64,000 bases of DNA from Bryobacterales bacterium (lineage in GTDB: Bacteria > Acidobacteriota > Terriglobia > Bryobacterales > UBA6623): contig JAJDZN010000069.1 of assembly GCA_022824585.1 (NCBI GenBank), positions 34,679 to 98,678 of the forward strand, written 5' to 3'. Positions 1 to 64,000 of this stretch are shown here, one piece after another; position 1 is the stretch's first letter; each line of letters opens with the position of its first letter. The notes beneath the pieces are model-generated. The model did not search any database. It worked only from the letters and a program-made list of their open reading frames with translations, and was not told where the DNA came from. The position numbers were made by a program, and so were the translations under genes.

Positions 1-1357
1 CAAGGATGCGTTCGGCCACCAGTTGCTTGCGGCTGTCGAGCTTTAGGTGGCGCATGTGATTGGACAGGCGGCTCAGTGGCCAGCCGGACATGTCCACGAT
101 GGAATCGCCTGCGATCCGCACGGCGACGGATTCCGGGCGCAACCGGTGCCCGGAGCAGTCGCGGCAAGGGATGTTGGACATGTACTGCTGGAGCGTCTGA
201 GCCGGGTGGTAGCCCGGACCGATCCGGAGGCGCCTGTTCATATACGGGATCAGGCCCGCGAAGCGAACCTTGCGCAGACTGCTCTGCTTGCTCAACTTCC
301 CCTCGTGGCCGTAGAGCAGCCACTCCTGCTGATCGGCGGCGAGATCGTGCCAGGGCGCGCCCAGTTTGATCTTCGCCCGCCGCGCAACGGCCCTCGCTAG
401 CGAGACTGGTTCTCGCCAGTCGGTCGTCTCCGGCCAGTTTCCGCGAAACAGAGGCTTGTTGGCGTGCGGAACGAGTCGCTTCGGATCGAGCTCCCACGAC
501 CGGCCGACGCCGCGACAGCCCTCGCACGCCCCGAAGCGGCTGTTGAACGAGAACGAGCGAGGCTCTAGGTCGGGGCGGCTGGCGCCGCACTGCACGCACA
601 CCATGCTTTCGGAAAACAGCGTCTCGGTGCCATCGTTGGCGGCGATTAAGACTAGGCCGTCCGCCAGGTCCGAAGCGGTGCGGATCGATTCCCGGATGCG
701 GTTCTCGCTCTCTGGCTTGACCTCGACTCGGTCCACCACGACCTCGATCGTGTGCTCGACATTGCGCCTGAGCTTGACAGCGAGGGGAAATTCGTCCAAA
801 CGCTCCATCTCGCCGTCGATGCGGGCGGTGACGAAACCCTTGCGGGCGTAGCTTTGCAGCTCGCGGCTGTAGTGTCCCTTGCGGCCGCGGACGCAGGGGG
901 CCAGGATCATGATGTTCTCGCCCCTGTTCTGTTCGAGGATGCGGGCCGCAACCTGTTCCGAGGGCTGCCTTTCGATCGGCAGGTCGCAGTCCACGCAGTA
1001 AGGGGTGCCGACGGAGGAGAACAGCAGCCGCAGATAGTCGTAGACCTCCGTGACCGTTCCGACCGTCGAACGCGGGTTGCGGCTCGAGGTCTTTTGCTCG
1101 ATGGACAGGGCGGGGCTCAGCCCGTCGATCGAATCGACGTCGGGCCGCTCGAGCTGCTCCAAGAACTGCCGGGCGTACGGCGACAGGGTCTCGACATAGC
1201 GGCGCTGGCCCTCGGCGTAGATGGTGTCGAACGCCAGCGAAGACTTGCCCGAGCCGCTGAGGCCCGTGACAACGGTGAGCGAATTGCGCGGGATGCTCAG
1301 CGTGATGTCCTGCAGGTTGTGCTGGCGTGCACCGCGAACTTCGATCGAATCCATCAT
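1..1357 (-). CDS. uvrA: UvrABC excinuclease subunit A, 5' portion (runs off the left edge)
   Basis: Reverse strand reads MMDSIEVRGARQHNLQDITLSIPRNSLTVVTGLSGSGKSSLAFDTIYAEGQRRYVETLSPYARQFLEQLERPDVDSIDGLSPALSIEQKT..., the UvrA N-terminus with Walker A (GLSGSGKSS). Open to position 1. Confidence 0.96.
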   Translation of the reverse strand, partial: MMDSIEVRGARQHNLQDITLSIPRNSLTVVTGLSGSGKSSLAFDTIYAEGQRRYVETLSPYARQFLEQLERPDVDSIDGLSPALSIEQKTSSRNPRSTVGTVTEVYDYLRLLFSSVGTPYCVDCDLPIERQPSEQVAARILEQNRGENIMILAPCVRGRKGHYSRELQSYARKGFVTARIDGEMERLDEFPLAVKLRRNVEHTIEVVVDRVEVKPESENRIRESIRTASDLADGLVLIAANDGTETLFSESMVCVQCGASRPDLEPRSFSFNSRFGACEGCRGVGRSWELDPKRLVPHANKPLFRGNWPETTDWREPVSLARAVARRAKIKLGAPWHDLAADQQEWLLYGHEGKLSKQSSLRKVRFAGLIPYMNRRLRIGPGYHPAQTLQQYMSNIPCRDCSGHRLRPESVAVRIAGDSIVDMSGWPLSRLSNHMRHLKLDSRKQLVAERIL

Positions 1358-1371
1358 GCGAGCGAACCCGC

Positions 1372-3330
1372 CTACCGCGTCCCCAGACGAAACTGCAGGT
1401 ACCTGGTCTCGTTCTCGGCAACTTCGATGGAACGCTCGGACGAGAGCTGGCCCAGCACTATGCGGACCTCATGGCGGCCCGGCCTGACCGCCAAGCGCGC
1501 GTTGGTCGTGCGTCCGGTGTCGCGTCCGTTGAGAATGATCCGGGCTTCCGGTGGCTCGCTGCTGACGAGCAATACAGCGCCGATCCGCTCCAGTGGCAGA
1601 TTGACGACCAGCGCTGCCTCCGAAACCTCGACCGTTCGATGCAACTCGCTGTAGCCGTCTCGGCGGGCGACGAGTCTGCGCCTGCCCAGCGGGAGGCCGG
1701 CAAGCTGGCACGGGGTAATACACTGCCAATCCTGATTCCCGTCCAGCGTCACAACGACTCCGTCCACGGGGCTTCGAAAGGACACGATCCCGCCCTGCCC
1801 GGTCGCCTGGGATGCTCCCCGCGGGGAAGCCCCTGGCATGGCTGTTGACGGCGACACGGGAACGCCTCGGCCCGGCGGTCCGCCGGGCGTGGCGTCGGCC
1901 ATGCCCTGACCGGCAGGCAGCTGCTCGGTCCGATCGCTCGATGCTTGGGGCGCATCCGCCAGTGCGCCGGTTGGGCCGCTCGCTGGCTCCGAAAACTCCT
2001 CTGGCTGACTCTCAGCTGGCCCGGCCATCTGCGCTTCTGGAACCGCTGGAGCAACTGCGCTTGCGCTGGGCGCGTTTCCGGACGTCGTTGCGTTTCCAAG
2101 AATCGCGTCCAACAACGAGCGCGGGTCCTTTAGCAAGCCCGGATAGCGCACCAGCAATAGTGCTAGTGCACCGATAGCGAGGACGAGCAGGGCGAAGATC
2201 AGGCTCGGCCAACGCGGCCTTGGCTCGGCAACCGAGTCCTCGTCCTCGGCGGGGGTAGATCCAACGGGCAGTATGGGCTCGCTTGGAACGGTTTCTGGCC
2301 TCGCCAAGCCCCCGCCCGTAGGCAGCGTCTGCCGCAACGTCACGTCCTCGTGAACCGGCAGCCTTTGGCTGACCGGAATTGGCAAGCCCGCTTCGCCGCC
2401 AGTCGACTCGGCTGACTGCGGATCCGGGTCTGCATCACTGTCCGAGGCCCAGTCGAAACCGGCCTGACCTTGGTCTCGGTCCAGGCCGATGGGCGGCGCT
2501 AGCCCCGAGAGCCCCTGCGCGGAGTCCGCGAACGCCCGGGCGAACTCCTCACAGCTGCTGAATCGCTTTTGCGGGGACTTGTGCAGCGCCCTGAGAATGA
2601 CCCGCTCCAATGACGCCGGCAGGTCTGGCACGTACGCGCGCAGGGGCTCTGGATCATCGTGAACAATCTTGAACAGCGTGGCCGGGATCGCGGTGGCCTC
2701 GAACGGCTTGACACCGCAGAGCACCTCGTAGGCGATCACTGCCAGAGAGAATTGGTCGGCCCGCCCATCGACTTGCCGCCCTTGCACTTGTTCCGGAGAC
2801 ATGTAGTTCGGCGTGCCAAATACCGTGCCCGCCCGCGTCGCCTGCCCGGAGGCGACGCGCGCCACGCCGAAGTCCAGGAGCTTTACGCTCGGGCCGGACA
2901 CCATGATGTTGGCCGGCTTGACATCGCGATGCACGACGCCGTTGGCGCTGGCATAGTCGAGAGCCGAGCCTGCCTTTTCCAGCAATTCCACCAAGAATTC
3001 CAGCTTGCGGTCCGGCACGACGGGCCCGGCCAGAATGTCGGCGAGGCTGCGCCCCTCCACCAGTTCCATCGCGACATAGGCGAGGCCGTCTTGCTCGCCG
3101 GCATCGAAGATCGTGACGATCCCGGGGTGGGACAGCCGACCCGCCAACTGGGCCTCGCGAACCAGCCGGTCGCGCATGCCCTCGATCTCGCTCGGGTCTG
3201 CGTGAGCCGCGAGCCGGATGGTCTTCAGCGCGACTTCGCGATCAATCTGGGGGTCGTGCGCGCGATACACGACGCCCATCGCCCCGCGGCCCAGTTCGGA
3301 GACAATCCTGTACCGTCCGATCTGTTTCAT
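1372..3330 (-). CDS. Serine/threonine protein kinase with TM segment and C-terminal PEGA-type repeats
   Basis: GRYRIVSELGRGAMGVVYRA, VVHRDVKPANIM, LLDFGVARV, GTPNYMSPEQ; TM segment LIFALLVLAIGALALLLV; two PEGA-like C-terminal segments. Confidence 0.95.
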   Translation of the reverse strand: MKQIGRYRIVSELGRGAMGVVYRAHDPQIDREVALKTIRLAAHADPSEIEGMRDRLVREAQLAGRLSHPGIVTIFDAGEQDGLAYVAMELVEGRSLADILAGPVVPDRKLEFLVELLEKAGSALDYASANGVVHRDVKPANIMVSGPSVKLLDFGVARVASGQATRAGTVFGTPNYMSPEQVQGRQVDGRADQFSLAVIAYEVLCGVKPFEATAIPATLFKIVHDDPEPLRAYVPDLPASLERVILRALHKSPQKRFSSCEEFARAFADSAQGLSGLAPPIGLDRDQGQAGFDWASDSDADPDPQSAESTGGEAGLPIPVSQRLPVHEDVTLRQTLPTGGGLARPETVPSEPILPVGSTPAEDEDSVAEPRPRWPSLIFALLVLAIGALALLLVRYPGLLKDPRSLLDAILGNATTSGNAPSASAVAPAVPEAQMAGPAESQPEEFSEPASGPTGALADAPQASSDRTEQLPAGQGMADATPGGPPGRGVPVSPSTAMPGASPRGASQATGQGGIVSFRSPVDGVVVTLDGNQDWQCITPCQLAGLPLGRRRLVARRDGYSELHRTVEVSEAALVVNLPLERIGAVLLVSSEPPEARIILNGRDTGRTTNARLAVRPGRHEVRIVLGQLSSERSIEVAENETRYLQFRLGTR

Positions 3331-3421
3331 CCACGGGCTACGTATGCTGCCACTGTATCACGCTGACGGCGCATTGGCACCGGGCGCATGTGGCCGCCTG
3401 GGCCCGCGCTATAGTGTGGGC

Positions 3422-4840
3422 ATGTTCAGGTTCGCGCCGGTATCGCTGGTCTTGCTGGCAGGTGTGCTGCAGGGTGCCGACTGGCCACAGTTTCGCGGGC
3501 CGGAAGGCACTGGTATCGCACACGGCGGGCCGCTGCCCATGCACTTCGGGGAAGACACGAATCTGGTATGGAAGACGGCGATGCCGAGCGGCCATTCCTC
3601 GCCCGTGGTTGCCGGAGACAAGATCTACCTGACGGCGTTCGAGAGCGAGAAGCTGCTCGTCTTGGCAGTCGCGCGGGACTCGGGCGAAATGCTGTGGATC
3701 CGCGAGGTGCCGCGGCCGCGCCAAGAACCGTTCCAGCGCACGCACGGCCCGGCATCGCCCTCACCGGTGACCGACGGCGAGAACGTCTACGTGTTCTTCG
3801 GCGATTTCGGTGTGATCTCCTTCGACTCCGAGGGCAATGAGCGCTGGCGACACCCGCTCGGTCCGTTCATCAACCAGAACGGCCACGGCTCGTCGCCGAT
3901 TCTGGCCGACGGGAAGCTGTTGATCGTCTGCGACCAGCAGGTGGGCTCCTACCTGCTCGCCCTCGACGCTGAGACGGGCGAGACGGTCTGGAAGGCCGAG
4001 CGCCCTGCCAGCACGCGGGGCTACGGCACCGCGGGAGTGTTCCGGACGCCGGACGGCGAGGCGCAGGTGGTCGTGCCGGGCGCCTACCGGGTCTCGGCGT
4101 ACTCGCTGGAATCCGGCGAAGAGCTGTGGTGGGTAAACGGATTCGCATGGCAGCTCAAGTGCGTGCCCCTGTTTGACGGCGATACCGTCTACATCAACGG
4201 CTGGGAGATCGGCGGAGATCCCGGGCAGCAGCGGGAGACGCCCTCGTTCGCCGACGTGCTCGCGATGCACGACAACGACGGTGACGGCGCGCTGTCTCAG
4301 GCCGAAGCCCCGGAAGAACGGCTCAAGCAGGCCCATCCGTGGTCGGAAGCCGATCTGGGCGGCGATGGCAAGCTGGACGAGCGCGACTGGTACTTCTACG
4401 CCGCCCGCCGTGCCCCGGTGAACAATCTGGTGGCGATACGCCCCGGCTCTCTGCGGGGTGACATCACGCAATCCGGAGTACTGTGGCGCTATATCAAGTC
4501 ACTGCCGAACACGCCCTCTCCGCTGCTCTATGAAGGCACGCTCTATCTCGTGAAGGACGGCGGGATCTTCAGCAGCGTCGACCCCGTCAAGGGCAGCGGG
4601 TACAAGGTCGATCGACTGCGGGACGCGATCGATAAGTACTGGGCCTCGCCCGTGGCCGGCGACGGCAAGATCTACACCGTAAGCGAAGGCTGCATGATCA
4701 GCGCGATTGTGCCGGGAGCGGAGTGGAAAGTGCTCGCGACAAGCACGCTGGACGGCACGTGCTTCGCTACACCTGCAATCGTTGACGGAAGGATCTACGT
4801 GCGCACCTTGCAAGCGATGTACAGCTTCGGCTTGCAATGA
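3422..4840 (+). CDS. Secreted PQQ-like beta-propeller (quinoprotein-type repeat) protein with EF-hand-like segment
   Basis: Signal peptide MFRFAPVSLVLLAGVLQGADWPQFRGPEGTG; blade-like LLALDAETGETVWKAERP repeats; DNDGDGALSQAEAPEE EF-hand-like. Start trimmed from ORF 3218 to the ATG at 3422. Confidence 0.85.
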   Translation: MFRFAPVSLVLLAGVLQGADWPQFRGPEGTGIAHGGPLPMHFGEDTNLVWKTAMPSGHSSPVVAGDKIYLTAFESEKLLVLAVARDSGEMLWIREVPRPRQEPFQRTHGPASPSPVTDGENVYVFFGDFGVISFDSEGNERWRHPLGPFINQNGHGSSPILADGKLLIVCDQQVGSYLLALDAETGETVWKAERPASTRGYGTAGVFRTPDGEAQVVVPGAYRVSAYSLESGEELWWVNGFAWQLKCVPLFDGDTVYINGWEIGGDPGQQRETPSFADVLAMHDNDGDGALSQAEAPEERLKQAHPWSEADLGGDGKLDERDWYFYAARRAPVNNLVAIRPGSLRGDITQSGVLWRYIKSLPNTPSPLLYEGTLYLVKDGGIFSSVDPVKGSGYKVDRLRDAIDKYWASPVAGDGKIYTVSEGCMISAIVPGAEWKVLATSTLDGTCFATPAIVDGRIYVRTLQAMYSFGLQ

Positions 4841-5832
4841 AGCTCGCCCTGACGCCCGGCCGGAGTCGTCTGGCGCGATTGCTGGAGAAAATGGCGTTGC
4901 TCGGGGCGGCAGCGTCGCTGCCGCTGGCAGGCCACGTGCTCAGCGTCAGCCACGGGTCTCTGTTGCAGGACGGCAGCGACTTGCTCTACGAACTCCGCAT
5001 GCCCTTGTCGGAGGCTCCCCAGGACGATGATCGAGCGCGGATCCTGCTGAACGCCTTTCTCGTCCTCGATGGCGACCAGCCGGGGGATAGAGTCGATGGG
5101 CAGTGCACCGCAGACGCGGGCCAGGGCCTACTCCTCTGCACGGCGACCTACCGATTTCCCGAGCCGCCCAAGGCGGTCACCGTGCAGTGCGAGTTCCCTG
5201 CCGTGACGGTGCCGCAGCACGTGCATGTGCTGCGCTCTGGCGAAGGCGCCATGGTGCGCCAAACGGTGTTCGACATCACCTATACGGAAGCGGAGATCCG
5301 ATTCACTCCGCCGACGTGGCGTGAGACGGTGGCTACCGAGTCTGGAGCGGGGTTCCGAAGAGCGCTGACCAGCCCGGAGCTGCTGCTGTTCTTGCTCGCG
5401 CTTGCACTGGCGGGGCGATCCAGGCGGGAGTTCGCGGCGTGCGCCGGCGGGTTCCTGGCGGCCCAAGCGCTCGTCGGCGTGGTCGGCGGCATGGTCGGGC
5501 TGGCACCGCCTGTGCGATTTCTGGAAGCGGCGATCGCCCTGACCGTGGCCTACCTCGCCTCGGAGATCCTGTTCCTGCCCGACGCGAGCATGCGGTGGCT
5601 GGCTTGCGGCGCGATGGGGACTCTCCACGGCATGTTCTTCGCGACCCTGTTGGGATCGGCTCAAATGAGCCCGGCCTACTTCCTGCCAGGAGCGCTTGCC
5701 GGCGAGGGCCTGGCGCTAACCTTGCTGGGAAGTGTTCGTCTGCGCTACGTGGGTTCGCGCACCGAGCAGCTCGGCGCGATCCTGTTGCTCGTCGGCGGAT
5801 TGGGCTGGTTCGGGCTCCGGGTGCTCGGATAG
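4837..5832 (+). CDS. HupE/UreJ-like multi-TM membrane protein
   Basis: ATGA overlap with the upstream gene; extracytoplasmic N-terminal domain then several hydrophobic helices (LLFLLALALAG, FLEAAIALTVAYLASEIL, TLHGMFFATLLG). Confidence 0.65.
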   Translation: MKLALTPGRSRLARLLEKMALLGAAASLPLAGHVLSVSHGSLLQDGSDLLYELRMPLSEAPQDDDRARILLNAFLVLDGDQPGDRVDGQCTADAGQGLLLCTATYRFPEPPKAVTVQCEFPAVTVPQHVHVLRSGEGAMVRQTVFDITYTEAEIRFTPPTWRETVATESGAGFRRALTSPELLLFLLALALAGRSRREFAACAGGFLAAQALVGVVGGMVGLAPPVRFLEAAIALTVAYLASEILFLPDASMRWLACGAMGTLHGMFFATLLGSAQMSPAYFLPGALAGEGLALTLLGSVRLRYVGSRTEQLGAILLLVGGLGWFGLRVLG

Positions 5833-5850
5833 GCGGTAGAAGGCTGCAAG

Positions 5851-6213
5851 CTACTTGGCCCGCTCTCCCGAGAAGGTCATCCCGTACGCATCCCAGCTTC
5901 CCCGGCCCTTTAGCTGGCCGTTCTCCAGCTTTCCTTCGAGCTTCAACTCGGCGCTGTATCCAGCTTCTGAAGAATAGAGCTTGCCGCTGAGTTCGAGGCG
6001 ACCGTCCTTGAAGGTGCCTTCGAGCTTGTGCCCATCCGTCGTCACTAACACCGCGTCGCCGTCTTGCTCGACTTCCCACACCGTGCGGCGGATGCCGCCC
6101 TCGGTGTCCCAGACGAGGTTCCACTTCCCGGCAACGCTCTCCGCGAATGCAACTTGGGGGGCCAAGCAGACCAGCAACGCTAGCAACATGAGTAAGGTCG
6201 CGTTCAGACGCAT
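5851..6213 (-). CDS. Small secreted protein, paralogue A of a tandem pair
   Basis: MRLNATLLMLLALLVCLAPQVAFAESVAGKWNLVWDTEGGIRRTVWEVEQDGD...; signal peptide; aligns throughout with the product of 6467-6829. Confidence 0.75.
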   Translation of the reverse strand: MRLNATLLMLLALLVCLAPQVAFAESVAGKWNLVWDTEGGIRRTVWEVEQDGDAVLVTTDGHKLEGTFKDGRLELSGKLYSSEAGYSAELKLEGKLENGQLKGRGSWDAYGMTFSGERAK

Positions 6214-6466
6214 TTCAATCAAATAGTACCGCAGGGCCTGTGCTAAGTGGCCGAGCCAGCCTTTCGCCGCCAAGGGAGGAAGCTCGTTACTGCAAGACGC
6301 GAAGCGAACGCCCCATCCGAGAGCCAGGGGCCCCATTCAACAGTTGTTCGGATCCTTATGTGCCCCTGATCCCAGTCTCGGAATCGTGCGCCGCCGCGAA
6401 TCGCGGCACCCATTTGGGTAATCGCACGCCGGTCAGAGCAGCGGCGGACGAGGCAGCCACAGCGAG

Positions 6467-6829
6467 CTACTTGTCCCGCTCCCCCAGGAAGGACAAGGCA
6501 TACCCAGCCCAGCTTCCCTTCCCTTTCAGCCGCCCGTTCACGAGTGTCGCTTCGGCTTTCATCTCCGCACTGTAGCCGGCTCGGGCGGCATGGAGCTTGC
6601 CGCTGACTTCGAGACGCCCGTCCTTGATAGTGCCCTCGATCTTCTGCCCGTCTGTCTCGACAGAGACAACCTCGCCGTCTTGGCTGATGTCCCAGACGGT
6701 GTAGCGGACGCCGCCTTGCGTGTCCCAGACCAAGTTCCACTTCCCTGCAATGCTCTCCGCCAGTACACGCTGCGGAACCAAGCAAACCAGCAGCGCTAGC
6801 AAGGGAATCATAGTCGTTCTTCGATGCAT
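6467..6829 (-). CDS. Small secreted protein, paralogue B of a tandem pair
   Basis: MHRRTTMIPLLALLVCLVPQRVLAESIAGKWNLVWDTQGGVRYTVWDISQDGE...; signal peptide; near-colinear with 5851-6213. Confidence 0.75.
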   Translation of the reverse strand: MHRRTTMIPLLALLVCLVPQRVLAESIAGKWNLVWDTQGGVRYTVWDISQDGEVVSVETDGQKIEGTIKDGRLEVSGKLHAARAGYSAEMKAEATLVNGRLKGKGSWAGYALSFLGERDK

Positions 6830-6969
6830 TTCGAAGCTATGGTGCCACAACGGGCCCCGCGATAGTCGAGCTGTGTCCGGCCCTGAAATCTCGCAAACGG
6901 TACATTGCATCGGCGCTCGCGGGAGTTCCCCAGCAGAGATCCCGCATGAAATCTGGTCTGACGTCTGAA

Positions 6970-8490
6970 TCAATCAGTGAACTTCAATCCATCACGATCA
7001 TCGCCGTACTTTTCCCGCAGCTCGTATAGCGTTTGCTTGAGCGCCTTGATTCTTCCCTGCTGCGACCGATCATCGTAGATGTTGCTTACCTCGAGCGGGT
7101 CGGACTCTAGGTCGTAGAACTCCCAGAACGGATCCCGCACGTTCGCGCGCGCTCCCCGGACTACTGCCTCACCATCCGGACCGACATCGTTGTCATAGAA
7201 ATAAATCAGCTTGTAGCGCTGCGTCCGGACTCCCAAGTGGGCGGGGATGTTGAAGTGCGCGCGATTCATCCAATAGCGGTAGTAAACGGCCTCACGCCAG
7301 TCCGACGGAGCCGCGCCGCTGGCGATCCCGAGGAAGCTCCGCCCCTGCATGTCGGCGGGAACCGCCAGCCCGGCCGCCTCCAGCAGAGTCGGGGCGAAAT
7401 CGAGGTTCTGGACTAGCTCTCCGGCGATAGTGCCAGCAGGGATCTTGTCCGGCCAACGAAGCAGCAGCGGTATCCGGAAAGCCGGCTCATACATGAAGCG
7501 CTTGTCGTACAGGCCGTGCTCGCCGAGGAAGAAGCCCTGGTCGGAGGTGTACACGACCAGCGTGTTCTCGGACAGGCCGTTTTGGTCGAGATACTCAAGG
7601 AGCCTGCCCATGTTCTCGTCAATCGAGTACACGCACTGCAGGTAGCGCCGCATGTAGATCTGGTACTGCTCCTTGCGAAGTGCCTCGCCTCGCAGTCCGG
7701 CAAGGTCGCGAATCCATCGCTCCACATCTTCCGGCTCGTAGCGGACGCGCCTGAGAAACCACGTCCACTCGGGCACGCCGTAAGAGGTGTGGCGCTGCCC
7801 GATTGTTTCGAGCGTCTCGCGTAGCGCGATTCGCTCGGACACGTCCTCGTTCAGCGTGGGCGGCGCGTGGATGGGATCCGCGAACATGGCCTCGTGCTCG
7901 CGCTTCGGCACGAAAATGTCATGCGGGGCCTTGTGGTGGTACATCAGGAAAAACGGCTTGTCCTCCGGGCGCCCGTCTAGGAATTTCAGCGCCTCGTCCG
8001 TGATCACGTCCGTCACATAGCCTTCGCTCCGCTCTTGTTCTGGCCATTCGCCCGTCCGGCGGAGGAACGGATCGTAGTAGAGTCCCTGACCGGGCAGGAC
8101 CGCGTATTCGTCAAAGCCGGTCGGTTCGCTCTTGAGGTGCCACTTGCCCATCATGCCGGTGTAGTAGCCGGCTGACTGCAAGAGCTTGGCCAGCGTCTGC
8201 TGCGAACCATCGAAGGTATCCGACAGAGTCAGGACGCCGTTTTGGTGGCTATGCTTGCCGGTCAAGACCACAGCCCGGCTGGGGGTGCAGATCGAGTTCG
8301 TCACGAACGCCGCATCGAAGCGCGCGCCCTCGTTGGCGAGCCGGTCGAGATTCGGCGTCGAAATCAGCCTGCTGTCATATGCGCTCAGCGCCGGGACGGC
8401 ATGGTCGTCGCTCATCACGAAGATGATGTTGGGCGCTGCAAGCGCTAGCGCGGGAAGCAGGCCCAAGGCCATGGCGCGGATCAACAGCAT
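6970..8490 (-). CDS. Secreted formylglycine-dependent sulfatase
   Basis: Signal peptide, PNIIFVMSDDH, NSICTPSRAVVLTGKHSHQNG (C-x-P-S-R sulfatase signature), GKWHL. Confidence 0.95.
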   Translation of the reverse strand: MLLIRAMALGLLPALALAAPNIIFVMSDDHAVPALSAYDSRLISTPNLDRLANEGARFDAAFVTNSICTPSRAVVLTGKHSHQNGVLTLSDTFDGSQQTLAKLLQSAGYYTGMMGKWHLKSEPTGFDEYAVLPGQGLYYDPFLRRTGEWPEQERSEGYVTDVITDEALKFLDGRPEDKPFFLMYHHKAPHDIFVPKREHEAMFADPIHAPPTLNEDVSERIALRETLETIGQRHTSYGVPEWTWFLRRVRYEPEDVERWIRDLAGLRGEALRKEQYQIYMRRYLQCVYSIDENMGRLLEYLDQNGLSENTLVVYTSDQGFFLGEHGLYDKRFMYEPAFRIPLLLRWPDKIPAGTIAGELVQNLDFAPTLLEAAGLAVPADMQGRSFLGIASGAAPSDWREAVYYRYWMNRAHFNIPAHLGVRTQRYKLIYFYDNDVGPDGEAVVRGARANVRDPFWEFYDLESDPLEVSNIYDDRSQQGRIKALKQTLYELREKYGDDRDGLKFTD

Positions 8491-8599
8491 TGGCTAGATT
8501 CTACCGATCCACACCGGCAGCGGACGCCTCGACCGAGGGTTCCGCGGGAGGCGGCCCAACCCGCTCGGCCGGCAATCCCCTGCAAGCTAAGATCGAATT

Positions 8600-9637
8600 A
8601 TGGCCAAGGTAGTCACATTTGGCGAGATCATGCTGCGTCTCGCGCCGCCCAACCTAGAGCGCCCTTTCCAGTCCCCTGGTTTTGTGGCGACATTCGGGGG
8701 AGGCGAGGCGAACGTCGCGGTTTCGACCGCGAACTACGGGATTCCGAGCTCGTTCGTTACTGCGTTTCCGGACGACAACTTCCTCGTTGACAGCTGTATC
8801 GCGCAACTCCGCGGTCTCGGCGTCGAATGCGGCGACATCGTGCACAAGCCAGGGCGAGTCGGCGTCTACTTTCTCGAGACCGGCGCGAACCAGCGTCCTT
8901 CGAAGGTGCTCTATGACCGTGCAGACAGTTCGATCGCGCTGTCCGGCCCCGGGGACTTCGACTGGGACGCAATCTTGGCGGGGGCCACTTGGTTCCACAT
9001 CACCGGTATCACGCCCGCACTGAGCCAAGGCTGCGCCGACTTGTCGCTGGAAGCAGTGCAGGCAGCTAAGGACAAGGGCCTGACCGTTTCCTGCGATTAC
9101 AACTTCCGCAAGAAGCTCTGGAAATACGGCAAGACCGCTCCCGAGGTCATGCAGGACATCGTGCGGCACGTGGACGTCGGCATCGCCAACGAAGAGGACT
9201 GCCAGAAGTCGCTCGGTATCTCGGTGGAGGATGTCGATGTCGAATCGGGCAGCTTGAACGTCGAGCGCTACGAACAGCTGGCGAAGCTAATGCTCGAGAG
9301 TTTCCCCAACCTGAAGATGCAGGCCATCACGCTGAGGGAATCGGTGTCGGCCTCGCACAACGGCTGGTCAGCCTGCCTGTACGACGGGGACAGGTTCTAC
9401 CTCAGCCGCAAGTACGAGATCACGCACATCGTGGACCGTGTCGGCGGCGGGGATTCGTTCTCTGGCGGGCTGATCGGCGGGCTGCACCTGTTTCCCGACG
9501 ACAAGGCACAGGCCCTGGAGTTCGCAGTCGCGGCCTCTTGCCTCAAGCACTCCGTGCCCGGCGATTTCAACCGTTTCTCGGCCAAGGAGGTGCTGGCGCT
9601 GATGCAGGGCGGCGGCTCTGGCCGCGTCGAGCGCTAG
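8600..9637 (+). CDS. PfkB-family sugar kinase, 2-keto-3-deoxygluconate kinase type
   Basis: [14 protein letters not shown]..., [30 protein letters not shown] (PfkB signature). Confidence 0.88.
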
Positions 9638-9649
9638 CTCCGGCCGGCG

Positions 9650-10453
9650 TCACTTGTAGACGTAAGTGAAGACCTCCTTGAGGTCCTCGAACGCCTGGCG
9701 CTTGCCTTCAGGGTTGTAGCCGCGCAACAGATACGACGGGTGGTAGGTCGGCATCACCCGGATTCCGCCCCACTCGGTCCAGTTTCCGCGCAGCTTCGTG
9801 ATTCCGACCCCAGGCCTGAGGAGAGCCTTGGCGGCGGTCCCGCCCAAAACGCAAATCGCCTTGGGCTGGATGGCCTTGACTTGCCGGAACAGGAACTGCC
9901 CGCAGATTTCCATCTCGTCCAGCTCGGGCGCGCGGTTGTCGGGCGGACGGCACTTGACAACGTTGCAGATGTAGACGTCGGGCCGCCGGACCGGCAGCCC
10001 GATTCGTTCGCACGTGCCGTCGATCATGCGCGTGAGCAGCTGCCCCGCCCTGCCCACGAACGGCAGCCCCTGCGCGTCCTCGTCCGCTCCGGGGCCTTCG
10101 CCGATGAACACCAGCTTGGCGTTGGGGTTGCCACTGCCGAACACGATTGTCTTGCGGCACTTGTGGAGGCGGCAGCGGGTGCAGTCGCCAATGTCTTCTT
10201 GAATGACCTGCAGCGGCGACAGTTTCTGCTCCGGACTTGCCTCCGAGGCCGGAGGCGCGGCAGCCGGGGATTCGTCCAAGGGTGCAGTTGGGGCGGGAGC
10301 CGGTTGTGCCGGCACCTCTGCGCCGGGAGCGGCATCCGCCTTCGGATCCTCGGCCCCCCGTTCTTGTTCGGCTTCGGAAGACCCGACAAACAGCTCTTCA
10401 AAGCCCAGGTCCCGGTAGAACTCCAAGTGCTTGCGCAGCGCGTGCTCGGACAT
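9650..10453 (-). CDS. Uracil-DNA glycosylase family 4 (Fe-S type)
   Basis: [60 protein letters not shown] near the C-terminus. Start trimmed to the ATG at 10453. Confidence 0.92.
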
Positions 10454-10466
10454 CTCCCAGGCCGCT

Positions 10467-11693
10467 TCAGGCCGCCATGCGCTTGCGCAAGCGTATTGCC
10501 TCGTCGAGAATCCGCCCGGCCATCTCGTCCTTGGACATGGGACCGAGCCGGTGTGTCGACCCGTCCGCCGCGAGCAGCATGCCTTGGTTGAGCTCCGAGT
10601 CGAACCCGGTGGCTCCGCCGACGGGATTCGCCACCATGAGGTCGCAGCCCTTCGATTGGAGCTTGCGCCGGCCGTTGGCCTCCAAGTCGTCGGTCTCGGC
10701 GGCGAAGCCGACCAGGACACGGTCGCCCTTGCGAGCGGCGGCGGATTGCAGGATATCCGGGGTCTCTTCGAGCGATAGCCGCGGCAAGCCATCTCGCTTC
10801 TTGAGCTTGCTGGCGGCTTGGTGCTCCGGCCGATAGTCCGCCACGGCGGCTGCCATGACCGCGAAGCTGGCCTGTCCCAAACGTTGCAGCACGGCCTGAT
10901 GCATTTCGGCAGCGCTCTCCACGTCTATGCGCTCACAGCCCGGCGGCGTCGGCTGGGCCACCGGCCCGGAGATCAGGATCACCCGCGCTCCACGCTTGGC
11001 AGCCTCAGCTGCGAGCGCGAAGCCCATCCGCCCGCTGGAGCGATTCGAAATATAGCGAACCGGATCCAGCGCTTCGCGCGTGGGCCCGGCAGTGACCAAC
11101 ACGCACTCGTCCTGAAGATCGCTCCCGGCACCCAAGGCCGAGCGCACGGCGGCGACGATGTCGTCCAGCTCGGCCAATCTGCCGGGTCCGACCGTGCCGC
11201 AGGCGAGTTCTCCCGCTGCAGGCTCCACGATGCGGGCGCCGCGCGTCCGGAGCGTGGCCAGGTTCTCGCGGGTCGCGGGATGTTCCCACATGTTCGTGTT
11301 CATCGCCGGTGCCAGCACGAGCGGCCCGCGAAAGGCGAGATGGGCGGTGCTGAGGAAATCGTCGGCGAGCCCAAGCGCGAACTTGGCCAGCGTGTCCGCC
11401 GTGGCGGGCGCGACAAGCAGGACGTCGGCGCCCTGAGCGACATCGATGTGGGCGATTGCGCTGTGCAGCGTCTCGTCAGGTGAACTGTCGTCGAACAGGT
11501 CCGTGATGACCTTGTTGCCGGTCAACGAAGCGATCGTGAGAGGAGTGATGAACTTGGTGGCAGCCTTGGTGAGAATAGCCTGCACGGCGTGCCCATCCGC
11601 CTGGAGAGCCCGCACCAGCTCAGCTGACTTGTACGCGGCGATTCCGCCGGTAACGCCCATCAAGACTGTTCTCTGGTCGCCCATCGACCTCAC
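10467..11693 (-). CDS. coaBC: Bifunctional phosphopantothenoylcysteine decarboxylase / phosphopantothenate-cysteine ligase
   Basis: VLMGVTGGIAAYKSAELVRAL, APAMNTNMWEHPAT, TAGPTREALDPVRYISNRSSGRMGFALA. Confidence 0.96.
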   Translation of the reverse strand: MRSMGDQRTVLMGVTGGIAAYKSAELVRALQADGHAVQAILTKAATKFITPLTIASLTGNKVITDLFDDSSPDETLHSAIAHIDVAQGADVLLVAPATADTLAKFALGLADDFLSTAHLAFRGPLVLAPAMNTNMWEHPATRENLATLRTRGARIVEPAAGELACGTVGPGRLAELDDIVAAVRSALGAGSDLQDECVLVTAGPTREALDPVRYISNRSSGRMGFALAAEAAKRGARVILISGPVAQPTPPGCERIDVESAAEMHQAVLQRLGQASFAVMAAAVADYRPEHQAASKLKKRDGLPRLSLEETPDILQSAAARKGDRVLVGFAAETDDLEANGRRKLQSKGCDLMVANPVGGATGFDSELNQGMLLAADGSTHRLGPMSKDEMAGRILDEAIRLRKRMAA

Positions 11694-11727
11694 CTGCCAC
11701 TCTCAGTATATGTACGCGGCAGCCGGT

Positions 11728-13737
11728 TCAGCTGACCACGGGTACCGCCGGAATATCCGGGTGATCGGCTCGCAGCGCCCGCACGCGGTCCCGCAGTTGG
11801 GCGGCCCGCTCGAATTCGAACTTCTGCGCGGCCTCGCGCATTTGACGTTCCAGCCGGGCGATCATCGCCTCAAGGTCCTCGGGAGTGTCTGGCACGTCCT
11901 CGGAACTCGGCTCGATCGGCACATCGACATAATCCGCATCGACGATCTTGGCAAGAGTCATTGAGATCGGCTTGACAATCGTCTCGGGGCTGATGCCGTT
12001 GGCCTCGTTGTACGCCCGCTGCAATTCCCGCCGCCGCGTGGTTTCGCCGATGGCCCGGCTCATGCTATCGGTCATGCGGTCGGCGTACAGGATCGCCTTG
12101 CCATGCACGTTGCGGGCCGCGCGCCCCATGGTCTGGATCAGCGATCCTTCCGAGCGCAGGAACCCCTCCTTGTCCGCGTCGAGGATCGCGACCAGCGACA
12201 CCTCCGGCAGGTCGAGCCCCTCGCGCAGCAGGTTGATGCCCACCAGCAGGTCGAACTCTCCCAGCCGCAAATCCCTTAGAGTCTTGACCCGCTCGAGGGT
12301 GTCCACCTCCGAGTGCAGATAGCGGCAGCGCACGCCGGCCTCGGCGTAGTACTCGGCCAAGTCCTCGGCCATGCGCTTGGTCAACGTCGTGACCAGCGCT
12401 CGCTCGCCAGCTTCGGCGCGCAGGCGGATTTCGCGCAGCAAGTCGTCGACTTGCCCCTTCACCGGCCGCACCTCGACCTCGGGGTCGAGCAGCCCCGTCG
12501 GGCGAATGACCTGCTCGGCCACCACGCCCTCGGCTCTTTCGAGCTCATACGGAGCGGGCGTGGCGGAGACATAGATCAGCTGGAAGGTGCGGGCCTGGAA
12601 CTCGTCGAAGGTCAGCGGCCGGTTGTCCAAGGCGCTCGGCAGGCGGAAACCGTATTCGACCAGCCTCTCCTTGCGCGAGCGGTCCCCGTGGTACATGGCG
12701 CGAAGCTGCGGGATCGTCTGGTGGCTCTCGTCGACGAACATCAGCGTGTCCTTGGGGAGGTAGTCCAGCAGTGTCGGAGGGGGCTCGCCGGGCTGACGGC
12801 CGGAAAAGTGGCGCGAGTAGTTCTCAATGCCATGGCAGTAGCCGATTTCCCGCATCATCTCCATGTCGAACTGGGTCCGCTGGCTGAGGCGCTGCGCCTC
12901 CAGCAGCTTGCCGCTGTCCTTGAGCTGGGCCGTGCGCCAATCGAGCTCCTCGGTGATGCGGTCCAACGCCCGCAGCATGGTTTCGTTGGACATCACGTAG
13001 TGGCTGGCTGGGTAGATCGGCAGCCTCTGGTACGTCTGCTTGACCTCTCCCAAGAGCGGGTCGAACTGTAACAGGGCGTCCACCTCGTCGCCCCACAACT
13101 CGATCCGGTACGCCAAGTCGTCGTAAGGCGGAAAAACCTCGATGAGATCGCCGATCACGCGAAACGAGCCCCGCTCGAAGTCCCCGATGTCCTTGCGGCT
13201 GTAGAGGATCTTGACGAGCTGGCGGGCGATCTCCTTGCGCGATATGCGCTGGCCCTGCTCGAGCATGAGAAGCATGTCGTAGTAAGCGTCGGGCGAGCCG
13301 AGACCGTAGATGCAGCTGACGCTGGCCACGATCAGGCAGTCGCGGCGTTCGAACAGGGACTTCGTCGCCGCGAGGCGGAGTTTGTTGAGATCGTCGTTGA
13401 TCGTGGATTCCTTCTCGATATACGTGTCGCTGGCCGGCATGTAGGCCTCGGGCTGGTAGTAGTCGTAGTAGCTGACGAAGTACTCAACGGCGTTGTCCGG
13501 AAAGAACGACTTGAACTCGTGGTAGAGCTGCGCCCCGAGTGTCTTGTTGTGCGCCAGCACGAGCGTGGGGCGCTGCAGCGCCTCGACCACCTTGGCGACG
13601 GTGTAGGTCTTGCCCGAGCCGGTGACGCCGAGCAGGACTTGATGGCAGTCTCCGTCCCTAGCGCCGGAGACTAGCTGGTCGATCGCCGCGGATTGGTCGC
13701 CGCGAGGGCTGTAGTCAGAAGCCAGGCGGAAACCCAT
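11728..13737 (-). CDS. uvrB: UvrABC excinuclease subunit B
   Basis: [36 protein letters not shown]-type helicase motif, [39 protein letters not shown] motif at the C-terminus. Confidence 0.98.
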
Positions 13738-13869
13738 CTGGACTCAGTGTACTGAGACGGGAAATTGCTTCAACGCCGCGTCGGAAAATCGCAGCGCTCA
13801 CGCCGTTCCGTAGTTCCGTAGGTGAGGTGTAGGTGTAACTCACGACGGCGGTCCTGCCGGCCGGCCCCG

Positions 13870-15723
13870 TCACGGAAGCGGGCGGAAAGCCGGCTGATTT
13901 GCGAACAGATCCATGCCAATCTCGAGAACGCCGCCGGCCCCCGGCTCGAGGAGGACCTCGAATCGATCGCCCCCGACGCGGAGGGAAGCGTCTCCAGCGC
14001 GCACGTCGGTGAAGCGGTGCTCGCCGTACGCCCCGGCCTGCACGATCACGCGGCGCTCCTGGATCGTGTCTAGGTTCACCAGGCGCACGCGAACGCTGGA
14101 CGGTGCGATGGCGTCGACGAGGGCGGCCACTTGCTGCGGCAAGCCGGCCCGCTTCCGAGCGGGATCGTAGTAGAACAATCGCGCGTGCAGGACATTGCCT
14201 GCCCGTCCAGGCGGGTTCGCGCCGAGGGCGAGTTCCACGAGCGAATTGGTGACGGCCGGATTGAACCGCTGCGTGTAGTCGGAGGGGCGCTCGTAGTCAA
14301 TTGAATCGTCCTTCCGCATAGCATCTAGCCGCGCCTGGACCGCGCTCAGGTCAGCCTGCAGCGCTTGCATCGGATAGTTTGGGTTTTCGCCGTCGAGGTA
14401 ACGGATCCACGGATCGCGGGCCAGACCCTCAAGGTCGGACCGGTCGAATGTGAAGAGGTACACGTCGCGCTGGACATCGAGGTGCTGGCTCGGCGTGTAG
14501 CCGTAGAAGCCGTCGTCGCCGTGCTTCCTGGGCAATAGCACGCGACCACCCTCTGTCCTCTTTGCCGCGTACAGGTTGGCGACCTGACGTCGAAGCGGCT
14601 CTACGAAGCCAGAATCTCCCGTCAGCAAGACGCCGATGCCGAAGGCAATGCGAGGCCCGCGGATGAAGTAGTTGCGTCCATCGGACTGGGGCCAGAAGTT
14701 CCATCCGAACACTCCGCCGTACCACTTGCCGCCCCACTCCCCGCCAATTGTTCCGTCCAAGCCGATATTGGTGGGAATGTTCCCGCCGTTCTGCGCAACC
14801 CGGTCACGCCACGCGCCGGCATACTCCACGGCCCAGTCGCGATACCGCTGCTCCCCCGTGAGGGCGAAGGCGTTGAAGCCAAGGGCCGTGGCGCAGAGGT
14901 TCAGCGGGTGATCGCCTCGAATGTTCGACGCAGTGGAGTAGCGGCTCAGGCGCTCCGGAGCGCCATCTACGGGCAATCCACCCCAATCCATTTCGGTCGC
15001 CGGGGTCACTTTCGCCCCCCTGCTGCCGTTATGGAGGCTCTTGATGATCCGCAGGTCCCGGTCGTAGTTGTCAGCGTCTGGGTCGTCCCCCGTATAGAAG
15101 CCGGCGAATCGCGTCGTCCTAGCCCGGTACAGCGGATCCTCCGGCGCGGCCAACCCGTACAGGTGGAATGCGGCCAGCGCCTCCCCCGTGTGCTCCCAGT
15201 CGAACGACGTGACAAACTCCCGCCAGTACATGCCGTGCTCGGCCATTTCGATGCCGGGGGCACGAGCCTCCGTGTACTGACGGATGTGACCCTCCCAAGC
15301 TCGCTTGTAAAGGTCGACTACGGCTTCCCGGCCCCCGAGGGCATACAGCAGCGTCCAGCCCCCGAAATTCTCCATCGCGTCATCGGCACCGTCGTTTCCG
15401 CCCCAACGCTCGACGCATTTCAAGTGGCCGCGGTCGTCCACGAAGCGGTCGAAGAAGGCCTGCACCCCGTCGGACGCAGTCTCGAGGAGAAGGCGCTCGG
15501 CAAGAGCCCATGAAGGAGGTTCCGACGTTTGGTCGAGCACGAGCACGGGCTGAGCAGCCAGCGACGCCGCCATCCCGAGCAGGAGACAGCCAGCCCACAG
15601 GGAACAGACGCGCCAAACCGAATGGGCACTCGGTGGAACGCGGTTGCGCACAAGCACCCACCGCAGGCTGGAGAGGCGCCGGTCTGAAATCCGCAATGCC
15701 CCGGAGTTGCTGCCACTGAACAT
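13870..15723 (-). CDS. Secreted protein of unknown function, alpha/alpha-toroid-like (possibly carbohydrate-active)
   Basis: N-terminal hydrophobic segment followed by aromatic/Trp-rich sequence (GGWTLLYALGG, WGGKWYGGVFGWNFWPQSDGRNY) resembling alpha/alpha-barrel carbohydrate-active proteins. Family not recognised. Confidence 0.6.
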   Translation of the reverse strand: MFSGSNSGALRISDRRLSSLRWVLVRNRVPPSAHSVWRVCSLWAGCLLLGMAASLAAQPVLVLDQTSEPPSWALAERLLLETASDGVQAFFDRFVDDRGHLKCVERWGGNDGADDAMENFGGWTLLYALGGREAVVDLYKRAWEGHIRQYTEARAPGIEMAEHGMYWREFVTSFDWEHTGEALAAFHLYGLAAPEDPLYRARTTRFAGFYTGDDPDADNYDRDLRIIKSLHNGSRGAKVTPATEMDWGGLPVDGAPERLSRYSTASNIRGDHPLNLCATALGFNAFALTGEQRYRDWAVEYAGAWRDRVAQNGGNIPTNIGLDGTIGGEWGGKWYGGVFGWNFWPQSDGRNYFIRGPRIAFGIGVLLTGDSGFVEPLRRQVANLYAAKRTEGGRVLLPRKHGDDGFYGYTPSQHLDVQRDVYLFTFDRSDLEGLARDPWIRYLDGENPNYPMQALQADLSAVQARLDAMRKDDSIDYERPSDYTQRFNPAVTNSLVELALGANPPGRAGNVLHARLFYYDPARKRAGLPQQVAALVDAIAPSSVRVRLVNLDTIQERRVIVQAGAYGEHRFTDVRAGDASLRVGGDRFEVLLEPGAGGVLEIGMDLFANQPAFRPLP

Positions 15724-16011
15724 ACAAGCAGCATATACGCCCGACCGTCGGCGTGAACACGCTGTAGGGCGACGTCAGGCACGCGATGGAACGGAACCGA
15801 TCGCGCTTGCAACGGGCGCTACCTCGCAGGATTCGCCGACTGCTTCAACCGGCGCTGCCAGCTGATTGGCCTCGTGCCCCCGCCTCGCCCGTGTCGCCAT
15901 GCGCACCCCTCCGCTGCCCGACCGCCTAGCTCTTGACGGAACTGTTGGGTAAGCAGTCAAGACTTAACCTAAATCCTTACAAGAAAAACGTGTAATACCA
16001 TGTGAGATTCT

Positions 16012-19000
16012 ATGTATCGTCTACTGATCATACGGTTATTGCTATTCGCTCTTTGTTTGATAGCGAATCACAGCCGTGTCGTAGCCCAGCAACAAGTCGG
16101 CGGGCTGCGCGTCCTCGTCACCGACCAGACCGGCAGCGCGATTCCCGGCGCAGAAGTCGAGTTCAGCGGCCCGGCCTTGATCCGGCCGGCCCTCGCCATC
16201 ACCGACGAGCAGGGCCTGGCGTTCGACGGCAACCTCCCGCCGGGAAACTACAGAGTGAGGGTCCAGGCCGAGGACTTTCAAACCGCGGTGAACGAGGGCG
16301 TCGTGGTCCAAATCGGCCGCACCTTCTTGGTAGAAATGCCCCTTGAGGTCGGTCGAGTCGACAGCACCATCGTGGTCGAAGCTAGCACCGCAGTGATCGA
16401 TACGTTCAAGAGCGAGCAATCCACGGTGTTCTCAGGCGATCGGCTGACCGATGCCGCCGGGGGGCGTGACTTCACTGACTACGCGCGCTACACCCCCAGC
16501 GTCAACATCGAGGCCTTGGCCGGCAATGTCACACACAAAGGGCGGAGGGTGCGCGGGATTTCGGTCGACGGCTCTTCAGGGGCGGAGAACGTCTTCTATG
16601 TCGATGGCATAGACACCACGAGCATGTATAACGGCCTCAACAACCAGAATCTGCGCGTTGAGACGGTGCAAGAGTTCCAGCTCAAGACTGCCGGATACGA
16701 GGCGGAATTCGGCGGGGCGATGGGTGGCGTGCTCAGTGTCCAGACCAAGAGCGGGTCCAACCGATTCCACGGGAGCCTGCTGTGGTACGGCAGCGGAAGC
16801 CCCTTGAATGGGGCACCCAACAAGCGACTGCGCCTTGATCCGGCACAAGACACTGACGTAGCGGAATACGTCTACGACCCGGAAGACGAGGTTGCCACCA
16901 ACGAGTTCGGCTTCACCCTGGGAGGGCCCGTTTGGCGCGACCGGGCTTGGTTCTTCGGCGCATTCTTGCCACAGGCGCGAAACCGGTCGCGAGCCGTGAC
17001 GTTCACCTCGGGGGAGTCCGGCGTGTTCAAGCGCAACGACCGACTGCGCAGCGCGACTTCGAAGATTGACGCTCAGCCCGCGCAGAAGGTCCGCCTGATG
17101 GCCTCGTGGTCCTCGGACTCCGCGAAATGGAAGGGCAGCTTGCCCAATCTGGACGGCACCTCCAACCCGGACTTCCAGTGGTCAGAAGAAGGCTACGAAT
17201 ACCCCGGCTACACCATTGCGGGCGCCGCGCTGTTCACACCGACTCCGACTCTGGTGGTGGATGCACGGTGGGGCTTGAATACGATCCAGACCGAGCAACT
17301 CCTGGGACCGCAGCAAGTGCGTCACAGGTTCGTCGAATCGCCGGGACTGATCGGCTTCGCGCCGGACAGTCCGCTGTACCGGCCACGGGGCTTCTACTCG
17401 ATCGGGCACGGCGCCAGTTTCGAGACATCGCAGGACTTCCAAAAGAAGAGCACGGTATCGGTCACCGCCAGCTACCTGGCCAACGCTGGCGGCCTGCAGC
17501 ACAATCTACGCTTTGGCTGGCAGCTGAGCGGGCTTGCGCATGACATCAACGATTCCTACAAGTACGACTATCTGCTGTACCGCTACACCCGCCCGTACAC
17601 CATGGTGGACGGCACAGTCCGCACGAGCAGCTGCACCGGCCCGGACGGCGTTGTCCACGAGCCGTGCGGGTACTACGAGCAGCGTTCTCCCTTCGGAGTC
17701 GTGGCGAACGTAGTCACGAACAGGCACGCGCTGTTCGTGCAGGACTCGTGGAGCGTGAGCGGAGCTCTCACGCTCAATCTCGGCTTACGGATGGAGCGGG
17801 AGCAAATCCCATCGTTCAGCGACCTGCCCGAATTCTCAGGAGCGGCCTTCAAGTGGAACTTCTTCGACAAGATCGCGCCCCGCCTCGGCTTCGCCTATGA
17901 CGTGCTCGGCAACGCGAAGCTAAAGCTTGTCGGTAGCTGGGGACGGTTTTACGATGCCATGAAGCTGGAAATGGCCCAAGGATCGTTCGGGGGCTTCAAA
18001 TGGCTGAGCCACTACTACCTGATGGACGACAGCACGCTGGACTGGAGCCAGATCGGAGGGCTGTCAGGGCAAGCGACCTACCCGGGAACATTTCTGGAGA
18101 CTAGGAACTGGCGGATCCCCTCGTTTGAAGATCTCGATCCTGATCTCAAGCCGATGCGCATGACGGGAACAGTGGTCGGGCTGGAGTACGAGGTCGCGGC
18201 GAATTCCGTGCTGTCATTCCGGTACACGCGCAAGAACCTTGACACAGCCATCGAGGACGTGGGCCGCCAGACTCCGGCCGGGGAGGCCTACTACATCACC
18301 AATCCGGGCCGAGGCCTCTCGGTCGACAGATTCACTGAGGTGGGCCTGCCCCCCACGCCAATGCCCAAGCGCACGTATGACGCCGCCGAGGTTCGCCTGC
18401 GGAAGGCCTTCCAAAACAAGTGGCTGGCCGACTTCGCCTATGTATATTCGCGGCTGCGCGGCTTGTACTCGGGCTTGGGCAGTTCCGATGAGAACGGACG
18501 CCTCGGTCCGAACGTGACGCGGGACTTCGACCTGTGGTTCCTGAACTATGACTCGCAGGGCAACTTCGTCGACGGGCCGCTGGGCACGGACAGGCCGCAC
18601 CAGTTCAAGGCCAACTGGGCCTACATCACGCCGTGGAAGATGGAAGTCGGAGGTTTCTTCCGCGCCATGAGCGGCACGCCGATCAGCCGCACGGTCGATT
18701 TGGAGCATGTCGACGTCCTCGTGGACAACCGTGGCAGCGACGGCAGGAATCCGGCTTGGACGCAGACCGACCTCTCGGTGATCCAGCGCTTCTACCCGTT
18801 TTCTGACGAGAGCAAGTGGTTCGAATTGAACTTCAACGTCATCAACGCCTTCAACCAGAAGACCGCCTTGCGGACATTCCGCAGCTTATACCGCCAGACC
18901 CTGCCGCTGTGGCAGCCCGGCGACCCTGTCTCGCAAGTTCTGAACGGCTACGACTACCAGGCAATCGCGGCCTCCCAGGGTGCCCTTCAGGATCCCCGCT

Positions 19001-19065
19001 TCCTAATGAGGAACCGGTTCTTGGATCCGATCACGGCACGATTCGGGCTGCGCCTCGTGTTCTGA
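16012..19065 (+). CDS. Oar-like TonB-dependent receptor with N-terminal carboxypeptidase-regulatory domain
   Basis: Signal peptide; GLRVLVTDQTGSAIPGAEVEFSGP (CarboxypepD_reg); plug GISVDGSSGAENVFYVDGIDTTS; EAEFGGAMGGVLSVQTKSGSN; beta-barrel ending RFGLRLVF. Confidence 0.92.
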   Translation: MYRLLIIRLLLFALCLIANHSRVVAQQQVGGLRVLVTDQTGSAIPGAEVEFSGPALIRPALAITDEQGLAFDGNLPPGNYRVRVQAEDFQTAVNEGVVVQIGRTFLVEMPLEVGRVDSTIVVEASTAVIDTFKSEQSTVFSGDRLTDAAGGRDFTDYARYTPSVNIEALAGNVTHKGRRVRGISVDGSSGAENVFYVDGIDTTSMYNGLNNQNLRVETVQEFQLKTAGYEAEFGGAMGGVLSVQTKSGSNRFHGSLLWYGSGSPLNGAPNKRLRLDPAQDTDVAEYVYDPEDEVATNEFGFTLGGPVWRDRAWFFGAFLPQARNRSRAVTFTSGESGVFKRNDRLRSATSKIDAQPAQKVRLMASWSSDSAKWKGSLPNLDGTSNPDFQWSEEGYEYPGYTIAGAALFTPTPTLVVDARWGLNTIQTEQLLGPQQVRHRFVESPGLIGFAPDSPLYRPRGFYSIGHGASFETSQDFQKKSTVSVTASYLANAGGLQHNLRFGWQLSGLAHDINDSYKYDYLLYRYTRPYTMVDGTVRTSSCTGPDGVVHEPCGYYEQRSPFGVVANVVTNRHALFVQDSWSVSGALTLNLGLRMEREQIPSFSDLPEFSGAAFKWNFFDKIAPRLGFAYDVLGNAKLKLVGSWGRFYDAMKLEMAQGSFGGFKWLSHYYLMDDSTLDWSQIGGLSGQATYPGTFLETRNWRIPSFEDLDPDLKPMRMTGTVVGLEYEVAANSVLSFRYTRKNLDTAIEDVGRQTPAGEAYYITNPGRGLSVDRFTEVGLPPTPMPKRTYDAAEVRLRKAFQNKWLADFAYVYSRLRGLYSGLGSSDENGRLGPNVTRDFDLWFLNYDSQGNFVDGPLGTDRPHQFKANWAYITPWKMEVGGFFRAMSGTPISRTVDLEHVDVLVDNRGSDGRNPAWTQTDLSVIQRFYPFSDESKWFELNFNVINAFNQKTALRTFRSLYRQTLPLWQPGDPVSQVLNGYDYQAIAASQGALQDPRFLMRNRFLDPITARFGLRLVF

Positions 19066-19141
19066 GCCAATTCTCGCCGCCGTCTCGCAGGCTGGACAAG
19101 CGTGCCCACGTGGCGGTTGGAGGCGCGTCGCCCAAACTATA

Positions 19142-22051
19142 ATGTGGGCTCTGGCGCCTGTACCGTTCCAGACTCAGTACCGCTCTGCGGCTGCAGTGAC
19201 CGACCGCAACGCCTTGCGCTCGATCGCCCGCGCATTCCTACCGATCCTTGCTCTGGCAATTGCGCCGGCGCGTGCAGATGAAGCCTCGTTCGGGGAGGAT
19301 ATCCTGCCGATTCTGGAACGTAAGTGCGTGGTGTGCCACCACGGCGACGGGGCGCAGAACGGATTGCGCCTCGGCAGCGCCGCGGGACTGATCGCCGGCG
19401 GAGAGAGCGGCCCAGCCGTCATTCCCCGCGATCCCGAAAGCAGCCTGCTGCTGGCCAAGGTGGGTGGCCAAAAGCCCGAAATGCCCCCGGCTGGGCAACC
19501 GCTCACCAGCGCTGAGATTGCGTTGATCCGGGACTGGATCTCCTCCGGAGCGCCCGATGATGCCAACGGACCCGCGGAGGATTCGGAGCGCACGTGGTGG
19601 TCGTTGCGACCGTTCCGCGTCGAAGACGAGCCCGCGCCAGCGAGCCTCTGGGAACGGAACACCATCGACGGCTTCCTGCTCCGCGCCATGCAGTCGCGGG
19701 GCCTGGATCCATCCGGCCCATCCGATAGAAAAACTTTAATAAGGAGGCTAGCCTTCGACCTGACCGGACTTCCCCCCAAACCGGCGGAGGTAGAGTCGTT
19801 CGTCAACGATCCCGACCCCGAAGCCTATGCCAGATTGGTTGACCGCCTGCTCGCATCGCCCGCTTACGGCGAGCGCTGGGGGCGGCACTGGTTGGACGTG
19901 GCGCGTTTCGGGGAGAGCAACGGCTACGAGCAGAACCATCTGCGCAACAACGCTTGGCCGTACCGGGACTGGGTCATTCGCTCCTTCAACGAGGACAAGC
20001 CCTTCAACCGCATGATCTTGGAGCAACTGGCGGGCGACCAGCTGGCCCCGGACGATCTCGACACTCAAGCGGGAACGGGATTCCTGGTGGCTGGCCCGCA
20101 CGATACGGTCGGCATCAAGAACCCTGCCGGGGAAGCCCAGAAGCGCGCCAATCACCTCGACGACATGATCATGGGGACCGCGTCTGCGTTTCTCGGCCTG
20201 ACCGTCCATTGCGCACGCTGCCACGACCACAAGTTCGATCCGATCAGCAACGAGGACTACTACCGCATGCAAGCGGTATTCGCGGGCGTGTCGCACGGTG
20301 ATCGCACTTGGGACGACCCGGCAAGAGTGGCGGATTTCGCAGCTGCCAGCAAGCGCCTCAACGACCAGATCAACGACGCAAGCGCTGGACTCGAAGCCCT
20401 TCGCAAGGCTGTCGCGGAGCGCGTCGACGCCAGCCGCGAAACCATTCTTCGTCTATATCGGCCGCGAGTCGACCAATCCGGCACCGAAGAGACCTTCGAC
20501 CCCGTTGCGGCGAGAATCGTGCGGATGCGGGTCGACCGGGCCACCGGCAACCGCAACCGCGTGGACCTGGATGAGTTCGCGATCTTCGCCGCGAACGACT
20601 CCGACCGCAATGTCGCGCTCGACGGAAAGGCAACTGTGAGCGGGACGCGGGTCGATTCTGCCAGCCCCGACACCTACGCTCCAGCCAACCTCATCGACGG
20701 CAAGCACGACAGGCGCTGGATTTCGACCAACGCCATGCCGGCCTGGATTCAGATTGAACTGGCACAGACCGAACGGATCGACCGGATCGAGTGGTCCTCG
20801 GACCGCTTGGGCGGCTTTGGCGGGCGGTTCGGACCTCCGCAGCCGGAGGAGTACGAAATCTCGGTGTCATTGGACGGCGATTCGTGGAGTACAGTCGCTT
20901 CGTCCGAGGGCCGCCTGCCCTTTTCGGAGGCCGATCAAGAGCGCCTGCTGCTGCATGCCGTGTTCGACTCCGGAGAGAGGCTCCGCTGGGACCGGCTTGA
21001 AGCAGCACAAAGAGAGGCGAAGCGGGCCCTCGCAAGGCTCCCCAAGCCCCAGCAAGCGTTCTTGGGCCGGTTCCATCAGCCGGAGGAGCCCTCCTTCTTG
21101 ATGGTGCGCGGGGATCCCATGAACAAGGGTCCGGAAGTCGCACCTGGGAGCCTAAGCACGCTTTCGGGCCTGCTTGCGGAATTCGAACTGGACCCGGACG
21201 CGCCCGAGGCGGAGCGGCGCTTGGCGCTGGCCAAGTGGATCGCTTCAGACGACAACGCCCTCGCCGCGCGGGTCATCGTGAATCGAGTGTGGATGCACCA
21301 CTTCGGGCAGCCGTTCCTGCGCAACCCCAGTGATTTCGGAGTGAACGGAGGCATGCCATCGCATCCCGAACTGCTGGACTGGCTGGCCCACCGCTTGATC
21401 CACACCCACAACTGGCAGCTCAAGCCATTGCACCGAGAAATCGTTCTGTCGGCGGCCTACCGCCAGTCCAGCACGTTCCGCAACGATGCGGCCCAGGTAG
21501 ACAGCGACGGAGTGTTTCTGTGGCGCTACCCGCCCAGGCGCCTCGGGGCCGAGGAACTGCGCGACGCCATCTTGCAGGCGAGCGGGAATCTAGACCGGCA
21601 CATGGGCGGCCCGGGGTTCCGGCTATATCGGTACACCGTCGACAACGTGGCGACTTACTACCCGCTCGGGGAGTTTTCTCGGGACACGTACCGGCGCGGG
21701 ATCTACCACCAGCACGCGCGCTCAGTGAAGCCGGAATTGCTAGGTGAATTCGACTGCCCAGAGACGTCCCTTCCCGCTCCCAAGCGCATCACGACCACCT
21801 CTCCCCTACAGGCGTTGACCCTGTTCAACAGCGCCTTCGTGGTGGACCAAGCCTCATCCTTCGCGGCACTGGTCGAAACCGAATCTGGCGACGACGAAGC
21901 TGGCTTTGTCGAATCCGCTTGGCGCCGCGCGTATCTGCGAGAGCCAAGCGCTGCGGAGAGGCGCTCTGCGACTGAGTTTCTTGCACAGCACGGCCTGGAA
22001 GCGCTCAGCCGGGCGATTCTCAACTCCAACGAATTCTTGTACGTGTTCTGA
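19142..22051 (+). CDS. PSD1 / DUF1549-DUF1553 protein with planctomycete-type cytochrome c motif and F5/8C-like discoidin domain
   Basis: [23 protein letters not shown] (CxxCH), [71 protein letters not shown] discoidin-like segment, [14 protein letters not shown]. Confidence 0.93.
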
Positions 22052-22158
22052 TGGCCGCGCCTCGACGTTTCGCTCCCGCCCAGACAACGCATCCGGACTC
22101 CTTGGGCGACGCGGGTCCGCTGTCCTCCCCTCCGCACACAGTGCGGGGAGGGCCCTCG

Positions 22159-23565
22159 ATGGAATCCGCTCGCACCCGAAGGGATTTGCTGGGCGGCTTT
22201 GTCACGGGCCTGCAGGGCGTTGCGCTGGCAAGCATGCTGCCTCAGCGACACTCCCTAGCGGCACAGCCACCACACTTCGCGCCAAAGGCCAAGCGGGTGC
22301 TGCAGATCTTCTGTCCCGGCGCGGCATCGCACATCGACTTGTGGGACTACAAGCCGGAACTCCAGCGGCGTTCCGGCCAACAGGCCCCGGCCGAGTTGGA
22401 CGCGGTGACCTTCCAAGGCAGCAACGGAGCGCTGATGGGCTCGCCGTGGGCGTTCAAGCCGCGCGGCCGGAGCGGCAAGATGATCTCCGAGCTACTGCCG
22501 GAGCTTGGCGGCCTGGCGGACGAAATCGCGTTTGTCCACTCGATGCAGTCCAAGACCAACACGCACGGACCGGCATGCGTTCTGCTCAACACGGGCTTTG
22601 TCCTTGAGGGCTTTCCGTCGGCCGGATCGTGGCTGAGTTATGCCCTCGGCTCCGAGAACAACAACCTTCCCACGTATGTCGCAATCCCGGATATCCGCGG
22701 CATCCCACCCGCAGGCCCGGCCAATTGGGGCGCCGGCTTCCTGCCCGCAGAACACCAAGCGATAGTGTTCAACGCGCAGGAGCCGATTCGAAACCTCGAA
22801 CGACCTCCGAACATCTCGCGGGAGCGCGACGCCGCGACGCGAGACTTCCTTGGGGATCTGAACCGGAATCACGCGGCGGCTCATCCGGGGGACGAGGAAC
22901 TCAGGGCGCGCATCGCAGCGTACGAACTGGCCGCGCGCATGCAACTCTCCGCTCCCGAAGTCACTGACCTGTCCAAGGAAACCCAAGCAACACGCGACCT
23001 CTACGGCGCAAATGACCCCAACCCTCTCAAGGCCGCCTACGCGCGGAATTGCCTGCTGGCACGCAGACTGCTGGAGCGCGGCGTGCGCTTCGTGAACCTC
23101 TTCTGTGCTTCGCGGGCGTCGGGCGTGGACGGTCTGCTGAACTGGGACGCACACAAGACGCTCAAAGCCGACTACGAGCGCCACTGTCCGATCTTGGACC
23201 AGCCAACGGCGGGACTGCTCAAAGACATGCGCGCCAAGGGCTTGCTGGAGGACACCCTGGTCGTCTGGGCGACGGAATTCGGACGCATGCCCACCCATCA
23301 GGAGGGCACTGTCGGCCGTGACCACAACCCCAATGCATTCACGACCTGGTTTGCTGGCGCCGGAATACGCGGCGGAACGAGCTACGGCGCAACAGATGAG
23401 CTAGGAGGCCGGTCTGTGGAAGACATCGCAACGGTTCATGATTTCCACGCGACGATGCTGCACTTGCTCGGCCTAGACCATGAACGCGTAACTTGGTATC
23501 ACAACGGAATCAATCGCCGCCTGACCGACGTGCACGGCCACGTGATCGGAGAGATCCTCGCCTAG
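22159..23565 (+). CDS. DUF1501 family protein (Tat-type leader)
   Basis: [113 protein letters not shown] extends back to 22051; start at 22159 chosen for the GGGGAGG upstream and the twin-Arg leader. Confidence 0.92.
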
Positions 23566-23600
23566 CCGGCATCCAGTGGCTGCGGGGGTATAACGGTAGG

Positions 23601-24782
23601 ATGCTCGAAGGAATCCGCGTCCTCGACCTGTCGCAGTATATTGCTGGGCCTCAAGCCACCCAGATGCTGGGCGACCTGGGCGCGGACGTGGTCAAGGTCG
23701 AGCCCCCGGGCGGGGACCCGGCGCGAAATTGGGGGCCGCCATTCTGGGATGGCGACGCGCCCATCTTCCTAGCGTTCAACCGCAACAAGCGGAGCATCGT
23801 CGTAGACATGAAGGCTCCTGAGGGCCGTGAGGTCATCGACCAACTGCTGGCCACTGCGGACGTGGTCGTGCAGGCGTTCCGCAAAGGCGTGATCGAGCGG
23901 ATGGGGTTTGATTACGCAGCCGTCAAAGCAAAGCACCCCAGAATCGTCTACGCCTCGCTGACCGGCTACGGATCGGAGGGCCCTTATGCGAGCACGCCGG
24001 GGTATGACCCGCTGCTGCAGGCATACAGCGGGATCATGTCGATCACGGGCCAGCCGGACGGGCCTCCGGTGCGGGTCGGCGGGTCAGTCGTTGACATCGG
24101 ATCGGGATACTTGATCGCGCTGGGTGTGCTGGCCGCCCTGCGCAAGCGGGACGCCGAAGGTGTCGGCTCGCTGGTCGAGTGCTCGCTGCTCGACACGTCG
24201 CTCGGCTGGATCGGGTACCACATGATGACCTATCTTGCAGGCGGAAACGTGCCGCAAAGGATGGGAACGGGGCTCAAGATGATCGCCCCGTACGAGTCGT
24301 TTCCAACCAAGGACGGGGACTTGATGATTTGTGGCGGCAACGACGGGATCTTCCGGCGGCTGTGCGAAGCGCTAGAGATCGCGGACGCGGCCGAAGACCC
24401 CAGGTTCTTGGACAACCCGTTGCGTGTCAAGAATTACGCGGCCCTCCGGGAACTGCTCACGTCCCGCACTCGCAAGCTCACCACCGAGGAACTCGACAAG
24501 CTCCTGAAGGCACACCGCGTACCGTGTTCCCCGATCCAGAGCATCGACCAAGTCGTCGATGACCCGCAGGTCAGGGCTAACCGGATCTTCGATCCAGTCC
24601 CTCACCCGCGGGTGCCGGACTACCGCGACTTGAAGACGCCCGTACGCTTCGATGGAGAGCGTCCCGGCCTACGTCATCTTCCGCCGACGGTCGGTCAGCA
24701 CACCGGAGAGATTCTGGCTGAACTCGGCTACGGCGGCGATGCGATCCAAAGCTATTCAGAGTCGGTCGCCGTCTCTGCCTGA
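23601..24782 (+). CDS. CaiB/BaiF family CoA-transferase
   Basis: MLEGIRVLDLSQYIAGPQATQMLGDLGADVVKVEPPGGDPARNWGPPFW; KRSIVVDMKAPEGRE; ASLTGYGSEGPYASTPGYDPLLQAYSGIMSITGQPDG. Confidence 0.96.
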   Translation: MLEGIRVLDLSQYIAGPQATQMLGDLGADVVKVEPPGGDPARNWGPPFWDGDAPIFLAFNRNKRSIVVDMKAPEGREVIDQLLATADVVVQAFRKGVIERMGFDYAAVKAKHPRIVYASLTGYGSEGPYASTPGYDPLLQAYSGIMSITGQPDGPPVRVGGSVVDIGSGYLIALGVLAALRKRDAEGVGSLVECSLLDTSLGWIGYHMMTYLAGGNVPQRMGTGLKMIAPYESFPTKDGDLMICGGNDGIFRRLCEALEIADAAEDPRFLDNPLRVKNYAALRELLTSRTRKLTTEELDKLLKAHRVPCSPIQSIDQVVDDPQVRANRIFDPVPHPRVPDYRDLKTPVRFDGERPGLRHLPPTVGQHTGEILAELGYGGDAIQSYSESVAVSA

Positions 24783-24974
24783 TCCCCGGTTCGAAACCAT
24801 TCGGAGAGTCGCCGGAGTGCAACGTCGCCCGGACAGGCTCAATGTCTCGGGGACCAAGATGCTGGGGGCGCCGCTGTCATTCAGCAAGCCTTGGAAGGCC
24901 ACGATCAAGAATCCGTGCCGTTCGAGCTGATTAGGCGCCTCGCATCCCGAGAACACCCCTGCTGACGTCAGCGA

Positions 24975-25236
24975 TTACCGTGCATCTGGTGCTTCATTGA
25001 GTCGAGCCTCGAGTACCTTCAGGAAAGCTGTTCGGACCTTGGATTCCTGCGACGGATTGAGATCGGTGCCGAGCGCGCGGCGTGACATCGCTAGGAACTT
25101 TGCGTCGATTTCTCGCGGCCGCTACGGCAAGATGATCAAGCTCGATGTGTCTGCGCGTCAGGTTCGCACCGCAGAGCTCGATGGAACCCTGCGCGAAGAG
25201 GTAGCCGGCATCGACGAACATTGCGACCCGATCCAT
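24975..25236 (-). pseudogene. Decayed NYN-domain-like gene (N-terminal strand plus out-of-frame C-terminal helix)
   Basis: MDRVAMFVDAGYLFAQGSIELCG resembles an NYN-domain N-terminus; coding sense then continues in another frame as REIDAKFLAMSRRALGTDLNPSQESKVRTAFLKVLEARLNEAPDAR*. Confidence 0.5.
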
Positions 25237-25258
25237 CTAAGTGGTCCTGCCGCAGAAG

Positions 25259-25280
25259 AAAGGCTCCCGCGGGAGCCTTT
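25259..25280. terminator. Perfect inverted repeat AAAGGCTCCC-GC-GGGAGCCTTT, probable bidirectional terminator
   Basis: 10-bp perfect arms with T tracts on both sides; lies just downstream of the minus-strand ABC exporter genes. Confidence 0.75.
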
Positions 25281-25284
25281 TAGT

Positions 25285-25322
25285 AAGTCGCCCATTGATC
25301 TTCAAATTAGGACGGGCGACTT
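25285..25322. repeat. Second inverted repeat AAGTCGCCC-(20 nt)-GGGCGACTT
   Basis: 9-bp perfect arms directly next to the terminator hairpin. Confidence 0.6.
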
Positions 25323-25465
25323 CTAAGACTTTACCAACATGTGCTGGTCTTGTCGAGCGCCAGGCGCTGCCCCAGAGTGGACCTTCAAGCCGTAGCGCGG
25401 CCGCAGGAGGGACTGCCGGATGGACACCGGGATCAGCCTCCGAAGTGAAGGCAGGCAGTTCGGAC

Positions 25466-26647
25466 TTACCTTCCGAATACAATCCGTTCGCGGCGGAACA
25501 AGTGACTTGTTAGCCACAAGCAAATTCCTGCAAATGCGGCCGTCGACAGCACGGTGACAGCGAAATCAATCGAGGCTACCCCCTCGCCTCCCATCGCGTC
25601 TTGAATCAACTGCTGCTGTCCCAACACCGGAACCATCAGCCTCCACATCGCATCTTCAATTTCCGAATCCATGGTTAGTATTAGCGGCAGCATCGGCAGC
25701 AACATTAGGAACGACACATAAGACTGAGCCTCCTTGTAGGATCTGGCCATCGTGGCTACCACCATTTGTAACGCCGTCACCGAAAACGCCAATGGCAGGA
25801 TCACGGCAACCGCAAGTGCCATCACGCCACCATCGAGTTCAAGGCGCAAGCCCAAGCGCTGCAACGGGCTGAACTCGAGCCCTATCCCGACCATTGCTGC
25901 GGTTAGCAGAGCGCTCGCCAGCGAGAACGCGGTAGCGGCCAGCCATTTGCCGCCGATGATCGACAGCCGCGGCGCTGGAATGACAAGCAGCGGCTCAAGG
26001 GAGCCCCGTTCCCTCTCCCCGGCTGTCGAATCGATCGCAACCTGCAAGCCTCCGACAAAAATGCCCATGACCAAGAGCAACGGCATGAAGCCGATCAACC
26101 TCGCGGTGCGCTGTTGTTGGGTCGCTAGTTCGAGGGTCTCAACACGTACAGGCCGGGCAACCTCCGGGCTGATCCCCCGAACTATCAGCCGCTGGTCAGC
26201 GATTGCCCGACCGTACCCGCGAATCAGATCACGGACGCGGCTTACGGAACGATCCAGACTGCGGTCCATGCCCTCCACGATGATCTCGACCTCGGCTGTC
26301 TTGGAACCGGCGAAACGCTCCGCAAAATCCTCAGGAATCACTAGCGCGAAATCGACGTCGCCGTTGCGTACCGCCTCTCGAGGTTGGTCCGGACCTTGCT
26401 CGATCTCAATGCCTGCTTGCTGATCGAGCCAGCCGATCAATTCACGGGCGTGTTCCATGCCGACGACCGGAATCTTGATCTGCCGCGCCCGCTCGACCGA
26501 CTCAGACGCTTGGCCCATTGCCACGTAAAACAAGAGCGGGAGAAGCGCAAGCGGTGCCAATACAGAAATCAGTGAGCGACGGTCCCGCAAGCCATCGACC
26601 AGCTCCTTGCGCAGGACCACCGCGAGAGCGGCCACCAAGTTCGTCAC
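25466..26647 (-). CDS. ABC-2 type transporter permease (NatB-like)
   Basis: LRKELVDGLRDRRSLISVLAPLALLPLLFYVAMG; ERERGSLEPLLVIPAPRLSIIGGKWLA; several TM segments. Confidence 0.9.
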   Translation of the reverse strand: MTNLVAALAVVLRKELVDGLRDRRSLISVLAPLALLPLLFYVAMGQASESVERARQIKIPVVGMEHARELIGWLDQQAGIEIEQGPDQPREAVRNGDVDFALVIPEDFAERFAGSKTAEVEIIVEGMDRSLDRSVSRVRDLIRGYGRAIADQRLIVRGISPEVARPVRVETLELATQQQRTARLIGFMPLLLVMGIFVGGLQVAIDSTAGERERGSLEPLLVIPAPRLSIIGGKWLAATAFSLASALLTAAMVGIGLEFSPLQRLGLRLELDGGVMALAVAVILPLAFSVTALQMVVATMARSYKEAQSYVSFLMLLPMLPLILTMDSEIEDAMWRLMVPVLGQQQLIQDAMGGEGVASIDFAVTVLSTAAFAGICLWLTSHLFRRERIVFGR

Positions 26648-27375
26648 CCCCGTGCCCCGCTGCGGCCCGTAAGCGCGACAAAGACATCCTCAAGGTCGTC
26701 CAGCCCCGTCGACCGCCTGAGCTCCGCAGGCGTGCCGCTGGCAATAACCCTGCCTGCGGACACAACAACGATGCGGTCGCTTACAGCAGCCACCTCTTGC
26801 ATGACGTGACTGGAGAACACGACGCACTTTCCGCGTTCCCGCAGCTGGACGATCAGTTCCCGCACGGCTCGGGTGCTCATCACGTCCAGCCCGGTGTTCG
26901 GCTCGTCCAGCAGGAGGTTTGCCGGGTCATGCAGCAGTGCGCGCGCCAATGCGACCTTCGTGTTCTCGCCGTGCGAGAGGCCTGCAGCCCGCCTGTCGGC
27001 GAAGTCTCCCATTCCGAGCAATTCGACCAAGTCCTCGCAGCGGGTCTCGGTCTCAGATCGTCCGAGCCCCTGCAGGTGGGCGAAGTAGCGCATGTGCTCG
27101 CGGGCTGTGAGGCGCGGATAAAGGCCCCTGGCCTCAGACAGCACACCTAGCCCCCTCCGAGCACTCTGGGGCTGTGCGATCCCATCCACGCCATCAACCC
27201 GCACTTCTCCGGCATCGGGCTGGATCAGTCCGTAGATCGACCGCAGCGTGGTTGTCTTGCCTGCCCCGTTCTCTCCGAGCAGGGCGGTGACCTCCCCGTT
27301 TCGCGCTTCGAACGAGACATCGTCCACGGCGACTACATCTCCGAAGCACTTGCGGAGACCGCGCACCTCGATCAT
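26644..27375 (-). CDS. ABC transporter ATP-binding protein (NatA-like)
   Basis: MIEVRGLRKCFGDVVAVDDVSFEARNGEVTALLGENGAGKTTTLRSIYGLI; LSHGENTKVALARALLHDPANLLLDEPNTGLD. ATGA-type overlaps on both sides. Confidence 0.95.
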   Translation of the reverse strand: MIEVRGLRKCFGDVVAVDDVSFEARNGEVTALLGENGAGKTTTLRSIYGLIQPDAGEVRVDGVDGIAQPQSARRGLGVLSEARGLYPRLTAREHMRYFAHLQGLGRSETETRCEDLVELLGMGDFADRRAAGLSHGENTKVALARALLHDPANLLLDEPNTGLDVMSTRAVRELIVQLRERGKCVVFSSHVMQEVAAVSDRIVVVSAGRVIASGTPAELRRSTGLDDLEDVFVALTGRSGARG

Positions 27376-28907
27376 CGCTCGCGCTCCATCGAGGGGCCGC
27401 CGGGTGTGACGAAGAAACCCGGTCGCTTGAGTTCGTCCACGCACGAAGTGTCCAAGTCGTCGGCAGATCCGGCTTGCACGAACTCCGCCACCAGTTCGGA
27501 CACGCAACCGCGGGCCGTCGCACCGTGGCCGGTCCCAGGCGCCACGACATGCAGCACTCTAGAAAAGCCCGCAGCGAGATCCTCTCCCCTGTGCGGGGGC
27601 GTGACGGGATCCAGCGCTCCCGACAAGACCAACGCCGGAACATCCGACACGACCGGATCGTGATAGTCTGCTGCGATCTGGCCGCGCGGCCAGGCGCCGC
27701 AGATCTTGTCCCATGCCTCCAACGTCCCGTCGTTGCCGAACACGCCGGACGGCGCGGCGTTGCGGGCCGAGTCGTCAACCCATGGCAGGTCCTCGGCGCA
27801 GATCACCGAGAAGAACATCCCCCAATTGACTCTTACTTCGCTCGGCGCACTCTCGGCTTCGACCGCCAGCGCGAGCAGGCCGGCGAAATCCCCGCCATGC
27901 ATTTGCTCGACTAGCATCGGAACGAGGGCCGCCGCATCCGGGCTGTACAACGCGAGTCGCAAGATGTCAGTGACGGCTTCTGCACGCAATGTGACCGCGA
28001 CCTCCGCACCCGTCCGCGGGTGCCGCAGAAACGACTCCTTGCCCTCGCGGCCCAGCCTAGCCAAGACTTCCTCAAGCTTGCGGCGAAGGTCGGGAAAGCG
28101 CTCCCGGCAAGCCGCCCGGCCCTCGCAATCCTCGAGCAGCAGGTCGAGCGCTCGCTGCGAGTCCTGCGGAAACCCCTCAGGCAGTGTCATGGTCATCGGC
28201 ACCGCACCGTCGAAGACGATGCTGCGGACCCGCTCGCCGTGGCGCCGGAGATAGACCAGGGCGGCGCGGGTGCCGTAGGAGGCGCCCCAAAGGTTGATGC
28301 GTTCATAGCCGAGGCTGGCCCTGACCTCGTCGAGATCGTCCATGGCCACGGGCGTGGTGTAGAAGCGAAGGTCGGCCTCGTACTCCTCAAGGCAGTTCAA
28401 GAATGTTTCGACGGCGTAGTCGTCGCTAAGGAACTCGCCCAAGTCATCGGTGTCTCGGTCGCACGGCAGTCCGTTGGAGCGCCCCGTCCCGCGCTGGTCG
28501 ACGAAGACGATGTCGCGCTCCCGGCGGACATCGCCAAACAGACCGACAAGCAGGGAGCTGAGCTGAGCGGCACCCTGTCCGGGGCCTCCAGCCAGAACGA
28601 AGAGGGGATCAGGCTGCGGATTCCGGCCGGTAGCTGGGTACACGACCACTCGAAGATCGATCTGGCGCCCAGACGCCGCGCTGCGGTCTTCATGCACAGG
28701 TATCCAGCCGCACAGCGCGTTGCGCGGCCCATCGCCGGGCTCGCATTCGGCGAGCGGGCTTGGATCGGCGGTTTGGCCTGCCTCCGATCCGCAGGCACAC
28801 AGCAAGGCGATTGCCGCTCCAACCAGCGCGCCTCTCCTGAGCGCAAGCCCAAGGAGCGATCCGTTCCGGACAGAAAGCAGCCGGGCCAGCGCCTGAATCG
28901 GATTCAT
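27372..28907 (-). CDS. Secreted alpha/beta hydrolase (proline iminopeptidase/TAP-like), possible lipoprotein
   Basis: ALLCACGSEAG lipobox-like; FVLAGGPGQGA; VFVDQRGTGRSN; LWGASYGTRAALVYLRRHG; C-terminal VLSGALDPVTPP and GTGHGA. Confidence 0.9.
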   Translation of the reverse strand: MNPIQALARLLSVRNGSLLGLALRRGALVGAAIALLCACGSEAGQTADPSPLAECEPGDGPRNALCGWIPVHEDRSAASGRQIDLRVVVYPATGRNPQPDPLFVLAGGPGQGAAQLSSLLVGLFGDVRRERDIVFVDQRGTGRSNGLPCDRDTDDLGEFLSDDYAVETFLNCLEEYEADLRFYTTPVAMDDLDEVRASLGYERINLWGASYGTRAALVYLRRHGERVRSIVFDGAVPMTMTLPEGFPQDSQRALDLLLEDCEGRAACRERFPDLRRKLEEVLARLGREGKESFLRHPRTGAEVAVTLRAEAVTDILRLALYSPDAAALVPMLVEQMHGGDFAGLLALAVEAESAPSEVRVNWGMFFSVICAEDLPWVDDSARNAAPSGVFGNDGTLEAWDKICGAWPRGQIAADYHDPVVSDVPALVLSGALDPVTPPHRGEDLAAGFSRVLHVVAPGTGHGATARGCVSELVAEFVQAGSADDLDTSCVDELKRPGFFVTPGGPSMERER

Positions 28908-28957
28908 CGCTAGTACTTAGTGTTCGCGGAGGATCCGCTCGCAAGAGCGCGAGCCCA

Positions 28958-30097
28958 TCACTGCGCTACGAGGACGGGCTCGATATGCACTAGGTTGGTC
29001 GGCAGATACTCCCGGGCCTCGATGTAGTCGTCGAACCAGTGGGCTTCCGGGTTTCGCCGGAACATCATGAGCTTGCCAGTGAGGCGCGGATTCGCCGCAC
29101 GGTGGTACTTGAACAGGACGTGTTCGTCGGTAAGCCCGAGGATCTCGATCTTGCCGGTCGAGTGGGACATCGCAAGCCGCGCCCGCTTGGCTAGCCCGGA
29201 CATCCGCTCAAGCGACTTGGCGAATATGCGGTAAGCATTCTCGACAGATACCGAGTAGCTCTCGTTACCCTCGGTCGGGCGGCACTGGAACACGTAGTAG
29301 GGCGGCACTCCCAGATAGGAGAGTTCGTTCATCAGCTCGCTCAGCACGCCCGGGTCGTCGTTGATGCCGTGGATCATCGGTGTCTGATTGATCGTCACCG
29401 CCGAGTGGGCCTGCAGGCAGTGCAATCCCTCCCGGGCCACGGCCGTCAGCTCGACCGGATGGTTGAAGTGGCACATGACGTAGATTCGGCCTTGCTCCGG
29501 CGTCGAGTAGCGCTCGAACATCGCGTGCAGCTTCGGGTCATCCAAGATGCGGTACGGATTGAAGGCCGGCATCTTGCTGCCGAGCCGGATGATCTTCACG
29601 TGGGGAATCTCGCGCAATTGAGCGATGATCGGCTCCAGCTTCGAGGTGGACATGATCAGCGGGTCTCCGCCGGTGAGAAGCACATTGCTGATCTCGGGAT
29701 GCTCCCGGATATACGCGATACCAGCGGAGACGTCGCGGACGACCTCGTCGTTGTCGTCCATGAACAGCCGCTTGCGGAAGCAGAACCTGCAGTAGGCGCC
29801 GCATACGTCGTTGCACAGCAGCAACGCGGTGTCCGAATACTTGTGCTCTAGGCCCGGGACCTTTGTGTAGAGTTCCTCGTACGAGGCGTCCAACCTCCCC
29901 CACTCGTTCAATTCGCGGGCGTCGGGTATGACCAGCCGTCGAATCGGGTCGTTCGGATCGTCCCAGTCGATCAGCGATTGGTAGTACTCGTTGGTACGGA
30001 ATACGTATCGCTCGCTGACCTTGGCTGCCGCCTCGCGCTCCTCGGGGCTGAGGGCTGAAATCTTGTTAACGGACGTAATGTACTTCGGCTTTGGCAT
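28958..30097 (-). CDS. Radical SAM KamA-family lysine 2,3-aminomutase-like enzyme
   Basis: NDVCGAYCRFCFRKRLF (CxxxCxxC), VLLTGGDPLIMSTSKLEPIIAQLREIPHVKIIRLGSKMP. Confidence 0.93.
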   Translation of the reverse strand: MPKPKYITSVNKISALSPEEREAAAKVSERYVFRTNEYYQSLIDWDDPNDPIRRLVIPDARELNEWGRLDASYEELYTKVPGLEHKYSDTALLLCNDVCGAYCRFCFRKRLFMDDNDEVVRDVSAGIAYIREHPEISNVLLTGGDPLIMSTSKLEPIIAQLREIPHVKIIRLGSKMPAFNPYRILDDPKLHAMFERYSTPEQGRIYVMCHFNHPVELTAVAREGLHCLQAHSAVTINQTPMIHGINDDPGVLSELMNELSYLGVPPYYVFQCRPTEGNESYSVSVENAYRIFAKSLERMSGLAKRARLAMSHSTGKIEILGLTDEHVLFKYHRAANPRLTGKLMMFRRNPEAHWFDDYIEAREYLPTNLVHIEPVLVAQ

Positions 30098-30490
30098 GGG
30101 CGATTCCTCTGCAGCTAGCCTAGGCAGCCTTCGTTGAGAACAGCTCAGAACAGCAATACAGCTGGCTCGTTCGCCGTTTCAATGGCTACCTGGCGCGTCA
30201 AACGGGTATCTATTGAAACAAAAAGAGTCCATCAGCGCAAGGATGGCTGCTGCGGCAGACCGGGCCGTTGCGAAAGATTCACGGAATCTTCAGACGTTCT
30301 GCTGCGCCGCGGTTGCGCAAACTGCTGGCCTTGCGAGCACATTCGGAGCGCATGGTCGCTCGTTACGGCACGAGTCCCGATATCTGGTCGATCTGTCCGA
30401 ATGCCTGCCGGCAAGCGCGTCGAAGCGGCGAAAAACGTCCCTTGCGGACTCGTAGGAGTGCTAGACTCTCCAAGACTAGGAGGGAATCTT

Positions 30491-31516
30491 ATGAAGCGAA
30501 TCGTTGCGCTGCTACTCACGTTTGCCGCCCTGACCTTTGCGGCCGACAAGAAGATCGTTGTTCGCGGATCGGGCTATGGCTTTGCCGACAACGACGCCGC
30601 GATCAAGCTCTACCAGGAAGCGGCCGGTGACAATGCCACCGTCGTCTCCGCTCGCTCTGCCGAGGAGTTCGCCAAGGAGATCGTCGATGCTCACGGCATC
30701 ATCGGCGGGATCAGCAAAGAGCAATTCCCAACGGCGAAGAATCTCGAATGGGTGCAGTCCGTTAGCGCGGGCGTGGAAGCCTACTCGTTCTGGCCTGAGT
30801 TCATGGCCAGCGACGTGATGCTGACCAACTGCAAGGTGGTCCAGGGCCCGACTATCGGCGACCATGCCTTCGCGCTGCTGCTTTCGCTGACGCGCGGCCT
30901 GTACGACTACGGTCCTAACCGGCGGCAGTGGAAATCCCGCTCAGATGCTCCCGCCGGCATGACCGAACTGCCCGGCATGACAGCAGTCATCGTCGGAATG
31001 GGGGGGATCGGCACCCAGATCGCCCAGCGCGCTCACGCCTTCGGCATGGATGTTATCGGCGTTGACCCCAAGAACATACCCGTGAGCGTGTACGCCCCGA
31101 CCATCGTGCCGCCGGACCGGCTCGATGAAGTCCTGCCTAAGGGGGACGTTGTGTTCATCGCAGCCCCGCTGACGCCGGAGAGCGAGCACATGATCGCAGC
31201 CAAGCAGTTCGACGCGATGAAGAGGGGAGCGTATTTCATCGCCGTGTCGCGCGGCCGCCTGTACGACAAAGGCGATCTGATCAAGGCCATCGACAGCCAG
31301 AAGCTGGCCGGCGCCGGCCTGGACGTGACTGACCCGGAACCGCTACCGGCCGACGATCCGCTGTGGGATTTCAACAATATCGTGATCACGCCGCACGTGG
31401 CATCCCACGCCAAGGGCTCGGACGACCGCCGACTTGACCTGATCGTGGGCAACGTGGGCCGTTTCTCCAAGGGCGAGAAGCTGACGCACCTGGTGGACAA
31501 GTCGGTCGGCTACTAG
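30491..31516 (+). CDS. D-2-hydroxyacid dehydrogenase family protein with apparent Sec signal peptide
   Basis: MKRIVALLLTFAALTFAADKKIVV...; AVIVGMGGIGTQIAQRAHAFGMDVIGVD; GAYFIAVSRGRLYDKGDLIKAI; GLDVTDPEPLPADDPLWDFNNIVITPHVAS. Confidence 0.9.
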   Translation: MKRIVALLLTFAALTFAADKKIVVRGSGYGFADNDAAIKLYQEAAGDNATVVSARSAEEFAKEIVDAHGIIGGISKEQFPTAKNLEWVQSVSAGVEAYSFWPEFMASDVMLTNCKVVQGPTIGDHAFALLLSLTRGLYDYGPNRRQWKSRSDAPAGMTELPGMTAVIVGMGGIGTQIAQRAHAFGMDVIGVDPKNIPVSVYAPTIVPPDRLDEVLPKGDVVFIAAPLTPESEHMIAAKQFDAMKRGAYFIAVSRGRLYDKGDLIKAIDSQKLAGAGLDVTDPEPLPADDPLWDFNNIVITPHVASHAKGSDDRRLDLIVGNVGRFSKGEKLTHLVDKSVGY

Positions 31517-31782
31517 CCGGCCGCGGCCCGAGCGGTTCACTCAAGGCTTACGCCAGAGTTGTGCCGCGATGGAGGTTGAGCGACGGCACCGTGCGCGACA
31601 AGGTGTCAGGACCGAGATGTGCGCCCGCTGGGCGCTGTATTCGCGACCGCTCGAATTCAGCGGACCTGCGACCTTGCGGGCCAAGGCGATTCGCTACGGC
31701 TACGAAGAAAGTGACGAGACGTGGCAACAGCTTGCATGAGCAAGTGCCGCGCGGGAAGGGTCCGCCCTGCCCAGCTCTCGGC

Positions 31783-33696
31783 TCACTGCGATTGCCGCGA
31801 CTGTCTAACGATTCGTAGCGCTTGCTGGACTTCGGGATCGTCGGGCAATAACTCCAGTGCCTGCAGCAGCTCGCGCTCGGCCGCTTCAAGTTCTCCCGCA
31901 TGCCCGTAGGTGAGTCCGAAGTTTTTGTGTATCTGTCCCCGGGCCGGGCACTGACCACATACCGCGAGAGCCTGCTGGAAGAGGTCGAAGGCCTCCGACC
32001 AGCGCCCCTTCTGCGCCTCGGCCAACGCGAAATTCCATAGAGTCCCAGCCCGATCAGTATCTTGCTCTTCCGCCTTCAGAGCCGCGAAGCGCTCCCGATA
32101 CTGCCTCGCCTTCTGCGGATCGATCGCTTGAACAGCCTGGGCCAAGTTATACAGCGACTCCTTGTGGCGCGGATCAAGCTCCAACGCTCGTTCAAAGTGC
32201 GGCACGGCCAGCTCCGCGCTGCCAGACTGCGCCAGAGCCAGTCCCAGGTCATAGTGCACGAGAGAATTCTCGGAGTCCGACTCAGCCGCCGACCGCAGCA
32301 ATTCGATCGCCCGCTCGTCGTTGCCCGCGGCCCTTTCGATCTGGCCCAACAGGTGCAGCACGGGCGCGAAGGCGCCGTCCAGCGTCAGGCCTTGCTCGAG
32401 CGCCAGACGGGCCTCCGTGGTGCGCCCCATGTCGTGCAAGACGCGACCGACGTTGTAGTGCGGGCGCGGGGCCTCCGGGGCGAGCCGAACGGCCTCGCGG
32501 AACGCTCCGAGCGCATCTTCTTGACGCCCGCCCTCCGCCAGCGCGATGCCTAGGTTCAGACGAGCTTCGGGAGAGTCCGGATCAAGCCGCACGACGGCTT
32601 CGAAGTGCGGCACGGCGTCCAGCGGGCGGTCCAGACGGGTCAGGACCATGGCCAAGCCTTGGCGCGTCCTGAGATTGTCTGGAGCAAGCCTAAGGGCCTC
32701 CGTCATGCTTGCAAGCGCGGCCTCGAACCTGCCGCTGGCGGCCAGCTTCAGGCCTAGGTTTAGGTGCGCCTCAGCGTGGTCTGGCTGCAACTCCAACACC
32801 TTGCGGAACATCGCTTCTGCCAGCGGCCCGCGTCCCAGCTGCTCGTAGGCAACGCCGAGATGCAGGTGTGCCGACACATTCTTGGCGTCTTGGCGGATCA
32901 CCTGTTGGAAGAGTTCCCTAGCCTCGTCCGCATTACCCAAGGACATGCTTCGCTCGGCGCGCTGCATCAGGATCGAGACCTGGTCAGCCTGCTGCTGGCC
33001 TGCTCGCAAGCGCTGGAACTCATCCAACTCGCGCTGCGCTCCTGCCCTGTCGCCGGCTCTCCTCAGAGCTTGCGAGAGCTGGTACCGAACATCTGCCCTG
33101 GAGGGGTCCAGCCCGGCGGCTTTTCGGAGGTACGCCACTGCCTCGTCCGGCTCCCCCTGCTTCACCAGCACAGCGCCCAGGTTGAACAGTGCGTCAGCGT
33201 GGCCCGGATCGACAGCCAGCGCTGCCCTCAACGCTGCCTCGGACTCCTTCATGCGGTTCGAATGGCGCAGCGCCAACCCTCGCACGTACAGCTCATCGAA
33301 GCTCTGCGAGACCGCGCCTGCCAAGTCCGTGTACTTGTCGATTTCGGTTAAAGCCTGTTCGTATTGGTGAGAAGTGACGAGAATCTTAGCTAGAGTCAGG
33401 CGTGCCTCGGCATGGGTCGCGTCGAGTGAGAGCCCTCTGCGCAGGGCTTCGATCGCCTCTTCGTAGCGCTTCTCGTCCGCCAGCGCGACGCCGCGGTTGA
33501 AGTGCAGCAGGGGATTCGCCGGGTAGCTTGCCAGCGCATCGTCCAGCGAAGCCAGGGCGGCGGCTGGATTGCCGGCGGCACGCTGGCGGGCTGCTTCCGC
33601 CAGCGCCTCGTCGGGCCCCTGAGCAAGCAGGCCGCCAGAGCACAAAGCGATCTGAACCGCGGCCAGCAGCCTAGATTTCACAGCGACACCTGGCAT
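31783..33696 (-). CDS. Secreted TPR-repeat protein
   Basis: Long run of degenerate 34-aa repeats (e.g. AEAHLNLGLKLAASGRFEAALASMTEALRLAPDN) after a signal peptide. Confidence 0.93.
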   Translation of the reverse strand: MPGVAVKSRLLAAVQIALCSGGLLAQGPDEALAEAARQRAAGNPAAALASLDDALASYPANPLLHFNRGVALADEKRYEEAIEALRRGLSLDATHAEARLTLAKILVTSHQYEQALTEIDKYTDLAGAVSQSFDELYVRGLALRHSNRMKESEAALRAALAVDPGHADALFNLGAVLVKQGEPDEAVAYLRKAAGLDPSRADVRYQLSQALRRAGDRAGAQRELDEFQRLRAGQQQADQVSILMQRAERSMSLGNADEARELFQQVIRQDAKNVSAHLHLGVAYEQLGRGPLAEAMFRKVLELQPDHAEAHLNLGLKLAASGRFEAALASMTEALRLAPDNLRTRQGLAMVLTRLDRPLDAVPHFEAVVRLDPDSPEARLNLGIALAEGGRQEDALGAFREAVRLAPEAPRPHYNVGRVLHDMGRTTEARLALEQGLTLDGAFAPVLHLLGQIERAAGNDERAIELLRSAAESDSENSLVHYDLGLALAQSGSAELAVPHFERALELDPRHKESLYNLAQAVQAIDPQKARQYRERFAALKAEEQDTDRAGTLWNFALAEAQKGRWSEAFDLFQQALAVCGQCPARGQIHKNFGLTYGHAGELEAAERELLQALELLPDDPEVQQALRIVRQSRQSQ

Positions 33697-33789
33697 GAAC
33701 CTGTAGTGGACGGCCGTCGCGGACCTAGGCGGACGCCATACAGTAGCTTACGGCCAAGGGCCGCATCGTGTCACCAGCTTCAATTGGAC

Positions 33790-33817
33790 GAGCCCGCCGG
33801 CCTCCGCCGGCGGGCTC
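33790..33817. terminator. GC-rich hairpin GAGCCCGCCGG-cctccg-CCGGCGGGCTC downstream of the TonB receptor gene
   Basis: 11-bp perfect stem, 6-nt loop, just 3' of the minus-strand ORF ending at 33850; weak U tract. Confidence 0.55.
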
Positions 33818-33849
33818 ATCGGCTTCCGGGCATAGTCTGCCGCAGCCCT

Positions 33850-36800
33850 TTAGAAGTACACCTTGAGGCCCATCTGGATCTGGCGGGCCAGGTTGGCGGT
33901 GCCAAGCACGCGACCGAAGTTCCCCCGGCTAATGTTGGCTGCGGGCGCTCGATACTGCGGAGTGTTGAAACTGTTGAACAGTTCTACGCGGTACTCGATC
34001 CTCAGGTCCTCCTTGATCGAGAAGATCTTGAAGAACGAGAAGTCGACGTTGTTGATGCCGTCTGCCCGCAGGGTGTTGCGACCAGCATTGCCAAAAGTGC
34101 CCGGCTGCGGCACCGCAAACGCGCTCTCGTTCAGCCATACTGCCGTCGTGGGATTGGCGGGATTAGGATTGCCCACGTAGTCTGGCCGATAGCGCCCATT
34201 GGGAAGACCTGTGCCAGCAATGTCGCCATTGACGTTTGGCGTGTAGGGCTGGCCAGAGGCGAACAAAGCCAAGCCGTTGAACTTCCAGCCGCCGAGAATC
34301 GCGTTCAGCGCCGGGCTGGAAGAGCGGAACGGCAGCTCGACGACCCAGTTGAAGTTGAGGTTGTGGGTCAGGTCAATGCCGGACACGCTACGGTCCATGT
34401 TGAAGTTGTACGGGTCCTGGACCGAGCAGTTCTCCACGAACCAGCCAGTGCAGCCGATGTCGATCGACTTCGACCACGTGTAGTTGACCATGAACGAGAT
34501 GCCCTTCGAGAATCTTCGGTTGTACTGGGTCTGCAGCGCGTGGTAGTTGCTTCGTCCCCACGACGTGAGGTAGTTGTTGGCTCGGAAGAGCGGGAAGGGT
34601 GCCCGCTGGCGCGCTTCAGAGCGCTTCCCGGGCGTTAGCGCCACGTTGTAGTACGTGCCGAGCGGCTGGCGCCGATTGCCGGATCCGACGTAGTTCACCT
34701 GAAGCATGGTCGCGTCATCGAGTTGCCGCTGGATGCCGAAGTTCCACTGCATCGAGTAGGCGTTGTCCATGCGCGGATCGGAATACCATGCTCCTTGGTT
34801 GTACGGTGTCGCCGTGGGCAAAATACCGGTGGGGGCAGGGTTCTTGGCAGATACGTCAGGCATCGAATCGGGCGGGTTGGTGCCGTTCTGCAACTTGCGT
34901 CCGACATCCGGCCAAGTATGGCCAAGGTTCTGGGTGTTCTGCGTGACTCCGGCGAAGTTGTCGAAGTAGATGCCCGACGAGGCGCGAATCGCCGTGCGGT
35001 CATTCAAGCGATAGGCGAAGCCGAAGCGCGGCTGCCAGCTCATCGGCCATGGATCCTGCACGTAGCCGCCGGTCGCCACCCGGACTCGGTCCGGCAACGC
35101 CCCGTCAGGGTCTGGCAAGCAGGGTGCCACGCCTTTGACCGCGCAAGTGGGCGGCGCGGCCGTGATCCAGTAGATGCCCTCGTTGTAGTCGATGTTGCCG
35201 AACTCGACCGTGTTCTCCGCAGCGTTGCCGAATTGCGGCAACACTGTGCTGTCGACGCGCACGCCAAAGTTGATCGTCAGCTTGGACGTGGCCTTCCAAG
35301 AGTCCTGGCCGAAGAAAGAGTACAGAGCCCCGCCCCGCGCGCGCTTGTGGAAGTCGCGCCTGGACCACGCATTCGGCACGTTCAGCAGGAATGACGCCAG
35401 CGGATGCCCGGTGCCGCCTGGATTGTCGGGGCTAGCCGTGCCGACGGTGCTGAAGTTGTTCGAATGGTCGTTGGTCGTGCCGAAATGGCCAATGATGTTG
35501 TACTCGGCGCCGAACTTGAGGGTGTGGGTGCCGGCGATCTTGGTGTAGTCGCCCTTGTACTGCCAAGTGTCGCTCGTGCGCGTGAAACCGGTTCGCTCGC
35601 CGCCGCCGAAATACTGTGCGACACCAACGTTTGGGACGAATGATGTTCCGCTGCGGAAGCCCCCAGCGAAATCGGGATTCCAGCCGACCGTGGAGATAAA
35701 ATCCGCAGGGATGTTGAGGAACGAATTTCCTGTGTCCCGCTTGACGTCGGTCCTCGCGAAGGACACCGTCATGATGCTGGTCGGGTCGAACGTATGCACC
35801 CAGTTCGCGGCCACATTCAGATTGTCGACGTTCACAAAACTCGTGAAGTTCTGGCGTCCAGCCGACCGGATGCTGTCATTGTTCTGCGTGCTGTAGCGCA
35901 CATAGGCGGTATCGGATTCGCTGAAGTGATGGTCGACACGTCCGGAAATCTCATATTGATCCAGAGCCGTGCCAGTGGTATCGCGCTGGTTGAGGTTGCC
36001 GAGGTCCGTGCCGAGGTCGATCGGCGCGGGCACCGTCTGGTCCAAGTAGTAGAGGAACCCCTGGTCTAGCCGACTGGCGGGGATCCTGTTGTCGGCAAAC
36101 GGATCCCGGACGGCGTTGCCATCGGGTCCAATCCGCGTCGAGTACGGATCGTAGATCTGCCGCGCGGAATCGCTGATGTCTCCGGCCTTGTTCGCGGCCG
36201 TTGGCACCCGGTAGTTGCGGTTCGCCGGCCCCCGATTGGTGAAACCTTGGAAGGCGCCGTAGAAGAACGTCTTGTTCCTGACGATCGGGCCGCCGACAGT
36301 CGCGCCGAACATGTTCTGCGCCAGCGCCGCTTTGTCCCTCAAGAACGTGTTCCGGGCGTCCAAGTTATCGTTGCGCATGAATTCCCAAAGACTGCCGTGG
36401 ACCTCGTTGCTTCCCGATTTGGTGACAACGTTCACGACCCCGCCAGTGACGCCCCCGAACTCGGCGAGGTCGTTGTGCGACTGCACCTTGAACTCTTGGA
36501 TGGCGTCCAGGATCGGCGGCACGGCGTAGGTGCTGGTCATCGTCCCCTGGTTATTCACGCCGTCGGTGAGGAACAGGTTGCTGCGGTTGTTCTGGCCGTT
36601 GATCGACGGGAAGCTGAACGTACCCACCGAGGTGCTGCCGAAACCGCCCCTGCTCTGAGCGACGTTCACCGGCGATGCCCCCGGAGTGAGCATCAGCAAC
36701 TGCGTGAAGTTGCGTCCGTTCAGCGGCAGGTCAACGACCTGCTGCTCGGTCATGGCGGTACCTAACTCTGACGACGACGCCTGCACCTGAGCACCGATCG

Positions 36801-37191
36801 CTTCGACGGTCACAGACTCTGTGACCGCACCGACTTCGAGGACAACGTCAAACGTCGCCGTCTGGTTGACAACCAGCGAGAACGGTTCGACCGACGACGT
36901 GCGGAAGCCCTCGGCCGTAGCCTCGATGGTGTAGTAGCCCGGAAGAACGCTGACGAAGCCGTAGCGGCCTACAGCGTTGGTTTCGGCGCGACGTTCAATG
37001 CCGGTCTCGACGCTGGTCAGGATCACCTCGGTCCCGGGCACAACTGCCCCCTGCTGGTCCGTGATCGTTCCGTTCACGGCGGAACTGGAAGCCTGGCCGA
37101 AGCCAAGGCCTGCGAAAACGGTCAGCGCGCAAGCCAGCAGGACGGCCGTCCTGAGGGCGCGCAAGCCGCGCGATTGATAAGCGATTGACAT
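33850..37191 (-). CDS. Oar-like TonB-dependent receptor with carboxypeptidase-regulatory domain
   Basis: SSAVNGTITDQQGAVVPGTEVILTSVETG; NGRNFTQLLMLTPGASP; EFGGVTGGVVNVVTKSGSNEVHGSLWEFMRNDNLDARN; ends RQIQMGLKVYF. Confidence 0.95.
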   Translation of the reverse strand: MSIAYQSRGLRALRTAVLLACALTVFAGLGFGQASSSAVNGTITDQQGAVVPGTEVILTSVETGIERRAETNAVGRYGFVSVLPGYYTIEATAEGFRTSSVEPFSLVVNQTATFDVVLEVGAVTESVTVEAIGAQVQASSSELGTAMTEQQVVDLPLNGRNFTQLLMLTPGASPVNVAQSRGGFGSTSVGTFSFPSINGQNNRSNLFLTDGVNNQGTMTSTYAVPPILDAIQEFKVQSHNDLAEFGGVTGGVVNVVTKSGSNEVHGSLWEFMRNDNLDARNTFLRDKAALAQNMFGATVGGPIVRNKTFFYGAFQGFTNRGPANRNYRVPTAANKAGDISDSARQIYDPYSTRIGPDGNAVRDPFADNRIPASRLDQGFLYYLDQTVPAPIDLGTDLGNLNQRDTTGTALDQYEISGRVDHHFSESDTAYVRYSTQNNDSIRSAGRQNFTSFVNVDNLNVAANWVHTFDPTSIMTVSFARTDVKRDTGNSFLNIPADFISTVGWNPDFAGGFRSGTSFVPNVGVAQYFGGGERTGFTRTSDTWQYKGDYTKIAGTHTLKFGAEYNIIGHFGTTNDHSNNFSTVGTASPDNPGGTGHPLASFLLNVPNAWSRRDFHKRARGGALYSFFGQDSWKATSKLTINFGVRVDSTVLPQFGNAAENTVEFGNIDYNEGIYWITAAPPTCAVKGVAPCLPDPDGALPDRVRVATGGYVQDPWPMSWQPRFGFAYRLNDRTAIRASSGIYFDNFAGVTQNTQNLGHTWPDVGRKLQNGTNPPDSMPDVSAKNPAPTGILPTATPYNQGAWYSDPRMDNAYSMQWNFGIQRQLDDATMLQVNYVGSGNRRQPLGTYYNVALTPGKRSEARQRAPFPLFRANNYLTSWGRSNYHALQTQYNRRFSKGISFMVNYTWSKSIDIGCTGWFVENCSVQDPYNFNMDRSVSGIDLTHNLNFNWVVELPFRSSSPALNAILGGWKFNGLALFASGQPYTPNVNGDIAGTGLPNGRYRPDYVGNPNPANPTTAVWLNESAFAVPQPGTFGNAGRNTLRADGINNVDFSFFKIFSIKEDLRIEYRVELFNSFNTPQYRAPAANISRGNFGRVLGTANLARQIQMGLKVYF

Positions 37192-37299
37192 GATGCCTCC
37201 TTAGGCGTTGCTGCCAAGATAGAAGGGGCGTATACCAAGAGCCCCCCTCAACCCCACTCAATACGCCGCACATCATAAACGGCATCACGGACGGCGTCA

Positions 37300-39039
37300 A
37301 TGCCCAAACCACACATTGGAGCGTGCTGGCTCGTAGCTGCGGTTGCGCTAGCCCTCGCGCCCGGACGCGGCACGGCCCAGAGCATGTCCTCGGCCGAGCG
37401 GCGAGCGATGCCGCCGCTCCCCTTGCCGGAGGGCGTGGTGCCACCACGAGCCGACTTTGTCGACATAGCGGAGAGAGCAGGCTTGGCGCTCGGCCGGGCT
37501 CCGACCGCGCCCGGCGAGATGACCTACCTGACCGAGACCACAGGAGGAGGGGTCGCTCTGATTGACTACGACAACGACGGCCTGCTGGACATTTTCTTGG
37601 TCGGCTCGGCGGATGCGAATTCTCCTGCCCAAGAGACAGCGCATCGGCTGTACCGCAACCAAGGCAGTCTGCGCTTCGACGATGTCAGTGCCGAGGCAGG
37701 CTTGCAGAGGACGGGTTGGGGACAGGGCGTGTGCGCCGGAGACTTCGACCAGGACGGCCATGTGGACCTGTTTGTCACTCACTGGGGCACGGACTCACTG
37801 CTGCGCAACCTAGACGGCGCTGGATTCGGGGACGAAGGCGAGCAGCGCGGCGTTGCGGGCGGGCCGGATCGCTGGAGTACCGGCTGCAGCTTTGTGGACT
37901 TCGATCGCGACGGAGACTTAGACCTATTCGTGGCCCACTACGTAGAATTCGACCAAGCAACAACACCATTGCCGGGTGAAGCCCCTCAGTGCGCGTGGAA
38001 GGGAGCGCCGATTCCGTGCGGGCCTCGGGGACTGGCCGCCGAGGCCATGTCGCTGTTCGCCAATGACGGAAGGGGCTACTTCGAAGACGTCTCACGAAGC
38101 ACAGGCATCGCAACCGCGAAGCGCTACCACGGGCTGGGAGTGCTCAGCTCCGACTTCGACAGCGACGGCTGGCCTGACGTGTTCGTGGCCTGCGATTCCA
38201 CAGCGAATCTGCTGTTTCGCAACGCCGGCGACGGGACCTTCGAAGAGATCGGCCTCGTTTCCGGCGCGGCCTACGACGAGGACGGCCATGAGCAAGCGGG
38301 CATGGGCGTGGCCGCGGCAGACTACGACGGCGACGCGCGAACTGACCTGTTCGTGACCAACTTCGCGGCCGACACCAATACTCTCTATCGAAACGTGGCC
38401 AGCGGCCAGTTCCGGGACGCGACGGTGACGACGGGCCTCGCTACGGTGGCGGCATTTGTGGGCTGGGGGACTGAGTTCCTAGACTTCGACCTCGATGGCT
38501 GGCCAGACATCTTCGTGGCCAACGGTCATGTTGCGCCAAGTGTCAACGACGCTGGCATTGGCGAAACCTTCGCGCAGCCGCGCCTTCTGTTTTGGAATCG
38601 AGGCGACGGCAAGTTTCATCCGGTCTCGGCTCAGTCCGGGAGCGCCTTCAGCGCGGCTCATCCGTCACGTGGAGCAGCGACGGGAGACCTAGACAACGAC
38701 GGAGACGTCGAGATCGTGGTCGTAAATGTCGGCCAGTCCCCTTCCCTGCTGCAGGACCGCAGCGAGCGTTCGGCGAACTGGTTGGTAGTCCGGGCGCTGG
38801 CCAGGTCGGGCAGCGACGCCATCGGCGCGCGGGTGACCGTCCGGGCGGACGGGTTCCTACGCACTTCGGAGGTCCGCAGCGGCGGCGGATACCTGTCGCA
38901 AAGCGATCTTCGCCTGCACTTCGGCCTCGGAGACCTGAGCTCGGTGGAGATCGAGATCCTGTGGCCCTCCGGCCTGAAGAGCAGTGCTGGCGCCTTCGCG
39001 GCCAACCAGTTGGTGACTATTACGAAGCCACGCCAGTGA
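37300..39039 (+). CDS. CRTAC1 family protein (FG-GAP/VCBS repeats + ASPIC/UnbV C-terminus)
   Basis: Signal peptide; repeated DYDNDGLLDIFL / DFDQDGHVDLFVTHWG; C-terminal RSGGGYLSQSDLRLHFGLGDLSSVEIEILWPSG. Confidence 0.95.
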   Translation: MPKPHIGACWLVAAVALALAPGRGTAQSMSSAERRAMPPLPLPEGVVPPRADFVDIAERAGLALGRAPTAPGEMTYLTETTGGGVALIDYDNDGLLDIFLVGSADANSPAQETAHRLYRNQGSLRFDDVSAEAGLQRTGWGQGVCAGDFDQDGHVDLFVTHWGTDSLLRNLDGAGFGDEGEQRGVAGGPDRWSTGCSFVDFDRDGDLDLFVAHYVEFDQATTPLPGEAPQCAWKGAPIPCGPRGLAAEAMSLFANDGRGYFEDVSRSTGIATAKRYHGLGVLSSDFDSDGWPDVFVACDSTANLLFRNAGDGTFEEIGLVSGAAYDEDGHEQAGMGVAAADYDGDARTDLFVTNFAADTNTLYRNVASGQFRDATVTTGLATVAAFVGWGTEFLDFDLDGWPDIFVANGHVAPSVNDAGIGETFAQPRLLFWNRGDGKFHPVSAQSGSAFSAAHPSRGAATGDLDNDGDVEIVVVNVGQSPSLLQDRSERSANWLVVRALARSGSDAIGARVTVRADGFLRTSEVRSGGGYLSQSDLRLHFGLGDLSSVEIEILWPSGLKSSAGAFAANQLVTITKPRQ

Positions 39040-39342
39040 CCGTCGGCCAGAACTCCTCAACGCGGATCTCCGGAAGCGCCTTAGTGGGCGGGGCCAGCTG
39101 CAATGCAATCCGCCCGCCGTCGGGCCTCCGTTGATCTGGAAAGCCCCCAGCGGAAGGCGATTCGTGCATTCAGAAGTGCGGACCCACGTGTCCGGCAGCC
39201 CCCATTGCGTGGGGCATGGGAATCCCGTAAGGGCCTGCCAGTCCAATAGGGGCTGATCCCCGGTTGAGCTGGGGATGACCGAGGCTCACCGGGCAACGCA
39301 TCAACGTGCCGACTACTGGATCCCGTCGGTTAGCATAGGGCG

Positions 39343-40740
39343 ATGGCTGACCTTACGAGACGATCCTTCCTCGGCACCGTCGGCGGCGCACTGTGCGCCG
39401 GCCACGCGCTTCACGCGCAAGCCTCCAAGCCCAACATAGTCATCATTTACACGGACGACCAAGGCACCTTGGATGCAGGGTGCTTTGGCTCTGGCGACAT
39501 CCACACACCGAACATCGACGCCCTCGCGCGGCGCGGCGTGCGGTTCACGCAATCCTACGCCCACGCGGTCTGCTGCCCGTCGCGGTCGCAGCTGCTGACC
39601 GGGAGAGTCCCCCAACGAGGCGGCGTGACGAACTGGCTGTCGAACAACCCAGCCGACGAAAACGGCCGCAACATGTACACCAGCGAAATCACCCTGGCGG
39701 AGATCTTACGCGACCACGGATACCGCACGGGGCTATCGGGCAAGTGGCATCTCGGCGCCAAGCCCGGCCACCAGCCGCTCGACCAAGGGTTCGACGAAGC
39801 CTACGGCCACCTAGGCGGATTCATCGACAACTTCGAGCACAAGTTCCTACACTCGAATCCCCGGCGCCCGCCATTTCACGACCTCTACCGCAACGGCAAG
39901 GAAGTCGACGAGACCGGCCGCTACTTTCCCGATCTAGTGGTCCGCGAGGCCACGCGATTCATCGTCGAGAACAAGGACCGCCCCTTCTTCCTTTACTGCG
40001 CCTTCAATGTGCCGCACTATCCCGAGCAGTCCGACCCCAAGTTCGACAAGATGTACGACGGCATGGCCATGCCGCGCCGGTCCTACGCCTCGATGATCAC
40101 AACGACTGATGACCGCATCGGACAAGTCCTGAACACGCTGGAGACATGGGGCCTGCGCGACAACACTCTCGTGATCTTCATGAGCGACAACGGGCACTCG
40201 ACCGAGCAGTTCAACAACTGGGGCGTCAACTACGGCGCGAACGGCGGCGGCGGCAACACCGGCGACTGGCGGGGAGCCAAAGGCAGCCTCTTCGAGGGAG
40301 GAATTCGCGTGCCGTCCGTGATCAGCCTGCCCGGGCGCATCCCGCAGGGCGAAGTCCGCGACCAAGCGATCTCGAACATGGACTTCTTCCCCACGATCTT
40401 GGAACTGTGCGGCGTCGACCCGCCCGCCTACGAGGTGGACGGCAAGAGCCTCTGGCCGGTGCTCGAGTCGTCCGATGCGCCATCCCAGCACGAAGTGTTC
40501 CATTGGATGTGGCAAGACCAGTGGGCCATCCGCGAAGGGGACTGGAAGCTGATCGGCAACGGGCGGGACACCACGGGCCTCAAGTCCCGCCATGCACCGC
40601 GCAAGGACATGGGCGAGCTCTATCTCGCGAACCTTGCTGACGGGCCCCCGGAATCGATCAACCACGCGGCCGACCAGCCGGACTTGGTCAAGCGCCTCCG
40701 CCGCATGCACGACGATTGGCTCAAGGCGACCGAGCGCTAG
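39343..40740 (+). CDS. Exported formylglycine-dependent sulfatase
   Basis: DLTRRSFLGTVGGALCAGHALHA (Tat-like); NIVIIYTDDQG; HAVCCPSRSQLLTGRVPQRGG; GKWHLG. Confidence 0.95.
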   Translation: MADLTRRSFLGTVGGALCAGHALHAQASKPNIVIIYTDDQGTLDAGCFGSGDIHTPNIDALARRGVRFTQSYAHAVCCPSRSQLLTGRVPQRGGVTNWLSNNPADENGRNMYTSEITLAEILRDHGYRTGLSGKWHLGAKPGHQPLDQGFDEAYGHLGGFIDNFEHKFLHSNPRRPPFHDLYRNGKEVDETGRYFPDLVVREATRFIVENKDRPFFLYCAFNVPHYPEQSDPKFDKMYDGMAMPRRSYASMITTTDDRIGQVLNTLETWGLRDNTLVIFMSDNGHSTEQFNNWGVNYGANGGGGNTGDWRGAKGSLFEGGIRVPSVISLPGRIPQGEVRDQAISNMDFFPTILELCGVDPPAYEVDGKSLWPVLESSDAPSQHEVFHWMWQDQWAIREGDWKLIGNGRDTTGLKSRHAPRKDMGELYLANLADGPPESINHAADQPDLVKRLRRMHDDWLKATER

Positions 40741-40753
40741 CCGCCGCAGAATC

Positions 40754-43627
40754 ATGAAAGTTTCCGCCTCCTGTCTGGCGTTTGCAGCGGCACTGCTAGC
40801 CACGCCTGGCCTAGCGCAGACACCACAGATCGGCGATGCACCAGAGGTTGAATCGCCGGTCTCGATCCGCCTGATGTTCGGCACGGACCGGCACACGCCG
40901 CAACGCTGGGATGGGTCGGTGGCCGTCACCGGCGGCCGCGTGCTGGGCGTCATCGGGGTTCACTTCGAGGGCCGAGATCAGATCGTCGGGCAGAGCGGAT
41001 GGAAATTGACCAACCGGGTGACGCGCTATGCAGACTCCACCACCCAGCGGGGCTACGACCCGGTCCACACACGGCCGTTCGCGATGATCCCGAACGGCGT
41101 CGTGGTCTCTGTCGAGGCTGCGGAGACGTCCGATCTCGAAGTCAAGACCGAGCAGGGTTCGTTCTCTTTCTCGCTGGGTGAACTCCCGTTCGGCCGGACG
41201 CTTGAATTCCTTGACGGCACGGCATCAGCCCAGCGCATTCCGACCACCACCGACGTCACGGCTGGCGAAACCGACAACGACTACCCCGCGCTGACCACGG
41301 ATGCGGACGGCACCGTCTGGATCTCGTGGATTTCCTACAAAGAAGAACGCGACGCCGTCTGGCTCGCTCGCAGGGACGGAGCGGGCTGGAACCAGCCGAT
41401 GCAAGTCTCGCCGGACGGATACGCCGACAATTTCCGCACGGCAGTCGCCGCGGATGCTGCCGGCGGGCTGGTTGTGGTCTGGTCGGGCAAATCGCCGGCC
41501 GGGTCGTGGGGCATATTCTCGCGCAGGCTGAGCGATGGCCAACTCTCGGGGGTCGCCAGCCTCGCGAGCGAGGCGCCGAATCTCTACCTCCAAGCCGCGG
41601 CGGACAGCCAAGGCAACGTACACGTGGTATGGCAGGGATTCCGGGATCGGGTCGCTCAGATCCTGCACGCGCGGTGGGACGGCTCAAGTTGGTCCCCAGA
41701 AGAGGCGATCTCTGACGCGAGCGCGGACAGTTGGGCGCCGGCCATCGCCGCCGACTCCACAGGGGGCGTTTGGGCGGGCTGGGACGGCTACCATTCCGGT
41801 GACTTCAACGTCTACGTGCGCCGCCGCACCGCCGCCGGGACGTGGCAGCCACAACGGCAAGTGACCCATTCGCTCGGGTTCGACGCCAACGTCTCACTGG
41901 CGTGCGACGCGGCAGACCGACTCTGGATGGCATGGGACCACGGCGAAGCGAACTGGGGCAAGGACTGGAGCAGCCAGCGCTTCCGACCCGGCGGCGGAGC
42001 GGGCCTCTACCGCGTGCGATCCGTGAAGGTCGCAGCACTCGAAGGGGATCGGATCGCCGAGGCCACCGGCTTCATGGACGCGGTTCCACCTGCTTCCAAG
42101 GACTACATGCAGCAAGCCCGCCTCGTCGTCGATGGCAGCGGCCATGTTTGGGCCATGGCCCGCTCACTGACCAGCACTACCACGCGAGTTGACAACAACT
42201 GGGGAGCCGGCGGCATCTGGGAAATGCTGCTGGCCCGGCTGGACGAGAACGGCTGGTCGCCATTGACGAAGCTGCACGCCACCAATGGCAGAAACGACGT
42301 CTGGTCGGTGGCTACGGTCGATGGCACGGGCAAACTATGGTTCGCGTGGTCCTACGATGCGCGGCCGTTCGGCTCCCCTCGGCGCTCTGTGAACCGGGCA
42401 ACGCCGCAGGCTCAGATCACCCACGTCTCGCACAGCGTGATCGATCCCTCGCAGGCGGCGTGGCGCGGATCGGGCGAACCGAAGCGGTCGCAGTTCAGCG
42501 AGGCGGAATTGAGCGCCCCGCCAGTCCACGCCAACGAGGAGCAAGATACCGCTGCCATACGCGCCTACCGCTACGAAGCCGGCGGTAAGACCTACAGGAT
42601 TCTCCGAGGCGACCTGCACCGGCATACCGACATTTCGGCCGACGGCATCGGCGAGGGCGGCCTGATCGACTTCTACCGCTACGCCTTCACCGCCGGTCAG
42701 TTCGACTTCATGATGGTGGGCGACCACCAATATGGCGGCGACACCGTTCCAGGAGTGGAATACAACTGGTGGAGGACCGAGAAGTCCGAGGACATCTTTC
42801 TGGTCGACGGGAGGTTCTGGCCACTGTTTGGCACCGAGCGCAGCGTGACGTACCCCAATGGCCATCGCAACACGGTATTCGCCCAGCGGGGCGTCCGCTG
42901 GATGCCGATACACGCCGGCGAGCGAAACGGCTCGATCAACACCGGCGAGGTGCTGTTTCCCTACCTGCGACGCTACGGCGGCATCTCGACGCCGCACACT
43001 TCGGGTACTGAACAGGGCACGGATTGGCGAGAAAGCGACGAAGAAGTGGAGCCGATCGTGGAGATCTACCAGAGCTTGCACGCCTCGTACGAATACCCCG
43101 GCGCTCCGCGCGCCGAAACCCCGGACAAGCGCTACTACCACCACGGCGAACCGTGGCTGCCCAAGGGATTCGTCTGGAACGCGTGGGCCAAGGGGATCAA
43201 GATCGGCGTGCAGGCGAGCTCCGATCATGCGGGCACGCACGACGCGTACGCCTGCGTGCTAGTCCCGGGCGACAAAGACATCACCCGCCAGGATTTGATC
43301 GACGCAATGAAGCGGCGGCACACCTATGCGGCGACCGACAACATCATTCTGGACATGCGCATTGGCGACCACCTCATGGGCGACGCTTTCGCCATGTCGG
43401 AACAGCCAGTCGTCCGAGCCAAGGTCATCGGAACAGGGCCGATCAAGCGGGTGGTCTTGATCAAGAACAACAAGATCGTCTACACGGACACCTCTGGAGC
43501 CAAGGAAATCGCTTTCGAATACCGCGACGATTCAGCGCAACCCGGCGAGAGCTACTACTACATCCGAGCCGAACAGGCCGATGGATCGTTGGCTTGGGGC
43601 AGTCCGATCTGGGTATCGTACCGCTAG
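40754..43627 (+). CDS. Secreted multidomain protein: BNR-like propeller repeats + PHP/DUF3604-like metal-dependent domain
   Basis: MKVSASCLAFAAALLATPGLAQ; repeated DADGTVWISWISYKEE / DSTGGVWAGWDGY blades; ILRGDLHRHTDISADGIGEG...FDFMMVGDHQYGG; SSDHAGTHDAY. Confidence 0.85.
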   Translation: MKVSASCLAFAAALLATPGLAQTPQIGDAPEVESPVSIRLMFGTDRHTPQRWDGSVAVTGGRVLGVIGVHFEGRDQIVGQSGWKLTNRVTRYADSTTQRGYDPVHTRPFAMIPNGVVVSVEAAETSDLEVKTEQGSFSFSLGELPFGRTLEFLDGTASAQRIPTTTDVTAGETDNDYPALTTDADGTVWISWISYKEERDAVWLARRDGAGWNQPMQVSPDGYADNFRTAVAADAAGGLVVVWSGKSPAGSWGIFSRRLSDGQLSGVASLASEAPNLYLQAAADSQGNVHVVWQGFRDRVAQILHARWDGSSWSPEEAISDASADSWAPAIAADSTGGVWAGWDGYHSGDFNVYVRRRTAAGTWQPQRQVTHSLGFDANVSLACDAADRLWMAWDHGEANWGKDWSSQRFRPGGGAGLYRVRSVKVAALEGDRIAEATGFMDAVPPASKDYMQQARLVVDGSGHVWAMARSLTSTTTRVDNNWGAGGIWEMLLARLDENGWSPLTKLHATNGRNDVWSVATVDGTGKLWFAWSYDARPFGSPRRSVNRATPQAQITHVSHSVIDPSQAAWRGSGEPKRSQFSEAELSAPPVHANEEQDTAAIRAYRYEAGGKTYRILRGDLHRHTDISADGIGEGGLIDFYRYAFTAGQFDFMMVGDHQYGGDTVPGVEYNWWRTEKSEDIFLVDGRFWPLFGTERSVTYPNGHRNTVFAQRGVRWMPIHAGERNGSINTGEVLFPYLRRYGGISTPHTSGTEQGTDWRESDEEVEPIVEIYQSLHASYEYPGAPRAETPDKRYYHHGEPWLPKGFVWNAWAKGIKIGVQASSDHAGTHDAYACVLVPGDKDITRQDLIDAMKRRHTYAATDNIILDMRIGDHLMGDAFAMSEQPVVRAKVIGTGPIKRVVLIKNNKIVYTDTSGAKEIAFEYRDDSAQPGESYYYIRAEQADGSLAWGSPIWVSYR

Positions 43628-43941
43628 TGCGAGGCTCGGCAACATCCCGAAAGAGCTGCTCACCAGAAGTACGGACCCTGCGGCGATGACGGAGAACGAC
43701 TCTACCCGTATCGATGTCGAGACCGCCAACAACGGCAGGCCAAGCGGAGACGAAGGTCGTATCTAAGAGCAAGCAGATCAACGCAGTGAGGCGGATCGAG
43801 GCAGGCCAAGCGATCGCGATCCTTGCGGAGCGCGAATTCTGGGATCTCCTAGGTCTGGCAACATAGGCCGATTAGGCCGCTGCGCGTTTATGATTAACTT
43901 TATATTAAATATGAAGCGAATTGTGTCGCTAAACCGCACCG

Positions 43942-44982
43942 GTGCCCCATTCGCCTGCGGCATCTACTTGCTTGCGCGTGCCAGAATGTTCCGCAGTGCT
44001 AACGCCAACTCGTAGAGCCGTGCTCGCGCAGCTTGCCTGCTGCGGTTGTTCAGGACTCCTTGACCGCTCGACGACGGAACGGCCCCCACCGTCCCCCTGG
44101 AAGCTGGCCATCGGCCTCAACGGTTTCGGATCTTCGGAGACCCATCACGGCAAGCGCTATGCCTACGAGGAAATCCTGCAGTTCGCCCAGAACGAGGGTT
44201 TCGAAGGAATCGAGCTTTGGCGCAGTTGGCGCGATGGCTACCCCGATCCCGAAGACGACGACGCGATCCAAGCGGCGCGGCAGCAGATTCAGTCCTACGA
44301 TCTGCAGGTGTTCTCCATCCAAGCGGGTGTGAGGGGTGTCAATCCTGTCTCTGACCACCCGTCAGAGCGCACCGAATATATGGTTCGGCTCAAGCAACAA
44401 GTCGATCTGGCAGTGAAGTTCGGATGTGACTGCATGGGACTGTGGTCCGCTGGTCGGCCGCCTGACGGGGCGAGCGAGGATGAAGTAATCGAACGGTTGG
44501 CCGGGGTCGTCAGGCCCGTCTGCGAATACGCAGTTGACCGCGGGATCGTGCTGGCCATCGAAGGTGAACCCCCGTTAATCATCAACTCCGTGGAACGCTA
44601 TCACAAGCTCTTCGCCGCCGTCGCGATGGACGAGTTCAAGGTCATCTTCGACCCGTCTCACTTCGATGTGCTGGGCGGCGCAATCGGACGGCCCGAAGAC
44701 CTGCTGCTCGACCTCGGCGTTGACCGGGTCGGCTACATCCAGTTCTGCGACGGAGACTCCACGCTCCGCCCGTTTCCGAACGGCGGCTCGGGCACCTCGA
44801 AGCATCTACCGTGCGGCGAGGGCGTCTATGACATTCGCAAGCTTTGCTCGATCCTCTACGAGGGCGGCTTCCAAGGTTGGTTCCAGATGGATAGCTGGGG
44901 TACCGAGGACGCCTATTGGACCTCGAAGTCCTGCAAGGACTCGGTCGCGGACTACCTGCTTACTGCAGCTACAGGAATCTGA
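43942..44982 (+). CDS. Sugar phosphate isomerase/epimerase family (xylose-isomerase-like TIM barrel), probably exported
   Basis: TRRAVLAQLACCGCSGLL leader; FAQNEGFEGIELWRSWRDG; ECEYAVDRGIVLAIEGEPPLI-like strand; FKVIFDPSHFDVLGG; YIQFCDGD. Start codon uncertain. Confidence 0.85.
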   Translation: MPHSPAASTCLRVPECSAVLTPTRRAVLAQLACCGCSGLLDRSTTERPPPSPWKLAIGLNGFGSSETHHGKRYAYEEILQFAQNEGFEGIELWRSWRDGYPDPEDDDAIQAARQQIQSYDLQVFSIQAGVRGVNPVSDHPSERTEYMVRLKQQVDLAVKFGCDCMGLWSAGRPPDGASEDEVIERLAGVVRPVCEYAVDRGIVLAIEGEPPLIINSVERYHKLFAAVAMDEFKVIFDPSHFDVLGGAIGRPEDLLLDLGVDRVGYIQFCDGDSTLRPFPNGGSGTSKHLPCGEGVYDIRKLCSILYEGGFQGWFQMDSWGTEDAYWTSKSCKDSVADYLLTAATGI

Positions 44983-45011
44983 CTGCGGCGATCTGACCTC
45001 TGCCGCAATGG

Positions 45012-45087
45012 TAGGCCCGAGCGGACTCGAACCGCTGACCTCTACCGTGTCAAGGTAGCGCTCTAACCAAAACTGAGCTACGGGCCT
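45012..45087 (-). tRNA. tRNA-Val (anticodon GAC)
   Basis: Reverse strand folds as AGGCCCG-TA-GCTC-AGTTTTGGTTA-GAGC-G-CTACC-TTGACAC-GGTAG-AGGTC-AGCGG-TTCGAGT-CCGCT-CGGGCCT-A; full cloverleaf, 76 nt, no encoded CCA. Confidence 0.96.
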
Positions 45088-45372
45088 AAGCGGACCGGCT
45101 CGGCTTACACCGAACTCGTTGCAAGTCAAGGCTGAATACCCAGCCTCCCTGCTAGCAGTCTGAATCGGATCATAGCACAGGGAGGATGTTGCGCCGCTCG
45201 CCCATTGCCGTCAATCAAAGGCACAGGCGGGGTGGATCGTTCGATGGTCTCGGGCCACCAGGCAGGACGGATCTCGTAGCGTTTCGCCTACAGCCTCGCA
45301 CTTGTTGTATGTTGTACGCGCTGTCCCGAAGGGACCTGGACGCGGTTTCTGGCCGGACAGCGACTGCGAACC

Positions 45373-46233
45373 ATGAAACCACGATTCCTGCTCCGCGCCT
45401 GTCTGGCATTCTACTGGACCCTCGCCATTCTTGTGGGGGGAGCGGCCGATGCCCAGACGACCGCCATTCCGGCTGATGCCGAATCCGCCCTCGATGCGTT
45501 GAACAACTCGCCGCGCCATGGGGAGTGGATCGACATCGGCGAGGGGCGGTCGAGCACGAACCGCTGGGGAGACACGATCCGCTCGTGGATCGTGTACCCC
45601 GAACGGGCGACCCGCGCACCCGTCGTGATAGTGATACACGAGATCTTCGGCCTGACGGACTGGGTTCGCGCCGTGGCAGATCAATTCGCCGCAGAGGGCT
45701 TCATCGCTATCGCACCGGACCTGCTGAGCGGCCATGGCGCGGACGGTGGCGGCACTCCGCCGGAGCGCCAAGAGGCGGTCGCTCTGGTTCGATCCCTGCG
45801 CGTCGAAGATACGACTCGTCGGCTGTCGGCGGTTGCCCGCTATGGGATTTCGCTGCCGGCCTCTAACGGTAGGTTCGGCGGCGTTGGGTTCTGCTGGGGC
45901 GGGAGCACGAGCTTCAACTTCGCAGCCAACGAAGAGAACTTGGACGCAGCTGTCGTCTACTACGGCAGTTCTCCGAGCCGCACGATGCTGGGCCGCGTTG
46001 AAGCGCCCGTCCTCGGCTTGTACGGCGGCGACGACGCCCGTGTTAACGCCACCATACCGGACGCGATGCGCGAGATGCGACGTCTCGGGAAGTTCTATGA
46101 ACCGCACCAGTTCGATGGGGCTGGACATGGCTTCCTGCGGCAGCAGTTGGCCCGCGACGGGGCGAACCTAAGCGCTGCCAAGGCGGCATGGGCCAAGACC
46201 ATAGAGTTCTTCCGCCAACACCTCGAGAAGTAG
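45373..46233 (+). CDS. Exported dienelactone hydrolase family protein
   Basis: Signal peptide ending GGAADAQT; PVVIVIHEIFGLTDWVRAVADQFAAEGFIAIAPDLLSGHG; GGVGFCWGGSTSFNFA; FYEPHQFDGAGHGFLR. Confidence 0.93.
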   Translation: MKPRFLLRACLAFYWTLAILVGGAADAQTTAIPADAESALDALNNSPRHGEWIDIGEGRSSTNRWGDTIRSWIVYPERATRAPVVIVIHEIFGLTDWVRAVADQFAAEGFIAIAPDLLSGHGADGGGTPPERQEAVALVRSLRVEDTTRRLSAVARYGISLPASNGRFGGVGFCWGGSTSFNFAANEENLDAAVVYYGSSPSRTMLGRVEAPVLGLYGGDDARVNATIPDAMREMRRLGKFYEPHQFDGAGHGFLRQQLARDGANLSAAKAAWAKTIEFFRQHLEK

Positions 46234-46243
46234 AGCTCAACCC

Positions 46244-47692
46244 ATGCGCCGAACTCTCTCATCTCCCGCAAAGCTCGCAATTGGCCTAGCCGTGTTCTCG
46301 ATGCCCGCGCTGTCGGCCACCAATGTGGTGTTCATGATGGCCGACGACCTTGGCTGGAATGACGTCGGCTACCACGGGAGCGAGATCCGCACGCCGAACA
46401 TCGACTCTATCGCGCAGCGCGGCATCCAGCTCAACCGATATTACGCAACGCCTCTTTGCAGTCCGACGAGAGCTGCGTTGCTGACAGGCCGCATCCCGCT
46501 GCGGTATGGAGTCGATCGGCCGATCGAGACCATGGGCGGTCTTCCGGAGACAGAACGCCTATTGACGGATGTGCTCAAGACTGCCGGGTACGAATCCGCG
46601 ATCGTCGGCAAGTGGCACTTGGGATTGGTGCACGTCAAGTACCACCCCTATAACCGCGGTTTTGACACGTCATACGGTCATCTGGGACCCGCGGTCGACT
46701 ACTGGACGCATATCTGGGACGGCGGTCTCGACTGGCACCGCAATGGCAAAGTGCTGAACGAGGAAGGCTACACCACCGAGCTGATCGGCAAGGCAGCGGA
46801 GCGGGCGATCTCGGAGCGCGACACGGCAAAGCCGTTGTTCTTGTACGTCGCGTTCAACGCACCGCACGGTCCGCTGCAAGCTCCACCTGAATCGGTGTCT
46901 GCGTACGATTCCATCCAGAATCCGCGCCGCCGGACCTACGCAGCGATGGTGAGTGAGATGGATCGAGCAGTCGGCGGAATCCTGAAGACGCTGGAACAGC
47001 AAGAGCTGACTGACGATACATTGATCGTCTGGTGTAGCGACAACGGTGGCGCGATTCGCCTCGGAGCGGACAATTCTCCGCTCCGAGGAGGCAAGGGTGG
47101 AGCCTTCGAAGGCGGAATTCGAGTGCCCGCCGCTGTTTGGAAGCCCGGCAGTGTCGAGGGCGGCCGGACTCTCACGCAAATGATGACCGTGGCGGACTGG
47201 TTTCCGACCATTGCAGCTGCCGCCGGAATCGATCTCGACGCAGACGGTGAACTCGATGGCCTCAACATGTGGCCGGCTTTCACGAACGGCGAAGTCGTGG
47301 GCCGTACCAAGCCTTACGTGGCAGGCGTATTCGACAGCGTTGCGCTCATTGATGGGGCGTGGAAGTACGTTGAGCCCCTTCCAAGAGGAGGTAGTGGTGT
47401 CGCACATCTTTTTCGTCTAGATAAAGATCCGGAAGAGCGTGAAGATCTGGCAGAAGTGGAGCCGGAGAGGTTCGAGGCAATGCGAGAACAGCTGCGCAGT
47501 TTCCCTCGTACAGCCACGATCGCACCAGACGTGACTCCTCCTCCGGGCCCAAGGCGGGGACGTCCGGGAGGCCCACCGCCTCCTAATGCTGGTGGCGAAG
47601 GTGCCAGGAGGCCGCCGGGACGCGGCGGTGGAGCGGTCGATGGCTGGAAGGAAATCACCAAGCCCCCTTGGGTCGAAGCGGCTGATCGGTGA
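46244..47692 (+). CDS. Secreted sulfatase with C-terminal Pro/Gly/Arg-rich tail
   Basis: NVVFMMADDLGWNDVGYHGSEIRTPNIDSIAQRG; YYATPLCSPTRAALLTGRIPLRYG; GKWHLG; tail TPPPGPRRGRPGGPPPPNAGGEGARRPPGRGGG. Confidence 0.95.
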   Translation: MRRTLSSPAKLAIGLAVFSMPALSATNVVFMMADDLGWNDVGYHGSEIRTPNIDSIAQRGIQLNRYYATPLCSPTRAALLTGRIPLRYGVDRPIETMGGLPETERLLTDVLKTAGYESAIVGKWHLGLVHVKYHPYNRGFDTSYGHLGPAVDYWTHIWDGGLDWHRNGKVLNEEGYTTELIGKAAERAISERDTAKPLFLYVAFNAPHGPLQAPPESVSAYDSIQNPRRRTYAAMVSEMDRAVGGILKTLEQQELTDDTLIVWCSDNGGAIRLGADNSPLRGGKGGAFEGGIRVPAAVWKPGSVEGGRTLTQMMTVADWFPTIAAAAGIDLDADGELDGLNMWPAFTNGEVVGRTKPYVAGVFDSVALIDGAWKYVEPLPRGGSGVAHLFRLDKDPEEREDLAEVEPERFEAMREQLRSFPRTATIAPDVTPPPGPRRGRPGGPPPPNAGGEGARRPPGRGGGAVDGWKEITKPPWVEAADR

Positions 47693-47795
47693 CCGTAGAC
47701 CGGGCCGGTCTTGGTCGTGGCTGGCTCACCTGTCCTGCCCGGTACCTCGGGAGCTTCTTGGAGGCTTCTCCAAGGCTTGGATGATGTACATCTAG

Positions 47796-48098
47796 ATGAA
47801 CACTAAGATCAAATTGAAGGTGTCTGAGTTCTCAATCGCCGAAGCTCGAAGAAACTTCCCTTCGCTGGTTCGAGAGGCAGAGAGCGGCAGGGCGGTGAGA
47901 CTTACCCGCCGCGGCAAGCCCGTCGCACTATTGATCGGTCACCGGGAGTTCGAGCACTTAGTCGCGGACCGGCGTGACTTTGTCGAGGCTTACGAGGAGT
48001 TCTCGAAGTCCCATGACCTTGAAGATCTCAACATCGACCCGAATGAGGTGTTCTGCAATTCGCGCGATGAATCGGCGGGGCGTGATGTGTCGTTGTAG
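47796..48098 (+). CDS. Phd/YefM-family antitoxin
   Basis: VSEFSIAEARRNFPSLVREAESGRAVRLTRRGKPVALLIGHREFEHLV. Confidence 0.88.
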   Translation: MNTKIKLKVSEFSIAEARRNFPSLVREAESGRAVRLTRRGKPVALLIGHREFEHLVADRRDFVEAYEEFSKSHDLEDLNIDPNEVFCNSRDESAGRDVSL

Positions 48099-48101
48099 CC
48101 G

Positions 48102-48275
48102 GTGAGATACCTACTCGCCACCAACACAGTCTCGGAACTGACAAGGCCTCGTCGCCTCGGCTCCTGCTTCAGGCATAGATCGAGGAGGGTGGACTCGCGT
48201 CGGCTCGGCAGCATGTTTGCTCGCTCTCATTCGATTGGCAATCATGCAAGGTTTAACAATTATGAATCATGTTGA
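48102..48275 (+). pseudogene. Truncated PIN-domain (VapC-like) toxin remnant
   Basis: GTG 3 bp after the antitoxin stop: VRYLLATNTVSELTRPRRLGSC..., i.e. the PIN start [LL-D-TN-VSEL] with the conserved Asp read as Ala; the rest of the domain is missing. Confidence 0.7.
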
Positions 48276-48382
48276 AATAGATGATAAGGCGATAATCGTG
48301 GTGATTTTAGCCGACTTCGCCGATTTCTCGTGCTATCTTGAGTATGTGTGGCCGCTGAGGTGACCAGGAGGACTATTCATTC

Positions 48383-49564
48383 TTGGCTCAAGCCCTTACA
48401 GCAAAACGCGAAACTGGCTGTGTGCGGACCGACCGCACCGTCAAGGGCTCTCTCCGGTCGAACAACGTGAACGGCGACAGACGAGAACACCCGAGATCAA
48501 AGCCTGCCGCCCTTGACTTTTTTGCCGGAAGCGGGCTCGCTGCTGAAGCTCTCCGTCCGTTCTTCTCTCTGGTTTGGGCGAACGACATCTGCGAGAAGAA
48601 GGCGGCAACCTACCGAGCCAACCACCCCGCGCGGGCCTTGAAGGTTAGCAGTATCTCCGACGTCCATGGGGCGGACTTGCCGGATGCAGAGTTGTCTTGG
48701 GCAAGCTTCCCCTGCCAAGACCTATCCCTTGCCGGGGACATGAAGGGTATTGACAGCCCCCGAAGCGGGTTGGTCTGGGAGTGGCTCCGCGTTATGGACG
48801 AGATGGAGCGGCCTCCCCGGATTGTCGTCGCGGAGAATGTTGTCGGGCTAGTTTCGGCTAGCCGCGGAAAGCACTACGTGGCGTTACATGAGGCATTGTC
48901 TGCTCGCGGTTTTCGAGTTGGCGCAGTTGTTCTAGATGCGGTGCGGTGGATTCCACAATCCCGACCAAGGGTCTTTGTGATCGGCGTTGTTTCTCCGAGT
49001 CTGCCAGATCATCTGGTTTCCGAAGGCCCGACATGGTGTCATAGCTCGGCATTGAAACAGGTTTCTCGCTGCGTAGAGGATTTCGTCTGGTGGACCTTGC
49101 CCGAACCGCGGGCAACCAGAGTGGGACTAGCAGATCTCATAGACTATGGTGCCGCGGCACACTCAAAGGAGAATTCTCAACGAAACCTGCAATTGATCCC
49201 ACCGCACCATCGAACGCGGATGGAGTCGATCATAAACAGTCGGCCAGCCGTTTTCCCGGGATACAAGAGAACCCGCGAAGGGCGGCAGGTGCTGGAGCTA
49301 CGTTTCGACAACGTGGCGGGTTGTCTCCGGACTCCTGAAGGAGGCAGCAGCCGACAATACGTTGTCATCTACAAGGACGGGCGTTTTTCCACGCGACTGC
49401 TAACTGTCCAAGAGGCCTCTCGCCTGATGGGTGTTCGGGCCAGCTATCGAATCTTGGGCAGCTACAACGACGGATACAAGGCAATGGGCGATGGCGTGGC
49501 CGTTCCGGCCGTACGACATCTGGCTCGCCATCTCTTACGGCCTCTCGCACGGTTCAAGGATTAG
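48383..49564 (+). CDS. DNA (cytosine-5-)-methyltransferase (TTG start after AGGAGG)
   Basis: LDFFAGSGLAAEAL (motif I), ASFPCQDLSLAGD (PCQ motif IV), VVAENVVGLVS (ENV motif VI), QSRPRVFVIGVV; AGG AGG RBS at 48366-48371. Confidence 0.95.
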   Translation: MAQALTAKRETGCVRTDRTVKGSLRSNNVNGDRREHPRSKPAALDFFAGSGLAAEALRPFFSLVWANDICEKKAATYRANHPARALKVSSISDVHGADLPDAELSWASFPCQDLSLAGDMKGIDSPRSGLVWEWLRVMDEMERPPRIVVAENVVGLVSASRGKHYVALHEALSARGFRVGAVVLDAVRWIPQSRPRVFVIGVVSPSLPDHLVSEGPTWCHSSALKQVSRCVEDFVWWTLPEPRATRVGLADLIDYGAAAHSKENSQRNLQLIPPHHRTRMESIINSRPAVFPGYKRTREGRQVLELRFDNVAGCLRTPEGGSSRQYVVIYKDGRFSTRLLTVQEASRLMGVRASYRILGSYNDGYKAMGDGVAVPAVRHLARHLLRPLARFKD

Positions 49565-49572
49565 CTACTAGC

Positions 49573-50502
49573 GTGGACAAGAAACTTGATTCGCGCCTTC
49601 ACGCGTTTGCGGACGAACACGCATTCAGTGGAAGAGGGGCGTTGTGCGTCGCCCTTGTCGTAACTCGACGTGCAGTGTCCGATGGTCTCCCGCTCGAGAA
49701 GGACCAGCTCCTGACAACTGGCGGTGGACAGGTTGCCGGTCTCGGTAGGGCGCAGGTGCAAGCGATTCTAGCCGACCACGGGATTGATCGAGTCCTTGCC
49801 GAAGAAGGAGGCCGAACAAACCGAGGCAGTATCGGGAAGATGAACTCCTACGTGGACTTCTTGAACTCGTTGAGTGATGAGGAAACCGAAGATCTCGGGG
49901 CGGTTGAACGATGGTGGATTGATCGCGTCCTCAACTTCCTTGCAAGCAGACCGTTCAAGTTGCGACTCGATTCATCCAAATCGCCTAGAGTCATCGTCAG
50001 TGACCTTCTGGAGCAAGCAAGAAAGAGGCAACGCGACTCGGCGGGTGCAACAAACGTGGGAACGGTCCTCCAACACCTCGTGGGGGCCAAGCTGGACATC
50101 GTGCTGAGCGGCATCAAGCATTACGGTGCGTCTGCCGCCGATCAGAGCACTGGACGAGAGTCGGATTTCTTAGCGGGCGATGTGGCGATCCATGTAACGT
50201 CAGCACCGGGCGAAGCTCTTCTACGAAAGTGTGAAGAGAACCTAGGCAGCTCTTTACGCGTCATCATCGTTACGACTCCGGACAGGGTCGCGTTAGCGCA
50301 GGGACTGGCCGAGCAGTTCAACGTTCTGCAGCGGGTTGACGTACTCGACATTGAGCAGTTTCTTGCGAGCAACCTCTACGAGCATGGGCGGTTCGACCCA
50401 GCGGGGCGGCGCACAGCCGTGGAGCACTTGATCGCGAAGTACAACGAAATTGTGACCAAACATGAGACCGACCCGGGATTGCGGATCGAATTGGCGAACT
50501 GA
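49573..50502 (+). CDS. DUF4928-like protein, probable restriction endonuclease partner of the C5-MTase
   Basis: GTG start 8 bp after the MTase stop; GALCVALVVTRRAVSDGLPLEKDQLLTTGGGQVAGLGRAQVQAIL...VLAEEGGRTNRGSIGKMNSYVDFLN; D..GDVAIHVTSAPGEALLRKC possible nuclease core. Confidence 0.78.
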   Translation: MDKKLDSRLHAFADEHAFSGRGALCVALVVTRRAVSDGLPLEKDQLLTTGGGQVAGLGRAQVQAILADHGIDRVLAEEGGRTNRGSIGKMNSYVDFLNSLSDEETEDLGAVERWWIDRVLNFLASRPFKLRLDSSKSPRVIVSDLLEQARKRQRDSAGATNVGTVLQHLVGAKLDIVLSGIKHYGASAADQSTGRESDFLAGDVAIHVTSAPGEALLRKCEENLGSSLRVIIVTTPDRVALAQGLAEQFNVLQRVDVLDIEQFLASNLYEHGRFDPAGRRTAVEHLIAKYNEIVTKHETDPGLRIELAN

Positions 50503-50584
50503 CAGAGGACTCCGCCAGCGGATGTAGTCACAGAGTAGGAGAATCCGTAGCCGAGCCCCCATCAACGACCCGAGCGAGCACGCA

Positions 50585-50812
50585 TCAGCCCCCACCATGG
50601 ATTGCATCGTGCTCGGCGGAGGTCTTCGTCGGCGTTCCGTCCCATAGCGCGACCGGCCCGCTCGAATCCGGTCGAAGCCACACGCGACGAACAGCCTCGC
50701 GCACTAGGTCCCCTATGCTCCGCCCAGTTCGCTTCGCAATTGAACGAAGTTCCTCCAGGTCCCGATCTGGGAAATGGACTTGTGCCCTCGCCATTTGTGG
50801 CAGTTTATTCAC
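50585..50812 (-). CDS. Ribbon-helix-helix (CopG/VapB-like) antitoxin without a recognisable partner toxin
   Basis: MARAQVHFPDRDLEELRSIAKRTGRSIGDLVREAVRRVWLRPD; no PIN-like ORF downstream on the minus strand. Confidence 0.75.
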   Translation of the reverse strand: MNKLPQMARAQVHFPDRDLEELRSIAKRTGRSIGDLVREAVRRVWLRPDSSGPVALWDGTPTKTSAEHDAIHGGG

Positions 50813-51018
50813 TGGAGCGCCCTAGGTCAGCGACATGCGTCAACTCTCCGCACAGGTGAACCCCGAGCAGCTGCTGGTGCAGCACCTTGGGGGGCGCTGC
50901 AAGGGACTTGAAGAAGTAAGCAGGATGATAAATGCAAGCTGTCAGACTGAAGGCACAGCGGGCGGCCTGTACCGAGTCGATTCTGCTGAGGCGAGTAGGT
51001 TAGTCAGATTAGAGGCGT

Positions 51019-51462
51019 GTGATGCTCGGGAAAGAACGTCTTCGAGAAGTCGTGGAACGCAGGAAATACGCCCCCTTGTATCGATGTCTCCGCGCACGGT
51101 CAGGGCGGCAATGGCAGGTCTCCTTCGCCGATGTCGAGGCTGTGCTTGGTTTCACACTGCCACAATCAGCACGCCTGCACCGATCATGGTGGTCGAATCG
51201 GCGCAACAGCCACGGCTATGCGCATTCGCTGGCCTGGCAACTCGCCGGATGGAGGACGGCTGCGGTAGATCTTGAGCGCGAATCGTTGGTGTTCGAGCGT
51301 GAAGAGACCATCGGCCAACAGCCTCTCCCGCACCGTTCGCCGGACCGTGCACGCGGCAATGCGATCGATCTCGACCACGTGTTCCCGCCGCACAACCCCG
51401 GCGATTGGCCAGCAGGATCGTCGTTGCGACGCGAAGACCTCTACGACGACCGAGGCTGTTGA
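51019..51462 (+). CDS. DUF7662-like domain protein with VapB-like C-terminal tail
   Basis: YAPLYRCLRARSGRQWQVSFADVEAVLGFTLPQSARLHRSWWSNRRNSHGYAHSLAWQLAGWRTAAVDLERESLVFERE; C-terminal SSLRREDLYDDRGC. Confidence 0.6.
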   Translation: MMLGKERLREVVERRKYAPLYRCLRARSGRQWQVSFADVEAVLGFTLPQSARLHRSWWSNRRNSHGYAHSLAWQLAGWRTAAVDLERESLVFEREETIGQQPLPHRSPDRARGNAIDLDHVFPPHNPGDWPAGSSLRREDLYDDRGC

Positions 51463-51466
51463 GCAA

Positions 51467-51595
51467 TGGATATTCCTTGACAGCAACGTCCTAGTTCGAG
51501 AACACCTTTCGGTTGTGATGCGACGTTCCAGCCGCCTCGCAGCGATGAACAGACCTTCTCGGAACCAACCTCCGACAGGTAAAGCGGGTGGCTGA
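51467..51595 (+). pseudogene. VapC-like PIN-domain start remnant
   Basis: WIFLDSNVLVREHL reads as a PIN N-terminus (MIFLDSNVLV); an extra base after ATG separates the start codon from this frame. Confidence 0.5.
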
Positions 51596-51744
51596 ACAGC
51601 TGCGAGATCCCTTGAGCAAACTGCGAGGCCGATGGCTCAGTCTGTGGCTCACAAAGTGGCCGGCGACGAGACTCAGCACCCTGCATAGGGAGGGAGGCAC
51701 GTGGCATTGCTGCTGGCGTACCGGCGTCTACTCAAGCTACGAGG

Positions 51745-53295
51745 TCATGGGCTGGAATTGCCCTGCCTTGCCACCTGCAACTGACCGAGATCTCGCGCGA
51801 GCGATTCCTTGCGCCGAAAGTCCTCCGATGTCTCCCCAGGGTTCCAGTACCAAGGGTGGTCGACGTGCTCTCGCAGCATGATCCGCTCCATTTCGGCGAC
51901 GACCTCGGGATAGTCATCCGAAAGGTCTCGCTCGCAGCTGACGTCTTCCTCTATCAGAAACAGCTCCATAGGGTCGTCAGGAGTTGGGCGGTAGGCCTTC
52001 CACGGACCCTTGCGGACCGCCTGTTCCCTCGCGTTCTCCCAATAGAGAGGCCTGTCTGAGACGAACGTCCCCGGATCGCCGCTCAACAGCGGGACGAGGC
52101 TAGACCCGTCATTCGATGGGACAGGGTTGGCCCCAGCCAACTCAGCGAATGTCGGAAGCAGGTCGACGAGCCATACGGGCACGCTGGACACGCCGGCCTT
52201 GATAGCGGCGGGCCAGTTTACGCAGAAGGGGATGCGGATGCCCCCTTCTAACAGGGAGAATTTCCCTCCCCGGAAGGGTCCCTTGTTTCGAAAGAACGGA
52301 TCGTCCGGCCAGTTCGCGGATTGGTTCCCGCGCGCGAAATACCCGCACATCGAGTAGCCGTTGTCCGACGCGAAGACTACGAGGGTGCGGTCCCGGATCC
52401 CGAGGCTTCCGAGCAGGTCAAACAGTTCGCCCGCAAACGTGCCGATCCGCAGGACCATCGAAGCCCACTCCTTGTGTGCGGTCGAAGGAAAGTCCGCACG
52501 GTTCAGGAAAGGGCCGAGGGTGTCGGTTATGACCGGCCCGTGGGGCAGCTGGGTCGCAAAATAGAGGAAGAACGGTCGGTCCCGGTTGCGACGAACGAAG
52601 CCGATGGCCGCATCCTCGAGCACATCTTCGGAATAGACTGCCTGCGATCGGTCCGGAACGCCGGGCGGAATCAATCGGCCGTCGCTGTCGTAGCGGGACG
52701 AGGAGTTCCTAGACTCGGGCGGTGTCCCGTTGTCCTCGTACATGTGGGCCATGTCGAAACCGAAGTTCCCCGGATAGTCGACCTTGCGTCCATTGCGGTA
52801 GAGGTAGTGGGGGAAGAACGTGTGGGCGCGGCGCTGGTCGTAGAATCCGAATGCCTCGTCAAACCCCTGCTTGTCTGGCGTCCCCGGAGTGTCGGGAAGG
52901 CCAATGCCCCACTTCCCAAAGAAGCCGGTCGCATACCCCGATCGCTTCAGCATCTCGGCAATGGTCACGTCCGAGTCCGCCAAGTGATCCTGCCCCCTTG
53001 CGCTGCGGTTGTCGCGAACTGACGCGTGCCCCGTATGCAGTCCCGTCATGAGGGTCCCTCGGGACGGAGCGCATTCCGGGGCTCCGGCGTAGGCTTGTGT
53101 GAAGCGAACGCCTTCCGCCGCGAGCCGATCTAGGTTTGGAGTCGAGAAACGGCTCTGTCCCCAAATACTGAGATCCCGGTAGCTGAGGTCGTCCGCCAGA
53201 ATGAAGACGATGTTCGGCTTGGTTCCGGACAGCGTCCGCTGGGCTTGCAGGGCTCCCGGGACTATCAACAGACAGATAACCGCAAGACGCTTCAC
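51745..53295 (-). CDS. Secreted formylglycine-dependent sulfatase
   Basis: NIVFILADDLSYRDLSIWGQSRFSTPNLDRLAAEGVRF; GAPECAPSRGTLMTGLHTGHASVRDN; FGKWGIGLP. Confidence 0.95.
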   Translation of the reverse strand: MKRLAVICLLIVPGALQAQRTLSGTKPNIVFILADDLSYRDLSIWGQSRFSTPNLDRLAAEGVRFTQAYAGAPECAPSRGTLMTGLHTGHASVRDNRSARGQDHLADSDVTIAEMLKRSGYATGFFGKWGIGLPDTPGTPDKQGFDEAFGFYDQRRAHTFFPHYLYRNGRKVDYPGNFGFDMAHMYEDNGTPPESRNSSSRYDSDGRLIPPGVPDRSQAVYSEDVLEDAAIGFVRRNRDRPFFLYFATQLPHGPVITDTLGPFLNRADFPSTAHKEWASMVLRIGTFAGELFDLLGSLGIRDRTLVVFASDNGYSMCGYFARGNQSANWPDDPFFRNKGPFRGGKFSLLEGGIRIPFCVNWPAAIKAGVSSVPVWLVDLLPTFAELAGANPVPSNDGSSLVPLLSGDPGTFVSDRPLYWENAREQAVRKGPWKAYRPTPDDPMELFLIEEDVSCERDLSDDYPEVVAEMERIMLREHVDHPWYWNPGETSEDFRRKESLARDLGQLQVARQGNSSP

Positions 53296-53548
53296 GGGGC
53301 CAAGAATAGCAGCCTAGGACGAGCCCACTTCTTGGACCGGATGCCCTGCCACGATTGGCAGGCTCCGCTGTGACCCCACTCAGCGCGCCGACCGCTCGCC
53401 ACGCCTGCATCGCCGCTTCCCAGGACTGGTTGTACTGTTCCGCTCTACTCCGTAGCCCGCTCGTCTAGCGACCCATGCTTTCGAAGCCCGGTCGAGTCTC
53501 GCGAAGCCGCGTCGCTTCGATGTATGATGCGCACTGAGGATAGTCTCG

Positions 53549-54802
53549 ATGATCAGAATTCCGTTTCTACTGTTCGCGTTGGCAAGCGTCAGCGCGGCAC
53601 AGTCGGGGCCGTGCTTGGCCGACGCATTCCTTGATGTCTCCGAAGCACCCGGGGCCGGACCCGCCTATCCGCGCCCTCGCGTCGAAGCTACATGCGAGGG
53701 CGATGAGTTGGTGGTCCGTGCCAACGGCATCCCGCACTACGAGTTCGTCCAAGTCACCCCGAACCCGCTCTTGGAGCGGAACAACGAGTTCCGCCTGCCC
53801 GCCAAGCCCACGCTGGCCGACAAGCCGACGCCGATTCCGCTGCTTGGCGGCATTGGCGTTGCGGTCAATGGCATCGTGATTTTCGGGCCGAATGAGGGCC
53901 CAGTGCCAGCCGAGGAACAATTCGGCGATCCGGTGTTCAACGCCATCATGGACGCCTGCATGGGCCACACGGCGCAGGAGTACCACTACCACGCCATGGT
54001 GCAGCGCTGCCTCAGTGTTGGCGCGAAGGATGGCGATCCCTCGCCCATCCTGGGATTTGGCTACGACGGCATTCCGATCCGTGGGCCCTGGGGTTGCATC
54101 GATGCCGATTGCAACGAGGTGGTGCGCCACCGCAGTAGCTGGGAAGAGGTCCGCGAGCCACATCAAGACTCTTGGGACGCCTACGAATACGTCGAGAAGG
54201 ACGGACCGGAGTACCTCGACGCCTGCAACGGACACGCCCATGATGACGGCGACTACCACTACCACGTGACCGAGACCTGGCCGTACATCCTTGGCTGCTA
54301 TTCAGGCACTCCGACGGGTGGACCCGTTCGCGGCCGCCGTCCGCCTGAAGTCAGCCAAGCGCGTCCCGGAGGGCCGGGCGAACGCCCGGGCCCGGGCCCT
54401 GCGGGGAACCGACCTCCGAGGGCCGGACAGCGTGGCGGGCCGCCACGGGGCGGGCCGCCACGCGACGAGCGCCCACGACCAGAAGAAGTTCAGGCGGTCG
54501 CCGCAGCCCTGAACAAGGATGTAGCCGAAGTTGCCAAGGCCCTGCGCGTGGAGCCCGGTGGCATCAAGCCGATCAACTTTGCCGCTTCCGCCCGGACGCT
54601 TGAGGTGGACACTGCCAAGCTGATCGAGTCTCTGGGAAGAACCCCGCCGCCGCCGCGCCAGCGACGGAACGTGGCCCCGCCCGGCGAGCCGGAGTGCTTC
54701 TTCCGCTGCGGCCAGAGCGAAGAGGACGCTGTCGGCTGTACCCTGACGCCCGAACACAAGGTACTGTGCTTCAGGCCGTGCGACGACAACAAGTGCGGCT
54801 GA
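53549..54802 (+). CDS. Secreted YHYH-domain protein (paralogue 1) with PGR-rich linker and Cys-rich C-terminus
   Basis: Signal peptide ending SAAQS; AIMDACMGHTAQEYHYHAMVQRC; CNGHAHDDGDYHYHVTETWPYILGCYSG; C-terminal CFFRCGQSEEDAVGCTLTPEHKVLCFRPCDDNKCG. Confidence 0.9.
   Translation: MIRIPFLLFALASVSAAQSGPCLADAFLDVSEAPGAGPAYPRPRVEATCEGDELVVRANGIPHYEFVQVTPNPLLERNNEFRLPAKPTLADKPTPIPLLGGIGVAVNGIVIFGPNEGPVPAEEQFGDPVFNAIMDACMGHTAQEYHYHAMVQRCLSVGAKDGDPSPILGFGYDGIPIRGPWGCIDADCNEVVRHRSSWEEVREPHQDSWDAYEYVEKDGPEYLDACNGHAHDDGDYHYHVTETWPYILGCYSGTPTGGPVRGRRPPEVSQARPGGPGERPGPGPAGNRPPRAGQRGGPPRGGPPRDERPRPEEVQAVAAALNKDVAEVAKALRVEPGGIKPINFAASARTLEVDTAKLIESLGRTPPPPRQRRNVAPPGEPECFFRCGQSEEDAVGCTLTPEHKVLCFRPCDDNKCG
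54223..54266 (+). repeat. 44-nt block identical to 56959-57002 (CNGHAHDDGDYHYH-encoding)
   Basis: ctgcaacggacacgcccatgatgacggcgactaccactaccacg present verbatim in both YHYH genes. Confidence 0.9.
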
Positions 54803-55935
54803 TCCGCCCGGCGCTGATGGCCTTGGCCATCATTGCCGGGATCGCGGCTTGGCCGCAGGAGCTGTTCCTGCCGCCGGTCGACCACTCCCAGCACCCCTTG
54901 ATCGAGGTCGACGAGGCCGAGCCGACACCGTCGATGCGCATCCACATGGACGCCGACTCGATGGACGGATTCAACATCTTCTTGGAAACGCAGAACTTCC
55001 GCTTCACGCCGCAGAGCGTGGACACGCTGCCAGTCGCCAACGAAGGCCATGCGCACCTGTACGTGAACGGCGAGAAAGTGGCTCGCATGTACTCGCCCTG
55101 GCACCACCTTTCCCGCAACCTGCTTCGCGACGGGATCAATCGCCTCGAGGTCGAGTTCAGCACCAACGACCATTCGGTCTGGGCTCTAGCCGGCGTGCCG
55201 ATCGGCGCGGACGTGCTGATTGATTCAAGCGTCACCGAAGGTGATCCGATCCTTCGCGAGGACGTCAGCTATACGCTGGACTGGGATTGGGGTGCGGCGA
55301 ACCCACACCCGGAAGGCGGCTGGACGGTTCGGACGGACCAGGGCTACTACGTGCAGGTTGAGAGCGGGCGGATCGTTACCCGCAATCTCGAACTGGTTCC
55401 CTGCCATATCGCTCCCCCGCCCGCACCGCTGGCATCGGTGCTGGGCTGGCTCGCGCCGCGCCGCGTGTTTGCCGGGCATAGCAGCTTGGTCCCCAACGAG
55501 TCGAAGATCACTGCTTCCTATGTCGAGGACCTGGCGGTGCCGCAAGAGACATTTCTCGAAAGCCGGGTTGTAACGGATCCGGACTACTGCCAGGCGCATT
55601 ACCTCGTGGCTAGGGAGCGAGGCTCCCCTCCGGGTGCATTAACACTCGATGTTTCAGGAACTTGGAGTCGATCTTCTAAGCAGTCGCGCAAGCCGTTCCA
55701 TATCAAGTCCGCCGCGGCTTACGGGGAGTTTAGGCCGTTGCGACTTTCTGACGGTGGCAAGCTGGGACGCCGCCTGATCGTGGGTGGGATCGACGCTAGA
55801 GTGCGTCGCTCTCTCGACACGCTGTTCGACGGAATCGACTTCGCGGACGGCACATCGGACTCCGATGGCATGCAGGTCTTGCGAAACTTGGTGGCGGGCA
55901 CGACAGTGCTAGTCAACGAGGCCGAAATCCCCTAG
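54793..55935 (+). CDS. Exported two-domain protein of unknown function with GHAHLYVNGEKVARMYSPWHHL motif
   Basis: Overlaps the end of the YHYH gene (GTG at 54793, or ATG at 54817); hydrophobic leader; N-terminal beta-rich domain, C-terminal domain with ELVPCHIAP and GTWSRSSKQSRKPFHIKS. Confidence 0.75.
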   Translation: MRLIRPALMALAIIAGIAAWPQELFLPPVDHSQHPLIEVDEAEPTPSMRIHMDADSMDGFNIFLETQNFRFTPQSVDTLPVANEGHAHLYVNGEKVARMYSPWHHLSRNLLRDGINRLEVEFSTNDHSVWALAGVPIGADVLIDSSVTEGDPILREDVSYTLDWDWGAANPHPEGGWTVRTDQGYYVQVESGRIVTRNLELVPCHIAPPPAPLASVLGWLAPRRVFAGHSSLVPNESKITASYVEDLAVPQETFLESRVVTDPDYCQAHYLVARERGSPPGALTLDVSGTWSRSSKQSRKPFHIKSAAAYGEFRPLRLSDGGKLGRRLIVGGIDARVRRSLDTLFDGIDFADGTSDSDGMQVLRNLVAGTTVLVNEAEIP

Positions 55936-56266
55936 TAACGCTGCGTCGTGGAGCGAGTCAACCATCGGTTCCGCAGTCCTCCGCCGTCGACCGATGAAGC
56001 CCTCGCGGGGTAGCTGCCAGCCAGGCGCCGGAGGGGTCGGGATCCGCCAAGTTCGCAGGCAGCAGTGAGTCGAGCGCGCTACCCTAGCGTGACACCGGAG
56101 CTACAACGGCTCGAGAATGGTAAAGAGGTTGCAATGGTCGCACCCCGTCACCGCTATTGGGGTCTGGCCTAGAAACGGTGGCGCAGTCCCCGTCGTCTTG
56201 CTGACTAGCTGGGTGGGAGTGTTTGATCGAGCGCTTTGCTCCGCCAGGCTTGGGAGGTTGAACAAG

Positions 56267-57427
56267 ATGCCCACGAGACCCCTCGTCTTCGCTGCCGTCG
56301 GGCTGTTCGGCCTGTTGCTGGCGTTGCCCGTGCCCGCAGCGAACAACCCCTGTCCCAGCGATGCATTCATGGATGTGAGCGATTCGCCGGGAGCGGGCGA
56401 GGGTTATCCGCGTCCGCGGCTAGAAGTCGAGTGCGACGGCGACGAACTCGTCGTGAGCAGCAACGCCATTCCGCACTACGAGTTTGTTCAGATCACGCCC
56501 AACCCGCTGGTGGAACTCAATCGCGACTACCGCATGCCGCTCAACCCGAAGCTGGCGGAGCAGCCGAGTCCGCTGCCGCTGCTTGGGCCGTCCGGCGTCG
56601 CGATCAACGGCATTCCGCTGTTCGGGCCGAACGAAGGCCCGGTACCCCCTCCGGGCTTCGGGGATCCGATCTACAACGCGATCATGGATTCGTGCATGGG
56701 ACACACGGCGCGACAGTACCACTACCACGCGCTGATCGAGACCTGTTTCGACATCGCGCGGGAGGCGAACGAGCCATCGCCAATCCTCGCGTTCGGGTGG
56801 GATGGTTTCCCGGTGTACGGTCCGTTCGGCTGCCGCGATGAGGAGTGCTCGGAAATCGTCGAATTCAAGAGCAGTTGGGAGCGACTGCGCGCGCCGCGGA
56901 TTGACGCATGGGACGCATATCGCTTCGTCCCGAAGGAGGGCGCCGAGTACTTGGACCGCTGCAACGGACACGCCCATGATGACGGCGACTACCACTACCA
57001 CGCCACGGCGACATGGCCGTACATCATGGGATGCTTCTCGGGCACGCCTTCTGCAGATGCAGGCAGGGAATCAGATCGCCAAACTAGCCGTCGCGATGGC
57101 GGCCGCGAAGGCCCGCCAGGGGACGACCCCCGACCGACCGTCGAGCAAGTGTCTCGTGCGGCGGCTGAGCTGGAAATTGACGAGGCGAAGCTCGCGGAAG
57201 CACTGCGCTTGACTGACGGTCGGGTCGCGCCGATGAACTACGTCGCAGCGGCGCGAGCTCTCGGTATTGAGGCACGCGATCTATATGAGGCGCTTGGGGT
57301 TACCGCACAGTTGCCTCCGCCCGGGGCTCGAGGCGGTCCGGGCGGGCGCAGGAGGGGCGCAGGGCCGCCGCGCCAAGGCGGGCGACCGAGAGGTCCGCGG
57401 CCACAGGGTCCCCGACCCAGACAGTGA
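56267..57427 (+). CDS. Secreted YHYH-domain protein (paralogue 2) with PGR-rich C-terminal tail
   Basis: MPTRPLVFAAVGLFGLLLALPVPAANN; AIMDSCMGHTARQYHYHALIETC; CNGHAHDDGDYHYHATATWPYIMGCFSG; tail GARGGPGGRRRGAGPPRQGGRPRGPRPQGPRPRQ. Confidence 0.9.
   Translation: MPTRPLVFAAVGLFGLLLALPVPAANNPCPSDAFMDVSDSPGAGEGYPRPRLEVECDGDELVVSSNAIPHYEFVQITPNPLVELNRDYRMPLNPKLAEQPSPLPLLGPSGVAINGIPLFGPNEGPVPPPGFGDPIYNAIMDSCMGHTARQYHYHALIETCFDIAREANEPSPILAFGWDGFPVYGPFGCRDEECSEIVEFKSSWERLRAPRIDAWDAYRFVPKEGAEYLDRCNGHAHDDGDYHYHATATWPYIMGCFSGTPSADAGRESDRQTSRRDGGREGPPGDDPRPTVEQVSRAAAELEIDEAKLAEALRLTDGRVAPMNYVAAARALGIEARDLYEALGVTAQLPPPGARGGPGGRRRGAGPPRQGGRPRGPRPQGPRPRQ
56959..57002 (+). repeat. 44-nt block identical to 54223-54266
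   Basis: Same 44-nt sequence, read directly. Confidence 0.9.
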
Positions 57428-57686
57428 AGCGACTCGCGGCAGGGTCTCTCCTGAGAGGCAGTTGCCGCGATTGACTCGCGATCGTTTGAACTAGTCCTGC
57501 GGCCGACGAGCCGACGAGCACGATTCTTGTAGTACCGTAGGTTCGAGTCACCGATGGCATTGGCTGGCCCGCCCGGACCGCGTTTCGGTTTGTGCACCGG
57601 CTGGCGGCCAGAACCCTCGGGGCCACATCGTTGATTCGCGCAATTGGCTGCCTTCGCTATACGGCAGTTGCCCACAGGAGAATGAC

Positions 57687-58901
57687 ATGCCCTCGATCCG
57701 CCTAATTCTGTCCGCATGCCTAGTAATGGCAGTGTTTGCCGCATGCGGCGCAACCGATCAGTCCGCCGAGATGGGCGGCGACGACCCAGCCGTCCGTTCA
57801 CTCACCGCGGCCGAGTACTACGAGAAGATCCACGGTGCTTGGCTCGGCGAAGCAGTCGCGGGCGCGTTGGGCATGAGCGTTGAGGGCATGCACAAGAACG
57901 CGCTTGAGCCCTTCCTCACGGAGTTGGGACAGTGGCCGCTGACCGATTACATCAAGACACTGCCTCCCCAAAGGGACCCGAATCGCAAGCAATGGTACAC
58001 CGCGGATAACTGGGGCCCGACCGGATTCGGACCAGACGACGACTCCCTGTACCAAATCGCGAACCTGATGCTGCTCGAGGAGAAGGGTCCTGACATCACA
58101 AGCCAAGACATCGCGGACAAATGGCTGGCGTCGTTCTCTGTGTTCGAGGCTCAGAACTGCGGACGGGCGGTGAGGGTAGCCGAGAAGCTCCTGAAGGAGG
58201 GCATCAAGCCTCCCGAGTCGGGCAAGCACGACTTTGGCGAGTTCATGGGCGGGCAGATGAAGGGCGAGTTCTGGGGCTTCATGCTGCCCGGCAATCCCGC
58301 AGGGGCTGCAGAGTACGGGCGCATCGATGCCGAAGTCTCGTTCCATACCGACGGCGTCTACGGCGAGATGTTCATGGCTGCTCTCACCGCCGAGGCCTTC
58401 TTCGAGTCGGATCCCACGAAGCTGCTCGAGGCCGGCCTTGCGACCATCCCCGAGGATTGCGACTACGCCCGCTGCATCCGAGACGTGATGTCCTGGCACC
58501 AGCAGTGGCCCGATGATTGGGAAATGGCCCATGAGCAGATTGACGCCAAGTGGGCTCCGGAGGGAGACGAGAGGCAGCGCCGCGTGTTCCCCAACAACGC
58601 GGTCAACGCCCTAGCCCTGCTGTACGGCGAGGGTGACTTCGACAAGACGATCACGCTCGCCGTCATGGCCGGCTGGGACACCGATACGAACGCCGGCGAC
58701 GTCGGGCCGGTCATGGGGATCATCCTGGGGCCCGGAGCGATCGCCGAGAGGTGGACCGCGCCCATCGCGAACATCCTTCGCTCCGACGTCAAGGGCGCGG
58801 AGGAGTGGAAGATCGATGAACTGGCGCGGCGGACGGCCGACATGGGCATGCGAATGACCGAGGCAAAGTCCTCCGGGCTTGTTGAGATTGTGAACGAGTA
58901 G
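57687..58901 (+). CDS. ADP-ribosylglycohydrolase (DraG) family lipoprotein
   Basis: MPSIRLILSACLVMAVFAACGATDQS lipobox; KIHGAWLGEAVAGALGMSVEG; GPDDDSLYQIANL; MAGWDTDTNAGDVGPVMG. Confidence 0.9.
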   Translation: MPSIRLILSACLVMAVFAACGATDQSAEMGGDDPAVRSLTAAEYYEKIHGAWLGEAVAGALGMSVEGMHKNALEPFLTELGQWPLTDYIKTLPPQRDPNRKQWYTADNWGPTGFGPDDDSLYQIANLMLLEEKGPDITSQDIADKWLASFSVFEAQNCGRAVRVAEKLLKEGIKPPESGKHDFGEFMGGQMKGEFWGFMLPGNPAGAAEYGRIDAEVSFHTDGVYGEMFMAALTAEAFFESDPTKLLEAGLATIPEDCDYARCIRDVMSWHQQWPDDWEMAHEQIDAKWAPEGDERQRRVFPNNAVNALALLYGEGDFDKTITLAVMAGWDTDTNAGDVGPVMGIILGPGAIAERWTAPIANILRSDVKGAEEWKIDELARRTADMGMRMTEAKSSGLVEIVNE

Positions 58902-59040
58902 AGATCCTGCTGTCTGTCCAGCTGCGCAGGCAACACGTGGCTTATTTGCACGAGCTGCGCAGTTGCCAGCGGAGCCGGTGGCCTTCGCAGCTCGGCTTGG
59001 CCCAGGAATCAACGTGAGATCCAACTGCGGCACCCTGACA

Positions 59041-60459
59041 ATGCGGCGGCGAGACCTTTTCTCGCTAGGGGCAGCCGCAGCCTTCGCCGGTTGCGGGCAG
59101 CCCGCTGCGTCTCGTCCCAATATCTTGTTCGCGATCTCCGACGACCAATCCTTCGCTCATACCGGTGCGTCCGGCGACCCGGTTGTCCGCACTCCTGCGT
59201 TTGACCGCATTTCCGCCGAGGGTGTCCGGTTCGAACACGCATTCTGCAACTCGCCGTCATGCACTCCATCCAGGGGAGCCATCCTGACGGGCCAAGAGTG
59301 CTACCGCCTCGAAGAGGGCGTCAACTTGTGGAGTTCCCTGCCCGCCAAGTTCGTGACGTACCCCGACCTGCTCGAAGCGGCGGGGTACCACATCGGCTTC
59401 ACCCGCAAAGGCTGGTCGCCCGGGAGCCTCGAAGCCGGGGGTCGATCTCGCAATCCCGCAGGCCCGAGGTACGACGACTTCCAGACCTTCTACGAAGCCA
59501 ACCCTCCCGGAGCCCCGTTCTGTTTTTGGTTCGGCAGCAGCGACCCGCATCGCGCCTACGAGAAGGGTTCGGGTGTCGCCAGCGGGCTGCGCCCCGAGGA
59601 TGTGGCGGTGCCTCCGTTTCTTCCCGACGACCCGGAGGTTCGCAGCGACATTCTCGACTACTTCTTCGAAATCGAGCGCTTCGACCGGGAACTTGGCGAG
59701 ATCCTTTCGTACTTGGAGGAGCGAGGCCAGCTTGAGAACACCATCGTCATCGTCACCAGCGACAATGGCATGCCGTTTCCGCGTGCCAAGGCGGACCTAT
59801 ACGACTACGGGGCGCGCGTGCCGCTTGCCATGCGGTGGCCAGAGAGTGTCCCCGGGGGACGAGTGGTCACCGACTTTGCCAGCTTGGTCGACATAGCCCC
59901 AACCATCCTTGAGGCTGCGGGTGTCGAGATTCCGGAAGATATGACGGGGCGCAGCTTGCTGGACTTGCTGAAGTCTGGGGAAGACGGGCGCGTCGACTCC
60001 ACTCGTGACCACGTGATCTTGGCCCGCGAGCGCCACACTCCGTGGCGTGAAGGAAGGGTCGGATACCCGATGCGGGCGATCCGGACGGATCAATTCCTCT
60101 ACATCCGGAACATCGAGCCCGACCGCTGGCCCGCGGGTGACCCTCCAATCCTGGGGGAAGTAGATCCATCGCCCACGAAGGACTTGATGCGGGCCCGCAA
60201 GGACGACCCAGACTTCCGGCGCTACTACGAGGCGGCATTCTCCAAGCGACCCGGCGAAGAACTCTATGAGCTGGGCCTTGATCCCGGGCAGATGAAGAAC
60301 GTCGCCGACGAAGCCGCGCACGCGGAGATCAAGAGCGCCTTGGCAGCAAAGCTAGACCAACACCTCCTGGCAACGTCTGATCCCCGAGCCCTCGGGCACC
60401 CGCCTACGTGGGAATCGGATCCGCACCATGGCAGGCTCACTCTGGAACAGCGCCACTAA
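59041..60459 (+). CDS. Exported (Tat/lipoprotein-like) sulfatase, heparan-N-sulfatase-like
   Basis: MRRRDLFSLGAAAAFAGCGQPAAS; NILFAISDDQSFAHTGASGDPVVRTPAFDRISAEGVRF; NSPSCTPSRGAILTGQECYRLEEG. Confidence 0.94.
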   Translation: MRRRDLFSLGAAAAFAGCGQPAASRPNILFAISDDQSFAHTGASGDPVVRTPAFDRISAEGVRFEHAFCNSPSCTPSRGAILTGQECYRLEEGVNLWSSLPAKFVTYPDLLEAAGYHIGFTRKGWSPGSLEAGGRSRNPAGPRYDDFQTFYEANPPGAPFCFWFGSSDPHRAYEKGSGVASGLRPEDVAVPPFLPDDPEVRSDILDYFFEIERFDRELGEILSYLEERGQLENTIVIVTSDNGMPFPRAKADLYDYGARVPLAMRWPESVPGGRVVTDFASLVDIAPTILEAAGVEIPEDMTGRSLLDLLKSGEDGRVDSTRDHVILARERHTPWREGRVGYPMRAIRTDQFLYIRNIEPDRWPAGDPPILGEVDPSPTKDLMRARKDDPDFRRYYEAAFSKRPGEELYELGLDPGQMKNVADEAAHAEIKSALAAKLDQHLLATSDPRALGHPPTWESDPHHGRLTLEQRH

Positions 60460-60706
60460 GGCACCAAGCCCGAGTCTTGGAATGGCGGATCGCGGATCGC
60501 CCAGCGGGCAAGCTCCTTGACCAAGCGCAAGCCGCGGCCGTGTTGCGTAGCCCTACGGGCTAATGCTGCCATCGGCTACACTTGAACCGGCCATTTTCCT
60601 CATCTGGCAACAAGCTCTCGGGCTCGGTGGCTTGCTTCGAGACCGCCGCCACTGGCAGCAGGGTTGCCGGTGCCGGGAAGACCGGCTGTATTCGGAGTTA
60701 AGCGAT

Positions 60707-62110
60707 ATGACCCGCCGCATTGTCCACTTGGCCGCACTCGCCTGCGGCGTTTTCCTTGCCGTGTCGCCCCTATCGGCTCAAGGCGGAGGAGACAGAGCAG
60801 AACGGGTCAAACCCACCGTCGCTGACTTCTCGTATGGAGACCATGAGCGGCACGTGTTGGACTTCTACCAAGCTGAGTCGTCCGACCCCACACCGTTGGT
60901 GCTCCATATCCACGGCGGAGGCTTCACCCGAGGTAACAAGGGTTCCGTAAACCAAGCAACCCTGAAGGCACTGTTGGCTGCCGGGATCTCGGTCGCCGCG
61001 ATCAACTATCGGCTCGCTGGCCAAGTGCCGCTGCCAGCAGCCCACGCAGACGCCCAACGAGCCGTGCAGACGCTGCGGGCGAAAGCTGCGGAATGGAATA
61101 TCGACAAGGATCAAGTCGGTGCGTTCGGAGGATCAGCCGGGGCTCAGCTATGCATGTGGCTGGCCTACAGCGACGACCATGCCGATCCATCGAGCAGCGA
61201 TCCCATCGCACGCGAGTCGACCCGGCTGGCATACGTTGCGCCGCTCAACGGCCAGAGCACGAACGACTTCGACTGGTGGCTGGAGAACCTCCCGGGCTAC
61301 GACGAGCTGCATCGCGACCCGGCGGAGATCTTCGGCACATCCGACAAGGGCAAACAGGCAGCTATCGCCGCGAAAATCTCGGCAATCAAGCTGGTGTCCG
61401 CCGACGATCCTCCGACGTTCATGCGCTATGGGATGGCTCCTGGGGATCCAGTTCCCGAAGGAGATCGCGCTCAAGGTTGGAAAGTCCACCATGTCAACTT
61501 CGGGCTGGCGCTGAAGGCAAAGCTCGATGCGCTCGGTGTCGAGAACTTTCTGCAGTACCCGGGTGCGGAATCGGCCTATGCAACCCCGGAGGACTTCTTC
61601 ATCGGCAAGTTCGGCAAGTCGGAGATCCGGCACCTTACGCACGATGAGCTGTCCGACTATCACCTCGAGCTCGTGAAGCTGTTGGAGAAGAACCCGAACC
61701 AGACCGGCGAAGTCTACCGCCAGGGCGTCTCCGGAGGGGTCGGCGGCTGGACTCCCTTGCCAGAAGCGGCAGACCGCAATCACTATTTGTCGATCCTGCA
61801 TCGTGGCGGCAACAGCTGGGCGGAGTCGCACGACCAGAAGGCCGACTTCTACATCATGCTCGAGGGATCCGGCACGCTGCTGCTGGGGGGCAAGATGGTG
61901 GACGCGATTCAAGCCGAGGGGCGCCCCGGCGAGTGGCGGGCACCGCGCCTCGAGAATCCGCGCCGCATCGAGGCTCGCAAGGGCGATCTCATCAACATCC
62001 CCGTGAAAACGCCCCATCAATGGGATCTCACGGAGGGCGAGTCCGTGACCTATGTGATCCTCAAGGTCGTCGAGCGTGGCGAGAACATTCGGGACGCTCC
62101 TCCGAATTGA
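60707..62110 (+). CDS. Secreted alpha/beta hydrolase (esterase) fused to a C-terminal cupin
   Basis: Signal peptide; PLVLHIHGGGFTRGNKGSVNQ; GAFGGSAGAQLCMWLAY; C-terminal KADFYIMLEGSGTLLLGGKM...RKGDLINIPVKTPHQWDL cupin. Confidence 0.88.
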   Translation: MTRRIVHLAALACGVFLAVSPLSAQGGGDRAERVKPTVADFSYGDHERHVLDFYQAESSDPTPLVLHIHGGGFTRGNKGSVNQATLKALLAAGISVAAINYRLAGQVPLPAAHADAQRAVQTLRAKAAEWNIDKDQVGAFGGSAGAQLCMWLAYSDDHADPSSSDPIARESTRLAYVAPLNGQSTNDFDWWLENLPGYDELHRDPAEIFGTSDKGKQAAIAAKISAIKLVSADDPPTFMRYGMAPGDPVPEGDRAQGWKVHHVNFGLALKAKLDALGVENFLQYPGAESAYATPEDFFIGKFGKSEIRHLTHDELSDYHLELVKLLEKNPNQTGEVYRQGVSGGVGGWTPLPEAADRNHYLSILHRGGNSWAESHDQKADFYIMLEGSGTLLLGGKMVDAIQAEGRPGEWRAPRLENPRRIEARKGDLINIPVKTPHQWDLTEGESVTYVILKVVERGENIRDAPPN

Positions 62111-62127
62111 GTGCTTGGCGTAGTCGC

Positions 62128-63144
62128 ATGAAGAAGTACTCGCAGGACGACGAGCGTCACGGGCGCGGCATGGCAGCGAAACATCTTCGGATTACGCGAA
62201 TCCTTGCAGTGCTGGGCGTACTCACAATCGCTCTGATCGCGCCTGCGGAGTCCCGGGCCGAGTCCATGCGTGTGACGCTGCTGGGCACGGGCACGCCGAA
62301 TCCGCATCCTGACCGGTTCGGGCCCGCAACGCTCGTAGAGGCCGGTGAGCAGCGGCTCCTGTTTGATGCCGGCAGGGGCGTCACGATTCGCCTCAACCAG
62401 CTCGGCATTCCGATGCGCGAGGTGACCGCGGTCTTCATTACGCACTTCCACTCGGACCACTTGGTCGGCCTGGCGGACCTGTGGCTGATCGGATGGCTGC
62501 CGCCGAACTACGGTCGGCGTCGGGTTCCGCTGCGCATCTGGGGACCCGACGGACTGGGGAAGATCACGGCGGGCATGGAACAGGCCTACGCTACCGACAT
62601 CGCCATCCGGGTCAAGGACGAGGCTTTGCCACGTTCCGCCGCGAAGTTCGATGTGAACGAGTACAGCGAAGGCGGAGTTATCTATGAGCACGAGGGGGTA
62701 AAGGTGACCTCGTTTGAAGTCAACCACGGGGATCTGATCAAGCCGGCATTCGGCTATCGCGTCGATTACGCCGGACGATCTGTCGTGATCTCAGGGGATA
62801 CGCGCTTCGACCAGAATGTGATCCAGGCGGCCAAGGGCGTAGATCTGCTCGTTCACGAAGTGGTCGCAATCCCCGAAGCGCTCTTCGCCGTCAACCCGGC
62901 GATGAAGCGGGTCGAGGCTCACCACACCACACCCGAGGAGGTTGGCACGGTAATGTCCGAGGCGCGACCAAGACTCGGAGTCCTGACACACTATGTGCTG
63001 ACTTCTGGCCCGGGCATACCGCCGGAGACCAAGGACGAGGTCCTAGCTCGCCTGAAGACCCGTTACTCCGGCCCGGTCGTTGCCGGCCATGACTTGATGG
63101 CTATCGAAGTCGGCGAATCGGTCAAGGTTCTTCAGAACCAGTAA
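62128..63144 (+). CDS. Exported MBL-fold metallo-hydrolase (AtsA-like arylsulfatase type)
   Basis: MRVTLLGTGTPNPHPDRFGPATLVEAGEQRLLFDAGRGVTIRLNQLG; FITHFHSDHLVGLADLWLIGWLP; VVISGDTRFDQNVIQAAKGVDLLVHEV; VEAHHTTPEEVG. Confidence 0.87.
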   Translation: MKKYSQDDERHGRGMAAKHLRITRILAVLGVLTIALIAPAESRAESMRVTLLGTGTPNPHPDRFGPATLVEAGEQRLLFDAGRGVTIRLNQLGIPMREVTAVFITHFHSDHLVGLADLWLIGWLPPNYGRRRVPLRIWGPDGLGKITAGMEQAYATDIAIRVKDEALPRSAAKFDVNEYSEGGVIYEHEGVKVTSFEVNHGDLIKPAFGYRVDYAGRSVVISGDTRFDQNVIQAAKGVDLLVHEVVAIPEALFAVNPAMKRVEAHHTTPEEVGTVMSEARPRLGVLTHYVLTSGPGIPPETKDEVLARLKTRYSGPVVAGHDLMAIEVGESVKVLQNQ

Positions 63145-63293
63145 CCGAACCTTGCGGCAGAAGCTAAGGCAGGAGCGACTGCTACCATTCGATTCACGGT
63201 GGGCTGTCGCCGCGACAAACGGGTACCCGCGGAGCCACTCCCAGCCGCGTTGTCGTGGCCGCGGCAACGAGATCCGATAGAACTAGGCTTGAC

Positions 63294-63863
63294 CTAGCCG
63301 TCCCTCCGCCGCACACGCTTAGTCTCTTCCTGTAGCTTCATTTCGTTCAGAGCAACTTTAGCCACAGGCATGAGAAAGTCTTCCAGCGCCGTGACAACGT
63401 CGGCAAGAGACCCTGGATCTGCCACTAGGTTCCGCCTGAAGGCATCCCACTGACGGTTCTTCTGGTCATCCTTCGTGAATGCCTTCGATAGCGCGTCCGG
63501 CGTTTCTTCAGGAATGGCGGTCCGGCGCCGGGCGAAGGTGGCGGAGATCGCGCTCGCGAGCCGCGATTGTTGGAAGTCGAATGACTGGCTCAGCATCCAA
63601 ATATCGAAATAATCCTTCATGCGACTGTTGGCCAGTCCAAGAACGACCATTGCCTCGAACTTCTCCGCCACTACGGTCTCGAGGGCGTAAGCGCGCAGCC
63701 TCGGATGCGGCATATCCAGCAGTACGGGATAGTCGACGATCTCAGGTTCCGGATTGGTCGCATCTCCAAACGCAACATCGATGCTGACGGCGATACGGGC
63801 ACCGCCTATATCGGCCGTCGTGCGAATTCGAAGGCCTCCGTATACACTGTCGTTCCGAATCAC
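63294..63863 (-). pseudogene. N-terminally truncated AbiEii/AbiGii-type nucleotidyltransferase
   Basis: IRNDSVYGGLRIRTTADIGGARIAVSIDVAFGDATNPEPE...RLRAYALETVVAEKFEAMVVLGLANSRMKDYFDIWML; N-terminal GxS/DxD nucleotidyltransferase half absent, stop codons upstream in frame. Confidence 0.65.
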
Positions 63864-64000
63864 GGCTGTCCGGTTGGAAGACCTTTAGAATCAGTACTTT
63901 ACGAAGAAGTGTAGGCCGAGTTTTCGGATGAGAGCGTCTCGGATTCCTCAACTCGTTGATTCTAAATGGGTTGTGTGCTTGAGCGCAGCCGGCCAAGGCG

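Follow-up and report, generated by a model that had tools for sequence, protein, structure and literature searches.

The window analysed here is a 64,000-nucleotide stretch of a Bryobacterales genome (assembly of 6.18 Mb in 341 contigs). It contains three consecutive open reading frames on the plus strand, at the positions given by an earlier sequence-only reading (Table 1), in which two genes for YHYH proteins flank a middle gene. A profile search for the YHYH domain (PF14240, Pfam cut-off 25 bits) confirmed both outer genes, and both products, which are 54% identical to each other, carry the two His sites CMGHT..YHYHA and CNGHAHDDGDYHYH. The middle protein matched no family over the cut-off in Pfam or NCBIfam; its domain comprising residues ~30-145 is named GHAH here. 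Comparison with four relatives indicates purifying selection on each of the three genes (dN/dS 0.08-0.21).

Table 1. Features of the YHYH locus, numbered from the first nucleotide of the window.
Feature	Position	Strand	Evidence
YHYH1, exported YHYH protein (PF14240), 417 aa	53549..54802	+	Pfam 99.5 bits; dN/dS 0.09-0.17
First His site CMGHTAQEYHYH of YHYH1, residues 137-148	53957..53992	+	Invariant residues, 29 sequences
Second His site CNGHAHDDGDYHYH of YHYH1, residues 226-239	54224..54265	+	Conservation, 29 sequences
Middle gene (380 aa, starting at GTG) with a hydrophobic N-terminal segment, the GHAH domain and a C-terminal extension	54793..55935	+	
GHAH domain, residues ~30-146	54880..55230	+	60-sequence alignment; beta-rich in model
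GHAH motif, residues 85-88	55045..55056	+	H86 and H88 in 60/60
C-terminal extension of middle protein, Bryobacterales-specific	55240..55935	+	10-sequence alignment
YHYH2, second exported YHYH paralogue	56267..57427	+	Pfam 93.1 bits; start from relatives

The sequence-only reading had further proposed that the stop codon of YHYH1 overlaps the start of the middle gene and that the genes form one unit of exported proteins. Indeed, the YHYH1 stop codon (54800-54802) lies within a 10-nucleotide overlap with the middle gene, and a relative (L022) has an ATG at the position homologous to the GTG at 54793. An operon-like unit is supported, as is export of the proteins, for which putative signal peptides were recognised by inspection. 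The YHYH2 reading frame is open from 56117; a start near 56267 is more likely, because the relatives begin with a homologous M(NK)MP signal peptide.

Two sulfatase genes (PF00884; 51745-53295 on the minus strand and 58963-60459 on the plus strand) flank the locus and recur nearby in related Bryobacterales. Between YHYH2 and the second of these, positions 57687-58901 (plus strand) encode an exported protein, possibly a lipoprotein, of the ADP-ribosylglycohydrolase family (PF03747, 146 bits), and a gene of this kind (cluster c17) is found downstream in five Bryobacterales loci. Positions 60563-62110 (plus strand) encode a BD-FAE/Abhydrolase esterase whose C-terminal part includes a cupin-like stretch, the cupin match being under the cut-off. 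These flanking genes are common to several Bryobacterales and do not recur beside the YHYH-GHAH pair outside them, and they were therefore treated as local context.

In an alignment of 29 sequences, the YHYH motif and the conserved His and Asp residues place the window proteins within the YHYH family. At the first site D135, C137, H140, H146, H148 and C154 are invariant; at the second site D224 and H239 are invariant, and C226, H229, H237 and C250 are retained in at least 90% of the sequences. The three proteins encoded at the locus had been described as His-rich, which does not apply to their overall composition (2.6%, 3.4% and 2.1% His); what distinguishes their His residues is clustering and conservation. 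The pair of sites in the YHYH protein looks internally duplicated, with a local score of 61 where 1000 shuffles reached at most 50. YHYH1 ends in a four-helix region and a Cys-containing tail, and the C-terminal helical region is common to the window and Rhodobacterales versions. With a mean pLDDT of 59, the predicted YHYH structure is of low quality, and as expected a fold search against the PDB gave nothing usable; a YHYH protein of a cyanophage was the sole significant match by fold. Elsewhere in the genome, a third YHYH gene (L003, G000:C144:18445-18732) covers roughly the first half of the profile and no more.

For the YHYH domain, a zinc site of three His and one Asp has been predicted by Iyer and colleagues, together with a role as tail-associated metal-dependent hydrolase in phage (PMC7824862), and the literature on PF14240 also places the domain in phage baseplate and tail proteins. 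The idea of a metal in YHYH proteins thus has a precedent, and the earlier description of the system as undescribed does not hold for its YHYH part; what appears to be new is GHAH and the fact that it is paired with YHYH. The window proteins share the conserved His/Asp sites and the Cys residues of the family. In contrast to the phage proteins, they are cellular and exported, possess the C-terminal helical region and are paired with GHAH instead of being fused to tail proteins.

The published prediction leads to the main rival to the metal-handling module proposed below, namely that YHYH uses zinc to hydrolyse a polymer of the cell wall or matrix and that GHAH serves as a substrate-binding or assembly beta-sandwich in a unit for polymer degradation. 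The cyanophage fold match, the sulfatases, esterase and ADP-ribosylglycohydrolase flanking the window locus, and weak galactose-binding-domain matches of GHAH would be in line with such an activity. However, the latter matches fall below the cut-off for the window protein, outside Bryobacterales neither the sulfatases nor the other flanking enzymes are retained next to the pair, and GHAH recurs with metal transporters and PCu(A)C proteins rather than with carbohydrate enzymes. We consider this explanation unlikely.

For the middle protein, no PDB chain was found by sequence and no PDB fold match was convincing. Its residues 83-106 read NEGHAHLYVNGEKVARMYSPWHHL. Among 60 aligned GHAH sequences H86, H88 and H127 are present in all, H34 in 59, W103 in 56 and H105 in 55, and the alignment likewise shows conserved aromatic and Gly residues. 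The AlphaFold2 model of the middle protein is beta-rich and confident (pLDDT 85.6, pTM 0.76). It places H86 and H88 on one strand (residues 84-91), and given the alternation of residues along a strand, both should face the same side. The beta-rich model and the additional conservation of aromatic and Gly residues would also be compatible with invariant residues that are structural, the His residues included, and with GHAH and YHYH being co-transcribed envelope proteins devoid of any role in metal handling. This reading is very improbable in view of the separate associations of GHAH with copper, zinc and cobalt proteins in several lineages.

The C-terminal extension of the middle protein (residues ~150-380), which was seen only in Bryobacterales among the sequences found here, has its own invariant residues (C204, H205, H229, C266 and H269 in 10 sequences). 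Kinship of the extension with MbnP was considered and rejected: Foldseek gave E values of 0.03-0.06, yet hhalign returned a probability of 0.1, in a weak test with three MbnP sequences and shallow alignments. The middle protein as a whole shows weak Foldseek similarity to MbnP (7l6g), and PF20243 gave no Pfam match in the middle protein and none in the whole genome at E up to 1. A match of the extension on a Methylocalor plasmid (E 0.7) was dropped as likely due to chance, and two weak genome matches (L129 and L130), whose surrounding proteins look unrelated, are likely chance hits as well.

A search with the middle protein as single query gave no relative among 296 further genomes of its phylum. 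The assembly is nearest to metagenome-derived Bryobacterales genomes (L014 and L015), in which the first 153 residues of this protein are matched at 97% identity. GHAH was first found on plasmids of Roseobacteraceae and Stappiaceae, and in contigs representing one genome per species it is present at 441 loci, ranging from marine Roseobacters and SAR11-type bacteria to cyanobacteria, Bacillota and Patescibacteria. A search of the GenBank phage set yielded no phage-borne GHAH.

The sequence-only reading had presented YHYH, middle protein and YHYH as a trio. The middle gene is conserved beside YHYH elsewhere: in 23 of the best 80 of the 441 loci, from Acidobacteriota, Alpha- and Gammaproteobacteria, YHYH adjoins GHAH, and in 9 of 10 Bryobacterales loci and 14 loci of Proteobacteria (Rhodobacterales, Pseudoalteromonas and Shewanella) it lies directly upstream on the same strand, as it does in the window. 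The conserved unit is the pair of YHYH followed by GHAH; a second YHYH gene is found beside GHAH in only some Bryobacterales, and outside this group no further gene cluster recurs beside the pair. Where the start codon is fixed by homology, the YHYH-GHAH junction ranges from -10 to +12 nucleotides; larger overlaps, such as those at L018, L021 and L030, are an artefact of reading from the earliest start codon in the open reading frame. At one locus (L039) YHYH is split over two open reading frames.

Since similarity to the window protein determined the ranking of the 80 loci, they favour its branch. A less biased sample was provided by 249 evenly drawn genomes of the family of Jannaschia, in which YHYH is present in 42, GHAH in 61 and both in 20 genomes. 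The two are adjacent in 5 of these 20 (G310, G311, G317, G318 and G352), a raw count, not set against chance, that was obtained by comparing two match tables. Most GHAH genes have no adjoining YHYH, and most YHYH genes occur without GHAH, which counts against the module proposed below. A single origin of the YHYH-linked GHAH proteins, with L071 left out, was not rejected (AU p 0.54), in a tree that rests on 103 columns and leaves many forks open.

Which proteins accompany GHAH elsewhere bears on its function. PCu(A)C domains are fused to it N-terminally (L092, 141.7 bits) or C-terminally (L090, 106.7 bits) or encoded next to it (L078, 130.8 bits). A PCu(A)C-like part precedes GHAH in further Rhodobacteraceae open reading frames (L186-L205); eight such fusions were scanned, of which five scored over and three under the PF04314 cut-off. 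In Bacillota (Thermoactinomycetaceae; L045 and L087) GHAH is fused to a ZIP zinc transporter, other units have the order CbtB-CbtA-GHAH-DUF1636 with the cobalt transporters CbtA/CbtB, and in cyanobacteria GHAH lies beside DsbD_2+ferric reductase proteins. These partners, together with the conserved His residues, back the metal role that had been suggested as an interpretation of the locus.

The leaders of GHAH proteins differ between branches: in a purely descriptive comparison of 60-residue leaders, whose counts take in some of the membrane segment and draw partly on related sequences, YHYH-linked proteobacterial proteins contain 10.8% Met, Cbt-linked proteins 1.9% Met and 10.3% His, and Bryobacterales proteins 0.9% Met, with no Met enrichment and one conserved His. 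Met- and His-rich leaders, as well as a plasmid GHAH gene a few kb from merA, would suit a pair that sequesters or buffers excess extracytoplasmic metal for tolerance, without any hand-off from chaperone to client. We regard this as improbable, as fusions to an importer family (ZIP) and an assembly chaperone (PCu(A)C) suit supply better than detoxification and the pair has no recurrent additional genes beside it outside Bryobacterales.

Among known systems, the PCu(A)C copper chaperone (PF04314), a small exported beta domain repeatedly fused or adjacent to GHAH, offers a candidate for how GHAH works. The candidate ligands of GHAH are His residues, whereas a Met3-His set has been described in PCuAC (PMC7558416). 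PF04314 did not match the middle protein at E up to 1 and is absent from the 25 families, out of 29, shown for the 60 GHAH sequences. GHAH also resembles DUF1775/YcnI, a functionally unassigned domain that is in part found fused to PCuAC and later proved to bind Cu(II) (PMC8424229); it differs in having several conserved His residues, whereas YcnI has one near-invariant His. Neither DUF1775/YcnI nor CopC gave a Pfam match in the middle protein at E up to 1. With cobalt uptake by CbtA/CbtB and DUF1636 it shares a recurrent neighbourhood, but the window locus is without a transporter.

We tentatively favour, at a little short of an even chance, that the locus encodes a secreted metal-handling module in which a metallochaperone-like GHAH protein serves a YHYH metalloprotein. 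The pair would probably handle metal outside the cell. As a small extracytoplasmic beta-sandwich, GHAH would hold a transition metal on a His cluster formed by H34, H86, H88, H127 and usually H105, and would pass it to the neighbouring gene's YHYH product or keep it on that protein. The client, YHYH, would be a metalloprotein that arose by internal duplication, probably contains disulfide bonds and has two sites of the form DxCxGH...YHYH...C. Copper comes first among the candidate metals and would be the likeliest one in the YHYH-linked branch, as a possible and still rather doubtful choice. The gene pair, the residue conservation, the fusions and neighbours and the Met-rich leaders are observations, from which the binding, identity and transfer of a metal and the role of a loaded YHYH protein are inferred. 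The partner set of GHAH, however, spans copper, zinc and cobalt, which speaks against the favoured module and makes the metal in the window organism only a candidate; the Bryobacterales leaders, with no Met enrichment, speak against it as well.

A broader and more speculative proposal is that GHAH represents an undescribed class of extracytoplasmic metallochaperones, which might serve several metals by modular pairing with PCu(A)C, ZIP or CbtA/CbtB and have YHYH proteins as its clients. If so, this would be the first cellular function for the YHYH family. The proposal provides a joint testable hypothesis for two families without experimental function, and the pairing with GHAH offers a route to finding which ligand YHYH proteins have and what activity they possess. 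Given the wide taxonomic range of GHAH, a metal role would also bear on trace-metal acquisition in many environments.

Two other gene arrangements were observed. In Loktanella (L007, L012 and L062) a gene row reads YHYH-PEBP-second exported protein-YHYH-GHAH, and in Fonsibacter and related alphaproteobacterial genomes (L056, L058, L060, L061, L063, L079 and L080) GHAH is a conserved stand-alone gene.
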